64,000 nt of DNA from Coleofasciculus sp. LEGE 07092 (GTDB taxonomy: Bacteria > Cyanobacteriota > Cyanobacteriia > Cyanobacteriales > Coleofasciculaceae), in assembly GCF_015207375.1 (NCBI RefSeq), contig NZ_JADEWY010000007.1:1-64000 (forward strand). The letters run 5' to 3'. Positions 1 through 64,000 of this stretch are shown one piece after another. The translations under genes were made by a program, and so were the position numbers. The notes below the pieces were generated by a model that ran no database searches, was not told where the DNA came from, and saw only the letters and a program-made list of their open reading frames with translations. Position 1 is the stretch's first letter; every line of letters begins with the position of its first letter.

Positions 1-113
1 GAGCTGGGGTGCTGGGGTGCTGGGGAGATGAAAAAACCTCAACAATCTCTTTGTTTCCGCATCTGTGCGTCCTTATCTCTTTCCCCACACCCCCCACACC
101 CCCTATCCTTCCA
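1..113. repeat. Short G/C-biased tandem repeats at window edge
   Basis: The first 25 bases are three copies of an 8-base GCTGGGGT unit. Bases 81-110 are CCCCACAC-type runs in opposite sense. This is a low-complexity intergenic pattern common between cyanobacterial genes. No coding potential is believable here. The 117-codon frame that starts inside it runs antisense through the next gene. Confidence 0.5.
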
Positions 114-1166
114 TCAGTCTGTTTGCTGCGGTTGAGGATTCTTTCGAGTCTTCTTCTTTTTCCTTTCCAATCCCCTTTCCTGAGTTGCTTTTTTCTCAAT
201 ACCACTGATTCTCAGCACATCTGTGAAAGTGGCGCAGTAGGTTGGCAACCCAAACGTCTCTGGATTCACAGGGTTTTGATAAGTAAAATGTCGGTAGTTG
301 AGGCAGAATCGATCCCAAGCCGCCATCTGAATCCGGAACAGTACAATCAAGAGATTGGCTAGCCCCATAGATAACGGTATTCGGAAATAGATTTTTTTAT
401 CTAAGAAAGCACAAACCTCATCCACAGCCTGGTTGACAGTCACTTGCGGATTGCCCAAGACTAGTCGTTCAGTAGAGTTTTCGTCACTCTCCTTGGTCAA
501 CCCTAAAAGAGGGGGATGCTCAATCAGGTATAGCACCACCTGAGCAATGTCACGGGCGTGGATAAAATGGAAACTGCCGTCTGCTTTGAACCACCGAATC
601 AAGTCAACCCAGTTCACTACGTCAGCGATGCCAGAGGAAAGATGAGAATAAGGTTTATTCGTGTCTCCCCCCAAGACTAAGGTAGGAAACAGAGTGGTTA
701 CTTTATCTGCGATCGCTAACTTCGGTAATCGCTTCAAACAGTCATACTTAGAGCGGATATACTCTGTTCCTAGCTGACCTGCTTCCTTGAGTAATTGGTT
801 GTTACGATCCAGAACGCTAGCGGTAGAGAAATAAATGACCTGCTCACAGACTTGAGGATCGAGCAACTCCATCAAGCGAATGGTTTTAACCACGTTGATG
901 TCAAAAACTTCCTGCGCCCCTCCCCAAGTGGTTGCTGCCAGAATTGCGGCATCTATGGTTTTCAGCAGGTCACCCAAGTGTTCAATTTCTCGCAAATCTG
1001 CCTGTAAAATCGTCACACCGGAACGAGCTTCCCAGTCGATTTGCAGTTTATCAGGATTCCTAACCAAAAAGTACAGATCGTGGTCGGTTTCCTGAATCAG
1101 GGCTTCAGCAATGTAGTGACCAATGCAGCCACTGGCACCCGTCAAAAGAATCCGTTTGGGGGTCAT
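114..1166 (-). CDS. NAD(P)-dependent epimerase/dehydratase (extended SDR family)
   Basis: About 350 residues, the usual length for an extended short-chain dehydrogenase/reductase acting on a nucleotide sugar or similar substrate. The N-terminus has the Rossmann motif TGASGCIG directly after the first strand. A DLR acidic stretch follows, then a YFSTASV segment and a YIRSKYDCLK segment that supplies the YxxxK catalytic pair. I chose the ATG at 1166 because the frame upstream opens only with TTG. It lies 42 bases after hemE on the same strand, so the two are probably co-transcribed. The substrate cannot be told from sequence. The C-terminal tail is lysine- and arginine-rich and probably disordered. 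Confidence 0.8.
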   Translation of the reverse strand: MTPKRILLTGASGCIGHYIAEALIQETDHDLYFLVRNPDKLQIDWEARSGVTILQADLREIEHLGDLLKTIDAAILAATTWGGAQEVFDINVVKTIRLMELLDPQVCEQVIYFSTASVLDRNNQLLKEAGQLGTEYIRSKYDCLKRLPKLAIADKVTTLFPTLVLGGDTNKPYSHLSSGIADVVNWVDLIRWFKADGSFHFIHARDIAQVVLYLIEHPPLLGLTKESDENSTERLVLGNPQVTVNQAVDEVCAFLDKKIYFRIPLSMGLANLLIVLFRIQMAAWDRFCLNYRHFTYQNPVNPETFGLPTYCATFTDVLRISGIEKKATQERGLERKKKKTRKNPQPQQTD

Positions 1167-1207
1167 GCTAGGCAGGGGTTTGAATTTACCAGAGGAATTC
1201 AAGGAAC

Positions 1208-2269
1208 TCAGACACGAACGGACAGTAATTGATCGGCTTGTTTGGCAGTTTCAAAGAAAAACCTCACATTATCTTCCGGGGTTTGAGCTAAAACACCGTG
1301 ACCAAGATTGAAAATATGACCTCGATTACCGGCTTTGCGAATGGTGTCGAGAATGCGATCGCGGATAAACTCCTGGGAGCCGAACAGCACCCCTGGGTCC
1401 ATATTTCCCTGAACCTTCATCTCGGCACCCAGTTTTGCCCTTGCCTCTGCCATATCTACAGTCCAGTCTACACTGATCATATCGACGCCAGAGCGTCCCA
1501 TCCGTTCCAGAACACCAGCACTACCGCTGATGTAAAGGATTAGAGGAGTATCGGGGTGAGTTTCTTTGACTTGTCGCACAACCCGCTGCTGATAGGGTAA
1601 AGCCAAGGTTTCGTAATCTTGAGGACTGAGCTGACCTGCCCAAGAGTCAAACAGTTGGATGACTTGAGCGCCACTGTCAATTTGGTAACAGGCGTAGCGA
1701 GCGATCGCATCTGCCAACTTACCCAAAAATTTGTGAAGCATACTGGGTTCTGAGAACGCCATGCTTTTGATGATCGAGTAATCTTTGGAACTTTTGCCCT
1801 CGATTGCATAAGCGGCTAGCGTCCAGGGAGCACCAACAAAACCCAGTACGGCAGCTTTATTATCGACTTCCCGTCGCAGCGTCTGCAAAATTTCCCCAAC
1901 AAAGGTTAGTTTCTCTAGGTCTAGGGGATGCAGTTGGTCAATTTGTTCTTGAGTGCGGATGGGTGGGTCGATAATCGGTCCTTTACTCTCGATAATCTCA
2001 AAGGGAATGCCCAACCCTGGCAGGGGTGTCAGAATATCGGAAAACAGAATAACCCCATCCGGCTGAAAGGCTCTCCAGGGTTGCAGGGAAATTTCAATAG
2101 CAATTTCTGGAATTTCCGAGCGATCGCGGAAACTGGGATACTTCTCCCGCAAATCTCTATAGGCTTTCATATACCGACCTGCCTGCCGCATCATCCACAC
2201 TGGCGGACGGTCTAACACTTCACCGCGAGTTGCCCGTAGTAAATAAGGAATCTGGGTTGACCCAGTCAT
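1208..2269 (-). CDS. hemE: Uroporphyrinogen decarboxylase
   Basis: 353 residues, standard for HemE. It decarboxylates the four acetate side chains of uroporphyrinogen III to give coproporphyrinogen III, in the cytosolic heme and chlorophyll pathway. The diagnostic N-terminal signature [12 protein letters not shown] is present about 25 residues in, with the substrate-binding arginine. FSDILTP and [12 protein letters not shown] follow, and GNMDPGVL lies near the end, all family hallmarks. The ATG at 2269 is preferred over the GTG four codons upstream because homologues begin close to MTGS. It leads an apparent two-gene unit with the epimerase downstream. Confidence 0.97.
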
Positions 2270-2529
2270 ATTTAAACCCACCCCACATAAGATTTTTTAG
2301 CGCATTTGCTAGCTTACCATTCCCTGATTACCTCTGTAGATTTCTTGGCTCTCTCCTTTCAACGAGTCCGTTAAGTTTTGCAAAACCTGATACGGATCTA
2401 TCTAGGTGTAGATGCAAAGCGTCCCAGCTTTTGAGGAGATAGATAGGTGTAGTTCATTGGCAAACGTCTGCCAAGTGGGTCAACGACCCAAACTGCATCC
2501 AGAATCACAAAAAATAGGAGAAAGAACCT

Positions 2530-2919
2530 ATGAAATCTATGCGTAACCTGTCTACTCTGTGGCGTCCCGTGCGTTTTTTGGTAGCTGTTTGTGTATGTGC
2601 TTTAATTTTGTTCTCGTATAGCTTGCCGGCTTACAGCCTTCCCAATCCGTTTAGCTCAAATACATCAACAGCCACTAGCTCCCCCACTGACGGCGAAGAT
2701 AATCTTACCCAGATTGAAAAGGAAGCACAGGATATTACAGCTCGATCTGAAACGGCTACACCCAAGCAACAAGAAAGCATCAAGAAAACAAATCCGGGAA
2801 TTAACGAAGTTCAAGGAACCGCTGATGCCGAGAAGATGAAGCGACCGGAAAATACAACATCAACTTCAGTAGAAGAGATGGTAGGAAAAGCGGTAGAAAA
2901 CATGAAAGGCAAGGACTAA
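2530..2919 (+). CDS. Small exported protein resembling cyanobacterial low-temperature-induced proteins
   Basis: 129 residues. The N-terminus is basic, followed by a hydrophobic stretch (residues about 16-33) and a likely signal-peptidase site after PAYS. The mature part is polar, Glu/Lys/Thr/Ser-rich and probably disordered. The leader and the repeated EKEAQDIT/KAVENMKGK-type helical segments resemble the proteins annotated as low temperature-induced in cyanobacteria, though this is from memory of the family. GGAG about 10 bases before the ATG (AATAGGAGAAAGAACCT) supports the start. Its stop overlaps the convergent LD-carboxypeptidase stop by a few bases. Confidence 0.6.
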   Translation: MKSMRNLSTLWRPVRFLVAVCVCALILFSYSLPAYSLPNPFSSNTSTATSSPTDGEDNLTQIEKEAQDITARSETATPKQQESIKKTNPGINEVQGTADAEKMKRPENTTSTSVEEMVGKAVENMKGKD

Positions 2920-3818
2920 AATTCCAGAGTGCCTTGGTCAGCGTCGAGGTGAACGTTTTGTCCGACGGGTAGCGCTGCGTTGACACCATCGTGACCGAAG
3001 GGAAGGTTGCTGACAATCGGTATCTTTAAGTCACTAAAGCGATCGCGCAGCACTTCTTCCACCGTCCAGCTCGGCAGGTTTTGGGGTGGATCACAACGGC
3101 TAAAGCGTCCTAAAGCAATGCCTCGAATCTTCTGAAAAGCACCACTCATGCGCCACTGAGTCAGCATTCGATCAATGCGGTAAGGAGCTTCTGTAACATC
3201 TTCTAGAGCAAGAATGGTGCCGTCCAGTGAAGGCAGTACTGACGTACACAGTAAGTGAGTGGCTACGGTAAGATTTGCGGGTAACAGTCTGCCACTGATT
3301 TTGCCCCCACCCCAACCAACACCCGTCAACGGTGCAAGTGGGCGTCCTTCTACACAGTTAAATAACCGATCAAGCGACCACTCTGGCTCATCAGCCAGGG
3401 TGGTTAATACGGCTCCATGAACACCAGAAATCCCAAACTGAGCTAGACTCCAGAGCAAACCAGTAATGTCAGAAAAACCAATGAGCCACTTGGAAATTGG
3501 GGGTTGGAAATTCCACGTCCAATTTTCTAAAAGCCGAGCGCTGCCATAGCCACCTCTAGCACAAAGAATGCCTCGGCAGTTGGAGTCCTGCCACGCTCCT
3601 GCCAACTGCTGGCGTCGTTCTCTATCTGTACCGGCAAGGTAGCCTTCCTTAGTATTCCAATTGGCTGCCAGTTCAACCCTGTAGCCCCTGCGTCGCCAAA
3701 TCTCTACGCCGTTTTGGAACGCTTCAAATTCTCGCACAGCACCGCTAGGAGCGATCGCTCGCAGTAAATCTCCCGGTTTTAACGGTGGCGGTAGCTGCGG
3801 CTGCCAATTATTGGTCAT
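2916..3818 (-). CDS. LD-carboxypeptidase (peptidase S66, LdcA/MccF family)
   Basis: 300 residues, typical of S66 serine carboxypeptidases that trim the terminal D-residue from murein tetrapeptides during peptidoglycan recycling, or detoxify microcin-like peptides. The nucleophile motif is visible in CARGGYGSARLL (about residues 86-97), with Ser after GGYG. ALEDVTEAPYRIDRML matches the region around the catalytic Glu, and NLPFGHDGVNAALPVG near the end supplies the His. No signal peptide is seen, consistent with a cytoplasmic recycling enzyme. It is convergent with the preceding small gene. Confidence 0.88.
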   Translation of the reverse strand: MTNNWQPQLPPPLKPGDLLRAIAPSGAVREFEAFQNGVEIWRRRGYRVELAANWNTKEGYLAGTDRERRQQLAGAWQDSNCRGILCARGGYGSARLLENWTWNFQPPISKWLIGFSDITGLLWSLAQFGISGVHGAVLTTLADEPEWSLDRLFNCVEGRPLAPLTGVGWGGGKISGRLLPANLTVATHLLCTSVLPSLDGTILALEDVTEAPYRIDRMLTQWRMSGAFQKIRGIALGRFSRCDPPQNLPSWTVEEVLRDRFSDLKIPIVSNLPFGHDGVNAALPVGQNVHLDADQGTLEF

Positions 3819-3882
3819 CGGTTATTGAGAATGGGTCATGGAGCAATAGCGAATTATCAGCGATCGCATCGACAAGGGGTAT

Positions 3883-4353
3883 TCAGCTCAACCGCGTCGT
3901 ACATTCGAGAATTAATTTTTGATTGATCAGGGCATAGGGTTGGATTTCTAGAGCTTTGCGAAACCCTTGAATCGCAGCAGTGTAATTTCCTAAGGCAGCA
4001 TGGCACAATCCCAAGCCGTGGAGTGCACCAAAATGCACAGGATTAAGTTTGATAACTTGTTCGCAGTCGTCTCTTGACTTTTCGTACTGCTTGAGAGTGT
4101 AGTAAAGGACTGCCCGTCGGTTCCACGCTTCTGCGAAATCAGGCAAATCCTGAATAACTTTTGTTAGCAGGGCTTCTGCTTGTGCCATTTCTCCAAGTTC
4201 CAGCAAAAGTTGAGCGCGTTCGAGCAACTCCACCCCAGCGATACCCTTTTGATAAAACCAAATACGCCACAGTTGGGCAGTTGCCTGCTTGCGAACGGTC
4301 TCATCAGCATTTTTCAAGTTTTCTAGTAATGAATTGATAGATGGTTCACTCAT
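3883..4353 (-). CDS. Tetratricopeptide-repeat protein
   Basis: About 156 residues from the ATG at 4353; the frame upstream opens only with TTG. Roughly residues 45-150 form three TPR units with the spacing of small and aromatic residues typical of the fold: AEALLTKVIQDLPDFAEAWN, then QYEKSRDDCEQVIKLNP, then NYTAAIQGFRKALEIQP. The repeats are protein-interaction scaffolds and give no specific function. No signal peptide or membrane segment is seen. Close homologues are widespread hypothetical TPR proteins of cyanobacteria. It stands alone, 65 bases downstream of the LD-carboxypeptidase start. Confidence 0.75.
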   Translation of the reverse strand: MSEPSINSLLENLKNADETVRKQATAQLWRIWFYQKGIAGVELLERAQLLLELGEMAQAEALLTKVIQDLPDFAEAWNRRAVLYYTLKQYEKSRDDCEQVIKLNPVHFGALHGLGLCHAALGNYTAAIQGFRKALEIQPYALINQKLILECTTRLS

Positions 4354-4441
4354 GAAGATAGGGTTAGGGGGATCAGCACTATCCAAACTCAGCTCTTCTA
4401 CTATTGTGTACTCTTCTAGCTGTCCTAGATGGCACTAGTAC

Positions 4442-4548
4442 TCTGTCAAAGCTAGTTTGACGGGTTACTTTTATCTCCGTGTCCCTCCGCGTACCCGCGT
4501 CCCCAAGTCCCCACGTCCGTCTTAACCCGTCAATTTAAGGTTGACAGA
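4442..4548. repeat. Inverted-repeat element (MITE-like) with about 26-base arms
   Basis: The left arm at 4442-4467 (TCTGTCAAAGC..TTGACGGGTTA) is the imperfect reverse complement of 4523-4548 (TAACCCGTCAA..TTGACAGA). Between them lies a pyrimidine-rich stretch of CGTGTCC/CGCGTCCC-type repeats. The arrangement looks like a small non-autonomous element. The rest of the interval 4354-4868 holds a 16-base TCTTTTTAAGAGAGA dyad but no gene I can support. Confidence 0.5.
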
Positions 4549-4868
4549 CCACTACAACGAAACAATAACAATTTCTCTTCTTGTGCTCTTGACTCCCTCT
4601 TTTTAAGAGAGAATTTTAACTAGGTGCAAATTTTCTCCATTAAAGATTCCGTAAACTATTCGGATATACCAGCTATCTCCCTGCATTCTGTACAATGGGC
4701 AGACTGATACCGACTTCTCTCACCTTCAAGTTTTTTGATGGGCAACAGACCTAGGACAGTGTTTCTAGGGAGCTGCACCAACTGGCTAGATGGTGTTGAA
4801 CAAGCCGGAATTCGACAAGTCAGCCTTAACTCCCATACGGGAATGTGTCTCCGCCGCTAGGAGGTTAT

Positions 4869-5861
4869 ATGAGTCCTTCTGTGAATCGGTTTTCCGACTC
4901 ACCCCAGTCTTCTGGCGAAACGCCGCCAGAAACATCCAGTGTGCATTCGCCACACCCAGCCGAGCCAATCGGTGATTCTCAAAACGCGACAAACTCAGCG
5001 ATTACAGCTAATTCCACCGGGACAATGCCATTAGAGGTTCAGCGACAACAACCAATTCCGCCGCCAAGTGAACCCATGCAGTATCGAGCCATCGGCTTGA
5101 TACAGGGACAGTATATGCCCTCCGCCGATCAATTAACGCGGGGCACCCTCCTCTCATCCGATGGGACATTGATTGATGCAGTTCTACTCGGTCGGGTGAT
5201 GAGTCTGGTCAAGAACCACCTTGACTTAACTCAATCCCATCTCTGGGTAGTTTATCCCCGAACAAGGCAAGAAGACGGCAATCTGCACGTTCAAATTGTC
5301 GGTGTCTGGGAACCAGAAACACTCAATCGAGAGTCAACTGAGTCAACTTCACCCTCCGATTCTGAGGAAGCCCCGTTGAACTCAGACTCCGAGGAGTCCT
5401 CGAACGATTCTCAACCGGATGATTTATCGGTTCTTCAAACTGGTTATTTTTCTATTCGTGGTCAGGTAATCTACCAATCGCGGGAAAATGGAGAAGTAGT
5501 CGTAAAAATCAAGCAGTCTCCTCGTAAAGAGTCGGACAGGACAAAGTTTTTCAAGTTAACCCTCAAAGGTTTACTGGGAGATAAAGCCATTCGTCACTTT
5601 TGGGATCTGCACGTGAAACTTCTGGCGAATGACCTGCTGATTGAGCAAGGGAATGATATCGGTCCGGTTCCGATGCAGAAATTCTCGAAAAATAAATTTC
5701 AACCCCACAAGCGTTCAAAACCCAGAAATTTCAAAAATCAGCGACCTATTGGTAAAGGAGAGCCATCGTCACCATCACCCAAACGCTCAGAACCGCTACC
5801 CAAACCCATTAAGCGCAAGGAACAGCAGAGCAAGGGCGGTGCCTCTGGGAATTCTTCGTGA
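4869..5861 (+). CDS. Conserved cyanobacterial protein of unknown function
   Basis: 330 residues. The ATG at 4869 is preceded by AGGAGG at 4859-4864, so I prefer it to the GTG eight codons upstream. Residues about 1-65 are Ser/Pro/Thr-rich and disordered. A conserved block (about 68-135, MQYRAIGLIQGQYMP onward) carries an LLSSDGT turn. An acidic linker rich in Ser, Glu and Asp follows (about 140-185), then a second block with YFSIRGQVIYQS and KFFKLTLKGLL that looks like a small beta-barrel. The tail is very basic and Pro/Lys-rich, suggesting nucleic-acid or surface binding. No function is known to me. Confidence 0.7.
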   Translation: MSPSVNRFSDSPQSSGETPPETSSVHSPHPAEPIGDSQNATNSAITANSTGTMPLEVQRQQPIPPPSEPMQYRAIGLIQGQYMPSADQLTRGTLLSSDGTLIDAVLLGRVMSLVKNHLDLTQSHLWVVYPRTRQEDGNLHVQIVGVWEPETLNRESTESTSPSDSEEAPLNSDSEESSNDSQPDDLSVLQTGYFSIRGQVIYQSRENGEVVVKIKQSPRKESDRTKFFKLTLKGLLGDKAIRHFWDLHVKLLANDLLIEQGNDIGPVPMQKFSKNKFQPHKRSKPRNFKNQRPIGKGEPSSPSPKRSEPLPKPIKRKEQQSKGGASGNSS

Positions 5862-6066
5862 CTGGGGAGCCGACGGAAAAGAAGTTGAACACTCAAACGT
5901 GTGGGAGATTGCTCTCGTCATCGTTTTGCCCAATTTTCATCCGTTATCCTTCACTGGGTTTTGGGTTGGTAATGGGAGAAATGAAAGCCTCTGTTGTTCA
6001 CCCATGAGGAGACAATTTCTCCCTTGGGGTTTAACAACTGTTCATAACCCTATCGCAATTCCTTAA

Positions 6067-7266
6067 TCAATCCAGCGTAATTTGAGAACCCCAGCGGTCT
6101 TGAGGCAGGAAGGATCGGTTTGTGGGAATGGGGGCTACGGGTTCAGTGAGGGTAAATTTCCCTTCCTCAATCCATTGCTTCAATTCCACAGCAACCTGCC
6201 TCGAAAGAAAAATACTCGCTAGGGGGGCTACCCGTACTGATTTGCCATCAATAACGATCCGACCTGCCTTCAGTTGAGCATAGCTGACTAAACCGAAGGT
6301 AGGGCGGACACGCCTGGGAATGGAGAAGTCTACGACAGGAGCAACGATGTCTTTATCCTGTACGGTACAGTGTTTAACCACCTCTTCGCTCAAAACGGGT
6401 AGAGGTATACCAACACCCAGCATTAGAGAAGCACCATAATTTTTGAAGTAGCAGCCCCGCACCCATTTTGGGTTCATTTGCTTGGCATCTCCTATTAAAG
6501 CTAGGGTTGCTGCCGGTCCGACAGGTGTCCGATTGGGAAGACGTTTTTGTAAAGGGAAATGCTGAGTACCTTCCCAAGCAATGTAGCCAATACCTCCACC
6601 TAGAAAAATTTGACTACCAATGCCAATTAGCTTAAGGTCGGGGTCATTCAGGAGCGGAGAAATTGCACCTGAACTGGAGTACACGGCGTTGGCAAGTCTC
6701 GGTTGTAGGGGACCGAGATAAGTGAATAAAGGGCGATCGCCACCGTTGACGCCTACAATAAAATTTTGATAGAGATTGCGAGGATTGTAGAGATAAAACT
6801 GGTTAATCGTCTTGCGGGTAATCGTTGTCTCAAAAGACGCTCTGGGATAACAGTCTGTGATTTGTCCGAGCGATCGCAACTGCACGGGCTTGCCAGCAAT
6901 TAAATCTTCAATTACATGAGCACCACCACGCTCTCTAGATTCCTCAGCGTCGGGAACATCCCCTACGTCCGTGTAATCCACCATTTGGGTTGCCCCCAAA
7001 TACAAATCCACCGCTCCAAAGCCAGCGTAAGCGGGTACACCATCCAACCAACACTTGCGAATCTTGATCGGGGGATCGGTGTGTCCCAAATTAATAATTG
7101 CTCCGGAAGACTCCATTGGCTCAAAGGTGCCTGTGGTAATCACGTCCACTTCTTTTGCTGCCCGAGTCACACCAATGTCTGCCACCCGTGCTTTTAGTTC
7201 CTCGACAGTGCATACCACTACACGACGATGGTGGATTTTCTCATTAATTTCTGCAATAGTTCGCAC
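6067..7266 (-). CDS. DUF39 homocysteine biosynthesis protein
   Basis: 399 residues, matching the DUF39 family. In methanogens and some bacteria this family is implicated in making homocysteine from aspartate semialdehyde with a reduced sulfur donor. Visible hallmarks are TTGTFEPMESSGA near residue 45, IRKCWLDGVPAYAGFGAVD with a conserved cysteine near residue 70, and GGGIGYIAWEGTQH in the centre. The gene begins with GTG at 7266; the MRTIAEINEKI start agrees with homologues. It converges on the hypothetical at 4.9 kb, and the 205 bases between them hold nothing obvious. Confidence 0.85.
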   Translation of the reverse strand: MRTIAEINEKIHHRRVVVCTVEELKARVADIGVTRAAKEVDVITTGTFEPMESSGAIINLGHTDPPIKIRKCWLDGVPAYAGFGAVDLYLGATQMVDYTDVGDVPDAEESRERGGAHVIEDLIAGKPVQLRSLGQITDCYPRASFETTITRKTINQFYLYNPRNLYQNFIVGVNGGDRPLFTYLGPLQPRLANAVYSSSGAISPLLNDPDLKLIGIGSQIFLGGGIGYIAWEGTQHFPLQKRLPNRTPVGPAATLALIGDAKQMNPKWVRGCYFKNYGASLMLGVGIPLPVLSEEVVKHCTVQDKDIVAPVVDFSIPRRVRPTFGLVSYAQLKAGRIVIDGKSVRVAPLASIFLSRQVAVELKQWIEEGKFTLTEPVAPIPTNRSFLPQDRWGSQITLD

Positions 7267-7293
7267 AGTAGATTGATTTTGGTAGTAGGAAAT

Positions 7294-8319
7294 TTAATGA
7301 TTCCAGCGATCAAGAACATCTTTAATTAAAACTTCTTTTAACCAAACCTGAACAACAACCGTCAGGGGTAGAGCCAGAAATAACCCTAAAAATCCAAAGA
7401 TGGTTGCAAAAAACACTTGGGCTAGAAGCGTCACCGCTGGTAGCAGTGATACCTGTTGCGCCATAACATAGGGAGTCAGTAAGTTACTTTCAACCTGCTG
7501 AATCAAAATGTAGAGCAGTAATACGGTGATGGCTTTCCATGGGGAATCGAGCAGAGCGATGGCAATGGGTGGCACCACACTTAATGCAGGTCCAATATTG
7601 GGGATAAATGTGAAAATACCAGCTAACGTTGCTTGTGCTAGTGCCAGTGGAATTCTCAGGATTAGCAACCCGACAAAACTCAACAGGGCAATCACTGCCA
7701 TATTGAACAAAACACCCCCTAACCAACCCCGCAGCGATTTGTTGCATTCGTCTAAAATCTCGTCCACTCGACGCCGATAGAACGAGGGGAAAAGGCGTAT
7801 AAAGCTTTTCCGGTATGATTGGGGATCGGCGAGTAGCATCAGGGTTAAAATGATAACCAGCAGGCTGTTCAGCAGGACACCCAAAGCGTTATTAAAAAAA
7901 GAAAAGCCGCCACCTAATAGTCGATTGACAAAGGGTTGTAGCTGTTGAATGAGTTGGTTGATATCTGGAATATACCGATCCAGTAACTCGTCAGGAAGGT
8001 CAGCCTCCAACGCTTCGAGCCAATTGCTTAACTGTTCTATACCCTTAGGAACCAATTCACTCAGTTCTAAAAACTGCTTGGTAAAGGGTGGCACGATTAT
8101 AAAGTAAAATCCCACAAAAATTGCCAACAAAAGAAAAATCGAGAGCAGGACAGCAAAAACTCGCTTGAGTCCTGATCGCTGAAACCGTTCCACTAGAATA
8201 TTGAGGGCATTGGCAATCACAATGGCAGCAAAGACGAGCATGAGTATCTGCCGGATTTGCCACAGAACATAAAGGGAAACAATAAAGACAAGTAAGCCAA
8301 TCCATTTACCTAGACTCAC
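7294..8319 (-). CDS. AI-2E family transporter (PerM/TqsA-like membrane protein)
   Basis: 341 residues with about seven or eight hydrophobic segments: two at the N-terminus, one near 60-80, and a cluster from about 145 to 325. A large soluble loop after the third segment is predicted to be cytoplasmic or periplasmic helical. The segment around FTFIPNIGPALSVVPPIAIAL is the signature of the UPF0118/AI-2E family. Substrates are uncertain; members export autoinducers or act as permeases. The start is GTG, supported by AGGAG eight bases upstream. It lies 28 bases upstream of the DUF39 gene on the same strand and may share a transcript. Confidence 0.85.
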   Translation of the reverse strand: MSLGKWIGLLVFIVSLYVLWQIRQILMLVFAAIVIANALNILVERFQRSGLKRVFAVLLSIFLLLAIFVGFYFIIVPPFTKQFLELSELVPKGIEQLSNWLEALEADLPDELLDRYIPDINQLIQQLQPFVNRLLGGGFSFFNNALGVLLNSLLVIILTLMLLADPQSYRKSFIRLFPSFYRRRVDEILDECNKSLRGWLGGVLFNMAVIALLSFVGLLILRIPLALAQATLAGIFTFIPNIGPALSVVPPIAIALLDSPWKAITVLLLYILIQQVESNLLTPYVMAQQVSLLPAVTLLAQVFFATIFGFLGLFLALPLTVVVQVWLKEVLIKDVLDRWNH

Positions 8320-8647
8320 ATCACACTCTCCTATCGGCTCTGGCTTGACAATGTATGAATTTTAATGTATAGCAAGTATTCATTGATGCTGCGGGCATAA
8401 TCGAGCCAGCCTATCCTGATCAGAATAGTAATAACTGCTCTTAACTGAGCCGTGTTGGTTACTGCCCTATCTCTCTAGTCATCTGTACCAGATCGTCAAC
8501 CCGAAAGGTTTTTCTTGAGAGTTTGTTTACAAAAATTGTTTTTAATTTATTTTTCTTCACACTATTCACTTCAGTGGCATCATCTTGTAAAACTACTGAA
8601 TTGCCTTCAACAGAGGTGATAATTGCGACAAACACGCTTGCATATAG
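8320..8647. other. Divergent intergenic region without a recognised feature
   Basis: This AT-rich stretch separates the AI-2E transporter from the small gene at 8648, which are transcribed away from each other, so it should hold both promoters. I see runs such as TTTTTAATTTATTTTTC near 8538 but no clear operator, terminator or RNA gene. Confidence 0.4.
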
Positions 8648-8971
8648 ATGTCTGTGAAGTATTTTTTTCTCTCCGATGGCTGGACTGTAGGTCGGGTTTG
8701 GGAGTTTGGAGGGCTTTGGAATGTAAACGCTTGGCGGCGCGAACCCGAAATTTTATGTCAGAACCTCTGTATCTTGGAGCATGGGGAAAAGTTATGGCTC
8801 TATCGAGTTGAAGACGCTGTTCTAATGGTGGAAGTCAAACCGACGCCGAACGCTTCGCCTGAATCAGCGAAGACAATCGGTCAAGTTGTCCTCAAACGCC
8901 TCATTACTGCTGAACAGGTCATCGAACGATTGAAAACGGCGCAAACTGTCTTAAACCAATCGGCAGAGTAG
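8648..8971 (+). CDS. Conserved hypothetical protein (cyanobacterial)
   Basis: 107 residues. The N-terminal half is aromatic-rich (YFFLSDGWTVGRVWEFGG, then LWNVNAWRREPE), predicted beta structure. A charged helical C-terminal segment (about 70-105) has LKRLITAEQVIERLKTA. No catalytic motif, signal peptide or membrane segment is visible. Codon usage looks like its neighbours. It lies upstream of psbB on the same strand with 295 bases between, so it is probably a separate transcript. I do not recognise a function. Confidence 0.55.
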   Translation: MSVKYFFLSDGWTVGRVWEFGGLWNVNAWRREPEILCQNLCILEHGEKLWLYRVEDAVLMVEVKPTPNASPESAKTIGQVVLKRLITAEQVIERLKTAQTVLNQSAE

Positions 8972-9266
8972 TCGGGCTATCTCCTCAACAGAGGTAAAGT
9001 GCCGCTCATCTAGGCAAGCTTTGTCACCCTAGTTTTTGATTCTCCTGGCTGTTTTCTGGGATCGGAACTGCTCAAGTGGCTTGCAATCGGTTCTAACAAA
9101 AGTTACACTTCTTTAAACAATCTTTAGTTTCCAGGGACGCTGCGTCCTCTGAACTTTTTGTTTTCCTGCCAGATGTTCATCAATTAACTCAGGACGGATA
9201 ACAGCAAGTTCTAGCAAATAAAAGAAGCGTCAAGTAGAAACTCTATTTCTAGGAGGAGCGTAGTCA

Positions 9267-10796
9267 ATGGGACTACCTTGGTATCGAGTACATACAGTCG
9301 TTCTGAATGATCCAGGACGCCTGATAGCCGTGCATCTGATGCACACTGCCCTCGTAGCAGGTTGGGCTGGTTCTATGACCCTGTACGAACTGGCGACATT
9401 CGATCCCAGTGACCCAATTCTCAATCCCATATGGCGTCAGGGTATGTTTGTAATGCCCTTTATGGCACGTCTAGGGGTAACTGATTCTTGGGGTGGCTGG
9501 AGCATTACAGGGGAAACTGTAACAGATGTGGGATTGTGGTCATTTGAAGGTGTTGCCGCTACTCACATTATTCTTTCGGGTTTGTTATTCCTGGCTGCCT
9601 GCTGGCACTGGGTTTACTGGGATTTAGAACTGTTTAGAGACCCACGCACCGGCGAACCTGCCCTTGACTTGCCAAAAATGTTTGGCATTCACCTGTTTTT
9701 GTCCGGTCTTCTTTGCTTTGGCTTTGGTGCGTTTCACCTGACGGGGTTATTCGGTCCAGGAATGTGGGTGTCTGACGCCTACGGACTTACCGGTAGCGTT
9801 CAACCCGTAGCTCCTGCATGGGGTCCAGAAGGGTTTAACCCCTTTAACCCAGGTGGTATTGTGGCTCATCATATTGCTGCGGGTACGGTCGGTATTATTG
9901 CTGGCTTATTTCACTTAGCGGTTCGACCCCCAGAGCGGTTATTCAAAGCGCTGCGGATGGGGAATATAGAAACCGTACTCTCTAGCAGTATTGCTGCCGT
10001 ATTCTTTGCCGCGTTTGTGGTCGCTGGAACCATGTGGTACGGTTCGGCTGCTACACCCATTGAACTGTTTGGTCCGACTCGCTATCAGTGGGATGCGGGT
10101 TATTTCCAACAGGAAATTAACAAACGGGTGCAAACATCGATGGCAACGGGAGCGAGCCAAGAGGAAGCTTGGTCAGAAATTCCTGAAAAGCTGGCGTTCT
10201 ACGACTACATCGGTAACTCTCCTGCCAAAGGCGGTTTGTTCCGCACCGGTGCAATGGACAAAGGTGATGGTATCGCTCAGGCTTGGCTAGGTCATCCTGT
10301 GTTTACCGATAGCGAAGGTCGGGAGTTGTCCGTGCGTCGTATGCCCAACTTCTTTGAAAACTTCCCTGTTGTGTTGACTGATGCTAGCGGAGTGGTTCGC
10401 GCTGACATTCCTTTCCGTCGGGCTGAATCAAAATATAGCTTTGAGCAGACTGGGGTCACGGTTAAATTCTACGGTGGCGCTCTGGATGGTCAAACCTATG
10501 ATGATTCTACCCTGGTGAAAAAGTATGCTCGTAAAGCCCAACTGGGTGAGCCTTTTGAATTTGACCGCGAAACCCTGAACTCTGACGGTGTATTCCGTAC
10601 AAGTCCACGGGGTTGGTTTACGTTCGGTCATGCGGTGTTCGCCCTTTTATTCTTCTTCGGTCACATCTGGCACGGCTCTCGGACTCTTTTCCGAGATGTG
10701 TTTGCTGGTGTTGAGGCGGACTTGGAAGAGCAAGTTGAGTGGGGACTCTTCCAGAAGGTGGGCGACAAGACCACCCGACGGAAAGAGACTGTCTAG
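9267..10796 (+). CDS. psbB: Photosystem II CP47 core antenna protein
   Basis: 509 residues, the canonical CP47 length. It binds chlorophyll a and beta-carotene in the thylakoid membrane and passes excitation to the D1/D2 reaction centre. The N-terminus [18 protein letters not shown] is near-invariant. Six membrane helices carry paired histidines ([72 protein letters not shown]). The large lumenal loop between helices V and VI is intact. AGGAGGAG lies nine bases before the ATG. psbT follows after a terminator-like hairpin. Confidence 0.99.
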
Positions 10797-10814
10797 AATA
10801 GCAATTGTGTAAAA

Positions 10815-10863
10815 GTCAAAAGGCAAAAGAAGAAAAATTTTTCCTCTTGCCTTTTGGCTTTTT
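10815..10863 (+). terminator. Hairpin with U-run after psbB
   Basis: GTCAAAAGGCAAAAGAAG pairs with the reverse complement inside CTCTTGCCTTTTGGC, closed by an A5/T5 loop region and followed by TTTTT. It begins 18 bases after the psbB stop. It probably ends most psbB transcripts, giving psbT partly independent expression. Confidence 0.6.
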
Positions 10864-10918
10864 ACTGTGCTTTGGCGAGGTAGACTGGTAGTTGAGCAGA
10901 TAATCAGGAAATATTGAC

Positions 10919-11014
10919 ATGGAAAGCGTTGCTTATATCTTTATTTTGATCTGTGCATTGGGTGTTCTCTTTTTTGCGATCGCTTTCAGAGAACCGCCTC
11001 GAATCGGAAAGTAG
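10919..11014 (+). CDS. psbT: Photosystem II reaction center protein T
   Basis: 31 residues: [18 protein letters not shown], then [14 protein letters not shown] single membrane helix spans about residues 3-23, with the conserved FREPPR stromal tail. PsbT sits at the monomer-monomer interface of photosystem II and helps stabilise the acceptor side. The psbB-psbT order is conserved in cyanobacteria and plastids, which supports this very short call. Confidence 0.96.
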
Positions 11015-11298
11015 TTCACCGAAATGGGGCAGTTCCGGCGAAGCCCATCGGCTTCGCAAGCCTTGGCTAACCTGATATGCATTGAGAGGGATGCTCCTCA
11101 ACAAATTTATAGCTCTGGTTGAATGCTCTGAGCCGCCAAAGTCTATTCCAAGCCGAAACAGCAAGGACACTAGACGGACAAAAATCGGCTCAGATTTTCA
11201 CGTTAATTAACATATCAGGTAGTCAGAGCTTTCCCTTCGACTGGTTACAGCCTTTGATTCCACATAAAGTTGGAAGAAAGGACTTTATACTTACTACT
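11015..11298. other. psbT-nrdR intergenic region with GC-rich dyad
   Basis: GCGAAGCC and GGCTTCGC pair around a four-base loop near 11038-11057, just after psbT. There is no U-run, so its role as a terminator is uncertain. The rest is presumably the nrdR promoter. An open frame runs through it into nrdR, but that segment does not resemble any NrdR N-terminus. Confidence 0.4.
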
Positions 11299-11841
11299 AT
11301 GCTATGCCCTTACTGTCAGCACACCGACAGCCGCGTTTTAGAGTCCCGTTCAACAGAAGCAGGACAAAGCATTCGGCGGCGTCGAGAGTGTTTGCAATGC
11401 AAACATCGCTTCACCACTTACGAGCGCATTGAATTTGTGCCTGTCACCGTCATCAAACGGGATGGCAAGCGAGAATCCTTTGACTGCTCCAAATTATTGC
11501 GTGGAATTGTGCGTGCCTGCGAGAAAACTGGCATTCCTCAACAACGCCTTGAAGTCTTAGCTGATGAGATTGAAGCTGAGTTACAGCAACGGTTTAGGCG
11601 GGAAGTTAGTAGTAATGAAATTGGTGAGTTGGTACTGCGATACCTGCGCGATGAAAGTGAAGTGGCTTATGTGCGTTTTGCTTCTGTCTACCGCCAGTTT
11701 CAAGGTATCCGGGATTTTGTCGAAACCTTAGATCATCTTAAGAGTGATGCTGAGTTGATCGAAATGTCACAATCGTCGCAAACTGCCCCTGTTAAGTCAG
11801 GTGAACGAGAAAACTCAACATCTGTGATGACACCCTCGTAA
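11299..11841 (+). CDS. nrdR: Transcriptional repressor NrdR
   Basis: 180 residues from the ATG at 11299. NrdR represses ribonucleotide reductase genes in response to ATP/dATP. A zinc ribbon is formed by Cys3, Cys6, Cys31 and Cys34 ([23 protein letters not shown]). An ATP-cone domain follows from about residue 47 ([12 protein letters not shown]) to 138 ([17 protein letters not shown]). The tail beyond about 150 is a Ser/Thr-rich extension. I chose the internal start because the zinc ribbon must be N-terminal; the 60 upstream codons are non-coding. Confidence 0.95.
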
Positions 11842-12147
11842 AAGTTTGGACGGTTTCTAAGGTAGTTAGTTAGATCAGCTACCGAGACTATTCCCGCTGA
11901 AAGTCAGGCAGCACACCGAAAAACCAAAGGATTCCGATTAAGTTATAATTAACTGTCTGGACTTTATTAAATCTTTTAAAATAGGGTTTGGGACTAAGTA
12001 AACTCCCCCGCCCATGCTTAGTCATGGACGAGGTATTCAGTAGGTTAAAAAAGATGAATGTAGGTGTAGGTGGCACAATAACGACGTGCAAGTACATCGA
12101 CAGGAGGCAAAGTTATTAAGGAGATCGAACAAGGAAACGCAACGCAC
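11842..12147. other. rpsA leader/intergenic region
   Basis: 306 bases between nrdR and rpsA. GACTAAG at 11992 pairs with CTTAGTC at 12017, forming a hairpin around a C/G-rich loop. AAGGAGATC and AAGGAAACG lie 15-30 bases before the rpsA ATG. A structured leader could serve S1 autoregulation, as known for rpsA elsewhere, but nothing here proves it. Confidence 0.35.
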
Positions 12148-13149
12148 ATGGTCAGTCAGAAAACAAGCACGATAGATATTGGCTTCACTCACGACGATTT
12201 TGCCGCTCTTCTGGATAAGTATGATTATCACTTCAGTCCAGGAGATATCGTCGCTGGTACCGTATTCAGTCTGGAGCCAAGAGGTGCTCTGATTGACATT
12301 GGTGCTAAAACTGCCGCCTATATTCCGATTCAGGAGATGTCAATTAACCGAGTTGACGCTCCCGATGAAGTCTTACAGTCAAATGAGACGCGAGAATTTT
12401 TCATTCTGACGGACGAGAATGAAGATGGACAGCTTACTCTTTCCATTCGTCGCATTGAGTATATGCGAGCTTGGGAGCGGGTGCGGCAGCTACAAGCAGA
12501 AGACGCTACCGTGCGCTCTCTAGTCTTTGCTACCAACCGAGGTGGGGCGCTAGTACGCATTGAAGGATTGCGTGGCTTTATTCCTGGTTCTCATATCAGC
12601 ACTCGCAAACCGAAGGAAGATTTAGTAGGGGAAGAACTGCCCCTGAAATTCCTAGAGGTAGACGAAGACCGTAACCGTTTGGTACTCTCTCATCGCCGTG
12701 CTCTGGTTGAGCGCAAGATGAACCGCCTAGAAGTTGGTGAAGTGGTTATCGGCTCGGTACGCGGGATCAAACCCTATGGTGCCTTCATTGATATTGGTGG
12801 GGTCAGCGGATTGCTGCACATCTCTGAAATTTCCCACGATCACATCGATACGCCCCACAGCGTTTTCAATGTCAACGATGAACTGAAAGTGATGATCATT
12901 GACTTGGATGCCGAGCGAGGTCGGATTTCGCTGTCAACCAAGCAGTTAGAGCCAGAACCGGGCGACATGATCAACAACCGCGATCGGGTCTATGAAAAAG
13001 CGGAAGAGATGGCTCAGAAATATCGGGAGAAAATGCTGGCACAACAGCAAGGTATTAGTCCTGAATCTGAAACGCCTGAAGAACCAGAACAAGAACCAGA
13101 ACAAGAACCAGAACAAGAACCAGAAATCGCGTCCGCAACTGAGGAGTAA
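12148..13149 (+). CDS. rpsA: 30S ribosomal protein S1
   Basis: 333 residues, the short cyanobacterial/plastid S1 form with three S1 (OB-fold) RNA-binding domains instead of six. The domains begin near GDIVAGTVFSLEPRGALIDIG (about 32), at VRSLVFATNRGGALVRIEG (about 120) and at GEVVIGSVRGIKPYGAFIDIG (about 199). It helps 30S subunits bind mRNA leaders. The C-terminus is an acidic tail containing a tandem EPEQ repeat encoded by near-identical 12-base units (about 13081-13125). A strong terminator follows. Confidence 0.96.
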   Translation: MVSQKTSTIDIGFTHDDFAALLDKYDYHFSPGDIVAGTVFSLEPRGALIDIGAKTAAYIPIQEMSINRVDAPDEVLQSNETREFFILTDENEDGQLTLSIRRIEYMRAWERVRQLQAEDATVRSLVFATNRGGALVRIEGLRGFIPGSHISTRKPKEDLVGEELPLKFLEVDEDRNRLVLSHRRALVERKMNRLEVGEVVIGSVRGIKPYGAFIDIGGVSGLLHISEISHDHIDTPHSVFNVNDELKVMIIDLDAERGRISLSTKQLEPEPGDMINNRDRVYEKAEEMAQKYREKMLAQQQGISPESETPEEPEQEPEQEPEQEPEIASATEE

Positions 13150-13193
13150 TCCGTTCATTGATAGAGGGGAGTTATACACTCACCTCTTACAGA

Positions 13194-13218
13194 AAGAGGG
13201 ACTTACCCTCTTTTTTTT
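13194..13218 (+). terminator. Rho-independent terminator after rpsA
   Basis: A 7-base stem AAGAGGG/CCCTCTT with a five-base loop, followed by a run of six more T. It starts 45 bases after the rpsA stop and separates it from the CBS-domain gene. Confidence 0.85.
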
Positions 13219-13363
13219 ATGTTGGAGCTATCTGCCTAGAGAGTCGAAGATAAGCAATAATACCTAAATTGCGCTAGAATGGCGGTAAATTAGGGGAACT
13301 CACGACACAAGAGTGTTAGAGAACTGGAGAAACTTCCCCTAAGACAATCAAGGAATACCAAAA

Positions 13364-13996
13364 ATGTCGGGAGAAACAATCATGATGAAAGCTCAAGACA
13401 TCATGACCCAAGAAGTGGTTAGCATTCGCGGTTCGGCTACCATAGCTGAAGCGGTGGATCGGATGAATGATATGGGTCTGCGGGCTTTAATTGTAGATCG
13501 CCGTCACGACCAAGATGCTTACGGTATCATCACTGAGACAGATATCGTTTATAAAGTAACGGCTTATGGAAAAGACCCCAAAAAAGTGCGCGTCTACGAG
13601 ATTATGACCAAACCTTGCATTGTGGTCAATCCCGATCTGGGTGTGGAATACGTGGCTCGCTTGTTTGCTAATACGGGTATTCGCCGCGCCCCCGTGATCA
13701 AAGATACGCTGCTCGGCATTATTTCTGTCACTGATATCCTGACGAAAGGTGATTTCGTAGAACAACCGAAAAGTATTGTCCTTGAGGACGAAATTATCAA
13801 AGCTGTGGCAGAAGCCCGAGCTGTCTGTGCTGAAAAAGGTCCCACGTCCAAAGAATGTGCGGCTGCTTGGGATATTGTAGAGGAACTGCAAGCTGAGGCA
13901 GCTCATCAACGAGCCGAAAAGCCTGATCAAACGGCATTCGAGCAATATTGCGAAGAGTATCCAGAGGCGGCTGAATCCCGAATTTACGAAAGTTAA
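13364..13996 (+). CDS. Two-CBS-domain protein
   Basis: 210 residues. Two tandem CBS domains: AQDIMTQEVVSIRGSATIAE (about 10-65) and YEIMTKPCIVVNPDLGVEYV (about 77-130). Each ends with the GIITETDI / GIISVTDI beta-alpha motif. CBS pairs bind adenosine nucleotides and sense energy state. A helical, acidic C-terminal extension (about 140-210) contains CAEKGPTSKECAAAWD, similar to the short CP12-like motif of some cyanobacterial CBS proteins. That would suggest a redox or Calvin-cycle link. The start could instead be the ATG at 13382, which has its own GGAG. Confidence 0.85.
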   Translation: MSGETIMMKAQDIMTQEVVSIRGSATIAEAVDRMNDMGLRALIVDRRHDQDAYGIITETDIVYKVTAYGKDPKKVRVYEIMTKPCIVVNPDLGVEYVARLFANTGIRRAPVIKDTLLGIISVTDILTKGDFVEQPKSIVLEDEIIKAVAEARAVCAEKGPTSKECAAAWDIVEELQAEAAHQRAEKPDQTAFEQYCEEYPEAAESRIYES

Positions 13997-14120
13997 GCTC
14001 ACAGTTGAGTTGGAGCTTTTCCTTATGTATTAATAAAAGTTGCTGCCGTGAGATATACTCTACCTCAATTGCCTCTATCCTTGAAATTTATCCAAGCTAA
14101 ACGATAGTAAGGCGGCATCA

Positions 14121-14195
14121 ATGGATATTAATGAACTACTACAGCGATACGCATCGGGAAAACGCGATTATCATTATCAAGATTTTGTCGGCTAA
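14121..14195 (+). pseudogene. 5' fragment of a pentapeptide-repeat-protein-like gene, interrupted
   Basis: The frame reads MDINELLQRYASGKRDY and then runs into a stop within 25 codons. The opening MDxNELLxRYAxGxRDF is the usual start of cyanobacterial pentapeptide-repeat proteins. The match ends where the transposon-end sequence shared with 17015 begins (14163). I infer that an element inserted into this gene and that the rest has been lost. Confidence 0.45.
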
Positions 14196-14760
14196 TATTT
14201 GCACTGATGAAAAATCATGTGACACTCGAACATTGACCAGTAATTAAGCAATTGTGGGCAACTAACTGTGAGTGTCAACCGAAAAACTAACCGCGACCAC
14301 GCCAAAAAGACAAACAAGCGCTATCTCAACGTTTCTTGACATTTCCCGCTTCCTTATTTGAGAAGGTCTTTAAAGATTTATTGCCACATTTAAGAGCAGC
14401 TTGGTACACCAGGAAGGGTCGTCCAATACCTGAAAGTGTGCAATTTACTCTCTCAAGGTTTGAGAAGATTTGGATAGAGGCTTTTATCATTTCAGCTTTT
14501 GGCTGTTGCTGATTGAACAAAAAGTTGATTTTATTACTCGCTTAAAGAAGGGGGCTTCCCTTCATGGCTATTTTATGCTATCTTGGTTGACTTGGGTGAT
14601 GCTGTAGCGGACGAACTCTCTTTACCGTTTGAAGACATTTCTTTAGAGATGATTTATCGGGGTCTTTATCATTTTGGCTCTTCCGTACCTGTTATGCTAA
14701 ATTGCCTCAGACGATACCCAAAATTATTGCGTAGCAATGATTTTGGGTATTAGTTCGAGT
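14163..14760 (+). pseudogene. Decayed IS4-family transposase remnant (copy 1)
   Basis: Three frames together spell a collapsed transposase. Around 14325-14475 it reads FPASLFEKVFKDLLPHLRAAW, continuing RKGRPIPESVQF and SRFEKIWI. At about 14477 another frame reads GFYHFSFWLLLIEQKVDF, then TRLKKGA. At about 14565 it continues WLFYAILVDLGDAVADEL, then SLEMIYRGLYHF. These are ordered blocks of the DDE transposase, with the segments between them missing. The first 64 bases (14163-14226) are identical to 17015-17078, marking a shared element end. Not functional. Confidence 0.75.
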
Positions 14761-14910
14761 TAACTTAGGATGTTGAGGCATAAAATCCCGGTATAACTGG
14801 CTTTGGAGTCATTTTGACTAACCGTTTGGCATAGTAAGTCCGGAAGAACCAAAAATTCTTGATTGAACACTAAATTGTTAACCAATGTCTTATAAATTGG
14901 AGAATTAATT

Positions 14911-16170
14911 ATGCTTGGTAATTTCAGAGACAAATTTGGCAAACTGGGAACACAAATTGGTGATATGACATTCACCAATTTACTTAGAGTTCAGCTACAT
15001 GGGGTGCTAACCGGAAATCACTTTGATCAATACTACTTTGATGCAACAGCAGAGAATTATAGTAATTACAATGCTTATTCATTAGCACTAGCTAGTTTTT
15101 TAGCTTATTTGTTAAATAGTGAGCAGTCAGGAAAGCTCCAGCTAGACAAAAAAGCTATCGAAAAAGAAATAAAAAGAATAGACCAACAAAACTCACAACA
15201 AACCGAAGAAATCTATACCAAATTAGAGAATTGGTTGAAAAATTTTCCAGATAGCTACTTTATTACGGGCAACGAATTCGGGATAGCTGGAAAAAAGGGG
15301 CTGACTGTTCTTTGCTCAAATACTCAAGCTTTAATCCTCAAAAACGATGAAGTAATTATTGTCGCTTTTCGAGGGACTCACCAGGTAGCTGATTGCTTCA
15401 CCGATCTTCAATTGATCCACTCTAGGGAATTTGCTGGTGGATTCGGTGTACATAACGGATTTTATGAATCTATGATGTCCGTTTGGCCTGAGGTGTGGGA
15501 ACAGATTAAACCAGAAGCAAGGGGAGAAAGAACAGTCTGGTTTACAGGACATAGCTTAGGAGCAGCTCTAGCAAAACTGGCTACTGCTATGTGCCTCTTT
15601 GACGAAAAATACAATGGGAAGATTCCTAATGGTTTGTATACCTACGGGCAGCCCAAAGTTTGCGATCATAAATTTTGCACAGTATTTGACGAGAAGTTTA
15701 AACACCGAACATTCCGTTTTGTTAATAACAACGATATAGTGCCTTTTCTTCCCCTTGGCCCTTCAGATTTTGAGGTTAAGCTGCCCAATGTCTTCCATTC
15801 TATTCCCAAGTTCGACTATACACTACTCAATACTCTTTTCATCATTGACTACCACCACTCTGGACATTTCAAATTATTTGATGCTAATGGCGTTCTTCAA
15901 GATGAGAGCTTTGGGATTGTCGATAAGTGGTTAGACAGGGTGGCTGGACACCTCCTTAATTCATTTAAACTCGATCCAGCTTCTCTGAAGATCGTGCTTT
16001 CATTAAATCCTATTGAGATTGTGAAGAGTGTAATGTGGCGTGCAATAGAACGCCATGATGGCATATACGATCATTTTATAGCTCAATATGTTATCCATTT
16101 GAAAAAACATCTCGACAAGTGGGAAAAAGAACATCCATCAGCCGTTCCTAGTTCACCGAGGGAAAGATAG
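14911..16170 (+). CDS. Class 3 lipase family protein
   Basis: 419 residues. The alpha/beta-hydrolase nucleophile elbow GHSLGAALAKLA (Ser in GHSLG, about residue 213) is preceded by VIIVAFRGTHQVADCFTDLQ, the oxyanion-side FRGT motif of class 3 lipases. The likely catalytic Asp is in RFVNNNDIVPFLP and the His in the DYHHSGHF segment. No signal peptide is seen, so it is probably cytoplasmic or membrane-associated. GGAG precedes the ATG by ten bases. The gene is AT-rich compared with its neighbours and sits between two transposon remnants, which suggests acquisition. Confidence 0.85.
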   Translation: MLGNFRDKFGKLGTQIGDMTFTNLLRVQLHGVLTGNHFDQYYFDATAENYSNYNAYSLALASFLAYLLNSEQSGKLQLDKKAIEKEIKRIDQQNSQQTEEIYTKLENWLKNFPDSYFITGNEFGIAGKKGLTVLCSNTQALILKNDEVIIVAFRGTHQVADCFTDLQLIHSREFAGGFGVHNGFYESMMSVWPEVWEQIKPEARGERTVWFTGHSLGAALAKLATAMCLFDEKYNGKIPNGLYTYGQPKVCDHKFCTVFDEKFKHRTFRFVNNNDIVPFLPLGPSDFEVKLPNVFHSIPKFDYTLLNTLFIIDYHHSGHFKLFDANGVLQDESFGIVDKWLDRVAGHLLNSFKLDPASLKIVLSLNPIEIVKSVMWRAIERHDGIYDHFIAQYVIHLKKHLDKWEKEHPSAVPSSPRER

Positions 16171-16203
16171 TTCACCAAAAGGAGGTTAAACTAGCGAAGT
16201 CTT

Positions 16204-16221
16204 GGTGATGTTAACATCACC
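16204..16221. terminator. 18-base perfect palindrome downstream of the lipase
   Basis: GGTGATGTTAACATCACC is its own reverse complement, 34 bases after the lipase stop. There is no U-run, so it may be a weak terminator, a protein site or a chance dyad. Confidence 0.35.
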
Positions 16222-16287
16222 TGCACCGGGATGTATACTGTGGCGTAAGCGTCCTCGGGCGCAACACATGCAAGGAGAAGTGATACT

Positions 16288-16608
16288 ATGATGACATCAA
16301 CGACCGATTACATTGCAGGCTTCAAGACTGTGCGCCATTTCGGCGTCGTGGACGTCATGTCAGTGAACGCTGTCGGAGCCGCCGGCAACATCATGGGCGG
16401 CATCAAAGCCCTGACGGGCGGCAAGCTCGACGCCTACTACGAGCTTAACGATAGCACGCGCAAGGAGGCCTTTGATAAAATGTGCGATAGTGCTGGCAAA
16501 ATGGGTGCCAATGCGATCATTGGTGTGTGCATCCGAACACAAGGCTTCGAAGCGGGGGTTCTCGAAGTCCTCTGCTATGGCACTGCGGTGTTGGTCGAAC
16601 CGCTGTAA
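16288..16608 (+). CDS. YbjQ/UPF0145 family protein
   Basis: 106 residues matching the small YbjQ family (DUF74), sometimes called heavy-metal-binding, that forms a pentameric beta-rich ring of unknown role. Visible signatures are the N-terminal beta strand and the GGIKALTGGKLDAYYEL segment, then KMGANAIIGVCIRTQGFE, and the closing LCYGTAVLVEPL. AAGGAG lies 10-13 bases before tandem ATGs. Its codons are clearly GC-richer (GGC, GCC, CTC, CGC) than those of neighbouring genes. With the transposon scars on both sides, this points to horizontal gain. Confidence 0.8.
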   Translation: MMTSTTDYIAGFKTVRHFGVVDVMSVNAVGAAGNIMGGIKALTGGKLDAYYELNDSTRKEAFDKMCDSAGKMGANAIIGVCIRTQGFEAGVLEVLCYGTAVLVEPL

Positions 16609-17014
16609 CCGGCTCTAGTAGCCATCATGGGTCGTGCGTCAAAAGACTGTGGGTGCTGTGAAAATATAACCCCGAAGCGGCAATAGCGAGCGCCCCCGGT
16701 AGGCTATCGCCAACGCAGTTCGTGAGTCCGGCATATGGATATTAGCATCAGTAGCTGTTAAGCCTCATGCACACAGAAAGCTCTAAAAACACAGCATCTG
16801 ACATAATTTTTCTTAATGAATCATTGTCAACAAGCGGTAGTACAGTACCCTTTCTAATTCCCATCTAATTTCTCCTACATCATTGGTGACAAGTTAAGGT
16901 GGCGTAATTTTTGTCAATGAGTCAATGTGCTTAGTTTATTGCCTATAGAGAATGATAATCAAACGCTTAGAGTGGGGAGAAAGGCGAGCGCCGCTCGCCT
17001 TTCTCCCCCTTTAT
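16609..17014. other. Intergenic region with a 35-base palindrome
   Basis: 16974-17008 is a perfect inverted repeat of 17-base arms (GGGGAGAAAGGCGAGCG) around one base. It is bracketed by GAGAATGATAATC (16948-16960) and its near reverse complement GATTATCATTATC (17018-17030). The palindrome could be a terminator stem. The flanking halves resemble Fur-box halves but overlap the transposon end. No gene is evident. Confidence 0.55.
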
Positions 17015-17357
17015 CGCGATTATCATTATCAAGATTTTGTCGGCTAATATTTGCACTGATGAAAAATCATGTGACACTACCTGTGGCGACAAGTAATTGA
17101 GGTACTGGGAGCAGAAAGCTTATGGGTGTCAACCGAAAAACTAACCGAGACCATGCCAAAAAGACGACCAGACCGATGGTGGAAGAGGAAGTCATTGCTG
17201 GTGAACTGGAAGCCGTACTGACACCAGCCATCACCGCACAAGAAAACTACTATGGTTCTGGCACAAAAAGAACGCCAGTTATTACCTTACGTCTGATTGA
17301 AGTTCGTTCAGGAAAGATTTGGCATTCTTATTTAACCAGCGTGCTTGATCCAACTAT
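17015..17357 (+). pseudogene. Decayed IS4-family transposase remnant (copy 2)
   Basis: It starts with the same 64-base element end as copy 1. After a short diverged gap it repeats GTGTCAACCGAAAAACTAACCG with one or two later mismatches. Downstream, the frame at about 17275-17355 reads TPVITLRLIEVRSGKIWHSY, continuing LTSVLDPTI, the block just before the last catalytic region of IS4-type transposases. The match stops near 17357, at the edge of the next gene. The intervening segments and the 3' half are gone. Confidence 0.7.
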
Positions 17358-17977
17358 CTGCACCAGTAGTACCCTCTAGACAATTCCTTACCAAAGAAGT
17401 TTACCACAAACTACCTTGGCTGCCATTCCTTTTGCTGTGGCTGGGGTATTTTTTCTTTGGTCAGCTACTATCATTTCTCGAAGCTCCTTGGTGGGCTTGG
17501 CTAGTAGCTTGGGGGGGGTCTTTGATTTGGGTGCTGGATGACTCCCTGACTTGGTTTGTTCCCATAACTGGAGCGATCGCAGTCATGGGTTCCACAACAA
17601 TATCAGTTTTTTCTATTATTATCGCTGGAGCAGTAACGCTCCTACTGATGGGCGTGATGATTTTCCTCCTCGATTTTGGTGTTCGTAAGGCTCTGAAAGA
17701 TGGGCTTTGGGTTGGAGGGTTTGTGATGGCTGGGATGCTCATCGCCAACTGGCTGTTTGACGGCAGTAGCGCGTATAGTGGCGGTGGCATTGTCCTCACG
17801 GGTACATTTCCCCTCGCTTTAGCACTGTTGCTGGCAATTGTGACAACACTATTTGGGTCAATGGCTTGGATGGCAATGCGAGATGATGGGTTGGTAAAAA
17901 AGCAAATTATCCAAACTTTTGTGGGCGTAACTGGGCTAGGATTGTTTTGCGGTTGGATTGTAGAAATCCTGTTTTAA
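17345..17977 (+). CDS. Multi-pass membrane protein, N-terminus uncertain
   Basis: Up to 210 residues with about six hydrophobic segments (roughly 26-45, 48-62, 72-90, 90-112, 120-140 and 150-210). The only available start upstream is TTG at 17345, inside the transposase remnant. The first clearly own sequence is RQFLTKEVYHKLPWLPFLLL. The natural start codon and promoter were probably removed by the insertion event at about 17357. I recognise no family. It is followed 29 bases later by a SIMPL-domain gene, which suggests an old operon. Confidence 0.5.
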   Translation: MIQLSAPVVPSRQFLTKEVYHKLPWLPFLLLWLGYFFFGQLLSFLEAPWWAWLVAWGGSLIWVLDDSLTWFVPITGAIAVMGSTTISVFSIIIAGAVTLLLMGVMIFLLDFGVRKALKDGLWVGGFVMAGMLIANWLFDGSSAYSGGGIVLTGTFPLALALLLAIVTTLFGSMAWMAMRDDGLVKKQIIQTFVGVTGLGLFCGWIVEILF

Positions 17978-18006
17978 GCGCATCAGGTCTTAGGAGAGTC
18001 TTCGGC

Positions 18007-18825
18007 ATGAGTAAGATAGTCAGGCGATCGCTAGTTATGGCGGCAATAGTTAGTGGTGTGTGGAGTGCCATGATTAGCCCCAGCAGGGCACAGAACATCA
18101 GCGATCGCAAAATCGCCCAACTGTTTTACCCTCAAGTCAGCGAACAAGCAACCCTACGAGTTATTGGTAAAGGGCGAGCCAGCCAACCGGCGGATCGGGC
18201 AAGCCTACAATTTAAATTCATAAGCAATATTCCCTTCGAGTCACCTCCTGAAGGGGTTCTATCCCAGTTTGATACACCGGGAGAACCCTTGTCTGAGGAG
18301 AGTTTGCAACCCATTGTTGACGCTTTAGTCGCCATTGGAGTCCCTGCTAATGCGATTGAGGTCAAAATCGTCGAACCGACTGGCAGTATTTTGCCATTTC
18401 CTTTCCCCTCTACAGCAACGGAAGGGGGCGCTGAAGTCGCCGTCATGGTGGAACAACCCACTCGCGATCGCTTAGACCAAATCGTCGATACAGCTAGTGA
18501 TGCGGCGAATAACCTGGAAGATATTTTACTGAGTACCATCAACGTGCAGTACGCTGTGGATGATTGTCAGGCACTAGAACGAGCCGCTTATCAGTCAGCC
18601 GTGGAAGATTCTCAGAATCGAGCTAGAGCGATCGCTGAAGCGATGGGAGCCGACCTTAGGGGCGCACCATCTGTAGCGGAGCCATTTTACGGGATTTTTT
18701 TACCAGGGTGCAACTCGGAAGGGAATTTGCCCTTTGGGGGTAGTGCCGCAACTCCTTACGATCCAAATTCACCTGTGGAAGTTGAGGTAACGAAAGAGAT
18801 TTTTACAAGTTACCCTGTTCGCTGA
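18007..18825 (+). CDS. SIMPL domain (DUF541) exported protein
   Basis: 272 residues from the ATG at 18007. An N-terminal signal peptide ends near SPSRAQ. The body is a SIMPL/DUF541 fold, seen in periplasmic and membrane-associated proteins of largely unknown role. TLRVIGKGRASQPADRASL matches the opening strand (family VSGxGxxxxxPDxA), and ALERAAYQSAVEDSQNRARA with AIAEAMGADL matches the characteristic helix near the end. The start was moved inward because the frame upstream begins with TTG within the preceding gene. Confidence 0.8.
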   Translation: MSKIVRRSLVMAAIVSGVWSAMISPSRAQNISDRKIAQLFYPQVSEQATLRVIGKGRASQPADRASLQFKFISNIPFESPPEGVLSQFDTPGEPLSEESLQPIVDALVAIGVPANAIEVKIVEPTGSILPFPFPSTATEGGAEVAVMVEQPTRDRLDQIVDTASDAANNLEDILLSTINVQYAVDDCQALERAAYQSAVEDSQNRARAIAEAMGADLRGAPSVAEPFYGIFLPGCNSEGNLPFGGSAATPYDPNSPVEVEVTKEIFTSYPVR

Positions 18826-18841
18826 CGTAGAATTAATCGTG

Positions 18842-19264
18842 TTAGGATGACTTGAATAAATTCAGGGGTAAATGACCATACATTTCATTAATACCCCCTT
18901 CAAATGAAGATTGGCAGGAGACTAAAACGCCGCGATGGTCGCCTGTGTAGGAGTCAATATAACACAATCCCGTGTTAGGGTTGAATTTGATATAAACTGA
19001 ACCATCAATTGGGGTGAGGTCAAAGTTGGGTTGATACCCTAATGCTTCTGCATAGGTGGCTAGGGCAGATACCCCTTGAGCTGTTGTATCGGCGCAAATC
19101 CCCAAGATTTGGTAATCGGAATGTTCCGATAGTAACAGTAAAGCTTGACGAATTCGGGCTTTTTCAGATTCAGAGATTGCAGGTTGACTTTCAAGGCAGT
19201 TGAAAGGTTTGAGAACTTCTTGGGCTTCTTGAATGGTAAGGTTGGGAGAATTTAGAGGAGACAT
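18842..19264 (-). CDS. DUF1824 family protein
   Basis: 140 residues, full length for this cyanobacteria-restricted family. Recognisable segments are the helical N-terminus (TIQEAQEVLKPFNCL), GICADTTAQGVSALATYAEAL and the central SVYIKFNPNTGLCYID, followed by GDHRGVLVSCQSS. No signal peptide or membrane helix is seen. The function is unknown. It is convergent with the SIMPL gene, with 16 bases between stops, and lies downstream of ilvC on the same strand. Confidence 0.75.
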   Translation of the reverse strand: MSPLNSPNLTIQEAQEVLKPFNCLESQPAISESEKARIRQALLLLSEHSDYQILGICADTTAQGVSALATYAEALGYQPNFDLTPIDGSVYIKFNPNTGLCYIDSYTGDHRGVLVSCQSSFEGGINEMYGHLPLNLFKSS

Positions 19265-19385
19265 TGTTGATAATTGGGTTAAAAAATAAGAATTCCTAAC
19301 TACTGAAATCGCGGCTAAACAACCATAGACGCGCTAGGGGCTTCCCTAGGAGAAGCCTGCCCAGACTCCACTATCTTTACCTCAA

Positions 19386-20411
<1,026 letters not shown>

Positions 20412-20453
20412 TTAACTGCAAGTCCTTGATTTTACCCCAAAATTTGTACCAAT

Positions 20454-21929
20454 CTAAAACACCTTTGGCGTCCAGCTACCATGCAAACCATAAGGGATGT
20501 GATGTTTTAAGTGTAGTCGCGCTACGGGTTCTAAACAGCGACCGTCTAAAACAACAACATCTGAACGGTGGTTATTGGAATCGTAGACTAACACAAGTAC
20601 CCAGCCATCATCTTCTTGAACCCCATCCGGTCGGGGAACGAAAATAGGTTCGCTGACAAAACCGTGAGGTGCTGCACTCCAAAGTCGCTCATCACCGTTT
20701 GTCAAGTCCAGTTTGATAATGGCTTGTAGCGGTGCGTTACCCGTCGGGTTGTGGGCAGCGCCCATGAATACATAGCGGTAAGGGCGTCCGACGTGATTGG
20801 GATGGACGCTAGGAAACTCGCAGCAGCGCTCTAGCAACAACCGACGTTTTACGGTTGACTCTCTCAAATTTACTGTAAACCGCCAGAGTTGCCCTGGTGC
20901 GATCGCATCAAAATCAATTTCACGAAAATCTTTACCGGATTCAACTTGATTCAAAGAAGCATAGCAAATCGAATCGATACAAATCTCATCCCCTTGTTCA
21001 AAAGCATTCGCGTGGTGGAAAATAAATCCCGCTTGGGTTTCCAGCACCCTTGTGGGTTCGTTCCCATACCGGGGAATCACCACGATTCGAGTCGGCTTGT
21101 TTGATTGAAACTGCACGCATTCACCAGCACCCTGCAATCCTAGTGCAAAAGGAATCGGATTGAAGCTGACGGCATTTTGGAAAAAGATGCAGTAGTTGGG
21201 CGTAATCGCAAAATCGTGAATGAATGCAAAACCCGGAATGGTATGAGCGTGACGCCGTAGGAGTTTGCCTGCTGGGTTGAACTCGTAGAGGGTAATCGTA
21301 CTGGAAAGACCCGCTTTGATATGAAAGTTTACCAGACAGGGAAGACCTTCATCTCGTGCGCTACTGGGGTCAATCCGAGGATGGGCGGAAAAAGCATCAC
21401 CCTCCGCCAAAACACCATTCAGATAGTCTTTCCCAAGGGTATCCAGGGTTTTTGGGTCTAGGCGATAGGGTTCGGCAGCTTCCCACAGCGCTAGGAGTTT
21501 GTCTCCCCAGTAAATGACGTTGGTGTTAGCAATGTTTTTAATATTCAAATCGAAAAGATTAGCCAGCCAACCCCCAGGCTTTTGGGTGCCGAAAACGCCA
21601 CGATAGAGAATACTTCCCGCCTCTTGTTCGCGGAGGAAGCCTTCGGTACGCACAAATCGATTGCGAAAGTGGGCGCGACCTTCATCTAGTGCGATCGCAC
21701 AAATCATACCATCACCGTCAAAGGGATGGTGAAGTGGCTGACCGTTAATATCCAGCAAACCCGGACCGTTGCGATACAACGTGCCGCGCAGTTCTACTGG
21801 AATCTCTCCTTCAACGTCATCAATCCAATAGGCATATTCGTTGGGCTGGGATAGATATCCTTTTTTCCAACCTTCACGGTCATAAGATACCGAGGAACTA
21901 GATACTGATGTGCCTTCTATCGTTATCAT
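20454..21929 (-). CDS. Carotenoid oxygenase (RPE65/apocarotenoid dioxygenase family)
   Basis: 491 residues, the usual size for non-heme iron carotenoid cleavage enzymes such as Synechocystis ACO (Diox1). The iron-ligand histidines are seen in the expected order: FSAHPRIDPSS, then HDFAITPNYCIFF, then FIFHHANAFE, and LHGSWTPKVF at the extreme C-terminus. The early GTLYRNGPGLLDINGQPLHH block is the family N-terminal signature. The probable reaction is oxidative cleavage of apocarotenals to retinal-type products, but the exact substrate is not readable. It is upstream of ilvC on the same strand with only about 70 bases between. Confidence 0.9.
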   Translation of the reverse strand: MITIEGTSVSSSSVSYDREGWKKGYLSQPNEYAYWIDDVEGEIPVELRGTLYRNGPGLLDINGQPLHHPFDGDGMICAIALDEGRAHFRNRFVRTEGFLREQEAGSILYRGVFGTQKPGGWLANLFDLNIKNIANTNVIYWGDKLLALWEAAEPYRLDPKTLDTLGKDYLNGVLAEGDAFSAHPRIDPSSARDEGLPCLVNFHIKAGLSSTITLYEFNPAGKLLRRHAHTIPGFAFIHDFAITPNYCIFFQNAVSFNPIPFALGLQGAGECVQFQSNKPTRIVVIPRYGNEPTRVLETQAGFIFHHANAFEQGDEICIDSICYASLNQVESGKDFREIDFDAIAPGQLWRFTVNLRESTVKRRLLLERCCEFPSVHPNHVGRPYRYVFMGAAHNPTGNAPLQAIIKLDLTNGDERLWSAAPHGFVSEPIFVPRPDGVQEDDGWVLVLVYDSNNHRSDVVVLDGRCLEPVARLHLKHHIPYGLHGSWTPKVF

Positions 21930-21990
21930 TTTTGTTATTTGCTATGTATTATTTGTCCTTTGTCTTTTGTGAAAAACCAATGACAAAAAA

Positions 21991-23454
21991 TTAAGGTTCT
22001 TCAACAGCCTTTGACCCAACCGGAGTCCGCAAGAACTCTGGCATCAGGTCAGGTAGGAACGGTTGTTCGGTTTGAGTACCGGGGGTATGATGTTCAAAAA
22101 TTTCGACTGGAGGCAATGGTCTAGAAGTGCCTTCGCCTTGGAATTCTTTTTGGGGGTCATCTGCTGGTAGCCAGTGTAAGAATGGCAGGGGCAGCAAGCT
22201 GGAGAGGTTTGTGATGATGACCAATAGCCAAAGCTTGTCAAAGTTGTGTTCAGTAACGCCCAGCCAATGAGTCAGTAAAGCTCCCAGTTCGTGAGATAAA
22301 AGCCCTGACAAGTTCCAAATCGACATTAACAGGGCAAACAAGCTGGCTTCCACTCCCGGTGGGCAGAGTCGCGCTGACAGAACCAGCACGGGCATAAAGG
22401 CAATTTGTCCCATCACGGTGAGAATCAAGCTATCTCCCAGGCTGAACCAATGGTCATCAATACCCAGCGTGCGATTGGCATGGGTAACGAGGAGCAAAGC
22501 ACTCATCCCCAAGACGGCAGAAAGTAGCGTCGTCCAACCCATAATGGTGCGGAAAGGAATGCTCTTTAAAAAGCGCTGGAATAGCCAGATACCAACTAAC
22601 GAGGCAATGCTAGTGACTAGGCGTACCCGTCCTAAAAATTCTGGCTGAAACCCTAACTCGTTGGTTGTAAAAAAGAAAAATGCCGAATCTGCAGTCGGAG
22701 TGGCTTGCCAGAGGAAGATAAACGCTGTGGGCAACCAAATTGCTTTCTGAGTAATTGCACCCCGCAGTTGCTTGATTTGGAACTTAATGGTAGCTGTGTT
22801 GGGTTTTGCTGTTGTGTGTTCTTCAGCAATCAACCAAGCCACAACCGAGACAAGTAACGGAAACGTTGCCGTAATGCCAAAAACGGTTTGAGTGCTGAAG
22901 TGTTCGAGGAGCCAACCACTTAGGTACGCCGTAATCAAGCCTCCTAGGGCTGAAGTTCCCCAGGTTAGAGACTGCAAAGAACCTGAGTTGCTCAGGGATT
23001 CCTGCCGCGCCCGTTCTACCACTAGAGAATCTACAATCACGTCACTGATAGCAACGGAAAGGGAACTGAGGAGGATAGCACCCATCGCTGCCCAAGCAGT
23101 AGTGACAACAGTTGCCAAACTCAACCAAGCCACCGTTCCTATTAGTCCAGATAGGATTAAATAGGGGCGGCGGCGGTAACCGAATAGGGGGAGTCCATCG
23201 GAAAGAAAACCAAACACCGGTTTCACAACCCAAGGCAATGCCGCAACACCAACTAGTGCCGCCACCTGAGCCGGACTTAACCCCAGTTCATCCTTGAGGA
23301 AGAAACTAACTGCCAGTCGCGCCAGCCCTAGGATTCCCTGGACAAAATAGACGGTTAAGATGCCAATCAGCTCGGGAGTGGGTTCGTTCCCAAAAAATAC
23401 TTTTTCTTTGAAAGATTCTTTAAACTTCTCCAAGCCCCAGTCGGAAACAATCAT
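21991..23454 (-). CDS. Folate/biopterin transporter (FBT/BT1 family, MFS fold)
   Basis: 487 residues with about 12 membrane segments. Signatures include TVYFVQGILGLARLAVSFFL near the start, LPWVVKPVFGFLSDGLPLFG (the family motif between helices 2 and 3), GYRRRPYLILSG, and ISDVIVDSLVVERAR. Synechocystis slr0642-type members import folates. A proline-rich cytoplasmic tail of about 60 residues closes the protein. It is 61 bases upstream of the carotenoid oxygenase on the same strand and may lead that transcript. Confidence 0.88.
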   Translation of the reverse strand: MIVSDWGLEKFKESFKEKVFFGNEPTPELIGILTVYFVQGILGLARLAVSFFLKDELGLSPAQVAALVGVAALPWVVKPVFGFLSDGLPLFGYRRRPYLILSGLIGTVAWLSLATVVTTAWAAMGAILLSSLSVAISDVIVDSLVVERARQESLSNSGSLQSLTWGTSALGGLITAYLSGWLLEHFSTQTVFGITATFPLLVSVVAWLIAEEHTTAKPNTATIKFQIKQLRGAITQKAIWLPTAFIFLWQATPTADSAFFFFTTNELGFQPEFLGRVRLVTSIASLVGIWLFQRFLKSIPFRTIMGWTTLLSAVLGMSALLLVTHANRTLGIDDHWFSLGDSLILTVMGQIAFMPVLVLSARLCPPGVEASLFALLMSIWNLSGLLSHELGALLTHWLGVTEHNFDKLWLLVIITNLSSLLPLPFLHWLPADDPQKEFQGEGTSRPLPPVEIFEHHTPGTQTEQPFLPDLMPEFLRTPVGSKAVEEP

Positions 23455-23933
23455 GAATATTTTTTAAGAATTGTCGCTTTTTATATCTTACACATACCTT
23501 CTGAAGTGGGGAGAATAGCCAGAAGTAACACCAATAGGGAAAAAGTTGGGGTAAAATCTCCATTTTTCTTGTACCCCTACACTCCCTTAAAAACTTGGGG
23601 GTATTGCCCCTCATCCTAAAAATGCAATAATGTGGTCAGCTTTTTACCGAATCTGCCTTAAAACCTTGACTACTTGTCTTTGCCCTAGTGAGTCGTGCAT
23701 TAAGTGAATACCCAAAAATCCCAACATTATCCGGATATTGATGAGTACGCCACGATAGGGATTTGTAGAGATTTTTCACCAGACGCATCTAGCACCAGTA
23801 CCTTGATAATCTCCTGTTTAAAAAATGGGAACGTTTAAACGTCCCGTTTTTGCTTGTAAAAATTCTCCTCGCTCCCCTCTAGCTTTGTAGCTGGAATGGA
23901 CGTCTGAGATGCTAAAACATCTACCTCACTTCT
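23455..23933. other. Divergent promoter region between FBT gene and cyclase
   Basis: 479 bases without a supportable gene. ACGTTTAAACGT at about 23832-23843, flanked by GGG and CCC and followed by TTTTT at about 23848, could be a plus-strand terminator of a small RNA. I cannot identify a conserved RNA such as Yfr1 or 6S. The remainder should contain both divergent promoters. Confidence 0.35.
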
Positions 23934-25934
23934 ATGAGATTCAGCATTGCTCGAAAGTTCGGTATCTCTCGACCCGATTTAGCAAGCCTGCGAGTTGTGG
24001 CAATCTCGACTATTGCCGTTACCGCTACCGTGCTGGGAGTGCGGTATATGGGCGGCTTGGAGCCTCTGGAACTGGCTGGGTTTGACCAGCTCATGCGCTG
24101 GCAACCCATAGAACTAGAACCCGATTCCCGGCTTCTGGTGGTAGCCATCACCGAAGAAGACATTGAAGCTCAGGGGCAGTGGCCTATTTCCGACCAAGTT
24201 TTAGCCCAGCTATTGCAGAAACTGCAAGCCAATCAACCCGCTGTTATTGGTCTGGATTTGTATCGCAACCTCCCCGTAGCACCTGGTTACGAGCAACTGG
24301 TCGATCAACTCCAGCAATCTAACCTGATTGGCGTTCAAAGTATCGATACCCGTGCCGGAGTGCCTGCACCTCCTGACATACCCCCCGAGCGAATTGGGTT
24401 TAACGACGTACCCACTGATCTAGATAGTGTAGTTCGCCGCAATAATTTATTTGCTGAAGTAGTCGTTGAGGGTGAAACAGACGTTCTCTACTCGTTTTCA
24501 CTGCGTTTAGCCCTTACCTATCTGGAGTCGAAAGGAATCTCGCCGTCTCCAGATAGCTATTACCTCAAATTGGGCAATTGGGAGTTTTTGCCCTTAGCAG
24601 AAAATTCGGGCGGGTATCAAAAGGTGGATGCGAATGGCTACCAAATTTTGCTCAACTACCGTTTGTCTCACACTGTTGCGCGACAAGTTACCTTTAGCGA
24701 AGTCTTGAACGGAGAAGTCGATCCAAGTTGGGTAAAGGACAAAATCGTACTCATTGGCTCAATAGCCCCCAGTCTGAAAGACCTGTTTGCTACACCTTAC
24801 AGTCCCGCTCTCGAGGTAAACCCCAAGATGTCAGGGGTTTTAATTCATGCTCAGATGGTGAGTCAATTACTGGATGCTGCCACTGGCAAGCGAACCTTGT
24901 TCTGGTTTTGGTCTGAATGGGCAGAAGTCTTTTGGATTGTGGGCTGGATTTCAACGGGTATTATCTTGGGGCGGGTTACTTATCATCCCGTAGCGTTGAG
25001 TATCAGCGTTGTTGGCAGCCTGAGTGTTTTATCTAGCGCCTGCTTCTATTTTTTTAGCCAGGGTGGATGGGTGCCACTAGCTGCGCCAGCCTTAGGATTT
25101 GTCTTGGCAGTCGGCACTGTGGTTAGCTATCGGTCTTATCACGAACACAAAAAGCAAGAAATTGTGATGCGGCTGTTGGGACAAAACACATCCCCCAAGA
25201 TTGCTCAAGCACTTTGGCAAGAACACGATCGCCTGCTCAAATCGGGCAAGCTACCGGGCATTAGCCTGACGGCAACCATGCTGTTTGCCGACATCAAAAA
25301 CTTTAGCACTATTTCTGAAACAATGTCTCCTGAAGCTTTGCTGGGGTGGTTAAACGAACTCCTAGAGGTGATCACCCGTGAAGTTCTACAACACCAAGGC
25401 ATTGTCAATAAGTTTACCGGTGATGGTGTGATGGCAGCCTTTGGAGTGCCAACTGCTCGCTTAGAAATGAGAGAAGTATCAGAGGACGCCAAAGCCGCTG
25501 TAGATTGTGCCATGACAATTAGCGAACACATTGAGGAGATGAACCAGAATTGGCAGCGTTTGGGTTTACCCATCATTCAGATGCGCATCGGCATTTTTAC
25601 TGGAGGCGTTGTCGCTGGGAGTGTGGGGGGTAAAGACCGCTTGGAATACGGTATTATCGGCGATACCGTCAATACGGCTTCCCGCCTGGAAAGTTACGAC
25701 AAAGAGCGTCAACCCACCAACTGCCGCGTCCTCATCGGTGACGCCACCTGGACTCACATTCGAGGGCAATTTGAGGTGGAAGATTGGGGAGAGTTATCTC
25801 TCAAAGGCAAGCAGCAAAAAGTAAAAGTACTTCACGTCTTAAGGCGCTTATCGGATAAGCATTCTAAAGTTATCGCGTCTAAGACGAGGCAGGAGCCAGG
25901 AATCAGGAGTCAGGAGTCAGAAGTCAGAAGATAG
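23934..25934 (+). CDS. CHASE2-domain class III adenylate/guanylate cyclase
   Basis: 666 residues. One N-terminal membrane helix (about 18-40) is followed by an extracytoplasmic CHASE2 sensor (about 45-310), three membrane helices (about 325-400), and a cytoplasmic class III cyclase domain (about 440-625). Metal-binding Asp residues lie in LFADIKNFS and TGDGVMAAFG, with a Lys in NKFTGDG, and the NTASRLES segment carries transition-state Asn and Arg. At the position that selects the base (Asp in animal ACs, Thr in CyaB1-like enzymes) there is Gly in EYGIIGDTVN, so product specificity is open. The last 15 residues are encoded by heptamer repeats. Confidence 0.92.
   Translation: MRFSIARKFGISRPDLASLRVVAISTIAVTATVLGVRYMGGLEPLELAGFDQLMRWQPIELEPDSRLLVVAITEEDIEAQGQWPISDQVLAQLLQKLQANQPAVIGLDLYRNLPVAPGYEQLVDQLQQSNLIGVQSIDTRAGVPAPPDIPPERIGFNDVPTDLDSVVRRNNLFAEVVVEGETDVLYSFSLRLALTYLESKGISPSPDSYYLKLGNWEFLPLAENSGGYQKVDANGYQILLNYRLSHTVARQVTFSEVLNGEVDPSWVKDKIVLIGSIAPSLKDLFATPYSPALEVNPKMSGVLIHAQMVSQLLDAATGKRTLFWFWSEWAEVFWIVGWISTGIILGRVTYHPVALSISVVGSLSVLSSACFYFFSQGGWVPLAAPALGFVLAVGTVVSYRSYHEHKKQEIVMRLLGQNTSPKIAQALWQEHDRLLKSGKLPGISLTATMLFADIKNFSTISETMSPEALLGWLNELLEVITREVLQHQGIVNKFTGDGVMAAFGVPTARLEMREVSEDAKAAVDCAMTISEHIEEMNQNWQRLGLPIIQMRIGIFTGGVVAGSVGGKDRLEYGIIGDTVNTASRLESYDKERQPTNCRVLIGDATWTHIRGQFEVEDWGELSLKGKQQKVKVLHVLRRLSDKHSKVIASKTRQEPGIRSQESEVRR
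25885..25933 (+). repeat. STRR-type heptamer repeat in the cyclase 3' end
   Basis: About six imperfect copies of a 7-base unit (CAGGAGT / CAGAAGT) run across the cyclase stop codon. Such short tandemly repeated sequences are typical intergenic elements of filamentous cyanobacteria. Here they encode the tail of the protein. Confidence 0.7.
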
Positions 25935-26225
25935 AAGTGATTTAGACTGACTATAGATAAATGAGATTTAGAAAGGCTCTTTTTTCCTAGTCTCGATTCC
26001 CTACTTCCCACTGCGAAAGGGTAGGGTCAGGTAATAAATTGTCAAATTTCGAGAGCAACATCGCCAGTATCCTTATTCTTGGAAGGCTAAAAACCTCTAA
26101 CCCTTAAAGGACTGCCGCATTGATAGGGGACTGTTACTCTGGGGGCTTGAGGAATTCCCCCTGAAGCTCTCTGTTTTCCCCAAGTTGCGTAAGTCTTCAA
26201 TTTCTTTGAAAGCGGATAGAAAAAC

Positions 26226-27074
26226 ATGATTGAAAAAATTTTGCTCGCTGTTGCCGGTCGGGGATTGTGTGAAGAAATGTTCAATATGTTGACGGAAATC
26301 CCCGTCATGCAAAAGGCATCCGTCACTGTCCTGCACGTTGTCACTCCCCAAGTCACTGCCGAAGCCATGTCCGCTAAGTTGGAAGAGGGGGGCAAGATTT
26401 TGGCAGATGCCGTTAAATCCTTACGAGTAGACCCTGAAAAAATCACCCCCAGACTCAAACAGGGAGACCCCAAAGACGTAGTTCTGCAAGTCGCACAAGA
26501 AGAGCAAGCTGACCTGATTATTATGGGTTCAAGAGGGCTCAAGCGTATCGAATCAATTTTGGAAAACTCAGTCAGCCAATATGTTTTCCAATTATCCTCT
26601 CGCCCCATGCTGTTGGTTAAGGATGAAATTTACGTCAAGCGAGTTAACCGTATCATGGTGGCAATGGATAAATCTGATTCCGCCAAACAGAGTTTAGATA
26701 TAGCTCTGTCACTCCTGCGAGATATTAAAGGCAGTCAGCTTTATCTGGTACGTGTGAATCCTGACAAACAAAAGCCATCGGGTGAAGTGATAGACAATCC
26801 CGAACTAGATCCTGTTCTGGCATCAGCCGCAACTGAAGCGAAAAAGCAAGGCGTTGCGTATCGCTGTATCAACAGTACGGGTGAAGCTGGACGGGAGATT
26901 TGCCGTTTAGCTGATGAAATGAGTGTTGACTTGTTGATACTCGGCTCTCCCGAACGCCGCCCCAGTATTGCCAAGGCTCTACCCGATTTGGATCGGTTAC
27001 TGGGGACTTCCCTATCTGATTATGTCCGGGTGTACGCTAACTGCCCTGTTTTGCTATCACGCACACCGGGTTGA
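26226..27074 (+). CDS. Two-domain universal stress protein
   Basis: 282 residues made of two Usp folds (about 1-137 and 140-282). The first ends with the nucleotide-binding signature IIMGSRGLKRIESIL, then NSVSQYVFQLSSRPMLLV. The second ends with LILGSPERRPS...GTSLSDYVRVYANCPVLL, whose loop is less canonical. Tandem Usp proteins bind ATP and help survival under stress. The start ATG is preceded by AAAAAC and only a weak ribosome site. The 290 bases upstream hold no gene. Confidence 0.9.
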   Translation: MIEKILLAVAGRGLCEEMFNMLTEIPVMQKASVTVLHVVTPQVTAEAMSAKLEEGGKILADAVKSLRVDPEKITPRLKQGDPKDVVLQVAQEEQADLIIMGSRGLKRIESILENSVSQYVFQLSSRPMLLVKDEIYVKRVNRIMVAMDKSDSAKQSLDIALSLLRDIKGSQLYLVRVNPDKQKPSGEVIDNPELDPVLASAATEAKKQGVAYRCINSTGEAGREICRLADEMSVDLLILGSPERRPSIAKALPDLDRLLGTSLSDYVRVYANCPVLLSRTPG

Positions 27075-27213
27075 AGACTTCCAGGGGGTGTAGGGAGAAG
27101 TGTTGTATTCAAGAAGATTTCTATTTTATTCTTTCACCACACCCCACTTTAAGGAAACCCCCACTTCGCGTCTGCAAGGTGGGGGCTAGAAACGGTTTGA
27201 TAGACAGCCACTC

Positions 27214-27330
27214 TTAGGTATTTTTGTTACCTTCGCGGCTAGCTGTCTGGATGTACAGAATCAAAAGAAAAACAGTGGGAACCAGCACAAACAAAATGAT
27301 GGCGATGAATCCTAGCTCGTTAACTTGCAT
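27214..27330 (-). CDS. psbM: Photosystem II reaction center protein M
   Basis: 38 residues: [20 protein letters not shown], then [18 protein letters not shown]. One membrane helix spans about 5-28. The MQVN-LGFIA start and LYIQTASRE end are near-invariant in PsbM, which sits at the photosystem II dimer interface. It lies 142 bases downstream of a ferredoxin gene on the same strand. Confidence 0.97.
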
Positions 27331-27472
27331 TGAACTTAGTGCCTCTACGTTGTATTGAACCCGCTACTTTAAGAATATCATCGGGGTTTCTCCCTGGATA
27401 CCTACCCGATCCAGAGAGTACTGTTTCACGGCTGAACCATAACCGCTCAAAGTATAACTAGACTCAAGGCAC

Positions 27473-27769
27473 TCAGGGTTTAGTTTTGACGCTGATCGGT
27501 CCGTTTACTAGAGTTTGGCAGGCTAATCGGTAAGTATCCGGCTTTTTCTTCAGTTTTCGCTTTTCTGCATCAGTTCGAGGAGAGAGATTTTCTATGCCTT
27601 CGACTACTTCCACAATACAGGTGCCGCATTGACCGTAGCCTCCACAGTTCATCAACTTCCCCTTAAACGTGTAGAGTTCAATGGCATTTTGCAGGGCTTT
27701 CTCCCTGAGATTAGCCCCATCAGCCGCTACTACTTCCTGATTTTCCTTGACAAATTTGATATTAGCCAT
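27473..27769 (-). CDS. 2Fe-2S ferredoxin
   Basis: 98 residues. Cluster ligands are Cys42, Cys48 and Cys51 in [11 protein letters not shown], plus Cys84 in RLACQT. This C-x5-C-x2-C spacing fits the [2Fe-2S] ferredoxin-like beta-grasp family but differs from the photosynthetic PetF motif (C-x4-C-x2-C). It is therefore likely a specialised or bacterial-type ferredoxin instead of the photosystem I acceptor. The start ATG follows GGAGGACTA. The location just upstream of psbM suggests shared transcription. Confidence 0.88.
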
Positions 27770-27909
27770 CTAGTCCTCCGCTAGGTAACTCCTGCTACAT
27801 CCTAGAGCAATTAGCAGTACGGGCAATTATTACACCCTCTTGAATCATCCCCAGAGATTGCAACTGAGTTGTTTTTCCTTTCTTCTAGGCTAACGAATGG
27901 GGATTTAAC

Positions 27910-29220
27910 CTAATTAGACATGACCTTTTGAATGCGTTTAGGATCGCCGAGGAGGGGAGGAGATTGAGCTGTATTGACGTTGAGAACGGCTGAATTGCCC
28001 CACTTTTGGGATAGCTGTTCGAGGATCTGGTCTTGCTGTTCCCGAAATTCCCAGATATTACTACTGCCGCCATTAATGATGGCAAACCAAACCCGCCCGC
28101 GATCGCTTGTGGGCATGACTCCAGCTAGGGCACTCACCTGCCGTAGGGTTCCAGTTTTAATGGCAGTACCTAACGGAATTTTTCGAGCGAACAGGGTGCC
28201 GTGGCGATCGCGTCCCGATTGGGGAAACACATCTTCTACACCCATTTGGTGGGGTTCTAGAACACGTTCAATTGCCATCAGCATGGCAGTCACGGCACGG
28301 GGGGAAATGCGATTTTCTACCCCCAATCCAGAACCATTAATTAATTGAATCTCGTTTTGGGGGACATCGGCAGACTCGGCGGCTTGTTTTGCAACCACCC
28401 CAGCACCGCCGACGGACTTCGCCAGCATTTCTGCCATGGGGTTGTTGCTGTAAACGTTCATGTGCCAGAGGATTTGAGCTAGAGGCAGGGATTGATGACG
28501 CAAGAGTAAGGTTGTGTTGGCAGGGGCTGTGGTTGGCACCTTCACCTGACCTGCGATCGCTACTTGGGGTTTGGGCGTCCTGGGTGGCATAGCGCGATGT
28601 TGGGTAGCAGCTTGGGGCGACCACCTGCTGGCATTGAGGGCTTGGTGGAGTAGCTTCCCTGCAATTATTGGGTCTTCTTCAAAGTTCATGTAGAAATCGC
28701 CGACGATGACTAAACTCCCCGTGACGCGGCGGATTCCGAGCTGATTGAGGCTATTTCCAATAGCGATCGCTTCTTCCCAAACAAATAAGGGATCACTACT
28801 ACCTGTAACAACTAAGTCACCCTGCAACACTCCATTCTTGATCGATCCGGTGGTACTCACTAGGGTTTCAAACTGATGAGAGGGTTCCCATTTTTTCAAG
28901 CTTGCCAGAGTCGTGGCAATTTTCGTTAAAGAAGCGGCTGGCAGGGGAATGTTACCTTGGTGATCTGCTAAAATATTTTGCTCTGATTCCATCCATATAC
29001 CTTGATAGGCGTTTTGCCCCCCTTTATCCTTCCAGGTTTTCAGGTATTGGCGCACGACTGCTTCTGCGGCTGGGTCTAGCTTTGACCAGGTAAATAATGG
29101 CATATCTTGCCAGGTCAGCATTTGAGCCGTACCCAGGGGGGTCGCAGGCGTTCCTGCCATCTTTACCAGTAGAGCCGCTAAACTAGAAGCAATCAATCCA
29201 GCACCAATTCGTTGTAACAT
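27910..29220 (-). CDS. dacB: D-Ala-D-Ala carboxypeptidase / endopeptidase (PBP4 family, S13)
   Basis: About 436 residues. The penicillin-binding motifs are in order: SxxK in PAASLTKIATTL, SxN in VYSNNPMAE, and KTG in IKTGTLRQVSA. A large insertion between the first two motifs is typical of PBP4/S13 enzymes, which trim or cleave peptidoglycan cross-links in the periplasm. A hydrophobic N-terminal segment acts as signal peptide. GGAGGG lies six bases before the ATG at 29220, so that start is preferred over ATGs up to 22 codons upstream. It is divergent from plsX. Confidence 0.88.
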   Translation of the reverse strand: MLQRIGAGLIASSLAALLVKMAGTPATPLGTAQMLTWQDMPLFTWSKLDPAAEAVVRQYLKTWKDKGGQNAYQGIWMESEQNILADHQGNIPLPAASLTKIATTLASLKKWEPSHQFETLVSTTGSIKNGVLQGDLVVTGSSDPLFVWEEAIAIGNSLNQLGIRRVTGSLVIVGDFYMNFEEDPIIAGKLLHQALNASRWSPQAATQHRAMPPRTPKPQVAIAGQVKVPTTAPANTTLLLRHQSLPLAQILWHMNVYSNNPMAEMLAKSVGGAGVVAKQAAESADVPQNEIQLINGSGLGVENRISPRAVTAMLMAIERVLEPHQMGVEDVFPQSGRDRHGTLFARKIPLGTAIKTGTLRQVSALAGVMPTSDRGRVWFAIINGGSSNIWEFREQQDQILEQLSQKWGNSAVLNVNTAQSPPLLGDPKRIQKVMSN

Positions 29221-29379
29221 TAACATCCCTCCTACATGGAGCATTATTGTAAAGACACGGGTGGCATTCTGAAAAGTTTTCTTCAAGTCTTTTTACCGGA
29301 TGTCAGGCAGATCACATCAAGCTTTATGATGCATGGAGGGGTTCTGTTAAAATTTTTAAGGTTTCTATCATTTTGAGCA

Positions 29380-30432
29380 ATGGCATCTCGCGAACGGATC
29401 GCAATCGACGCTATGGGAGGGGACTATGCCCCCGGTGAAATCGTTGCTGGAGCTATTCGGGCACAAGAGGAGTTGGGTGTAGAGGTTCTGTTGGTTGGCG
29501 ATCCTCATGCCATTGAATCCTCCCTAAAGCAACACAGCAATTCATCTCAGTTGGAAATTGTTCCGGCTGAGGATGTAGTTGGCATGGATGAAGAGCCTTT
29601 AGTCAGCTTGAAGCGCAAGCCTAAGGCTTCAATCAATGTGGCGATGGATTTAGTCAAGCAAAAGCGTGCCGAAGGTGTGGTTTCTGCGGGTCATTCTGGG
29701 GCAGCAATGGCGGCAGCTTTACTGCGCTTGGGACGACTTAAGGGTATCGACCGTCCGGCAATTGGCGCAGTGTTTCCCACGATGGTGGCGGGTAAGCCTG
29801 TACTCGTCTTGGATGTGGGTGCTAATGTGGATTGTCGCCCTAAGTATTTGGAGCAGTTTGCGGTAATGGGTTCGGTCTACAGTCAATACGTGCTGGGGAT
29901 ACCGGAACCGAAAGTTGGACTGCTCAATATTGGGGAAGAAGAACGTAAGGGTAATGATTTAGCCGTCCGTACCTATCAGCTACTGCAAGAGAATCCTAGA
30001 GTGGCATTCATCGGCAATGCAGAAGGTAGAGATGTGCTGTCGGGTAATTTTGATGTCATTGTTTGCGATGGTTTTGTAGGCAATGTCTTGCTGAAGTTTG
30101 CTGAAGCTGTGGGTGAGATCGTGCTGCAAATCCTGCGAGAGGAATTGCCCCAAGGGTTACACGGTCAGATCGGTACAGCAATTTTAAAACCTAATTTGAA
30201 GCGGATCAAGCAGCGGATCGACCATGCCGAACATGGGGGAGGATTGCTGTTGGGGGTGGATGGAGTTTGTATTATCAGCCACGGTAGTTCTCAAGCTCCT
30301 TCCATTTTTAATGCGATTCGCTTGGCAAAAGAAGCGGTTGATAACCAGGTATTGGAGCGAATTCAGTCGAGTGATTTCAAGCGTTCTCGGCAAGCCGCTA
30401 GTAGTCAAAGCACAGAGGAGGGAGGCGTTTAG
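29380..30432 (+). CDS. plsX: Phosphate acyltransferase PlsX
   Basis: 350 residues, standard PlsX length. It converts acyl-ACP to acyl-phosphate, feeding glycerol-3-phosphate acylation at the membrane. Signatures are IAIDAMGGDYAPGEIVAGA at the N-terminus, VSAGHSGAAMAAALLRLGR, LDVGANVDCRPKYLEQFA and HGSSQAPSIFNAIRLA at the end. The last 25 residues form a variable Ser/Gln-rich tail. fabH follows on the same strand 440 bases later, a usual pairing in lipid-gene clusters. Confidence 0.97.
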   Translation: MASRERIAIDAMGGDYAPGEIVAGAIRAQEELGVEVLLVGDPHAIESSLKQHSNSSQLEIVPAEDVVGMDEEPLVSLKRKPKASINVAMDLVKQKRAEGVVSAGHSGAAMAAALLRLGRLKGIDRPAIGAVFPTMVAGKPVLVLDVGANVDCRPKYLEQFAVMGSVYSQYVLGIPEPKVGLLNIGEEERKGNDLAVRTYQLLQENPRVAFIGNAEGRDVLSGNFDVIVCDGFVGNVLLKFAEAVGEIVLQILREELPQGLHGQIGTAILKPNLKRIKQRIDHAEHGGGLLLGVDGVCIISHGSSQAPSIFNAIRLAKEAVDNQVLERIQSSDFKRSRQAASSQSTEEGGV

Positions 30433-30871
30433 GGACTTGCGGCTTAATAATGTACCAATCAAGCTTGGCTAAATTAATGAATGCAGCTTTCCTGAATAGC
30501 AGTGGACACATATCTTAGGACAAACTCTGGTAGAGACGTTCCGGCGGAACGTCTCTACTAAATTCATATATGTCCTAACCGTCTTGGCAGTTGCTATAGT
30601 TTTCAAACTGTCGAGCCAGAGGTTATTACAGGCAACCTTAATGTACTGAGAACCCATGCCTTAATTGAAGCTCAGACTCAAGATTACCGCTTGCCTAACA
30701 CAGTTGCCTGTCATCTGCATTTGTCGGGAGTTTAATGATTGGTGGACAGTAGGTATTCAGGAAGGGGTAGAATTGATTGGGTTTGGGAGCTGGAAAGATA
30801 TCATAAGGTAGCATTCTTTGTTGATTCATTCTTCAGCTTCTGTTTGTCCCAGCCATTGATGGAGAATAGCT
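30433..30871. other. plsX-fabH intergenic region containing a palindromic repeat
   Basis: 30530-30558 is a perfect inverted repeat, 13-base arms GTAGAGACGTTCC around GGC. It sits inside a looser dyad, CTTAGGACA (about 30514) to TGTCCTAA (about 30572). This GTAGAGACGTTCC palindrome is widely iterated in cyanobacterial genomes. Downstream (30575-30735) an open frame without start codon reads like coding sequence for about 50 residues, possibly a gene fragment, but I cannot identify it. Confidence 0.6.
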
Positions 30872-31870
30872 TTGAATCAATTCGGGGTAGGTATTGCCAT
30901 TACCGGAAGTGGTTCTGCCACACCAGAAGTCGCTCTCTCTAACCATCAACTCAGTCAGATGGTTGAGACATCCGATGAGTGGATAGCAACTCGGACAGGA
31001 ATCCGGGAACGACATCTAGCAGATGCCCAATCTAGTTTGAGCGAACTCGCTGTAGAAGCCTCCAAGGGTGCGATCGCTATGGCAGGAATTACAGCTAGCG
31101 AGTTAGATCTAATTATCCTGGCAACTTCAACACCGGATGACTTGTTTGGTAGTGCTAGCCAAATTCAGGCGCTGCTGGGAGCCTCGAAAGCAGTTGCCTT
31201 CGATATAACAGCCGCTTGCTCTGGCTTTGTCTTTGGTTTGGTTACAGCATCCCAGTTTATCCGCACTGGTGTTTATAAGAATGTTTTGCTCATCGGTGCC
31301 GATATTCTATCCCGTTGGGTAGATTGGTCAGATCGCAATACCTGCGTATTATTTGGGGATGGGGCTGGGGCTGTTGTCATGCAGGCAAACGAGAGCGATC
31401 GCTTGTTGGGGTTTGAACTGCGTAGCGATGGCACCCAGAATAAATCTCTTCAGCTTTCTTACATACCACAAAATAAAGAATTTGTCAATGGCATTGAGGT
31501 AGGTCAAGGTAATTTTCAGCCGATTACCATGAATGGCAAAGAAGTCTATCGGTTTGCCGTGCAAAAGGTGCCAGAAGTCATTGAAAAAGCCCTATTTCAA
31601 GCAAATCTTACCACTGAAGATGTAGACTGGCTGCTGTTGCACCAAGCGAATCAACGAATTCTTGACGCGGTTGCCCAGCGGTTGAAGATTAGCAACCATA
31701 AAGTTTTGAGCAATCTTGCCAAATATGGCAATACTTCAGCCGCTTCCATTCCCCTGATTCTGGATGAATCGGTGCGGCAGGGGAAAATTAAACCGGGTGA
31801 TGTGATTGCTAGTTCAGGCTTTGGGGCTGGATTGACTTGGGGGGCGGCTGTCTTTCAGTGGGGTAGGTGA
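30872..31870 (+). CDS. fabH: 3-oxoacyl-ACP synthase III
   Basis: 332 residues. It starts fatty-acid synthesis by condensing acetyl-CoA with malonyl-ACP. The catalytic triad is visible: Cys116 in DITAACSGFVFG, His in LLLHQANQRILDA, and Asn in KYGNTSAASIPL. The ETSDEWIATRTGIRER motif near residue 32 is diagnostic. The start is TTG at 30872, supported by GGAG seven bases upstream; no ATG fits the conserved N-terminus. Confidence 0.97.
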   Translation: MNQFGVGIAITGSGSATPEVALSNHQLSQMVETSDEWIATRTGIRERHLADAQSSLSELAVEASKGAIAMAGITASELDLIILATSTPDDLFGSASQIQALLGASKAVAFDITAACSGFVFGLVTASQFIRTGVYKNVLLIGADILSRWVDWSDRNTCVLFGDGAGAVVMQANESDRLLGFELRSDGTQNKSLQLSYIPQNKEFVNGIEVGQGNFQPITMNGKEVYRFAVQKVPEVIEKALFQANLTTEDVDWLLLHQANQRILDAVAQRLKISNHKVLSNLAKYGNTSAASIPLILDESVRQGKIKPGDVIASSGFGAGLTWGAAVFQWGR

Positions 31871-31943
31871 GAAGGGTTTTGTGGGAGTTGAATAGCGATC
31901 GCACTTTATTACAACTCACATCTTGCACCCGTCTCACTAACCG

Positions 31944-32026
31944 CCAGTGGTTTAAACCACTGGCTAATAGCTAAAGTCCTCTTAAGAGGACTGGATAAGA
32001 GTTTTATTCCACTTAAGCTATTAGCC
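31944..32026. repeat. Compound palindromic repeat downstream of fabH
   Basis: There is a perfect 20-base palindrome, CCAGTGGTTTAAACCACTGG (31944-31963), and a perfect 18-base palindrome, AGTCCTCTTAAGAGGACT (31975-31992). The second is enclosed by GGCTAATAGCTAAAG (31962-31976) and its near reverse complement CTTAAGCTATTAGCC (32012-32026). The set looks like a dispersed cyanobacterial repeat able to form a cruciform or multi-stem RNA. The rest of 31871-32277 holds no gene. Confidence 0.7.
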
Positions 32027-32277
32027 CGGCGTTTGAACTCTGGGCTGATTTTCGGGCTTATCGACAATGGTGCAAGATGTCAGTTACAACCCATTCCCAA
32101 TTAAAATAAACGATGCCTAGTAGTAGGGAGCGATCGCTAATTCTGGTGGGTTTTGTGCCTCTAAGAGAAAACCAATATTGCTGAGGTTGGTTCCTTCTAC
32201 TGACTTGTCGCTAATTTCCCTAACAATAAAGCGTTCAGCGAGAGTTGGTAGCTAGGGCAAGAAGCGAGATTTCGAGT

Positions 32278-33669
32278 TCAAGTTGGTAACAAGGGGAGAG
32301 AGCTGAGATAATTTTTGAAAATTGGATTAATTTTCAGTAAAGCAGAGCGATAATTTTCTACATACGTCGCGCCAAGGAAGTTTGGCGTATCTTCTAATAA
32401 ACAACGTCTTTTTAAAGATTGTATGGCTTTTAATAACTCTGTAGGAGGATGAGATATTTCCTGTAAAATCTGGCTCAAATTAACTGCATCTTCTTGTGTG
32501 GCTAAATAATTCATTACCTGTTTTTCTGACTCGGATAATCTGAGCCATAAACGACTAAGTTGAAATGTGATCGCATTACTTAATATCAAGTCAGGATAAG
32601 CTAAATATTCTGTGACTTTGCCAGCGAATAATTCTTGAATCATGGTTGCTGTCATTTCTAACCATAAGGGATGACTTTGATACTTTTCAATTAAGGTATC
32701 CCACATCTGTTCGTCTGACAGTTGTTTATCCATTAATATTTGTTTAGCAGACTCTCCCAAACCAGGAAGCTTTAAGCAGCGGGTGAATTTATGGCGAGTA
32801 GCAATTGTATCTTCTGGTTGTTCGCTAGTAATCAATAATAAACTACTTGCATGAGATAATTCGGCAATTTGTTTAAATAAATGATAATATCCGTCAAATT
32901 CTGCTTGATATTGACTAGCATATTGTCTTGACTGAAATAACATCTGTAAATCATCAATAATAATTAAACAGCGATGTTTGCGTAAAAATTTAAGCAATAC
33001 ATTGACTTGGCGATCAAGAGTACTGGGAATAATGGACGAAATAAAGCTTTGCAGTAAGTCCGTTAAAAAATTCTCGATAGTTGGACAATACCGAAGTCTG
33101 CGATAAACAATATAGTCAAATTGGGTTTGGATTTGTTCAATTAGTTTTATAGCTAGCGTCGTTTTGCCAATTCCGATAATGCCAACTAAGTTAACAAGGC
33201 GAACACAATCTTGGACTAACCAGGCTTTTAGAGTGTTTAATTCATCAGTTCGTCCGTAAAATTCGGTGAGTTCTGGGGCGGTATCTATGTCTAAGCAGGT
33301 TATTTTTTTATTTGGCTTGGATAGAGGAGAAGATTTAGGCGATCGCTTTTGTTTTGCACAAATAGTTACTTTATTACCATTTACTAAATATTCTATTGAA
33401 CCACTGTTAGAGATAATGATTTTCTCTAAAATATTCCGTGCATTTAATTTATTAACATCTTCTCCTAAAACATCGGATAAAGCTTTCCATAATTCGTATG
33501 CACTATCTCGAACATGACCTTCACTTAAATTGTTTTCTGAGGCAATTTTGGCGTATTTCTGACCTTGTAGTGTACCTTTAAGAATTGCTTCTTGCAGATG
33601 GTCTAAGTGTTCGCCTGTATGAGTAAAGAGCAGTTCATCAGCGAGTTTCAAGGCTTCTGCAATGTCCAT
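32278..33669 (-). CDS. STAND/NB-ARC-type ATPase with vMAP-type N-terminal helical domain
   Basis: 463 residues from the ATG at 33669; the frame is open for 68 further codons upstream, but homologous proteins begin at this MDIAEALKLADELLF-like start. Residues 1-90 form the helix-turn-helix-like module (HLDHLQEAILKGTLQGQKYA, SEGHVRD) seen at the N-terminus of cyanobacterial vWA-MoxR-associated (vMAP) proteins. The ATPase follows, with the P-loop GIIGIGKTTLA (about 163-173) and Walker B LIIIDDLQML. A winged-helix region (about 360-450) closes it. There is no WD40, TPR or nuclease effector domain. The role is probably signalling or defence-like. It is divergent from a vWA protein. Confidence 0.75.
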   Translation of the reverse strand: MDIAEALKLADELLFTHTGEHLDHLQEAILKGTLQGQKYAKIASENNLSEGHVRDSAYELWKALSDVLGEDVNKLNARNILEKIIISNSGSIEYLVNGNKVTICAKQKRSPKSSPLSKPNKKITCLDIDTAPELTEFYGRTDELNTLKAWLVQDCVRLVNLVGIIGIGKTTLAIKLIEQIQTQFDYIVYRRLRYCPTIENFLTDLLQSFISSIIPSTLDRQVNVLLKFLRKHRCLIIIDDLQMLFQSRQYASQYQAEFDGYYHLFKQIAELSHASSLLLITSEQPEDTIATRHKFTRCLKLPGLGESAKQILMDKQLSDEQMWDTLIEKYQSHPLWLEMTATMIQELFAGKVTEYLAYPDLILSNAITFQLSRLWLRLSESEKQVMNYLATQEDAVNLSQILQEISHPPTELLKAIQSLKRRCLLEDTPNFLGATYVENYRSALLKINPIFKNYLSSLPLLPT

Positions 33670-34097
33670 AAATGAGTTAGATGGGCGGGTTTTTCCGATT
33701 TCATCCGATCTTTCCGACATTTTCCCGACATTTTTGGGAGTTTTTGGGAAAAAGTTCCGATCTCCTTCCGATTGATAAAGGGCTTGGTATTGGGTTTTGA
33801 TGGAGTTAAGCCAAAAGTTAAGAGTAATTTTAGACGGCTCAGGGTTAAACCGCAAATGTGCGGTATAAACCAACCCAAAATAGCATTGTACTCCAACTGC
33901 GAGCTAAGTAATAATTAGTTGGCTTAGTTTTTTTTTATGAAAGAAATTACGGTGATTGTGTTTTTTTTGATGAAGTTTTTATAGAGGGACTTGTATCAGA
34001 TGTTGAGATAAAATAGAATATTTTCTATGTAAGGTTAAGCAGGATGATTCCTCGACTGACTCTCAGTTTCATATTTATATTTAGGAGATTTCTAATA
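33670..34097. other. Divergent region between STAND ATPase and vWA gene, with a duplicated block
   Basis: 33952-34013 (GTGATTGTG, T-run, GATGAAGTTTTTATAGA...) recurs almost unchanged at 36849-36909. It lies 85-145 bases upstream of the vWA start and probably includes its promoter. A GCAAATGTGC hairpin lies near 33850. The two divergent promoters should be here. Confidence 0.5.
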
Positions 34098-34979
34098 ATG
34101 CCTGATCAATTACCATCTCAATCATTACTGTCGAAAATCTTACCGAGTTTTGCTGCGATCGCTTCACTTGGGGTTGGGGTTACTGTCGCTGCTCAGCTAC
34201 CTGCATCGGCGGCAATGCTTACCCCAGTGAATGTTGAGTTATCACTATTGGTCGATGCCTCTGGCAGTATTGACAGGAATGAGTATGCGTTGCAGATGGG
34301 AGGCTACCGAGATGCTTTCATCAAGTTATCCCCACTGTTTGGTTCAGGTGATTTTGGATCTGTCGCGGTTAATCTTATTCAGTGGACAGGCGCAAACCAG
34401 CAGGAGCAATCGATTCCTTGGATGTTGCTGAACAATCAAGCTAGCGCCCTCGAGTTTGCCAACCTAATTGGCACGCTTGTCAGACCTCGTTCAACTGGCA
34501 CAGCTCCTGGTTCTGCGATTCAATTTGCCGCTCCCTTGTTTAGCAGTAATGATTATGAGGGGCAGCGTTGGGTAATTGATATATCAGGAGATGACCCCGC
34601 AGAGTCCGGTGTCTCGACCAGTGTGGCTAGAGACAACGCCTTAGCAGCAGGGGTATCAGCCATTAATGGATTGCCCATTCTTCCTAATAGAGCTGACACT
34701 AGATTAGAAACTTGGTACAGAAACAATATTCAGGGTGGGGTCGGATCTTTTACCATCTCTGCCTATGGATTTGAAGATGTTGAACGGGCGCTTGAGGAAA
34801 AATTACGTCGGGAGTTAACTGTCCCACCAACGGATGTCCCACCAACGGATGTTCCATCAACGGATTTTCCATCAACAGATGTTCCATCAACGGCTGTACC
34901 AGAACCGACAACAATTCTGGGAATATTACTAGCTGGTGGTGGATTGGCTTGTCTCAAGCGCCGCCAGCGAGCAATTTAA
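34098..34979 (+). CDS. DUF1194 / von Willebrand A domain protein with PEP-CTERM sorting signal
   Basis: 293 residues from the ATG at 34098, with AGGAG 11 bases upstream. The N-terminal signal segment ends near ASAAML. The vWA/DUF1194 domain begins with LLVDASGSIDRNEY, which carries the MIDAS DxSxS metal motif, and runs to about 240. A tandem VPPTD/VPSTD pentapeptide linker of five copies follows. The C-terminus VPEPTTILGILLAGGGLACL plus KRRQR is a PEP-CTERM signal for exosortase processing. It is probably a cell-surface or exopolymer-associated protein. No exosortase lies in the window. Confidence 0.85.
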   Translation: MPDQLPSQSLLSKILPSFAAIASLGVGVTVAAQLPASAAMLTPVNVELSLLVDASGSIDRNEYALQMGGYRDAFIKLSPLFGSGDFGSVAVNLIQWTGANQQEQSIPWMLLNNQASALEFANLIGTLVRPRSTGTAPGSAIQFAAPLFSSNDYEGQRWVIDISGDDPAESGVSTSVARDNALAAGVSAINGLPILPNRADTRLETWYRNNIQGGVGSFTISAYGFEDVERALEEKLRRELTVPPTDVPPTDVPSTDFPSTDVPSTAVPEPTTILGILLAGGGLACLKRRQRAI

Positions 34980-35027
34980 ACGGTTAGCTTTTTAGAAGGT
35001 GTTACTAGTAGCCTTGTCGGTTGGATT

Positions 35028-35268
35028 GAAGCATGTAGGCGAAGCCTTCTCGAAGAGTAACCCAACACCTAAGACGCTATCGCGCCAATTGATGTTGGAT
35101 TTTGCCGGATTCGATGAATGACAGACAACAGGCTCAAATCTACAGCAAATGCGATCTGAAGAGCAGCAGCGCTGGCGCGATCGCATCTTACTTTTTATCG
35201 ATGAGCGATCGCGCTTTTTGTAGAGAATCAATCGCATTTTCATCAAAAATACCAAGGAGAAATACAGC
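35028..35268. repeat. Leader block duplicated downstream (copies at 36.9, 37.8 and 38.7 kb)
   Basis: TTGAAGCATG and AACACCTAAGACGC recur at 36911-36945. ATTCGATGAATGAC through the ribosome site and the first codons of the next gene (35109-35289) recur at 37799-37937 with short deletions. TTGATGTTGGATTT..CGGTGAATGA recurs at 38667-38700. The block contains several GCGATCGC sites and seems to be the promoter/leader of the PEP-CTERM gene at 35269. Confidence 0.7.
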
Positions 35269-35913
35269 ATGATTAAGGCACTTCCGCTTTTCGCCTCCGT
35301 AGCGATGGTTGCTTTCAGTGGTAGCTCCGCTATGGGGGCTACCCTGGTTGGGTCAGAACTGAAACTTCGTCTTGAGCTACAACGCACTCCAACCAGTGAA
35401 CTCTTAGTCAGTCCCTTTCCTGCGTCTGCAATTGTGAGCGAATCGGCAGTGGAGTTTCCAAACGCGCAGAGCTTAGGTTCAGTTCCAGGATTCTCCATTG
35501 TAAATGTTGCGATCGATGCAGGCGCAGATTACCTGGAGTTAGATTACCCTAATGCAGGATTTGGTCGATTTTCCAACACATTTAAGAACACCTACGTATT
35601 CACATTCTCTGCACCCGTTGCCTTGCAAATTACTGAGGTGTTGATTGACCCAAGCACCACGTTGGGTTTAACACCCGATCACGTCACTTTTGACGGCAAC
35701 GAATTATCTGTGAATGTCCGAGGGCTATCCTACAATCGAAACTCGTTTGTTCGTCTCAACCTGAGTACTGTTGCTGCTTCTGAACCAGATGGTAGTCCCG
35801 TGCCGGACTCAGGTGTAGCAGTTCCCGAACCTAGCTCTGTCCTCTCGCTGGGCATCTTGGCATTGGCTGGAAGCATTCTCAAATGGCGTACCAAGCGTAA
35901 CGCTCTTCAATAG
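35269..35913 (+). CDS. PEP-CTERM exported protein
   Basis: 214 residues. A signal peptide covers about 1-22 (ending SSAMGA), followed by a beta-rich domain without recognised catalytic motifs. The C-terminus VPEPSSVLSLGILALAGSIL followed by KWRTKR is a textbook PEP-CTERM motif: PEP, hydrophobic helix, basic tail. AAGGAG precedes the ATG by ten bases. The TAG stop codon coincides with the first bases of a MITE terminal repeat, so the last codons may have been altered by its insertion. Its leader and first seven codons are duplicated at 37.8 kb. Confidence 0.8.
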   Translation: MIKALPLFASVAMVAFSGSSAMGATLVGSELKLRLELQRTPTSELLVSPFPASAIVSESAVEFPNAQSLGSVPGFSIVNVAIDAGADYLELDYPNAGFGRFSNTFKNTYVFTFSAPVALQITEVLIDPSTTLGLTPDHVTFDGNELSVNVRGLSYNRNSFVRLNLSTVAASEPDGSPVPDSGVAVPEPSSVLSLGILALAGSILKWRTKRNALQ

Positions 35914-36033
35914 ACCTCTTGCATAAATTCTGAGATGCCCCCTAAATCCCCCAATTCTGGGGGACTTTTAATTCCTGTTCCCCCCAAGTTGGGGGGCTAG
36001 GGGGGCGAGAATCCAATGCGAGCAAGAGGTCTA
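35911..36033. mobile_element. MITE of about 123 bp with 12-base terminal inverted repeats
   Basis: TAGACCTCTTGC at 35911-35922 is the exact reverse complement of GCAAGAGGTCTA at 36022-36033. Counting the outer TA on each side as target duplication leaves ten-base repeats. The interior is a series of CCCCC...GGGGG hairpins (CCCCCAATTCTGGGGG; CCCCCCAAGTTGGGGGG) with no coding sequence. It fits a non-autonomous IS derivative. No matching transposase lies in the window. Confidence 0.75.
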
Positions 36034-36097
36034 ATAATACCAAGTTGCGTTCAAACGTATAAGTTTCAAAGAAAATAGTAAAGTAAGGTCTGTAAAT

Positions 36098-36754
36098 ATG
36101 CCTGAGTCTATTGCTAGAAAAGTACCTCCGAGTTGGTTGGGATTCCACAGAGATGGGTTAATTACTGTATTAATCCTTGACTGTCTATGGATGTTTATAG
36201 AAGTATCTGCGGCAGCATCCATTGTTGGAATTCCTGCAATTCCCTTTATAGCGTTTGTGCTTTTTGGATTAACCTCCTACATTGTTTTCTCTAAGCAACG
36301 CATTTTGGGTAATAGTTATGTTGAAGCAAGTTGGATATCCCTATTTCTTGGTGTCATTGCAGGAGTTCCGATTCCTGTTTTTTTTACAATAGGATTTATG
36401 GTGATTGGAATAGTGAATAAAATATTGCCGAAAACTAAAGGAATAGAAGTCAAATTACCCACTCTAGATCAGCAAAATATGGGCAAATTCATCAGTGACT
36501 TTAAGGTAGTAGAAGAGTTGCTGAAACTAGCTGTACAAGAAGTTGATGCTTCACAAGTAAGCTCCAAAGTCTCTGAAAACATTAAGTTCTTGCAGGACAG
36601 AGGGATGATTCCAGCAGATCTGGTTAAATCACTAGATAAAATCAGGGGCACCAGAAACAATGTTACCCACTCAACTACAGAGATGCCTAGTGTGAGTGAC
36701 CTGAGAGAGCTAAAAAAAGTCAAGGACGAAGTTGAAACAATTTTTAAGAGGTAG
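36098..36754 (+). CDS. Membrane protein with a HEPN-like C-terminal domain
   Basis: 218 residues. Four hydrophobic segments (about 20-38, 43-63, 75-90 and 90-108) form an N-terminal membrane module. A cytoplasmic helical region (about 120-218) follows. It contains LDKIRGTRNNVTHSTTEMP, where RNNVTH is an R-x4-H motif as in HEPN ribonuclease domains and DUF4145-like proteins. The family is not otherwise recognised. It sits between a MITE and two toxin-antitoxin pairs. Codon usage is AT-rich. An RNase or abortive-infection role is inference only. Confidence 0.55.
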   Translation: MPESIARKVPPSWLGFHRDGLITVLILDCLWMFIEVSAAASIVGIPAIPFIAFVLFGLTSYIVFSKQRILGNSYVEASWISLFLGVIAGVPIPVFFTIGFMVIGIVNKILPKTKGIEVKLPTLDQQNMGKFISDFKVVEELLKLAVQEVDASQVSSKVSENIKFLQDRGMIPADLVKSLDKIRGTRNNVTHSTTEMPSVSDLRELKKVKDEVETIFKR

Positions 36755-36848
36755 ACAAAGTTTACTTTGGTAGAGCTAGCTAACACGTCGCGGTAGTAGA
36801 CACCGAGAGATTACTGGGTTTGTTAACGTCTGATTAAGGAAAGCACAG

Positions 36849-36960
36849 TGATTGTGTTTTTTTTATGAAGTTTTTATAGAAGGGGTTGAATCAGATATTG
36901 AGAGAAAAGTTGAAGCATGAAATCTAACACCTAAGACGCAATCAAGCAAATAGATGCATC
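36849..36960. repeat. Second copy of the vWA/PEP-CTERM leader blocks, fused
   Basis: 36849-36909 matches 33952-34013, upstream of the vWA gene. 36911-36950 matches pieces of 35026-35085, downstream of the vWA gene. The two matches are adjacent here, so this copy lacks the vWA gene altogether. It marks a duplication followed by deletion, or the ancestral state before the vWA gene arrived. Confidence 0.65.
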
Positions 36961-36998
36961 CACAAAGTCCATCCGTTAGTCCAAAGAGTAAAGGTAAG

Positions 36999-37487
36999 TC
37001 AAATCTCGTCCACAAGGCGCAAAACATTGTTATATAGAGGCTCGGCAACCCAAAATCCAGCTTCATTGACTAGAGCATCTAATAAAGGCTTTACCTCAGC
37101 AATCAAGCCTTGACTTTTCGCTTCGACCAGGATTCCCAAAATACCTGTGTATCGGAGGTTTAGTCTGGCTGCTACTAACCGACCCCGACGTTCATCAATC
37201 AAAACTTGATCGGCTTGAATCTCGACTGCTAGGGCGATCGCCTCCGCTTCTCCAAGGTCAAGTTCACCGCTCAGTGCTTCGACAAGAGTGCGATCGCTAA
37301 CAGCACGAGTTTGAATCCAGTTAAGGGTTTGCACTTCAGTTGCACCCGCAACAGGAAAGTTGGGATCAGTCAGTTCTCGATAAACGGCTTCGGGCATGAG
37401 AACCGTTCCATACAGTTGATGAAGGAGATGAAGTTGGTTAATTGCAGCGAGATTGTTGATGGGTGATGTATCACTGACAATAATCAC
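36999..37487 (-). CDS. DUF3368 PIN-like toxin
   Basis: 162 residues. PIN-fold RNase signatures are the early VSDTSPINNLAAINQLHLL (first metal-binding Asp), an acidic centre LDLGEAEAIALAVE, and VLIDERRGRLVAARL with a further Asp/Glu. DUF3368 proteins pair with UPF0175 antitoxins, and exactly such a gene lies immediately upstream with a 4-base ATGA overlap. The likely role is an mRNA- or tRNA-cleaving toxin in a type II system. Confidence 0.88.
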   Translation of the reverse strand: MIIVSDTSPINNLAAINQLHLLHQLYGTVLMPEAVYRELTDPNFPVAGATEVQTLNWIQTRAVSDRTLVEALSGELDLGEAEAIALAVEIQADQVLIDERRGRLVAARLNLRYTGILGILVEAKSQGLIAEVKPLLDALVNEAGFWVAEPLYNNVLRLVDEI

Positions 37488-37729
37488 AACCTACCCATCT
37501 CTCGCAGGTTTTGAATGTCTTGTTCAAAATCTTCTACCCCGTAATGCACTGAAATACGGCGACTGGCGAGTAGGTGTTGAAATGCGACGCGGTGCATTCC
37601 TGCAAATCGGCTAGCTTGAGCAAGGGTAAGCTTTTCTCGCTGAAAGAGCATGACAGCGATTTCTTGACGCATTTCAGCCTCAGTCATGCGAGTTACGGTT
37701 AAAATTTCGTCAGAAACAACAACACTCAT
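37484..37729 (-). CDS. UPF0175 family antitoxin
   Basis: 81 residues from the ATG at 37729; the longer open frame upstream is the antisense of a duplicated leader block and is rejected. MTEAEMRQEIAVMLFQREKL and LTLAQASRFAGMHRVAFQHL are the UPF0175 hallmarks: a helix-turn-helix DNA-binding domain that represses the operon and partners the PIN toxin. It overlaps the toxin start by four bases, indicating translational coupling. Confidence 0.88.
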   Translation of the reverse strand: MSVVVSDEILTVTRMTEAEMRQEIAVMLFQREKLTLAQASRFAGMHRVAFQHLLASRRISVHYGVEDFEQDIQNLREMGRL

Positions 37730-37798
37730 GGCTAAATTCCTCGCTACCCTCACTATTTTATGCCACTGAGCTAGTAAATGCCTGTGTGCTGTCCGAGC

Positions 37799-37938
37799 AT
37801 TCGATGAATGACATCTACAGCAAATGCGATCGCATTTTACTTGATCGACGAGTGATCGCGCTTTTTGTAGAGAGTCAATCGCATTTTGCATCAAAAATAC
37901 CAAGGAGAAATACAGCATGATTAAGGCACTTCCGCTTA
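37799..37938 (+). pseudogene. Truncated duplicate of the PEP-CTERM gene: leader plus first seven codons
   Basis: 139 bases match 35109-35289, including AATACCAAGGAGAAATACAG and ATGATTAAGGCACTTCCGCT. The match breaks at 37937, where the convergent DUF29 stop codon lies. One internal deletion of about 40 bases distinguishes it from the parent. It is a non-functional scar that may still act as a promoter firing into the antisense of DUF29. Confidence 0.75.
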
Positions 37939-38412
37939 CTCTGGTATATAATCAGCATTGAGGATATCCTCTAAACTAAATTCAGGTTCCCTAGGAAATA
38001 GTTCTGCATCTAATTCGTATTTTTTCAGGATATCTTTCCTGGCATTAATATAACATTCGCTCCATAGCTCTGCTAACAATCCTCTGAGACTGGGGCTATC
38101 TTCCAATAAATATTCTATTTGCCTTCTTTGTTCAACAATAGTTTGACGCCATCCTCTAGCATTATTAGCTTTTTCAGCTTGCCAATACTTAATCTTTAAA
38201 AGATGTTCTATTAAAGTTGTAAATCGACTTTTTAATTCTTTTCTTTCGCTTCTGCCCATGCTTTCAATTTCTTCTATCAAACTATCAAAATCCACAAGCT
38301 CTAGCTGCCGCTCTTTTAATAATTTTGCTGTCGTTTGCAACCACAAATAGAAATCTTGTTCGTAAAGTTCTGATAGATTTGAGATAGATTGAACCTTTAA
38401 ATCTGGATTCAT
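37936..38412 (-). CDS. DUF29 family protein
   Basis: 158 residues, full length for DUF29, a helical family expanded in cyanobacteria and of unknown function. The N-terminal YEQDFYLWLQTTAKLLKERQ and VDFDSLIEEIESMGRSERKE are diagnostic. The middle LLKIKYWQ and GWRQTIVEQRRQIEYLLEDS follow. It lies between two toxin-antitoxin pairs on the same strand. Its stop codon overlaps the end of the duplicated PEP-CTERM fragment. Confidence 0.85.
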   Translation of the reverse strand: MNPDLKVQSISNLSELYEQDFYLWLQTTAKLLKERQLELVDFDSLIEEIESMGRSERKELKSRFTTLIEHLLKIKYWQAEKANNARGWRQTIVEQRRQIEYLLEDSPSLRGLLAELWSECYINARKDILKKYELDAELFPREPEFSLEDILNADYIPE

Positions 38413-38795
38413 ATTGTCCTTACTTAATTATCAAATTTTATCTACCTAAAGTTGTTGTAATAGCTTGAGTCGTCGAATTACTGCTAGATTATAAATCACC
38501 AATTTTAGCTAAATTCACATAATAACACGCTTGTGCGATCGCGCTCCACTTAATTTTGTCAGCCTGTGTTAGAAGCACATAACATACCCTATTTTTGTGT
38601 AGAGATTTGGAGTAGTAAAACCGCCGATCAGAGGATGCTGTAGAGTCCCGTAAAACATCTTCTTTTATTGATGTTGGATTTCGCCTGATTCGGTGAATGA
38701 TAGGAGCGAAGCCGAAGCCTTGACCAGAACTCTTGAGGCTTCCCTTCTTTGATTATTGGGAAGGCAGTCTAACTTTGCCGTTATCTGGCTTCTTA
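38413..38795. other. Intergenic region with a third leader fragment
   Basis: 38667-38700 resembles 35088-35122 (TTGATGTTGGATTT..CGGTGAATGA), a third copy of the PEP-CTERM leader block. GAGCGAAGCCGAAGCC follows. No gene is supportable here. Confidence 0.45.
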
Positions 38796-39143
38796 CTAAA
38801 TATACCGGACTTGATTTTGCATCTCGTCAGAGGTTACTTGATTGAGAATGGCGAGTAATCGTTGTGCGATCTCTTGAGGAGAACGACGGACAGCAAAAAT
38901 TACTCCATAGTGCATCTGACCTGAATCAAAGTAATTCTGTACAAGTTCTTCAAAGTCAGTTCTATTGTGAGAAACCAGAGTTCTTGCTTGACTTACAGCA
39001 TACGCAAGTTGCTCCGCATCAGTTGCGTGCAGTCGCCCCGCATCTCGTGCGGTAATGACATCAAAACCTCTCGCTTGAAGCAAATTGGCTACCAGTACAT
39101 TGACATCTTCATCCAAATACAGGCAAATAAATACGCTGCTCAC
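38796..39143 (-). CDS. DUF5615 PIN-like toxin
   Basis: 115 residues. YLDEDVNVLVANLLQARGFD with two acidic metal ligands near the N-terminus, then ARDAGRLHATDAEQLAYA and LVSHNRTDFEEL, are the DUF5615 (Mut7-C-like PIN) signatures. It overlaps the upstream DUF433 gene by four bases. DUF433/DUF5615 is a recognised predicted type II toxin-antitoxin pairing. Confidence 0.85.
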   Translation of the reverse strand: MSSVFICLYLDEDVNVLVANLLQARGFDVITARDAGRLHATDAEQLAYAVSQARTLVSHNRTDFEELVQNYFDSGQMHYGVIFAVRRSPQEIAQRLLAILNQVTSDEMQNQVRYI

Positions 39144-39421
39144 AAATCTCTAACCAATGGATCAATTAATTCATCAGGAATGCGGTTTTTTTCAATATAC
39201 TGATTAATTTCGTCTTGGTGGTCACTGTAGTAAGTTAATGCTCCAAAGACTTGTCCCAAAGTAAGGTGTGGCATTCCTTTGGGGATTTCCTCCGGTGCAA
39301 TGCCCATCCGCCAAGTTTCAACGATTGCTCGGACGGGCGTACGAGTTCCTCGGATGATTGGTTCTCCATGTAGAATCTCATCATCCCGGACAACATAAAG
39401 ATATTCCGTCGCTTGAACCAT
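39140..39421 (-). CDS. DUF433 family antitoxin
   Basis: 93 residues. GEPIIRGTRTPVRAIVETWR and GMAPEEIP-like (here GIAPEEIPKGMPHLTLGQVF) are the DUF433 helix-turn-helix hallmarks. It is the expected antitoxin and autorepressor for the DUF5615 toxin whose start overlaps its stop. It is the first gene of the two-gene unit; a promoter should lie between 39422 and about 39500. Confidence 0.85.
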   Translation of the reverse strand: MVQATEYLYVVRDDEILHGEPIIRGTRTPVRAIVETWRMGIAPEEIPKGMPHLTLGQVFGALTYYSDHQDEINQYIEKNRIPDELIDPLVRDL

Positions 39422-39535
39422 GCTTACCCTTCAAGTCGGCTACTCTTCATTGTATCGTTAGTATTTAAAGCAATAGCTGTTTTCGTTCGCTTCTACCCAT
39501 AGAGTTGAGGCGATCGCCCGTTGATTATCCTAGCA

Positions 39536-39568
39536 AGATCCCCGACTTCTTAGAGAAGTCGGGGATCT
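39536..39568. terminator. Perfect 15-bp hairpin downstream of the radical SAM gene
   Basis: AGATCCCCGACTTCT pairs exactly with AGAAGTCGGGGATCT around a TAG loop. It lies 30 bases beyond the stop of the minus-strand radical SAM gene. It has no U-run. The GATCCCCGACTTCT palindrome is a dispersed cyanobacterial repeat that often sits at gene ends. Confidence 0.55.
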
Positions 39569-39597
39569 GGAGTACCTCACTTAACTTAAAAAGTGCT

Positions 39598-41187
39598 TTA
39601 ATTAATCATTTCCACAGGTAATCTATCCATTACGTCTGTTATCTCCTTCGCTGGCTTTTGCGCCAAAAACTCCGCCAACTGCCCCTCAATTTGCTCCCTC
39701 ACAATCTGACGATACTCTAAAAAATGCTCATTGTGCGCGCAAACCGTCAGGTAATGCTCCCAAACCGCCGGATTTCGCTTAATCATGCTAAATAAGTGAT
39801 GCCAAAACTTCCAACGAGTTTTGCGCTTAACTCCCTGTCGCCAACAGACAATTAACAATGCTTTTAAATCAACCCAACTGGGTAACTTAAACGGCGGTTG
39901 GCACTTCGGTTCGCCCAACTTCAGAAAATACCGATAAACCCGATCTAAATATTGCTCCGACTCGTACAACTGCCAGAATGCCTCAACGTATTCCCTCGCA
40001 ATCTCTTCTAAAGGACGAGTCGGAATAAAATTCATTAAGGTTGTTTGGTTAATATTCCCACCTCTGCCCCGCAACCGTCCCTCTTTCTCTAACCGATACC
40101 ACAAAGCAGTATTGGGTAAAGCTTGCAACATCGCAAAGGTTGTGGTAGGAATTCCGGTTTGTTCCGCAAACCGCACAATGCGATCGCCTGCTCCCGACTT
40201 TTCCCCATCAAAACCGACAATAAAGCCAGCTATCACCCGCAATCCCGCCCTCGTAATTGTTTCTACCGAGTCAGCCAGGGAACTGCGAATATTTTGGAAT
40301 TTTTTAGTTAATTGCAAGCTATCTTCATCGGGTGTTTCAATCCCCAAGAATACTGCATCAAAATAACACTCTACCATCAGTTCCATTAATTCCGAGTCTT
40401 GAGCCAAATCAATCGAGGCTTCAGTATTAAATCGGAACGGATACTGGTGTTCAGCTTGCCAAACTTTTAAGTCTTTCAGTAACAACTTAACATTGCGCTT
40501 ATTGCCAATGAAGTTGTCATCCACCATAAACACGCCGCGCCGCCATCCCAGTTCGTAGAGGTAATCCAATTCTGCTAATAACTGGGCGGGAGTTTTGGTG
40601 CGGGGTTTGCGACCGTAGAGGACAATAATATCGCAAAATTCACACTGGAAGGGACACCCCCGCGAAAACTGCACCGACATCGAATCGTAAGCGTCGAACT
40701 CTAACAACTCAAAGCGAGGAATCGGTGTTTCTGTCACATTAGGTTTTTCGCCATTAGAGCGAAAAATTCCCGCCTTGTCCCCTCGTTGGATTGCCTCAAT
40801 AAACATGGGTAGGGTAATTTCCCCTTCATCCAAAATCAGGTAATCTACCCCCACATCTTGGACTTCCTCCGGAACCGAAGTCGGGTAAGGACCCCCCACC
40901 GCGACTCGCTTACCGCGTCGTTTTGCCTCCCGAATTTGATCCAACAAATCTGGTTTCTGGACAATCATCGCCGAGAGAATCACGACATCTGCCCATTCCC
41001 ATTCCTCCTCCGTTACTGCCCGGATATTCCGGTCTACTAGTTTAAACTCCCAATCTTGTGGTAGGATTGCCGCTACCGTCACTAACCCTAAGGGCGGCAG
41101 GAGTACTTTGCGATCGACTAATTCCAAGATTTTTTCGTAAGACCAAAAGGTTTTAGGAAACAGGGGATAGACGAGTAAAACTCTCAT
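39598..41187 (-). CDS. B12-binding radical SAM protein (DUF4070 C-terminus)
   Basis: 529 residues. A cobalamin-binding Rossmann domain (about 1-140) is followed by the radical SAM core, with the 4Fe-4S ligands Cys178, Cys182 and Cys185 in SRGCPFQCEFC. The core continues through RRGVFMVDDNFIGNKR and VIAGFIVGFDGEKSG. A DUF4070 domain closes the protein. Architecture matches the class B methylase group that includes the hopanoid methylases HpnP/HpnR, but the sequence around VLLPPLGLVTVAA is that of a common cyanobacterial paralogue. I assign no substrate. The start ATG has AGGTTAGC upstream. Confidence 0.88.
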   Translation of the reverse strand: MRVLLVYPLFPKTFWSYEKILELVDRKVLLPPLGLVTVAAILPQDWEFKLVDRNIRAVTEEEWEWADVVILSAMIVQKPDLLDQIREAKRRGKRVAVGGPYPTSVPEEVQDVGVDYLILDEGEITLPMFIEAIQRGDKAGIFRSNGEKPNVTETPIPRFELLEFDAYDSMSVQFSRGCPFQCEFCDIIVLYGRKPRTKTPAQLLAELDYLYELGWRRGVFMVDDNFIGNKRNVKLLLKDLKVWQAEHQYPFRFNTEASIDLAQDSELMELMVECYFDAVFLGIETPDEDSLQLTKKFQNIRSSLADSVETITRAGLRVIAGFIVGFDGEKSGAGDRIVRFAEQTGIPTTTFAMLQALPNTALWYRLEKEGRLRGRGGNINQTTLMNFIPTRPLEEIAREYVEAFWQLYESEQYLDRVYRYFLKLGEPKCQPPFKLPSWVDLKALLIVCWRQGVKRKTRWKFWHHLFSMIKRNPAVWEHYLTVCAHNEHFLEYRQIVREQIEGQLAEFLAQKPAKEITDVMDRLPVEMIN

Positions 41188-41399
41188 ATAATTGCTAACC
41201 TCCTAAAGCTAGTCGCGGATTAACCCATTAGTTGCCAAGATTTATAGTTGTTACTACTATCTCAGCTTACCGTTTTGTTTTTTATTCTGAAAAAAGCAGT
41301 CAGTCTCAGTCAGGAAGACTGCCCAAAAAGTTAGACATATCACAGTACTCTAACAGTTCCCACCCGTTTTAACACTCTCCCTGAGTCAGCAATGCCAAA

Positions 41400-41429
41400 A
41401 GTAGGAGCGTTATCGGCAACACTCCTACT
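41400..41429 (-). terminator. Terminator of the giant TPS-type ORF
   Basis: Read on the minus strand, AGTAGGAGTGTT pairs with AACGCTCCTACT (one wobble) around a six-base loop and is followed by TTTT. It lies about 50 bases after the stop of the 1520-codon frame. Confidence 0.65.
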
Positions 41430-41477
41430 CAGGATGGGAATTTTCTGTCAGTCTGCTAATCAGTCCTTCAGCATGAT

Positions 41478-44400
41478 TTATTCTTGTTCTGTGGGTTGTA
41501 GATAAATCACTGGGTCTTTGAAATTCGGATCATCTACGATGAAGATCGTACCCGTGCCATCTTCCCGTCCGATGATAATCGAGCTAAAGCCATCGATTAA
41601 GCGGCTGATCTCTTCACTGGTGAGATCCAAGATACTCGCGCCTGTATCAGATGCGCCATTAACTCGGATATCTTGAGCAATCGAGAACGGTCGAAACTTC
41701 AATTCAGCGCCATTGCTTTGGACTGCACTACCATCAGCAATATTCGTTTCATCCCCCGTAAAGATAATATCACCGCCCACTACTCCACCAGAAGCGTTGA
41801 CACTGGTAACGTTAATCACATCCGATTTCAGCTCAACCTTGCCACCATCACCATCAGCCGAACTCGAATCTAAAATCGGAGCGTCCCCATTACTCGTATC
41901 AATACTACCTGCTTCATTCGTCGTCATGGTAATACTTCCACCCAAACCAACGCCATTGGAGAAGGAAAGAATACTGCTGGTTTGAATATTACCGTCAGCC
42001 GTTGTCAGCGTGACATCACCCCCACTGCCAGACTCCGAGCTAGAATCGACAATGGCAGTACTCAGGTCAATATCCCCTGTACCCGCACTGATTTCGGCAC
42101 TAATTGCTCCGCCATTACCAGAACCTGTTGAGCTAGAGTCTAAATCGTCGGCACTAATATTGCCTTCATTGGTACTCAGAGCAATATCTCCACCCGTAGC
42201 CGGACTGTTACCAGAGGTTAACGTGCCTGTGGTGGCGTCAATGGAACCAATTCCATCCTCGATAGTCAGAGAAATATTACCACCAACACCCCCTGTCGTA
42301 TCGGAGAAGGAATTAATACTGCTGGTGCTAATATTGCCTTCTGCTGTTGTCAGGGAGACATCACCGCCATCACCACCAGCCGCACTGGAATCTAACGTAC
42401 CTGCTGTTGTATCAATTTGTCCAATTCTTTCGTCACTGGCAGCAATATCAAAGGTAATTTTACCCCCATCTCCGTCACCACCGGAGCTAGAATTTACGTC
42501 TGCGGTGCTAATACCCCCACCCGCCGTATCAATGGTAATGGCACCACCATCACCATTAGCTGAACTGGAATCTAACGTACTGCTGCTGGTATCGATAATT
42601 CCGGGAATATCTTTCGCTGTTAAATTAATTGCACCGCCAGTACCGCTACCATTAACACTGGAATCAAGATCGTCGGTTAAAATTTGTCCTTCATTAACGG
42701 TAAGGGAAATTGCGCCACCATTGCCATCTTCTGAGGTTGCATTCAACGTACCAACGGTAGTATCAATATCACCCGTTTGACCCGTTTTCAGAGTAATATC
42801 ACCACCATTCCCGCCGCCCGTGGAACTCGTATTCACTGTTGCAGTTTGAAGGTTGCCGTTGGTGCTAGTGGCAGTCGTATCCAGGGTTACATTACCCCCA
42901 TTCGCCACCGTTGAGCCAGTAGTTATTGTGCCGCCTGTGGCATCAATCGCTCCTTCTGTGCCATTCACAGTCAGGGAAATGCTTCCCCCCGTACTGCCAG
43001 CATTACTGGAGAAACTATCTAAGTTGGCAGTCGCAATACTACCTTCAAACGTATCTAAATCAATATCGCCACCATTGCCACCCTCGGAGGTAGAGTCTAA
43101 CGTACCGTTGGTGACATCAATTGAACCTTCTCCGCCTTCAATTTTGAGGGTAATATTACCCCCAGTTCCTGCACCGTTTGAGAATGAATTGACATCGGCG
43201 GTGTCAATATTGCCTTCTGCGGTTGTGAGGGAGATACTTCCACCGTTACCTGCCTCAGAGGTAGCAAATAACGTACCACCCGCCGTATCAATGGCTCCAG
43301 TTACTTCTGAATTCGCCGCAATATCCATGCGAATCCTACCAGCATCCCCGTCACCACCAGAACGGGTATCCACATCAGCGGTGTTAATATTGCCACCACC
43401 CGTGGTGAGGGTGACATCATTGCCATTACCACCAGCCGAACTTGCGTTGATTGTACCGCTGGTAGCGTTAATTAATCCGGGCGAACCATTAACAGTGAGG
43501 CTAACTGCGCCTGCTGTTCCTTCATCGCTGGCACTCGCGTCAATAGTAGCCGTTTGGATATTGCCATCCTCGGTGGTTAGCTTAATGTCACCCGCATTAC
43601 CGTCAACTGTCGTTGAGTCTAATGTGCCATTGGTAGTATCAATATCGCCACCGCCACCTGCATCAATATCAATTTTGCCGCCATTTCCCGTACCTGTGGC
43701 GCTGGAGTCGAGGTTATCGGTTTGAATATTACCATCACTGGTCGTGAGTTCAATTTTACCACCATCGGCGACAGTGGAACCAGAAGTTAACGTCCCACCC
43801 GTGGTATCAATGGAGCCTTCAATATCTTCAACCTTTAATTCAATTGTTCCACCAACACTATCAGCATCCTCGGAAAAGGTATTGATATCGGCGGTACTGA
43901 TACTACCTTGAAACGTCTTCAACTCAACATTCCCGCCGTCTCCGGTTGCGGAGGTTGAGTCGAGTGTACCCGTTGTCGTATTAATTGAGCCAGTTCCGGC
44001 GGCAACATCCAGGGTAATTTCTGCACCAACACCACCATTGCTGGAGAAGGAATCAATAGTACTGGCGCTAATATTACCTTCATTCGTGGAAAGCTTAATT
44101 TCACCTCCGTCACCCTCCACAGACGTTGAGCGTAACGTTCCATTGGTGGCATCAATCGAACCCACTCCGCCATTAATTGTCAGGAAGATTTCGCCACCTT
44201 CCCCGTCATCACCAGAGGAGGTATCCACATCCGCCGTATCAATATTGCCAGCCGCAGTGGTGAGGGTTATTTTACCACCGTCTCCAGTCGCAGAACTCGC
44301 ATCTAACGTCCCACTACTGGTATCAATTTGTCCCGTTCCTTCTGAATTAGCAGCAATATCAAAGTCAATATCACCGGCTGTACCGTCACCATTAACGCTG

Positions 44401-46040
44401 GTATCCACATCCAGAGTCGTAATATCGCCACCTGCGGTAGAGAATGTAACATTCCCGCCATCCCCAGACTCAGACGTAGAAGCCACTCTGACACCACTAC
44501 TGCTAATATTAATAGCACCGAGTCCAGCGGTAACATCCAGGTTAATTGTGCCACCTGTACCCGAACCTGTAGAACTGGCATTTAATCCGCCATTGACTTT
44601 AATATCACCACCGGATGAAGTCAGGTCAATCGTGCCGCCGTCTCCAGATGTAGACGTATCGATATAACCGACTAATAGACTAGCACCTGAAATGTCAATA
44701 CTCCTACCTTCAGCGCGGATAACGTCAGCCGAATCATTCATAATAAACGCACCTGAACCATCATCATCCGCATCGGCGGTAAAGGTTAGTGACCCACTCC
44801 CCGGCTTAAATAGTAATTCATCATCCGGCAAATCATTAACGGAAATATTATTCGTCGCTTCCAGAATAATATTAGTATCCCCGGACATTCCTTCTAGTTC
44901 TGATTCGTAGATTTGGAAGGTTCCACCCGTGGGAGGTTCAGAAGCAAGAACTTCAGCCGTCGCCGCATTTGGATCAGTTCCCAAGGCGTTTTCTAAACTG
45001 CCATCATCATCCCCATCATCAGGACTACCATCACCGATAATGGCGATATTCTTCGGGTCAAGTAGCAGCGTACCAAAGTTCCCATTAGCGGCGGATGTAT
45101 TAACAGTTCCGTCAAAAATCAAACTGTCTTTACCCGATACCTCCACAAAACCACCATCGCCAGAATATTCACCGCCACGAGCCGTAATGTTACCGTTAAA
45201 ACTGGTAATTTGGTTTGACCAGACAACGGCTTGACCACCAGTGCCGTTATCCGTAGCATTAACATTAATCAGGGAATCAGAACTTACAAAAGTACGAGAA
45301 GCCGTTGGCAGAGTTCCTTCACCTTTAAAATCACCTCCAACTGATACCCGACCACCACCGTTTGTACCAGAAGCATCAATAGTAGCATCAACTAGAGCAA
45401 CGCGATCGCCTAAAATATTCACACCACCCCCCGTCTGGGAACTCGCTGTATTCAGAGTACCAGCAACAATTGCCGTACCAGAATTTACAGGAACAGTAGT
45501 TGCTGATTCCGTTAGTTGCACCGTGCCATCTGAATTCGCGGCTACCCCGGTGGTACTTTCGTTCCCCGTCAGTAATTCGGGTATAGACAGAGGAGAAATG
45601 CCAGCAGCACTGGGTAAACTACTATTATTAGCGATCGCAGTTGACTCAACTTCCAAACTCAGAATCATCCCTTCTTGGGAGATGCGCACTCGATTCTCGC
45701 CCGGTACTGCCGTAACCGTAATATTACCCCCCGGTGTCGAGATAGTTCCGGTATTAATAACAGTGCCACCCAGCAGCGTTAAATTCTGCCCTTCACTCAC
45801 TGCCAAATCGCCAGCATTAATAATACCTCCTGGCTCATTCATCGTAAAGGCAAAGCCATTGGGAGAACCCACTAAAGCTTGATAGTTGTTATCCCCAACA
45901 GCATAAAACCAACCGCCTTCAAAACTGATACCATTCGCCGTCGTCGCTGTAAACGCTGCTGGCACATTTAAGCTCGCATTCTCACCAAAAACAATCCCGG
46001 CTGGATTCATTAGGTAAAGGTTCGAGTTACCTCCTGTCAC
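41478..46040 (-). pseudogene. 5'-truncated filamentous-haemagglutinin-like (TPS) repeat exoprotein
   Basis: A 1520-codon open frame. It opens in the middle of the TPS (haemagglutination activity) domain with GGNSNLYLMNPAGIVFGENA. The signal peptide and the first half of that domain are missing, and upstream the frame stops within about 22 codons. After the domain (to about residue 150), about 15 imperfect units of 56-60 residues run from about 480 to 1420, each of the form GTLDSTSxxGDGGxIxLTTxxGNIxT. The C-terminus (ISRLIDGFSSIIIGREDGTG, then DPVIYLQP) ends abruptly without CHAT or anchor domain. Probably not secreted as it stands. Confidence 0.65.
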
Positions 46041-46438
46041 CTGAATTAAACCATTAATTAATGAAGCATCACTAAGGTTGTTGATAACAGAGTGGTGAAA
46101 AATTTAGGCTCAAACATCAATCTTTTTTTAGTTGTCAGCAAGTGCTAACCCCTGAAGAGCAAATCTGGTTAATCACCGAGCATTGCAACATTAAGTTTCA
46201 ATGACATGAAGCGCTTTCTCCGGTAACTCTAAAACCGGATTTGTCTGACATCCTCTATTTAGTATTTAGATGTCCTCTAGGGATCGCCGCTTTATAGTAG
46301 TGGATTGATGATCCATTATTTCTCTGCTGAAAGATAGATAAAAATAGATTAAAACTACTAAAAAATCTACTCTAAGATAGAAGAAATGGGCAGGCTTTTT
46401 GTGTGTCTACTACAGAATGATTTTTTTGGGAAGTTCCC
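46041..46438. other. Region upstream of the truncated TPS gene
   Basis: No signal-peptide coding sequence is found in any minus frame. Minus-strand in-frame codons upstream of the ORF read IFHHSVINNLSDASLINGL and then meet a stop. A short plus-strand stretch at about 46138-46200 reads VLTPEEQIWLITEHCNIKFQ and may be a fragment of another gene. CTCCGGTAACTCTAAAACCGG is a small dyad. Confidence 0.4.
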
Positions 46439-47083
46439 TTACTTCCGCCAACTTCCCGAGGTGCGCTCGTAATAACTCCAGTAGAGCAACTCTAACTTGC
46501 CGCCATACTCCTGAATCATGGCAAGCTGACGGCGATACAACCCCCGAAAGGTGTTGGCAAACACCAATGTAAAGATTGCCACGCACAAACCCGCAACCGT
46601 TGTGATTAATGCCTCACTGATGCCTCCCGTGACGCCTTGAGTAACTTGACCGCCAATATCACCGATTCTCAAGGCAGAAAAAGCGTTGATCAACCCCAGA
46701 ATCGTACCTAAAAGACCGAGTAGGGGTGAAACACTGATAATTGTCTCAAATGCCGTATTGAAGCGCTTCAGGACAGGTAACTCCGCTTGCGTCGCCGTTT
46801 CTAATGCCAGTCGAAATTTTTCTGGGGTGGGAGATTGGAGTTCTAAAGCCGCTAGAAAAATTCGCGCGATCGGCAAATCGCTATTTTTTTCCAGCTTGAG
46901 AAACGCTTCGGGGGGATTTTGCTCGTAGAGGCGGATAACATCCCGCACGAGGCGCTGCTGGCGTTCGGTGATTCGCATCCAAAAGTTCGCCCGCTCTAAA
47001 ATGAGAGCGATCGCTAAAAGCGATAGAGCCAGCAGGGGCAACATGACTACCCCACCCAATGAAAAAAAAGCGCTGATTGGCAT
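46439..47083 (-). CDS. MotA/TolQ/ExbB proton channel family protein
   Basis: About 214 residues from MPISAFFSLGG. Three membrane helices lie at about 8-32, 110-135 and 150-180. FETIISVSPLLGLLGTILGL and GGISEALITTVAGLCVAIFT are the ExbB/TolQ pore-helix signatures, which convert proton-motive force into motion of a partner. An ExbD/TolR partner is normally next door, but none lies on either side, so it is an orphan here. The start ATG at 47083 is preferred to the upstream one because homologues begin near MP-I-x-F. Confidence 0.85.
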   Translation of the reverse strand: MPISAFFSLGGVVMLPLLALSLLAIALILERANFWMRITERQQRLVRDVIRLYEQNPPEAFLKLEKNSDLPIARIFLAALELQSPTPEKFRLALETATQAELPVLKRFNTAFETIISVSPLLGLLGTILGLINAFSALRIGDIGGQVTQGVTGGISEALITTVAGLCVAIFTLVFANTFRGLYRRQLAMIQEYGGKLELLYWSYYERTSGSWRK

Positions 47084-47286
47084 TATTGCTTCACTGTAAT
47101 ACAAATACTGATGATTTAGAACACTTTAATGCTGATTCAGAAAAAGCGATCGCGCAAATTTCAGAAGGTGTCTCACAACTCCATCGCTGAACACCCATGT
47201 AGTCATCCTCAAGTGAATGGCACTAACTTAAGGGATAAGAAGAAAATTGTCTACAGTGAAACTAGATCTGCGGTATAAATGCTCCT

Positions 47287-48081
47287 ATGACTTCTACTGC
47301 CAACCCAGCATCCCTCACTACAGCCCTACCTGACCATACCCAGTTACCAGAATCCGATGGTACTTTTGTGAAAAATTTCCAGGAGCATCCGCAAAGCATT
47401 CTCTTAACAGACTCAATTGAATCCCTACTGCAACAGCGTCACCCTGATAGGCAATATTGTATTGGTCAAGATTGCGGGATTTACTGGCGTTTTACTGATC
47501 CACCAGAACGGGGAGCAGAAGCACCTGATTGGTTTTATGTACCCAATGTACCGCCCACTCTTAATGGTCAAATTCGCCGTTCTTATGTATTGTGGCAAGA
47601 GTTGATTCCACCTTTCATTGTCATAGAGTTTGCTTCAGGAGACGGTTCGGAGGAACGAGACAAAACCCCTCTATCTCTAACTAACCGAGAAACACAACAG
47701 AAGCCAGGTAAATTTTGGATTTATGAACAAGTCATTCGTCCAGCCTATTACGGAATTTACGAAGTTAGTCGCCCTAGTGTTGAGGTGTATTGCTTAGTGG
47801 CAGGTCAGTATCAGTTACTAACAGCAAATGAGAGGGGTCATTATCCTATTTCACCCTTGGGGGTTGAGTTAGGAATTTGGCAAGGTCGATATCAGAATTC
47901 AGAACTTCCTTGGTTACGCTGGTGGGATGAGCAAGGGAATTTATTGTTAACAGGTCATGAACAAGCCGAACTGGAACGCCACCGAGCAGAACAAGCTGAA
48001 TCGCAGTTAGAGCAGGAACGTCAAAGAGCAGAACGGTTGGCAGCCCAGTTGCGAGCAGCAGGAATTGAACCGGAGGCGTGA
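47287..48081 (+). CDS. Uma2 family endonuclease (DUF820)
   Basis: 264 residues. The PD-(D/E)XK-like restriction fold is seen in EAPDWFYVPNVPP (active-site Asp) and PFIVIEFASGDGSEERDK (E-x-x-S region). This family is enormously expanded in cyanobacteria; its function is unknown, possibly linked to mobile DNA. The C-terminal 45 residues are a Glu/Gln/Arg-rich coiled coil built on repeats such as HRAEQAESQLEQERQRAERL. It is divergent from the ExbB gene. Confidence 0.85.
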   Translation: MTSTANPASLTTALPDHTQLPESDGTFVKNFQEHPQSILLTDSIESLLQQRHPDRQYCIGQDCGIYWRFTDPPERGAEAPDWFYVPNVPPTLNGQIRRSYVLWQELIPPFIVIEFASGDGSEERDKTPLSLTNRETQQKPGKFWIYEQVIRPAYYGIYEVSRPSVEVYCLVAGQYQLLTANERGHYPISPLGVELGIWQGRYQNSELPWLRWWDEQGNLLLTGHEQAELERHRAEQAESQLEQERQRAERLAAQLRAAGIEPEA

Positions 48082-48115
48082 GCGTCGCCTTAACGTTACT
48101 ATTGACTCATTCTGT

Positions 48116-48910
48116 CTACGGATTATTGGGAATCCGCTCGATTTGAGCATATCCACTGAAGATGAGCTTTTTCCCCTGAGTTTCCAAGCGATTGATCCGC
48201 ATCGTCACGCCATCTAGGTTGAAGCGATCTAAATCCACCATATTATTCAAAATCTCATCCAGTGCGGTACTCAAGGTTTGAGAAATCTCGCGCAATGACT
48301 CCGGTATATCATCGGGTTCAAACTGGGAATCCTTAAAGAGAATACGACGCCGCCGCTCAACTGCCAGGGTTGATGTCATGCTAATCGGCACTAACTCCCG
48401 ATTGGGCAGGTTAACTTTGGCAAAAAGCTTGATGCGGTTGTTGGGTTGCAACTGTAGGTGTACGTCTGTGAAGGAAATGGGGTTGCCTTCGGAAAGTTCG
48501 CTCAAAGCGGGAATAGACAGGTTTTCTAAGCGCTTCCTCACCAGTTCCGCTTTGAAAGATTGATTGATATCCGCTTCTGTTAACACAACTTGGGCAACGG
48601 CTTGAGTGGGTTGCTTAAGACTAATCTTACCCTTGAGTACCGAGCTAAAGTCCAGTGAAACTGCGTCGGTTTCAAAGGACATCTCCTCACTCCGGAAATC
48701 CCGGCGAATGACCAAGCCACGACCGCTCATCTTGAAGCTATCAATGCTACCTTGTAATAACTTACTGGAAGGGTAGCATCGTACCGAGACATCGATAGAC
48801 TCGCTCCGAGTAAAGAGGTGGCGAATTGTGTTGCTGGCAACGGTATTGAGCATTTGCTCACCCCAGTCAGTGCCAGATTGATTGGTTGTACCAAGAAAGC
48901 CACCGAGCAT
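48116..48910 (-). CDS. DUF2993 domain protein (LmeA-like)
   Basis: 264 residues. Internal repeats of beta strands around SIDVSVRCYPSSKLLQGSID, the central AQVVLTEADINQSFKAELVR, and FNLDGVTMRINRLETQGKKL near the end match DUF2993, a lipid-binding-like fold; the actinobacterial LmeA is a periplasmic mannosyltransferase cofactor. No obvious signal peptide lies at this start, though the short N-terminal GGFLGTT could be mis-started. It is convergent with Uma2, with 34 bases between stops. Confidence 0.75.
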   Translation of the reverse strand: MLGGFLGTTNQSGTDWGEQMLNTVASNTIRHLFTRSESIDVSVRCYPSSKLLQGSIDSFKMSGRGLVIRRDFRSEEMSFETDAVSLDFSSVLKGKISLKQPTQAVAQVVLTEADINQSFKAELVRKRLENLSIPALSELSEGNPISFTDVHLQLQPNNRIKLFAKVNLPNRELVPISMTSTLAVERRRRILFKDSQFEPDDIPESLREISQTLSTALDEILNNMVDLDRFNLDGVTMRINRLETQGKKLIFSGYAQIERIPNNP

Positions 48911-49198
48911 ATCCTTTGCAGATCCACAAGAGTCCTCTCTATCTTTGTAACAAAATGTGAATAACTCGGCAATCCACCTCTAGACTTACCAAGAGGAATA
49001 AAATAGCGTGGAAATAGCTTGCCGCAACGGATTCGCGTTTCTCACTTGACCTCGGGAACAAAATTTCTGAGTTCAACTATCAGTTTTACTAAAGTGAAGC
49101 GTGCATCGTCTCTACCATCAGGAATGTCTAAATTCTGGCTCTCTCCTAGGGAATTCTCTAGAGGAAGAGAGAGCCTCAGCATTCCCCAATCGTTAAAT

Positions 49199-52100
49199 AT
49201 GCCAAAACTAATGAACCAGGTCACTACCTCACCTAATCGTGGGTACTCTCTCAGGAAGGTGATTCAGAGAGTCTTGACGCCAACTCAAAAGCTCCTGACA
49301 GCTTGCTTGTTACCGCTTGCCGCCTGTTTTTTGCCTTCGATTGCCGCGTCTCAATCAATAAGCTCAGATAATAGCACAGATACGGTTATTAATCAAAGTA
49401 GCCCTTCAATTTACGATATTAGCGGCGGCAAACTCAGTGAAAATGGGGCAAATTTATTCCACAGCTTCAGTCAGTTTGGATTGAGTGCTGGTGAAATTGC
49501 TAATTTTCTTTCTGATCCGTCCATTCAGAATATTTTAGGGCGAGTTACCGGAGGCAACTCCTCGCTGATTAACGGTTTGATTCAAGTTACAGGGGGTACG
49601 TCTAACTTATTCCTGATGAATCCCGCCGGAATTATCTTGGGTGCTAATGCTCAACTCAATGTTTCCGGTGACTTTACCGCCACCACCGCCAGCCGTATAG
49701 GTTTTGGCAACGATAGCTGGTTCAACGCCTTCGGAGCTAATGACTATGCCGCCTTAGTCGGAAATCCCAGTTTATTTGATTTTGGGATATCTGGAACCCC
49801 TGGCGCGATCGCCAATGCGGGTAATTTAACCGTTGCAGATGGGCAGACTCTAACCTTACTCGGCGGTACGGTAGTGAATAGCGGTCAGCTAACTGCACCA
49901 GGGGGCAATATTAACATTGTCGCCGTGCCAGGAGAAAATTTAGTCCGCATTTCTCAAACGGGTCATATACTCACTTTAGAAATTCAACCCAGTCAAGCTC
50001 TTACCTCTGGGTTCAATCCCCTCTCTCTACCCGAATTACTAACCGGTTCGCCTGAGTTGCAAACCGCAACCGGATTGGCAGTTAACCCAACAACGGGTGA
50101 AGCGATTCTCTCGAGTTCGGGTTTAACCGTACCGAATTCAGCCGGTACAGTGTTGGCATCTGGCACCCTGGATGCTTCAGTCACCTCGTCCTCTCAACTA
50201 GGCGGCGGCGTCCAGATTTTAGGCTATTCCGTTGGTTTTTGGGGTGATATCTTAGCTAGAGGGGGTCTTAGTGGTGGTTTTGTACAGGTTTTAGGAATTG
50301 ACAATCTAACCTTTGAGGGCAAAGTAGACACATCGGCAGCAAACGGGAATAATGGTGAGCTATTAATCAACGCGGCAAATTTAACCCTGATTGATGCCCC
50401 AACCCTAACTAGCACACTCAATTCTGACGAATCGCCATCACCCTTTAACCCAAACCGTCCGAGTAACACCCTAGCTTGGGGAGAACTTGCCGATTTAGCC
50501 CTCAAAAATAATTTGGTTGTGCAAGGGCGGGGGGAAATTGCGATCGCAGATATCATGGGTAATACACCAGGTGTAACTCAGAACAATCTGGCAACCTTGG
50601 GTTCAAATGCAGGTAATCTAACAATTCGCTCTACAGAAGGTTCGATTACGTTTCAAGATATCAACGACACCCTGCAAAGCTTTGGCAGTGCCATTACCCT
50701 AGAGGCATTTGACAGTATAACTGCCGGAAATTTTCTCACCGGAGGCGGCACAGTCACGCTGAATGCTCAAACAGGCAGTCTGAGTGCAGGCGAGATTAAT
50801 ACCCGTTCGACCGATGGAGATGGCGGTAAGGTGTTATTAAATGCGGAGCAGGATATCACCCTGGGTTCAATTAATACCCAAAGCCTGGGGAATGGGCTTG
50901 GGGGTTCGATGGATATTAACGCGGGCAGATTTTTTAGCGCAACCGATACCTTTAGCGATCGCAACAGTAACACAACTAGTCTTTCCAGTGCAGGCGGGGC
51001 TGGTGGGGGTTCCATCCTCATCCGACATGGAGTTAACTATCCCGGCACGGCTTTTACCGTGGGGCAACAGTTTGATGGGGTAAATGGTACGGCGGGGACA
51101 ATTTCCACAGGGAATGATAACCAAATTTCTTCGGGAGTCTATCTAGGTTCCTACAGCCAGGGAACTCCTCCCAGGGATATCCAAATTATTACTTCTGAAA
51201 ATGAGCCATTCCTACAGGACAATCCCTTACCCCAAGAAATCCTGCCTTCACTCCTACAGAAAACTATCCCCTTCACTACGGATACGTCAGCCTCAGACAG
51301 TCCGCTCCAATCCCAAAGCGATATCGTATTTCAGCAACTTGAAGAGCATTTCACCCGCCAGTTCGAGCAATACCTTGGCAGTGGGATTGAACCAACCAAC
51401 GTTACTCTCAGCGAAGCTCAAGATACTCTAGAGCAAATAGAAACGGAAACCGGCGTTAAACCTGCCCTAATCTACGCTATTTTCATACCCGCTACCCTCA
51501 GTTTAGAGGCAATCGATGGAACTCAACCCAAGCTAGATAGCGACCAACTAGAACTAGTAGCGATTACAGCACAAGGGCAACCGATTCGCAAGCGCTTGGA
51601 AGGAGTAACCCGCCAAGACGTTCTCAAGGTTGCTCAACAGTTTCGGGCAACGATTACAAATCCCAATAATCGTCGCGGTTATCTTTCTCCGGGCAAACAG
51701 CTATATGATTGGCTCGTTGCTCCCCTAGAAGCTGATTTACAAGAGCAGGGAATTAAGAACCTAAGCTTTATTTTAGATAACGGCTTGCGATCAATACCCC
51801 TTGCCGCTCTTCACAATAGTCAAGAGTTTTTGATCGAACGCTATAGCATCAGTTTAATGCCCAGTCTCAGATTCACCGATACTCGCTACCAAGATATCCG
51901 CTACTCTCAAGTTTTGGCGATGGGAGCCGAAACATTTGCGGATCAAAACCCCCTACCCGCAGTTCCCCTTGAATTATCTCTGATCACAAGTCAGCTCTGG
52001 CAAGGGAAATCATTCCTCAACGATGCCTTTACCCTAAACAATCTCAAAACCCAGCGGCAGCAAACTCCATTTGGGATTATTCACCTGGCAACCCACGCTG

Positions 52101-52570
52101 ACTTTGAACCTGGAACGCCGGAAAACACTTACATTCAACTGTCCAACGGCAAGCTGCGATTGAAGCAACTTCGCGAACTGGGTTGGAGTAATCCCCCCGT
52201 AGAGCTGTTGGTACTGAGTGCCTGTCGGACAGCGCTGGGAGATGAACAGGTGGAGTTGGGCTTTGGGGGGTTGGCAGTACAGGCAGGTGTTAAGTCCGCC
52301 TTAGCCAGTTTGTGGTATGTCAGTGATCAAGCCACCTTGGGACTGATGACTGAATTTTATCAGCAACTCAAGCAAACCTCTATTAAGACAGAGGCACTCA
52401 GACAGGCGCAGTTAGCTATGTTGAAGGGAGAGGTACGCCTGGAATCGGGGTATTTGTACAATACTCAAGGGAACGTAGTATTGCCGTCAGCTTTAGCTGA
52501 ACTGGGAAACCAATCATTGAAGCATCCTTACTACTGGGCAGCGTTTACCATGATTGGCAACCCTTGGTAA
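49199..52570 (+). CDS. TPS-domain CHAT protein (predicted exported caspase-like protease)
   Basis: 1123 residues from the ATG at 49199; the frame also opens 60 codons earlier with TTG. A hydrophobic leader (about 30-50, ending PSIAAS) precedes a filamentous-haemagglutinin TPS secretion domain (about 55-290) with FHSFSQFGLSAGEIANFLSD and NLFLMNPAGIILG. A beta-helix region runs to about 670. From about 750 to the end lies a CHAT domain with the catalytic dyad His966 (HLATHADF) and Cys1009 (LVLSACRTALGD), plus GGLAVQAGVKSALASLWYV. TPS domains normally need an outer-membrane TpsB partner; none is here. Confidence 0.85.
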   Translation: MPKLMNQVTTSPNRGYSLRKVIQRVLTPTQKLLTACLLPLAACFLPSIAASQSISSDNSTDTVINQSSPSIYDISGGKLSENGANLFHSFSQFGLSAGEIANFLSDPSIQNILGRVTGGNSSLINGLIQVTGGTSNLFLMNPAGIILGANAQLNVSGDFTATTASRIGFGNDSWFNAFGANDYAALVGNPSLFDFGISGTPGAIANAGNLTVADGQTLTLLGGTVVNSGQLTAPGGNINIVAVPGENLVRISQTGHILTLEIQPSQALTSGFNPLSLPELLTGSPELQTATGLAVNPTTGEAILSSSGLTVPNSAGTVLASGTLDASVTSSSQLGGGVQILGYSVGFWGDILARGGLSGGFVQVLGIDNLTFEGKVDTSAANGNNGELLINAANLTLIDAPTLTSTLNSDESPSPFNPNRPSNTLAWGELADLALKNNLVVQGRGEIAIADIMGNTPGVTQNNLATLGSNAGNLTIRSTEGSITFQDINDTLQSFGSAITLEAFDSITAGNFLTGGGTVTLNAQTGSLSAGEINTRSTDGDGGKVLLNAEQDITLGSINTQSLGNGLGGSMDINAGRFFSATDTFSDRNSNTTSLSSAGGAGGGSILIRHGVNYPGTAFTVGQQFDGVNGTAGTISTGNDNQISSGVYLGSYSQGTPPRDIQIITSENEPFLQDNPLPQEILPSLLQKTIPFTTDTSASDSPLQSQSDIVFQQLEEHFTRQFEQYLGSGIEPTNVTLSEAQDTLEQIETETGVKPALIYAIFIPATLSLEAIDGTQPKLDSDQLELVAITAQGQPIRKRLEGVTRQDVLKVAQQFRATITNPNNRRGYLSPGKQLYDWLVAPLEADLQEQGIKNLSFILDNGLRSIPLAALHNSQEFLIERYSISLMPSLRFTDTRYQDIRYSQVLAMGAETFADQNPLPAVPLELSLITSQLWQGKSFLNDAFTLNNLKTQRQQTPFGIIHLATHADFEPGTPENTYIQLSNGKLRLKQLRELGWSNPPVELLVLSACRTALGDEQVELGFGGLAVQAGVKSALASLWYVSDQATLGLMTEFYQQLKQTSIKTEALRQAQLAMLKGEVRLESGYLYNTQGNVVLPSALAELGNQSLKHPYYWAAFTMIGNPW

Positions 52571-52659
52571 ACTCAACTTCTTCTTGGGAAGTGAGAAAGA
52601 AAACCCGCCTGTATAGGAGAATAAGGCAGTAGCCAGACCAACCAATTTATGAGGTTACT

Positions 52660-53415
52660 GTGACAGCATTTTTATTGGTGACAGACTTAGATAATACCCT
52701 GGTAGGTGATGACGAAGCGATGAGCGTACTCAATCAGCGGTTGAGTCAGCATCGCCAAGAACACGGGACAAAGATAGTTTACTCGACTGGGCGATCGCCT
52801 GCCCTCTATCGACAACTGACTACCGAAAAGTCTCTCTTACAACCCGATGCCCTCGTTACCTCAGTCGGGACGGAAATTTGCTTTAATCCTGTTGAGGAAG
52901 TCTTTGACTCAAATTGGGCGCAAATGCTCTCTAATGGCTGGAACCGAGAAGAAGTCGTCGCTACTGCTGCCCATTATGCCGATCTCACTCCCCAACCCGA
53001 ATCCGAACAGCGTCCTTTCAAAGTCAGCTATTTCCTCGGCGAACAAATCGCGACAGAAGTGCTGCCCCGCTTGGAATCGGCTTTAAAAGAGAAGGGTTTA
53101 GATGTCAAGTTAGTTTACAGTGGCAGTCAAGACTTAGACATTCTGCCTCGCCAAGGCGATAAGGGTTTGGCAGTTCAGTTTCTACGGCAAAAGTGGGGTA
53201 TTGATGCCGCACAAACCGTAGTATGCGGTGATTCTGGCAATGATATTGCTTTGTTTAGTGTCGGAGAGGAACGAGGCATCATTGTTGGCAACGCTAAAGC
53301 AGAACTTTGCCAGTGGTACAACTCTCACAAAACGGATAACCATTACCTAGCTCAGGCACACTGTGCTGGTGGTATTCTAGAAGGCTTGCACCATTTTGGT
53401 TTTCTTGGTAATTAG
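52660..53415 (+). CDS. spp: Sucrose-phosphate phosphatase
   Basis: 251 residues, HAD superfamily C2B cap. It dephosphorylates sucrose-6-phosphate, the last step of sucrose synthesis. The nucleophile motif is LLVTDLDNTLVGDD; the second motif is VYSTGRSP; the cap contains KVSYFLGEQ; and the final acidic motif is VVCGDSGNDIALF. The SPP-specific HCAGGILEGLHHFGF end is present. The start is GTG at 52660. No sucrose-phosphate synthase is in the window. Confidence 0.92.
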   Translation: MTAFLLVTDLDNTLVGDDEAMSVLNQRLSQHRQEHGTKIVYSTGRSPALYRQLTTEKSLLQPDALVTSVGTEICFNPVEEVFDSNWAQMLSNGWNREEVVATAAHYADLTPQPESEQRPFKVSYFLGEQIATEVLPRLESALKEKGLDVKLVYSGSQDLDILPRQGDKGLAVQFLRQKWGIDAAQTVVCGDSGNDIALFSVGEERGIIVGNAKAELCQWYNSHKTDNHYLAQAHCAGGILEGLHHFGFLGN

Positions 53416-53424
53416 CGATTATAG

Positions 53425-53517
53425 CGGTTCTCAGTTGCATGGAATACAGCGGGTTTCAGAAGACACCAGACAGGAGTCAGAAGTATAGATGAGTGTATTC
53501 CACTCAGCGGAGAACCG
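53425..53517. repeat. Inverted-repeat element with 24-base arms between spp and ruvA
   Basis: CGGTTCTCAGTTGCATGGAATACA (53425-53448) is the near reverse complement of TGTATTCC..GAGAACCG (53494-53517), with about five mismatches. Between them is CAGGAGTCAGAAGT, a heptamer-repeat fragment like the one at the cyclase end. It looks like a MITE or IS end relic. Confidence 0.65.
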
Positions 53518-53594
53518 CGATATAAAAGATAACTATCATCAGTTAGATTCGCTACATTCATCCGTTGCCACCAATGACCCAGGATTAATGAATA

Positions 53595-54227
53595 ATGATT
53601 GGTTATCTTAAAGGCACAGTTGCTAACATTCACAAAAGCAGTGGCAATCGGGTTACTTTGATTCTGGACGTTAACCAGATTGGGTATGAAGTACAAATTC
53701 CCCGTCGCTTATCCCAGGAACTTCAGCTAAATTCAGAAAAAATAGTACAAATTTTTACCCACCTGCAAACTCGAGAAGACCAACAAGTATTATACGGCTT
53801 TGCCTCGGCTGCTGAACGGGATTTGTTTCGGCAGTTGGTGAGTGTGAGTGGAATTGGCACCCAATTAGCGATCGCACTCATCGACACCCTTGGGCTGCAA
53901 AACTTAGTGCAAGCAATTGTTACAGGTAATATCCGCGCCTTATCCAAAACTCCTGGTGTTGGCACTAAAACCGCTGAACGCATTGCCCTAGAACTGAAAA
54001 CAAAGCTGGCAGAATGGCGGCAGCTTGCTGGAGTTGGCACCCCCGCTTCCTCAAAAAGTCCAGCCCCAGCCATTTTAGAAGATGTAGAAATGACCCTACT
54101 AGCTTTGGGGTATGAAAATCAAGAAATTACCCAAGCGCTAGACGCCATTAGCCAGGATGAACTGCTGGCGAAGAACAGGAATGCAGAGGAATGGATTAGA
54201 AGTGCGATCGCTTGGTTGAGTCAGTAA
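53595..54227 (+). CDS. ruvA: Holliday junction DNA helicase subunit RuvA
   Basis: 210 residues. The N-terminal OB domain begins MIGYLKGTVANIHKSSGNR. Helix-hairpin-helix motifs LVSVSGIGTQLAIALI and LSKTPGVGTKTAERIALELK bind the junction. A flexible linker and a C-terminal domain III (EDVEMTLLALGYENQEI) contact RuvB. It works with RuvB in branch migration. RuvB is not in this window. Confidence 0.97.
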   Translation: MIGYLKGTVANIHKSSGNRVTLILDVNQIGYEVQIPRRLSQELQLNSEKIVQIFTHLQTREDQQVLYGFASAAERDLFRQLVSVSGIGTQLAIALIDTLGLQNLVQAIVTGNIRALSKTPGVGTKTAERIALELKTKLAEWRQLAGVGTPASSKSPAPAILEDVEMTLLALGYENQEITQALDAISQDELLAKNRNAEEWIRSAIAWLSQ

Positions 54228-54293
54228 AACTTATTTACTAGGACTTGTAGCAGTCAATCTAACAACTGTTTTAAAAAGTATTTTTCTCCTGAC

Positions 54294-54327
54294 TTGACTC
54301 TCCAGCCAACTGGAGGGTCAATAATAA
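54294..54327 (+). promoter_or_regulatory. MerR/CueR-type metal-responsive promoter
   Basis: A TTGACT -35 (54294-54299) and a CAATAA -10-like box (54319-54324) are separated by an overlong 19-base spacer. Across that spacer lies the dyad GACTCTCCAG-CCAA-CTGGAGGGTC (54296-54319, 9 of 10 paired). Both traits are diagnostic of MerR-family operators. Genes directly downstream handle copper, so a CueR-like regulator is likely; none is encoded in this window. Confidence 0.75.
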
Positions 54328-54365
54328 ACTTAGGTCTAGAGTCTCGATATAAATCATTTAAGGCT

Positions 54366-54560
54366 ATGACACTACAACTGAAAGTCCCCAAAATTGCTTG
54401 TTCTGCTTGTGTCAATACCGTCACCAAAGCCGTTCAGTCAGTAGATCCGGCAGCAACAGTAGCTGCTGACACGAAAACTAAGATCGTCAGGATTGAAACA
54501 AATAAATCTGAAGCGGTAATTAAAGACGCGATCGCCAAAGCTGGCTATCCCGCCGCTTAA
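54366..54560 (+). CDS. Heavy-metal-associated copper chaperone (Atx1/CopZ-like)
   Basis: 64 residues from the ATG at 54366. A single HMA ferredoxin-like domain carries the metal-binding CxxC at Cys12 and Cys15 (KIACSACVNTV). In cyanobacteria this small chaperone hands Cu(I) to P-type ATPases for export or thylakoid delivery. The MerR-type promoter lies 40 bases upstream. The longer frame that starts inside the promoter is rejected. copA follows 56 bases later. Confidence 0.92.
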   Translation: MTLQLKVPKIACSACVNTVTKAVQSVDPAATVAADTKTKIVRIETNKSEAVIKDAIAKAGYPAA

Positions 54561-54616
54561 GTATTTCCTAAATTCAAGGGATAAGAATCTGAACCAATGA
54601 CTAGTGACTAATAACC

Positions 54617-56875
54617 ATGGATACAATAACACTCAAACTGCGAGGCATGAGCTGTGCCTCTTGCGCTAGCAATATTGAAGAAGCTATTCGCTCTGTACCA
54701 GGAGTAAATGAATGCAACGTTAACTTTGGTGCAGAGCAAGCCAGTGTAAAATATGACCCCCAAAAGACGAATATAGAAGCAATCCAAAACGCTGTTGAAG
54801 AGACAGGCTATTCAGCTTACTCCCTCCAGGAACAAGAAATGATCACTGGAGAAGATGATACTGAAAAAGCTGCCCGAAAAGCAGAATCCCGCGACCTTTT
54901 AATTAAAGTTATTGTCGGAAGTGTAATTAGTGTCATCCTAATTGTGGGTTCTCTACCCATGATGACGGGGTTGCAGTTACCCTGGATTCCTGCATGGTTG
55001 CATAACTCTTGGTTTCAGTTAATCCTGACAGCACCCGTGCAGTTTTGGTGTGGTTATGGGTTCTATATCAATGCTTGGAAAGCCTTTAAACGCCATACCG
55101 CAACCATGGATACGCTGATTGCATTGGGTACGAGTGCGGCGTATTTTTACTCGGTGTTTGCCACTCTATTTCCTGACTTTTTCATTAATCAAGGTTTGAT
55201 GCCAGAGGTATACTATGAAACCGCCGCTGTTGTTATTACCTTAATTCTGTTGGGGCGGTTTCTGGAAAATCGCGCCAAAGGTCAAACATCAGAAGCGATT
55301 CGCAAGCTTATCGGTTTACAAGCGAGAGATGCTCGTGTGATTCGAGATGGGCAAGAAATCGATATTCCTATCGAAGAAGTCCAAATTGATGATGTAATCT
55401 TAGTACGTCCGGGAGAAAAAATTCCCGTTGATGGTGAATTGACAGAAGGCAATTCAACGGTAGATGAAGCGATGGTGACGGGGGAAAGTTTACCTGTTGG
55501 CAAGCAGCCTGGAGATGAAATAATTGGCGCTACTATTAATAAAACAGGTAGCTTTAAATTCCGGGCAACGCGAGTTGGTAAGGATACGGTTTTGGCACAA
55601 ATTGTCCAACTCGTGCAGCAAGCACAAGGTTCTAAAGCGCCCATTCAACGATTAGCTGATCAGGTGACGGGATGGTTTGTGCCTGTGGTGATTGCTATTG
55701 CGATCGCTACTTTTATTATTTGGTTCGATGTTATGGGAAATTTAACCCTGGCACTAATTACTACAGTCGGTGTTTTAATCATTGCCTGTCCTTGTGCTTT
55801 GGGTTTAGCTACTCCTACTTCGGTAATGGTAGGAACGGGTAAAGGTGCAGAAAATGGTATTCTAATTAAAGGTGCAGACAGTTTAGAGCTTGCACATAAA
55901 ATTAGGACAATTGTTTTAGATAAAACAGGAACTTTGACAGAGGGAAAACCCACAGTTACAGACTTTATCACCGTACTGGGTACTAGGGACGGTAACGAAT
56001 TAAAACTTCTGGGTTTGGCAGCCTCTGTAGAACGCAATTCTGAACATCCTTTAGCAGAAGCAGTGGTTAGATATGCTCAATCTCAAGAAGTTAAATTAAC
56101 AGATGCTAGCAATTTTGAAGCTATTGCTGGAAGTGGTGTTCAAGGAACTGTCTCAGAGCATTTAGTGCAAATTGGTACGCAGCGTTGGATGGAGGAACTT
56201 GATATTGATATCAATGTTTTCCAAGAGCATAAAAATAGGTGGGAAATAGCAGGAAAAACAGTGATTTGGATTGCTGTTGATCGGGAAATTCAGGGGTTGA
56301 TGGGAATTGCCGATACTCTTAAATCGTCTTCACCTGCTGCGGTTATAACACTGCGGCGGATGGGTTTGGAGGTGGTGATGCTAACAGGAGATAATCGACC
56401 AACCGCAGAAGCGATCGCATCAGAAGCTGGCATTACCCGCGTCTTTGCCGAAGTGCGACCTGACCAAAAAGCAGACAAGGTGAAAGAATTGCAGTCAGAA
56501 GGCAAAATTGTGGCAATGGTGGGGGATGGGATTAATGATGCGCCTGCCTTGGCACAGGCAGATGTGGGGATTGCGATTGGGACAGGAACGGATGTGGCGA
56601 TCGCAGCTTCTGACATCACCCTGATTTCTGGAGACTTGCAGGGTATCGTCACTGCCATTCAACTCTCCCACGCCACGATGCGAAACATTCGCCAAAATCT
56701 CTTCTTTGCCTTCATTTACAACGTTGCTGGAATTCCGATTGCTGCTGGAATTTTGTTTCCTATCTTTGGCTGGTTACTGAATCCAATTATTGCAGGCGGA
56801 GCGATGGCGTTTAGTTCTGTCTCTGTCGTGACTAATGCTCTGCGTTTACGAAATTTCCAGCAAAAAAACACCTAA
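54617..56875 (+). CDS. copA: Copper-translocating P-type ATPase
   Basis: 752 residues, P1B-1 type. An N-terminal HMA domain has Cys13/Cys16 ([11 protein letters not shown]). Eight membrane helices follow, with the ion-path CPC at residues 391-393 ([11 protein letters not shown]). The phosphorylation Asp435 is in DKTGTLTEG, the nucleotide site in SEHPLAEA, and the hinge in [15 protein letters not shown]. It exports Cu(I) or Ag(I) from the cytosol. It is in one transcription unit with the chaperone upstream and the cupredoxin 24 bases downstream. Confidence 0.96.
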
Positions 56876-56899
56876 AAATTATTTCAATGGTTTAGCACA

Positions 56900-57424
56900 A
56901 TGGTCAACAAAAATAATATTTTGGGAAGTTTAGCGGGTATTGGATTTCTGCTTTCAATTGTCTCAAATGCCGCAGTGGCTGAGATGCCACTTGAAATGCC
57001 AGCATCCTCAACAGAACAAACAAGTCAATTCCGCCGTATCGAGCAACCTTTAGCGTTGAAACTTGCTGTCACCTTAAGTGGCTTAGGTTTAATTGGACTA
57101 GAACTATGGTGGTTTCGTTTCAGTAAAACAAAAGCGGCTCAAGCTGATGTTAATCAAGAAATGCAGGAGATGACAATTGCAGTAGACGGGGGTTATGAAC
57201 CGAATCGAGTAGTTGTCAAGGCAGGTAAACCTGTACGGCTCAATTTCTTACGCCGCGACCCCAGTAGTTGTTTAGAAAAGGTCTTATTACCTGATTTTCA
57301 TATTGCTAGAGATTTGGAGCTGAATCATACTACCCCAGTTGAATTTACCCCCGAACAACCAGGGGAATATCAATTTACTTGTGGGATGAATATGTTTCGG
57401 GGAGTTGTGGAAGTGGAAAAGTAA
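56900..57424 (+). CDS. Membrane-anchored cupredoxin-domain protein
   Basis: 174 residues. Two hydrophobic segments (about 8-27 and 53-72) precede a cupredoxin beta-sandwich (about 85-174). Possible copper ligands are Cys and His in SSCLEKVLLPDFHIARDL and Cys plus two Met in FTCGMNMFRGVVEV, similar to the EfeO/Cupredoxin_1 group found next to copper ATPases. It probably receives or buffers exported copper in the periplasm. It shares the chaperone-copA operon. Confidence 0.85.
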   Translation: MVNKNNILGSLAGIGFLLSIVSNAAVAEMPLEMPASSTEQTSQFRRIEQPLALKLAVTLSGLGLIGLELWWFRFSKTKAAQADVNQEMQEMTIAVDGGYEPNRVVVKAGKPVRLNFLRRDPSSCLEKVLLPDFHIARDLELNHTTPVEFTPEQPGEYQFTCGMNMFRGVVEVEK

Positions 57425-57496
57425 CAAAAAATAAATATTTTCTGAAACAGAAGTTTTATCCAAACGAGCTTAACTGGAAATTTCGGAATAATAATT

Positions 57497-57561
57497 TGTA
57501 GGAACGGGTTTAACCAAGATATTGGTTTTTTCACCTAGATATCGGTAAACCCGCCCCTACA
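57497..57561. terminator. Inverted repeat between convergent copper operons
   Basis: TGTAGG..CGGGTTTA..CC (57497 onward) pairs with GGTAAACCCG..CCTACA ending at 57561. The loop contains a second small dyad, AGATATT/TAGATATC, and a TTTTTT run. Lying between two convergent transcription units, it could serve both as a terminator. It also belongs to a dispersed TGTAGGGGCGGGTTTA-type repeat class. Confidence 0.55.
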
Positions 57562-57572
57562 ACAACCTGCCA

Positions 57573-58277
57573 TTACCAGCCTTGATGCATCCTACCCATT
57601 CCCGGACGACGAGGACTGCCATCTCTACCGCCGTGCATACCTCCCGGCATTCCAGCGACACCGAACCAATCTTTTAACCAGCTTCGCATCTGCCAAATTT
57701 CATCTCGTTGAGTGGTAGCAATGTGTTGCGCGAAGGGACGCACGGGTTCATGTTCGACGAGATTGTGATTCACCAGCATTCGTGACATCATCACAGCACC
57801 CATATGGTGCATGATCATGTCTTCTAAGAAAGCTTGATCTAGTTCATCTCTTTGAAGTTGACTTAAATCGCGCATCATCGGTGTATAAGTCAGCGAACTT
57901 TCCTGCCCCAGGTACCACTGATCTAACCAACTCTGCATTTGCTCAAGCTCGGCACTTTGTACGTTAATAATGTTTTGAGCAAAGGCTCTCATTTCGGGGC
58001 GATCGCTCCTTTCTAGCACCAATTGAGCGGTATCAATAGCTTCTTTATGATGGGGAATCATCAAACTAAAAAACTCAAATTCGTTGTCAGCTTGCATATG
58101 CTGCATCATGCCCATGTGCTGTCCAGCCATACCGTTCCAAGTAGAAGCGGGGGTTCTGTTGTCGAAGGGTATGGCACGTATGGCACGTGAAACTAAGTGG
58201 GGATTAGCCGCAAGAGTGGCAGAGGTAGCGATACCAGCACCTGCCAGGATAATCAATGAAATTTTTTTGAGCATCAT
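57573..58277 (-). CDS. copM: DUF305 copper-binding protein, CopM-like
   Basis: 234 residues. An N-terminal hydrophobic leader (about 5-24) is followed by two DUF305 halves, each with paired His/Met: MIPHHKEAIDTAQLV and MIMHHMGAVMMSRML. A Met/Gly/Arg/His-rich tail follows. It is the apparent counterpart of Synechocystis CopM, a periplasmic Cu-binding protein made with the CopRS two-component system. Its start codon overlaps the end of the truncated kinase gene (CTATGATG). This is the only gene of the minus-strand cop group that looks whole. Confidence 0.85.
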   Translation of the reverse strand: MMLKKISLIILAGAGIATSATLAANPHLVSRAIRAIPFDNRTPASTWNGMAGQHMGMMQHMQADNEFEFFSLMIPHHKEAIDTAQLVLERSDRPEMRAFAQNIINVQSAELEQMQSWLDQWYLGQESSLTYTPMMRDLSQLQRDELDQAFLEDMIMHHMGAVMMSRMLVNHNLVEHEPVRPFAQHIATTQRDEIWQMRSWLKDWFGVAGMPGGMHGGRDGSPRRPGMGRMHQGW

Positions 58278-59266
58278 AGGAAGCGATCGAAAATTTGTTT
58301 CTGATCTTCAGGGGCAATGCCAATTCCGGTATCTTGGATCTGAATCAGAGCGTAATGCTGATAGCTATCGAGAATTAGAATAACCTTGCCATCAGCAGGA
58401 GTGTATTGAATCCCATTGGTGACTAAGTTGGAAACCAGACGATACAGTTGCTCTTCATTACCCATAATCTCCAGGGGTTGCGAGACTCGCATTTCCGTAG
58501 TTAGGTTTACATCTGCTGCCATTGCCAGAGGCGCTAATTCTTCGGCAATATCGCTGAGTAAATCATTGAGGGAAACGCATTCATTCTTTGCGATCGCATT
58601 TTGTTGGCTGAGTAATTCCTGCCGATCCATGCGGCACAATAGCAACAGAGCATCAACAAGTTGAGAGAGTCGGTAATTCTGGCGTCCCACCACTCGCAGT
58701 GTTTCTCGTGACTCTGACTCGTTGAGCTGATTGAGTCGCAGGGTTGATTCGATAGTAGCTCGAATCGCGGCTAAGGGAGTGCGTAACTCGTGAGCGGCAT
58801 CTGCTGTAAACTGTTGAATTTGCCGATAGGATTGGTAAATGGGCTTTATGGCGAGTCCCGCTAACCACCAACTGCAAATGCCAACTAGGAATAGGGCTAT
58901 CGGTAATCCCAATAATATAATCCACCGGACGGCTGTTAAATAATCGTCAAAGTCTTTAATCGATCGTCCCACTTGCAGATATCCCCAGAAGCGATTGTCT
59001 TGGGTGTGCAACAGTAGGGAGATTTGGCGATAACGTGTACCATCGCTATCGGTGAGAGTGTGCCATTGCGGTTGTGAGGTATCCCTGGCAGTTGGCGGTA
59101 ATCCCTCTGGCAGTTGTTCGGTAAAGGCAATGAGTTGTCCTGATCGGTTGAGGAAACGCAGGTAGTAGTCCTCTCGGCGAATTATACCGATCCGATGACT
59201 CTCACCGTCAGACTTCTGATTGAAGCAGGAAGTACCCAGGATACAAACATCCGGTAGCGATCGCAC
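58274..59266 (-). pseudogene. copS: Copper-sensing histidine kinase (CopS-like), truncated at both ends
   Basis: 330 codons. The sensor region (DYYLRFLNRSGQLIAF...) lacks its first membrane helix. The second helix (about 112-136), HAMP-like stretch, H-box His159 (FTADAAHELRTPLAAIRA), N-box (SNLVTNGIQYTP) and G1/F-box (QDTGIGIAPEDQKQIFDRF) are kept. The protein then ends in Leu-stop, so the G2 box (GLGLA) and the rest of the ATP lid are absent. The first 30 codons overlap the response regulator's 3' end out of frame. It is unlikely to phosphorylate. Confidence 0.75.
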
Positions 59267-59628
59267 CCATATTGCGCTAATTTTCGTCGCAGTAGGCGCA
59301 TTTGAGCCGCAACAACATTACTCATTGGTTCAATTCCTACTTCCCAAAGCCGATCTAAAATTTGGTCGCGGGTAACAATTTGGTTAGGATGCCTCATGAA
59401 ATATTCCAGCAACTGAAATTCTTTAGCAGTGAGGGAAATGTCCTGTCGATTCCCATTGGTATCCTGCAACCAAACAGAATTGGCGGTGTAGTCTGTATAT
59501 TGGCTTTCTAGATAGTCCCATGCCTCGCTACCATCTAAAACCCAGTCAACCACATAGGCTTCTTGATGCAGAGTCCGTTTAATGGCAGCACCTAAATCTG
59601 GCTCATCTTCAACTAACAACACCTTCAT
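59182..59628 (-). pseudogene. copR: Response regulator (CopR-like) with internal deletion
   Basis: 148 codons against about 230 for OmpR/PhoB regulators. Residues 1-46 are a receiver start (KVLLVEDEPDLGAAIKRTL). After YTDY the sequence jumps to TANSVWLQDTNGNRQDISL, the start of the DNA-binding domain, so the phospho-acceptor Asp, switch Thr and Lys are gone. The winged helix is good up to MRLLRRKLAQYGC, then leaves the family (lost VHGLGYRL). It starts nine bases after the fused pump gene. Probably non-functional, or a phosphorylation-independent remnant. Confidence 0.75.
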
Positions 59629-59636
59629 AAAGTATT

Positions 59637-61609
59637 TTATTGGACATTAACCCAGAAATCAGCCGTAACAATTTCACCATTGCGATCAAACTGTCCCCAC
59701 AACTTATACGTTCCCGGTTCAGGGAAATGAGTAACAAATTTCACTTCTCCAGCAGCATAATCCTTTAGAGCATGGGCATGAATGTAATCGGCTGCTGTTA
59801 AGTTCGATGACTGTTTCAGAATAACTAAATGTCCTCTTTCTCCCAAGTACGGTTGCAAATCGGTTACGGGCTGGTTATTAACTGTATCTTGTAAATTAAA
59901 CCCTACTATTACTTCTTCCCCAGCTTTTATCGTTGGCTGATCGAATGTCAGATTAACTTGAGTATTGCCAAACATCTTGGTGAGATTAGTATCCTCAGCC
60001 GTGGCTACTAATTTAGCACCAGTAACTGTTGTTTTTACTAAATAAACTCGTTCTGGTTGCTCCATTGGTTTGTAATCGCTAAAAATTGTATAAGCCCCAG
60101 CTTTCGGCAAATTTGCTTCCACTTCAAAACGACCATTCCCTTTGTAATCAGGATGAAGATGCAGGAAAACCTGAAGGTCATCACTGACGACAATGAGATG
60201 CATCAGCTTTTCTTGAAAAGACTCAAAATCAGCAATTGCCTTCCAAGTCTCTTCTTCTGGTAATTGCTGATTTGCCAGTAAGATGGCACACAACGCCGGA
60301 CTCAGGGTTAATGCCACAAACGTTGAGGCAAAAATTGACACCAAATACGCCACCCCCATCGGCGCAAAAATCCGCCCTTCTACTCCTGTGAGTGAGAAAA
60401 TCGGTGCAAAAACAACGGCAATAATTACCGTGGAAAACAGCACACTGACCCGCACTTCCACTGAAGTATCATAAACCACTTGAAAGGGAGGCTTAGGATT
60501 TCCAGCAAGTTGGTTTTTCCGTAACCCCCGATAGCAGTTTTCCATATCCACAATTGAGTCATCCACCACTGACCCAATTGCGACTGCCAATCCTCCTAAT
60601 GTCATGGTATTGATACCCTGACCAAATAAGTTCATCAGCATCAAACAAATTAAAAGAGAGAGAGGAATAGCGCTGAGGGTAATAGCGGCAGTGCGCCAGT
60701 TCATTAAAAATAGGAACAGGATAATCGAGACAATAATAATGCCATCCCGCAGGGAATCTCTGACATTGTGAATAGAAGCATCAATAAAATCAGACTGGCG
60801 AAAGGTAACGGTTACTTTGACATCTGGAGGCAAACTCGGTTTAATTTCTTCCATCGCCGCTTCCACCGCTTTCGTTACCGTGGAAGTATCTGCCATTGGC
60901 TGTTTATTGACCATCACCACAACGGCTTTTTTGCCATCCAAGCTGGCATCCCCCCGCTTCAATGCCGCACCAATTTTGACATCCGCTACATCAGAAAGCA
61001 GAACGGGTGTACCCTGGTGTGCCGTTATAACTGATTGTTTCAACTCTTCAATCGACTCAATTCTGCCAATCCCTCGAATTAGCATTTCTTGGTCTGGAGT
61101 AATTAAAAAACCTCCAGCCGCATTTGTATTTGCCCCCCCTTACTAAGGGGGGGTGGATTTTGAATTTCAATCGTGAAGGCATATTGAATAACTGTGCCAA
61201 TAGGGGAAGAAATCGGCGAAATTTGCGGCGTTTCCACTCCTTCCGGCAATCGAGTAGTTGCTTGCTGCAAGCGTTCAGTAACTAACTGCCGTGCTTGATA
61301 AATATCAGTACCCCATTTAAAAATAACTTTTACCACTGAAAGACCAACCCCAGAAGCGGAACGCACTGTAGTGATGCCAGGAGTCCCATTAATCGCACTT
61401 TCAATGGGTAGGGTAACGAGAGATTCGACTTCTTCCGGTGCGAGTCCCGGTGCTTCTGTTTGAATCTCAACTTGAGGCGGTGCGAATTCGGGAAACACAT
61501 CCAGGGGCATTCGGGAAACGGTAATAAAGCTCCAAACGGTGACAATAACGGCACCAATTACAATTAACCAGCGTTGAGCGATCGACCATTTCAGGATGGT
61601 GTTGAGCAT
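59637..61609 (-). pseudogene. RND copper efflux pump (CusA/CopA-type) remnant fused to a CopC-like tail
   Basis: The first 140 codons (61609 down to about 61180) are a good CusA start with helix 1, PLDVFPEFAPPQVEIQTEAPG and NGTPGITTVRSASGVGL. A short run containing the C-rich hairpin CCCCCCTTAGTAAGGGGGG interrupts it at about 61130-61160, with a deletion and frameshift. A second frame resumes at NTNAAGGFLITPDQEML and continues to helix 4 (GGLAVAIGSVVDDSIVDME) and LTLSPALCAILLANQQLP. It then switches without stop to a His-containing domain (KLMHLIVVSDDLQVFLHLHP ... GHLVILKQSS). The second half of the pump is missing. Confidence 0.8.
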
Positions 61610-62238
61610 TTATCACGTGTCAGTGTTAGAATCCCTTCCTAGATTGTTGACACATGAAAATGAAATTAGGATGAAATGCGATGGGTTCGCTGCACCGATA
61701 GCGCTAGCGCATCAGATGTTAAAGATGAAGCAGGTTAAAGAAAGAGCAGTTTATAGTGGGGATGTTAAGCCTTAAAATTTGAGGCAATGCTAAGTAGTAG
61801 ATTCAAAGAAAACATTTAAACCCTGTTATGCTCCTGGATGATTTCACTTATTTACTACTTGCTTAATCCGGAAAGTGACAGAAAAGGGATATGTGCGAAA
61901 TAGGGCAACGAGGAGCTGAAATGCTGGTTCTGTCAAAACCATCAGACACTCTTTAGAGATAGAACTCCCCGATGTAGCGCTGAGAGATACTCGTTCGGTG
62001 CGATCAAGCTGAAAAGGTTAGTAATTACTGCCAGAAGACGACTCTAGCCAGCGAAATAACACTCGATGTAGGACAGGCATCTTGCCTGTCCCTGACTGTC
62101 CCTGGCACGCTAGCAAAATATCCAGAAGAAAAGGCAAACCATGAAAAATAAATTTTGACTCAGTATGAGTTAATCGTCGATAGTACAGAGCAAATGATTG
62201 GCAAATGCTCTATATTGAAGCCATTAAACCTTTTGCCT
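61610..62238. other. Region between trpE and the cop remnant
   Basis: 629 bases. It contains the TTTCAT repeats above and a perfect hairpin, GGACAGGCA-TCT-TGCCTGTCC (62071-62091). The membrane-fusion gene (copB) that normally precedes the pump is not found in any frame. No other gene is supportable. Confidence 0.5.
61654..61676 (-). promoter_or_regulatory. Direct TTTCAT repeats upstream of the pump gene, candidate CopR box
   Basis: Read on the minus strand, TTTCATCCTAATTTCATTTTCAT contains three TTTCAT hexamers. The first two are spaced exactly 11 bases, the pattern bound by dimers of OmpR/PhoB-type regulators. It lies about 45-67 bases upstream of the pump start. A damaged OmpR-type regulator gene lies in the same cluster. 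Confidence 0.5.
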
Positions 62239-63765
62239 CTAATTTCCTAAACACCGAATTGCTTCTAGCAACCCTTTCGCTTTATTGAGCGTTTCCTCGT
62301 ATTCTTTTTCTGGGTTAGAATCAGCCACTAAACCCGCACCAGCTTGCACGGATACGATATGCTTGCCCGACTCACTCGGACGTACCACCATCGTGCGAAT
62401 TGCGATCGCACTATTGAGCTGACCTTCAAAATCATACCAGCCGTAGACACCAGAGTAAGGTCCGCGCCGTTCGGGTTCGAGTTCGTGAACGATTTCCATT
62501 GCCCGAATCTTGGGTGCGCCACTCACAGTACCGGCAGGGAAGCAAGCTTTGAGCAAATCCCAGGCGGTTTTCTTCTCGTCGAGTTCGCCTACCACATTGC
62601 TGACAATGTGCATAACGTGGGAGTAGCGCTCAATCACCATCAGTTCATCAACGGTTACCGTACCACTTTTGCAGGCGCGACCCAAATCATTACGACCAAG
62701 GTCTACTAGCATAACGTGTTCAGCAATTTCTTTGGGGTCTTGCAGCAACTCGTGAGCTAGGGCATCATCTTCCTGAAGCGTTTGCCCTCGGCGTCGGGTT
62801 CCGGCAATGGGACGCAGGGTTGCTTGGAGTCCTCCTTGAGGCGACTGAGTTGCCTTAACCATGACTTCTGGGCTAGAACCAATGATTTGCCAATCCCCAA
62901 AATTAAAATATGCCATGTAAGGGGAGGGATTGATCAAGCGCAGGGAACGGTAAAGGGCAAAGGGTTCTCCGCCATAGTCTGCCGATAGGCGCTGGGATAA
63001 GACTACCTGAAAGATATCGCCAGCGCGAATATAATCTTTAGCTTTTTGGACATTGGCGCAGAACTGGGGCGCTTCGGTATTGCTGGTGTAGGATAGCTCC
63101 TGCGTCGCACTATCTGGGGATGTCCATTCCAATACGGTATCTTTCCCAGATAGAGGCAGTTGCAGTTTGTGGACGAGTACTCGCACGCGATCGCAAGCTT
63201 GCTGATATGCCTGTTGCCAATCTACTTCAGGGTTTCGCAAATCTGCATAAGCGATCGCCCAAATTTTACGCTTCACCTGATCGAAAATAATCAGGTTATC
63301 CACCTGCATCCACAGTCCATCCGGCAAATCCTTCTCTGTGGCTGGATAAACGGGAACGCGAGGCTCAATCCAGCGAATCAGTTCGTACCCCCAAAAACCA
63401 AATAAACCGCCAATTCCTGGCGGCAGTTGGGGTAATTTTACAGGGCGATAAGGTTCTAGACAATTGGCTAAGGCATCGAAGGGATTGCCTTCAAAGACTG
63501 TCACCGATGCATCTCGGTGGGTCTGAGTGGTAGTATTTCCTCTTGCTTCGAGTATCCATAAGGGGTCGCACCCCAGTAAACTGTAACGTCCTACATTTTC
63601 TCCACCTTCTACAGATTCCAACAGGAAACTGTAAGGCTGACCTGCACACACCTTATACCAAGCAGACACGGGTGTTTCTAAGTCGGCTACCCACTCTTGA
63701 TAGACAGGAACAAAATTACCCTGTTGCGCTAGGTCACAAAACTGAGAAAAATCCGGTAGGAGCAT
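62239..63765 (-). CDS. trpE: Anthranilate synthase component I
   Basis: 508 residues. With TrpG it converts chorismate and glutamine to anthranilate. The feedback tryptophan-site motif LLES is seen in SFLLESVEGGENVGRYSLLG. The chorismate-binding core has IFQVVLSQRLSADY, SPSPYMAYFN-like (INPSPYMAYFNFGDW), IAGTRRRGQT, LVDLGRNDLGRACKSG, FPAGTVSGAPKIRAMEI and VQAGAGLVADSNPEKEY with metal-binding Glu. All are intact. It follows psaD on the same strand, a conserved cyanobacterial neighbourhood. No trpG is adjacent. Confidence 0.97.
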   Translation of the reverse strand: MLLPDFSQFCDLAQQGNFVPVYQEWVADLETPVSAWYKVCAGQPYSFLLESVEGGENVGRYSLLGCDPLWILEARGNTTTQTHRDASVTVFEGNPFDALANCLEPYRPVKLPQLPPGIGGLFGFWGYELIRWIEPRVPVYPATEKDLPDGLWMQVDNLIIFDQVKRKIWAIAYADLRNPEVDWQQAYQQACDRVRVLVHKLQLPLSGKDTVLEWTSPDSATQELSYTSNTEAPQFCANVQKAKDYIRAGDIFQVVLSQRLSADYGGEPFALYRSLRLINPSPYMAYFNFGDWQIIGSSPEVMVKATQSPQGGLQATLRPIAGTRRRGQTLQEDDALAHELLQDPKEIAEHVMLVDLGRNDLGRACKSGTVTVDELMVIERYSHVMHIVSNVVGELDEKKTAWDLLKACFPAGTVSGAPKIRAMEIVHELEPERRGPYSGVYGWYDFEGQLNSAIAIRTMVVRPSESGKHIVSVQAGAGLVADSNPEKEYEETLNKAKGLLEAIRCLGN

Positions 63766-63844
63766 AAGTTTAAGAAGTACGAAGTATGAAGTAAGGTTAC
63801 TCCAATCTCAGGGGCAGGAGGATTAGATCCCGCCTTCGCGTCAC

Positions 63845-63869
63845 CCCCACCTGTAGAAAGGTGGGGGAG
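63845..63869. terminator. CCCCCACCT hairpin downstream of psaD
   Basis: CCCCCACCT pairs with AGGTGGGGG around a short loop, about 20 bases past the psaD stop. It has no U-run. A related CCCCCAC...GTGGGGG stem occurs at about 27150-27186. Confidence 0.45.
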
Positions 63870-63890
63870 TACACATCACAATCGGGTCAA

Positions 63891-64000
63891 CTAGACATCG
63901 TAAGTGGCTTTACCACTAAACTTCAGGGTGACAGGTTCTGGGTTTTTGCCGATATTGCGGTCTTTCTTACCGACATAGGGACGCCCTTCGTTCACCTTTT
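63891..64000 (-). CDS. psaD: Photosystem I reaction center subunit II (PsaD), C-terminal part
   Basis: The last 36 codons of a minus-strand gene cut by the window edge: [20 protein letters not shown], then [15 protein letters not shown] and a TAG stop. The PEKVNEGR..IGxNPxPxxxKFxGKxxYD pattern is the conserved PsaD C-terminus, the stromal subunit that docks ferredoxin. The trpE neighbour supports the call. Confidence 0.9.

Follow-up and report, generated by a model that had tools for sequence, protein, structure and literature searches.

The window, that is, the whole 64,000-nucleotide stretch of DNA that was analysed, carries on its minus strand, from 61609 to 57573, what remains of four genes and, last, an intact one, copM, as judged against intact relatives (Table 1). 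The pieces keep their ancestral order and orientation, no duplications or inversions were seen, and at the five junctions between them (J1-J5) they abut within a few bases, J1 excepted. They are probably what is left of a cyanobacterial RND copper-export operon with the order cusA, small gene, CopC-like gene, copR/rppA, copS/rppB and copM. The comparison was made by tblastn with the proteins of 15 fetched loci from 14 related genomes, each gene being compared wherever it was present in a locus. Across the relatives, break points map to identical positions in the window to within a few residues, the exceptions being single CusA alignments of two loci (L038 and L036) that extend further. A first-pass annotation had described a copper locus collapsed by separate deletions, and the agreement of pieces and break points confirms this; its likening of the gene set to copBAC, copRS and copM is supported. 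The five segments that it took to be cut out correspond to the five junctions found in alignments to intact relatives' proteins, with the amendment that the second pump deletion also took a small gene lying between cusA and the CopC-like gene.

Table 1. Features of the copper locus and its neighbours, in window coordinates.
Feature	Coordinates	Strand	Evidence or remark
Copper P-type ATPase, neighbouring, intact	54617..56875	+	Pfam, NCBIfam
Cupredoxin-like protein, neighbouring	56900..57424	+	PF13473
CopM (DUF305), 234 aa, complete	57573..58277	-	PF03713, E 4.5e-55, profile positions 2-151 of 151
Junction J5, beside CGATCG (58284-58289)	58278..58289		Lost: ~53 residues at the kinase end and the region formerly upstream of copM
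Sensor kinase (RppB type), residues about 75-397 of 450	58280..59266	-	Start and end gone
Junction J4, at HIP1 GCGATCGC	59257..59264		Regulator end and kinase start missing
Response regulator, residues 137-211, last residues gone	59266..59493	-	After J3
Response regulator (RppA/CopR type), residues 1-48	59485..59628	-	tblastn, NCBIfam
CopC-like protein, C-terminal 201 residues and stop	59637..60242	-	61-66% identity to relatives' proteins of 290-333 aa
Junction J2, at ~60241, inner edge of one inverted-repeat arm	60226..60273		Arms 60226-60240 and 60259-60273
cusA piece 2, about residues 222-520	60243..61133	-	88% identity to G008
Junction J1, hairpin filler CCCCCCCTTAGTAAGGGGGGG	61134..61165	-	32 nt between pieces; ~70 CusA residues gone
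cusA piece 1, about residues 1-148, start intact	61166..61609	-	93% identity to G008 CusA; TIGR00914 part match
TTTCAT-N5-TTTCAT box, CopR/RppA-box-like, surviving cusA promoter	61660..61676	-	Sole such box in window

Relatives have CusA proteins of about 1020-1056 residues. In the 1056-residue protein of genome G008 the alignment covers residues 1-150 and 221-520. Against the TIGR00914 profile (CusA/CzcA heavy-metal RND pump) the two pieces score 220 and 147 bits, below the curated whole-protein cut-off of 701. J1 sits in a CusA loop whose length varies among relatives, and hairpins resembling its filler occur at three other places in the genome, with three mismatches each. At J2, where the inverted repeat has 15-nt arms that are 93% complementary, the second half of CusA, the small gene present in relatives and the start of the CopC-like gene are missing, and the remains of cusA and the CopC-like gene are fused in frame into a single frame of 482 aa. 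The CopC-like piece begins at residue 85-133 of the relatives' proteins, which are encoded downstream of cusA (the contig-end fragment L031 was set aside in this comparison). The Pfam CopC domain was not found in it, the fused frame matching pump families only. In RND proteins the loop that follows the sixth membrane helix lies on the cytoplasmic side, so the fused CopC-like domain would be on the wrong side of the membrane. We infer that the pump function is gone. The box of the cusA promoter recurs in relatives, for example in loci L050 (of G008) and L054, likewise upstream of cusA and at a distance of about 70 nt, and the promoter looks native.

The regulator and the kinase are cut as well. 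J3, at about 59489, is an in-frame deletion of 264 nt that removes 88 regulator residues, and the second regulator piece ends at residue 208-214, depending on the relative, of a full length of about 230. With residues 49-136 and the end missing, the regulator scores 180.7 bits against NF041734 (RppA), for which the cut-off is 250. The kinase, by contrast with its truncated state, passes the cut-off of 400 for NF041735 (RppB) with 456.6 bits, covering positions 73-389 of a profile of 438. Its ATPase domain is incomplete: the sequence ends after IFDRF, the GGSGLGL motif is absent and HATPase_c is matched over positions 1-61 of 111. The three next-best RppB-type kinases of the genome reach the end of the profile. 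Since the region of residues 49-136, with the usual phosphorylated aspartate, is gone, the regulator should not be phosphorylatable; it also lacks the end of its DNA-binding domain, and the kinase lacks its first membrane helix. From these gaps we infer that both proteins are dead. The pair should no longer mediate induction by copper, because the regulator has no aspartate region and the kinase no ATPase-domain end.

CopM, which the first-pass annotation took to be whole, is indeed complete by PF03713 and passes NF049983 (CopM metallochaperone; 104.1 bits, cut-off 90), and its translation has both H-H motifs, IPHH and MHH. Its start overlaps the stop of the kinase remnant.

The cusB gene is absent from the window locus, and a 5' fragment of it was found on contig C162, on the minus strand from 4740. 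This fragment, 60-67% identical to relatives, is the sole cusB match above 31% identity in the whole assembly, and has its own start and its own TTTCAT-N5-TTTCAT box. About 108 codons are kept, up to a HIP1 site at 4417-4424, although some relatives' alignments reach 123. At that site it adjoins a truncated CHASE2 gene on the opposite strand, whose homology ends at about 4426 and whose open frame of 370 aa compares with best matches of 742 aa (G014) and 722 aa (G008). No C-terminal half of this CHASE2 gene turned up in the assembly; the best match, at 48% identity, spans query residues 210-378 of 382, which is the GGDEF part. The gene neighbourhood of cusB on C162 differs from that of the window locus. 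A former position of cusB just upstream of cusA was considered and rejected, there being no match at 61610-62238 and the cusA promoter looking native. Because that native-looking promoter carries the relatives' box, cusA and cusB were probably separate transcription units before the loss. The cusB damage thus makes a second broken locus of the same copper system, with the proviso that cusB was searched for on purpose and that other systems were surveyed less deeply.

Within the retained pieces there is no frameshift and no internal stop, in line with the earlier remark that they still read well. Private changes were counted at otherwise invariant columns in place of dN/dS, synonymous sites probably being saturated; only matches over 88% or more of a piece were used, from no more than 25 relatives (10 for the CopC-like piece). 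The window shows seven such changes at 408 positions, distributed by piece as 0/61, 0/151, 2/69, 0/15, 0/22 and 5/90; in individual relatives the count per piece ranges from 0 to 10. For the kinase piece the window exceeds all others among the 26 sequences, with five private changes where the next has four, and this speaks slightly against a complete lack of decay. Substitution decay of the pieces thus appears slight at most. This, together with the lack of frameshifts and stops, suggests that the losses are either very recent or artefactual, and it supports the recent loss proposed in the first-pass annotation.

The rest of the genome, so far as sampled, looks sound. All nine NCBIfam-recognised proteins elsewhere in the window (10 submitted) are full length. 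On other contigs seven of the eight recognised proteins (again 10 submitted) match at least nine tenths of their profile, and the remaining one, HisN-like, matches 220 of 252 positions. Of the 150 receiver-domain matches listed, out of 152, 147 extend over 100 or more of the 111 positions (counted by hand). With the RppB-type kinases, these sampled controls speak against a genome-wide deletion artefact.

Searches by both DNA and protein found no intact copy of the locus genes in the assembly. It had been suggested that related copies were collapsed during assembly; because a second copy is absent at both levels, this part of the earlier interpretation is rejected, whereas the gene set, the five excisions, the whole CopM and the recent loss all stand. 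The CusA-like genes on four other contigs (C295, C225, C144 and C82) were considered as possible missing halves of the pump, and proved to be paralogues with 25-36% identity.

Could the short genes be functional as they are, encoding a chimera of CusA and the CopC-like protein together with miniature forms of the regulator and the kinase? The clean coding inside the pieces would agree with this, as would the in-frame state of J2 and J3, although two of five junctions in frame is about the chance expectation. Each product, moreover, lacks something basic: the chimera has neither the start nor the second half of CusA, the regulator has no phosphorylation site and the kinase no end to its ATPase domain. 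The short architecture was also looked for among the best 80 of 137 related loci and is absent there. In that set the CusA and CopC-like pieces never share a best-matching frame, all 54 regulator homologues of at least 50% identity have 226-257 aa, 72 of 78 CusA frames have at least 1000 aa (the six shorter ones are in L053, L084, L085, L091, L097 and L101) and 21 of 22 kinases have at least 444 aa, the other having 335; one of seven CopC-like frames has 177 aa. Conserved mini-genes are accordingly rejected, and a function for the short genes is very improbable.

Palindromic DNA lies at five of the six junctions, counting that on C162: the J1 hairpin, the J2 inverted repeat, HIP1 at J4 and on C162, and CGATCG at J5. 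J3 has no palindrome. Compared with 3000 random stretches of 60 nt from the same genome, the folding energy at J1 is among the lowest 0.6% and that at J2 among the lowest 1.6%; folding is ordinary at J3 (52%), J4 (13%), J5 (35%) and C162 (13%). CGATCG occurs at three of six junctions (P 6e-4) and full HIP1 at two of six (P 7.5e-3), in both cases relative to random positions of the same genome and with the motif chosen post hoc. In relatives' distinct sequences picked up by pattern, HIP1 is seen on the CHASE2 side in one of two and on the regulator side in two of 27, and is found in none of 14 on the CusB side and none of 16 on the kinase side. At the codons of the C162 junction the CHASE2 gene has HIP1 in G008 and not in G021, G014 having been missed by the pattern. 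The CGATCG at J5 corresponds to kinase codons and is also present in L041 and L043. The deletions may have arisen by slippage or illegitimate recombination at palindromes, whether HIP1 sites or hairpins. We put this mechanism forward as a suggestion, since the enrichment was tested post hoc and relatives have HIP1 on some parent sides only.

Our preferred reading, with a probability of roughly 0.6 and drawn from a draft assembly, is a real, recent and deletion-led loss of the CusBA/CopRS module that left CopM behind the surviving cusA promoter. In its favour count the agreement of break points across relatives, the cut in cusB in another gene neighbourhood, the soundness of the genes sampled elsewhere and the palindromic DNA at junctions, along with the published HIP1 cases and the partial resistance given by CopM in Synechocystis, both described below. 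Against it count the draft state of the assembly, in 296 contigs, the loss of CopM's own upstream region, and the coincidence of five large deletions with little substitution decay and neither frameshift nor nonsense change, which is odd for stepwise neutral decay. The main rival, somewhat unlikely in our estimation, is an assembly artefact in which reads over the cop loci were sparse or chimeric and the assembler merged small unitigs through short overlaps, HIP1 among them, and lost the sequence in between. Several gaps, mostly of 0.2-0.3 kb, in one locus with little point decay are what this would give, and joins at palindromes of 6-8 bp are also compatible with chimeric molecules; three other RND genes run to contig ends (on C295, C225 and C144), and the CHASE2 gene is cut at the C162 join with its other half missing. 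Yet damage comparable to this is absent from the sampled controls, both damaged loci belong to the same copper system, the retained sequence has no frameshifts and the missing pump parts are not on other contigs.

Within the probability given to a real loss, most weight falls on serial deletions. Most junctions may instead have been made at once, in one complex event of replication template switching at palindromes. This is unlikely, and what probability it has lies largely inside that of the real loss. The little point decay in every piece, the palindromes or hairpins at five of six junctions and the 32-nt hairpin filler at J1 would all suit it; the unchanged order and orientation of the pieces and the lack of visible duplications or inversions do not, and the J1 hairpin may have been inserted earlier, in a CusA loop of variable length. 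About as unlikely is a fuller scenario, in which the cop operon was dismantled in one palindrome-directed episode of template switching or excision, pump and sensor being lost and CopM kept behind a copper promoter, so that CopM sequestration replaces inducible export and deletion-led loss outruns point mutation.

If the loss is real, how might the locus work now? No CopR-like box lies upstream of copM in the window; relatives often have one, 14 of the 89 such boxes in the best 80 of 137 loci lying upstream of DUF305 genes (DUF305 labels in this count being assigned by sequence pattern, and one gene possibly having two boxes). Selection for CopM alone, one of the options raised in the first-pass annotation, may have played a part: the gene is complete with both H-H motifs, but has no such box. 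Expression of CopM would require read-through from the surviving cusA promoter, which lies 3.4 kb upstream. Cyanobacteria are not generally known to have Rho, so that such read-through would be allowed. With copM transcribable in this way, the strain would owe its copper tolerance to CopM and the neighbouring P-type ATPase. Such a role is compatible with Synechocystis data (PMC4335983): CopM binds Cu(I) in the periplasm, CopM alone gives partial copper resistance without CopRS or CopBAC, and a copR mutant lacking copBAC expression regains part of its resistance when CopM is expressed constitutively.

A real loss would offer a snapshot of a metal-resistance module disappearing by large deletions ahead of clear point decay, most junctions carrying palindromes. 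It would also be a natural case in which the old idea that HIP1 fosters rearrangements in cyanobacterial genomes can be tested directly. Should it be an artefact, HIP1-rich draft genomes may contain false gene losses. The nearest precedent is the cyanobacterial metallothionein locus of Gupta et al. (1993), likewise a metal-resistance locus with a deletion involving GCGATCGC; there the deletion was reportedly HIP1-associated, and one deletion in a repressor gene is said to have accompanied higher tolerance. Robinson et al. (1997) reportedly described HIP1-promoted excision. Unlike the metallothionein locus, the window has several deletions that destroy pump and sensor, with HIP1 at some junctions only. 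Both the metallothionein deletion and the excision promoted by HIP1 are cited in later papers (PMC6331805, PMC4390886), and the review among them describes the role of HIP1 as little known and illegitimate recombination at it as of low efficiency (PMC4390886).

Among copper systems, copBAC/copMRS of Synechocystis sp. PCC 6803 has similar kinds of gene, namely an RND pump, a CopRS-type pair and CopM/DUF305. In its congener Synechocystis salina (L072) a DUF305 gene, regulator, kinase, CusB and CusA stand in a row, and the 300-aa CopC-like protein had no match there. Compared with Synechocystis, the window has the order cusA, CopC-like gene, regulator, kinase and copM, all but copM being cut, while cusB lies elsewhere and is also cut. 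The same kinds of gene, with up to 93% identity in the retained pieces, are found in Kastovskya adunca (L050), Symploca (L054) and Moorena bouillonii (L046), all three having the TTTCAT-N5-TTTCAT box upstream of cusB and the first two also upstream of cusA. Their gene order is somewhat different, L050 for instance having no CopC-like gene adjoining cusA, and, in contrast to the window, their pump, regulator and kinase frames are full length.

On contig C162 of this strain's own assembly (G000), a HIP1 palindrome marks the point at which a 5' fragment of cusB, the pump partner gene of cusA, meets a truncated CHASE2 gene head-on. The missing parts of both genes were searched for in the assembly and neither was found. 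In the same assembly, three further RND pump genes, on C295, C225 and C144, each extend to the end of their contig. On C46, a response regulator gene adjoins an RppB-type kinase and carries an in-frame TAG inside its receiver domain. A dispersed repeat lies directly downstream of copM, with copies on five other contigs at 83-93% identity.

Coordinates of the features discussed
Feature	Sequence	Positions
cusB fragment and CHASE2 gene	G000:C162 (L183)	3374-4740
Response regulator	G000:C46 (L147)	4004-4336
Dispersed repeat	window	57495-57562
CusA frame, Lyngbya aestuarii BL J	L053	7311-9182

The TTTCAT-N4-6-TTTCAT box, likely that of the CopR/RppA regulon, was found 89 times in the loci from other genomes' contigs (L044-L123, the best 80 of 137). 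Within these, with gene labels assigned by sequence pattern, 19/89 boxes lie upstream of cusB-like, 14/89 of cusA-like, 14/89 of DUF305 and 6/89 of response regulator genes. The Lyngbya CusA frame is just 623 aa long, perhaps representing a second decaying pump, in another genome.
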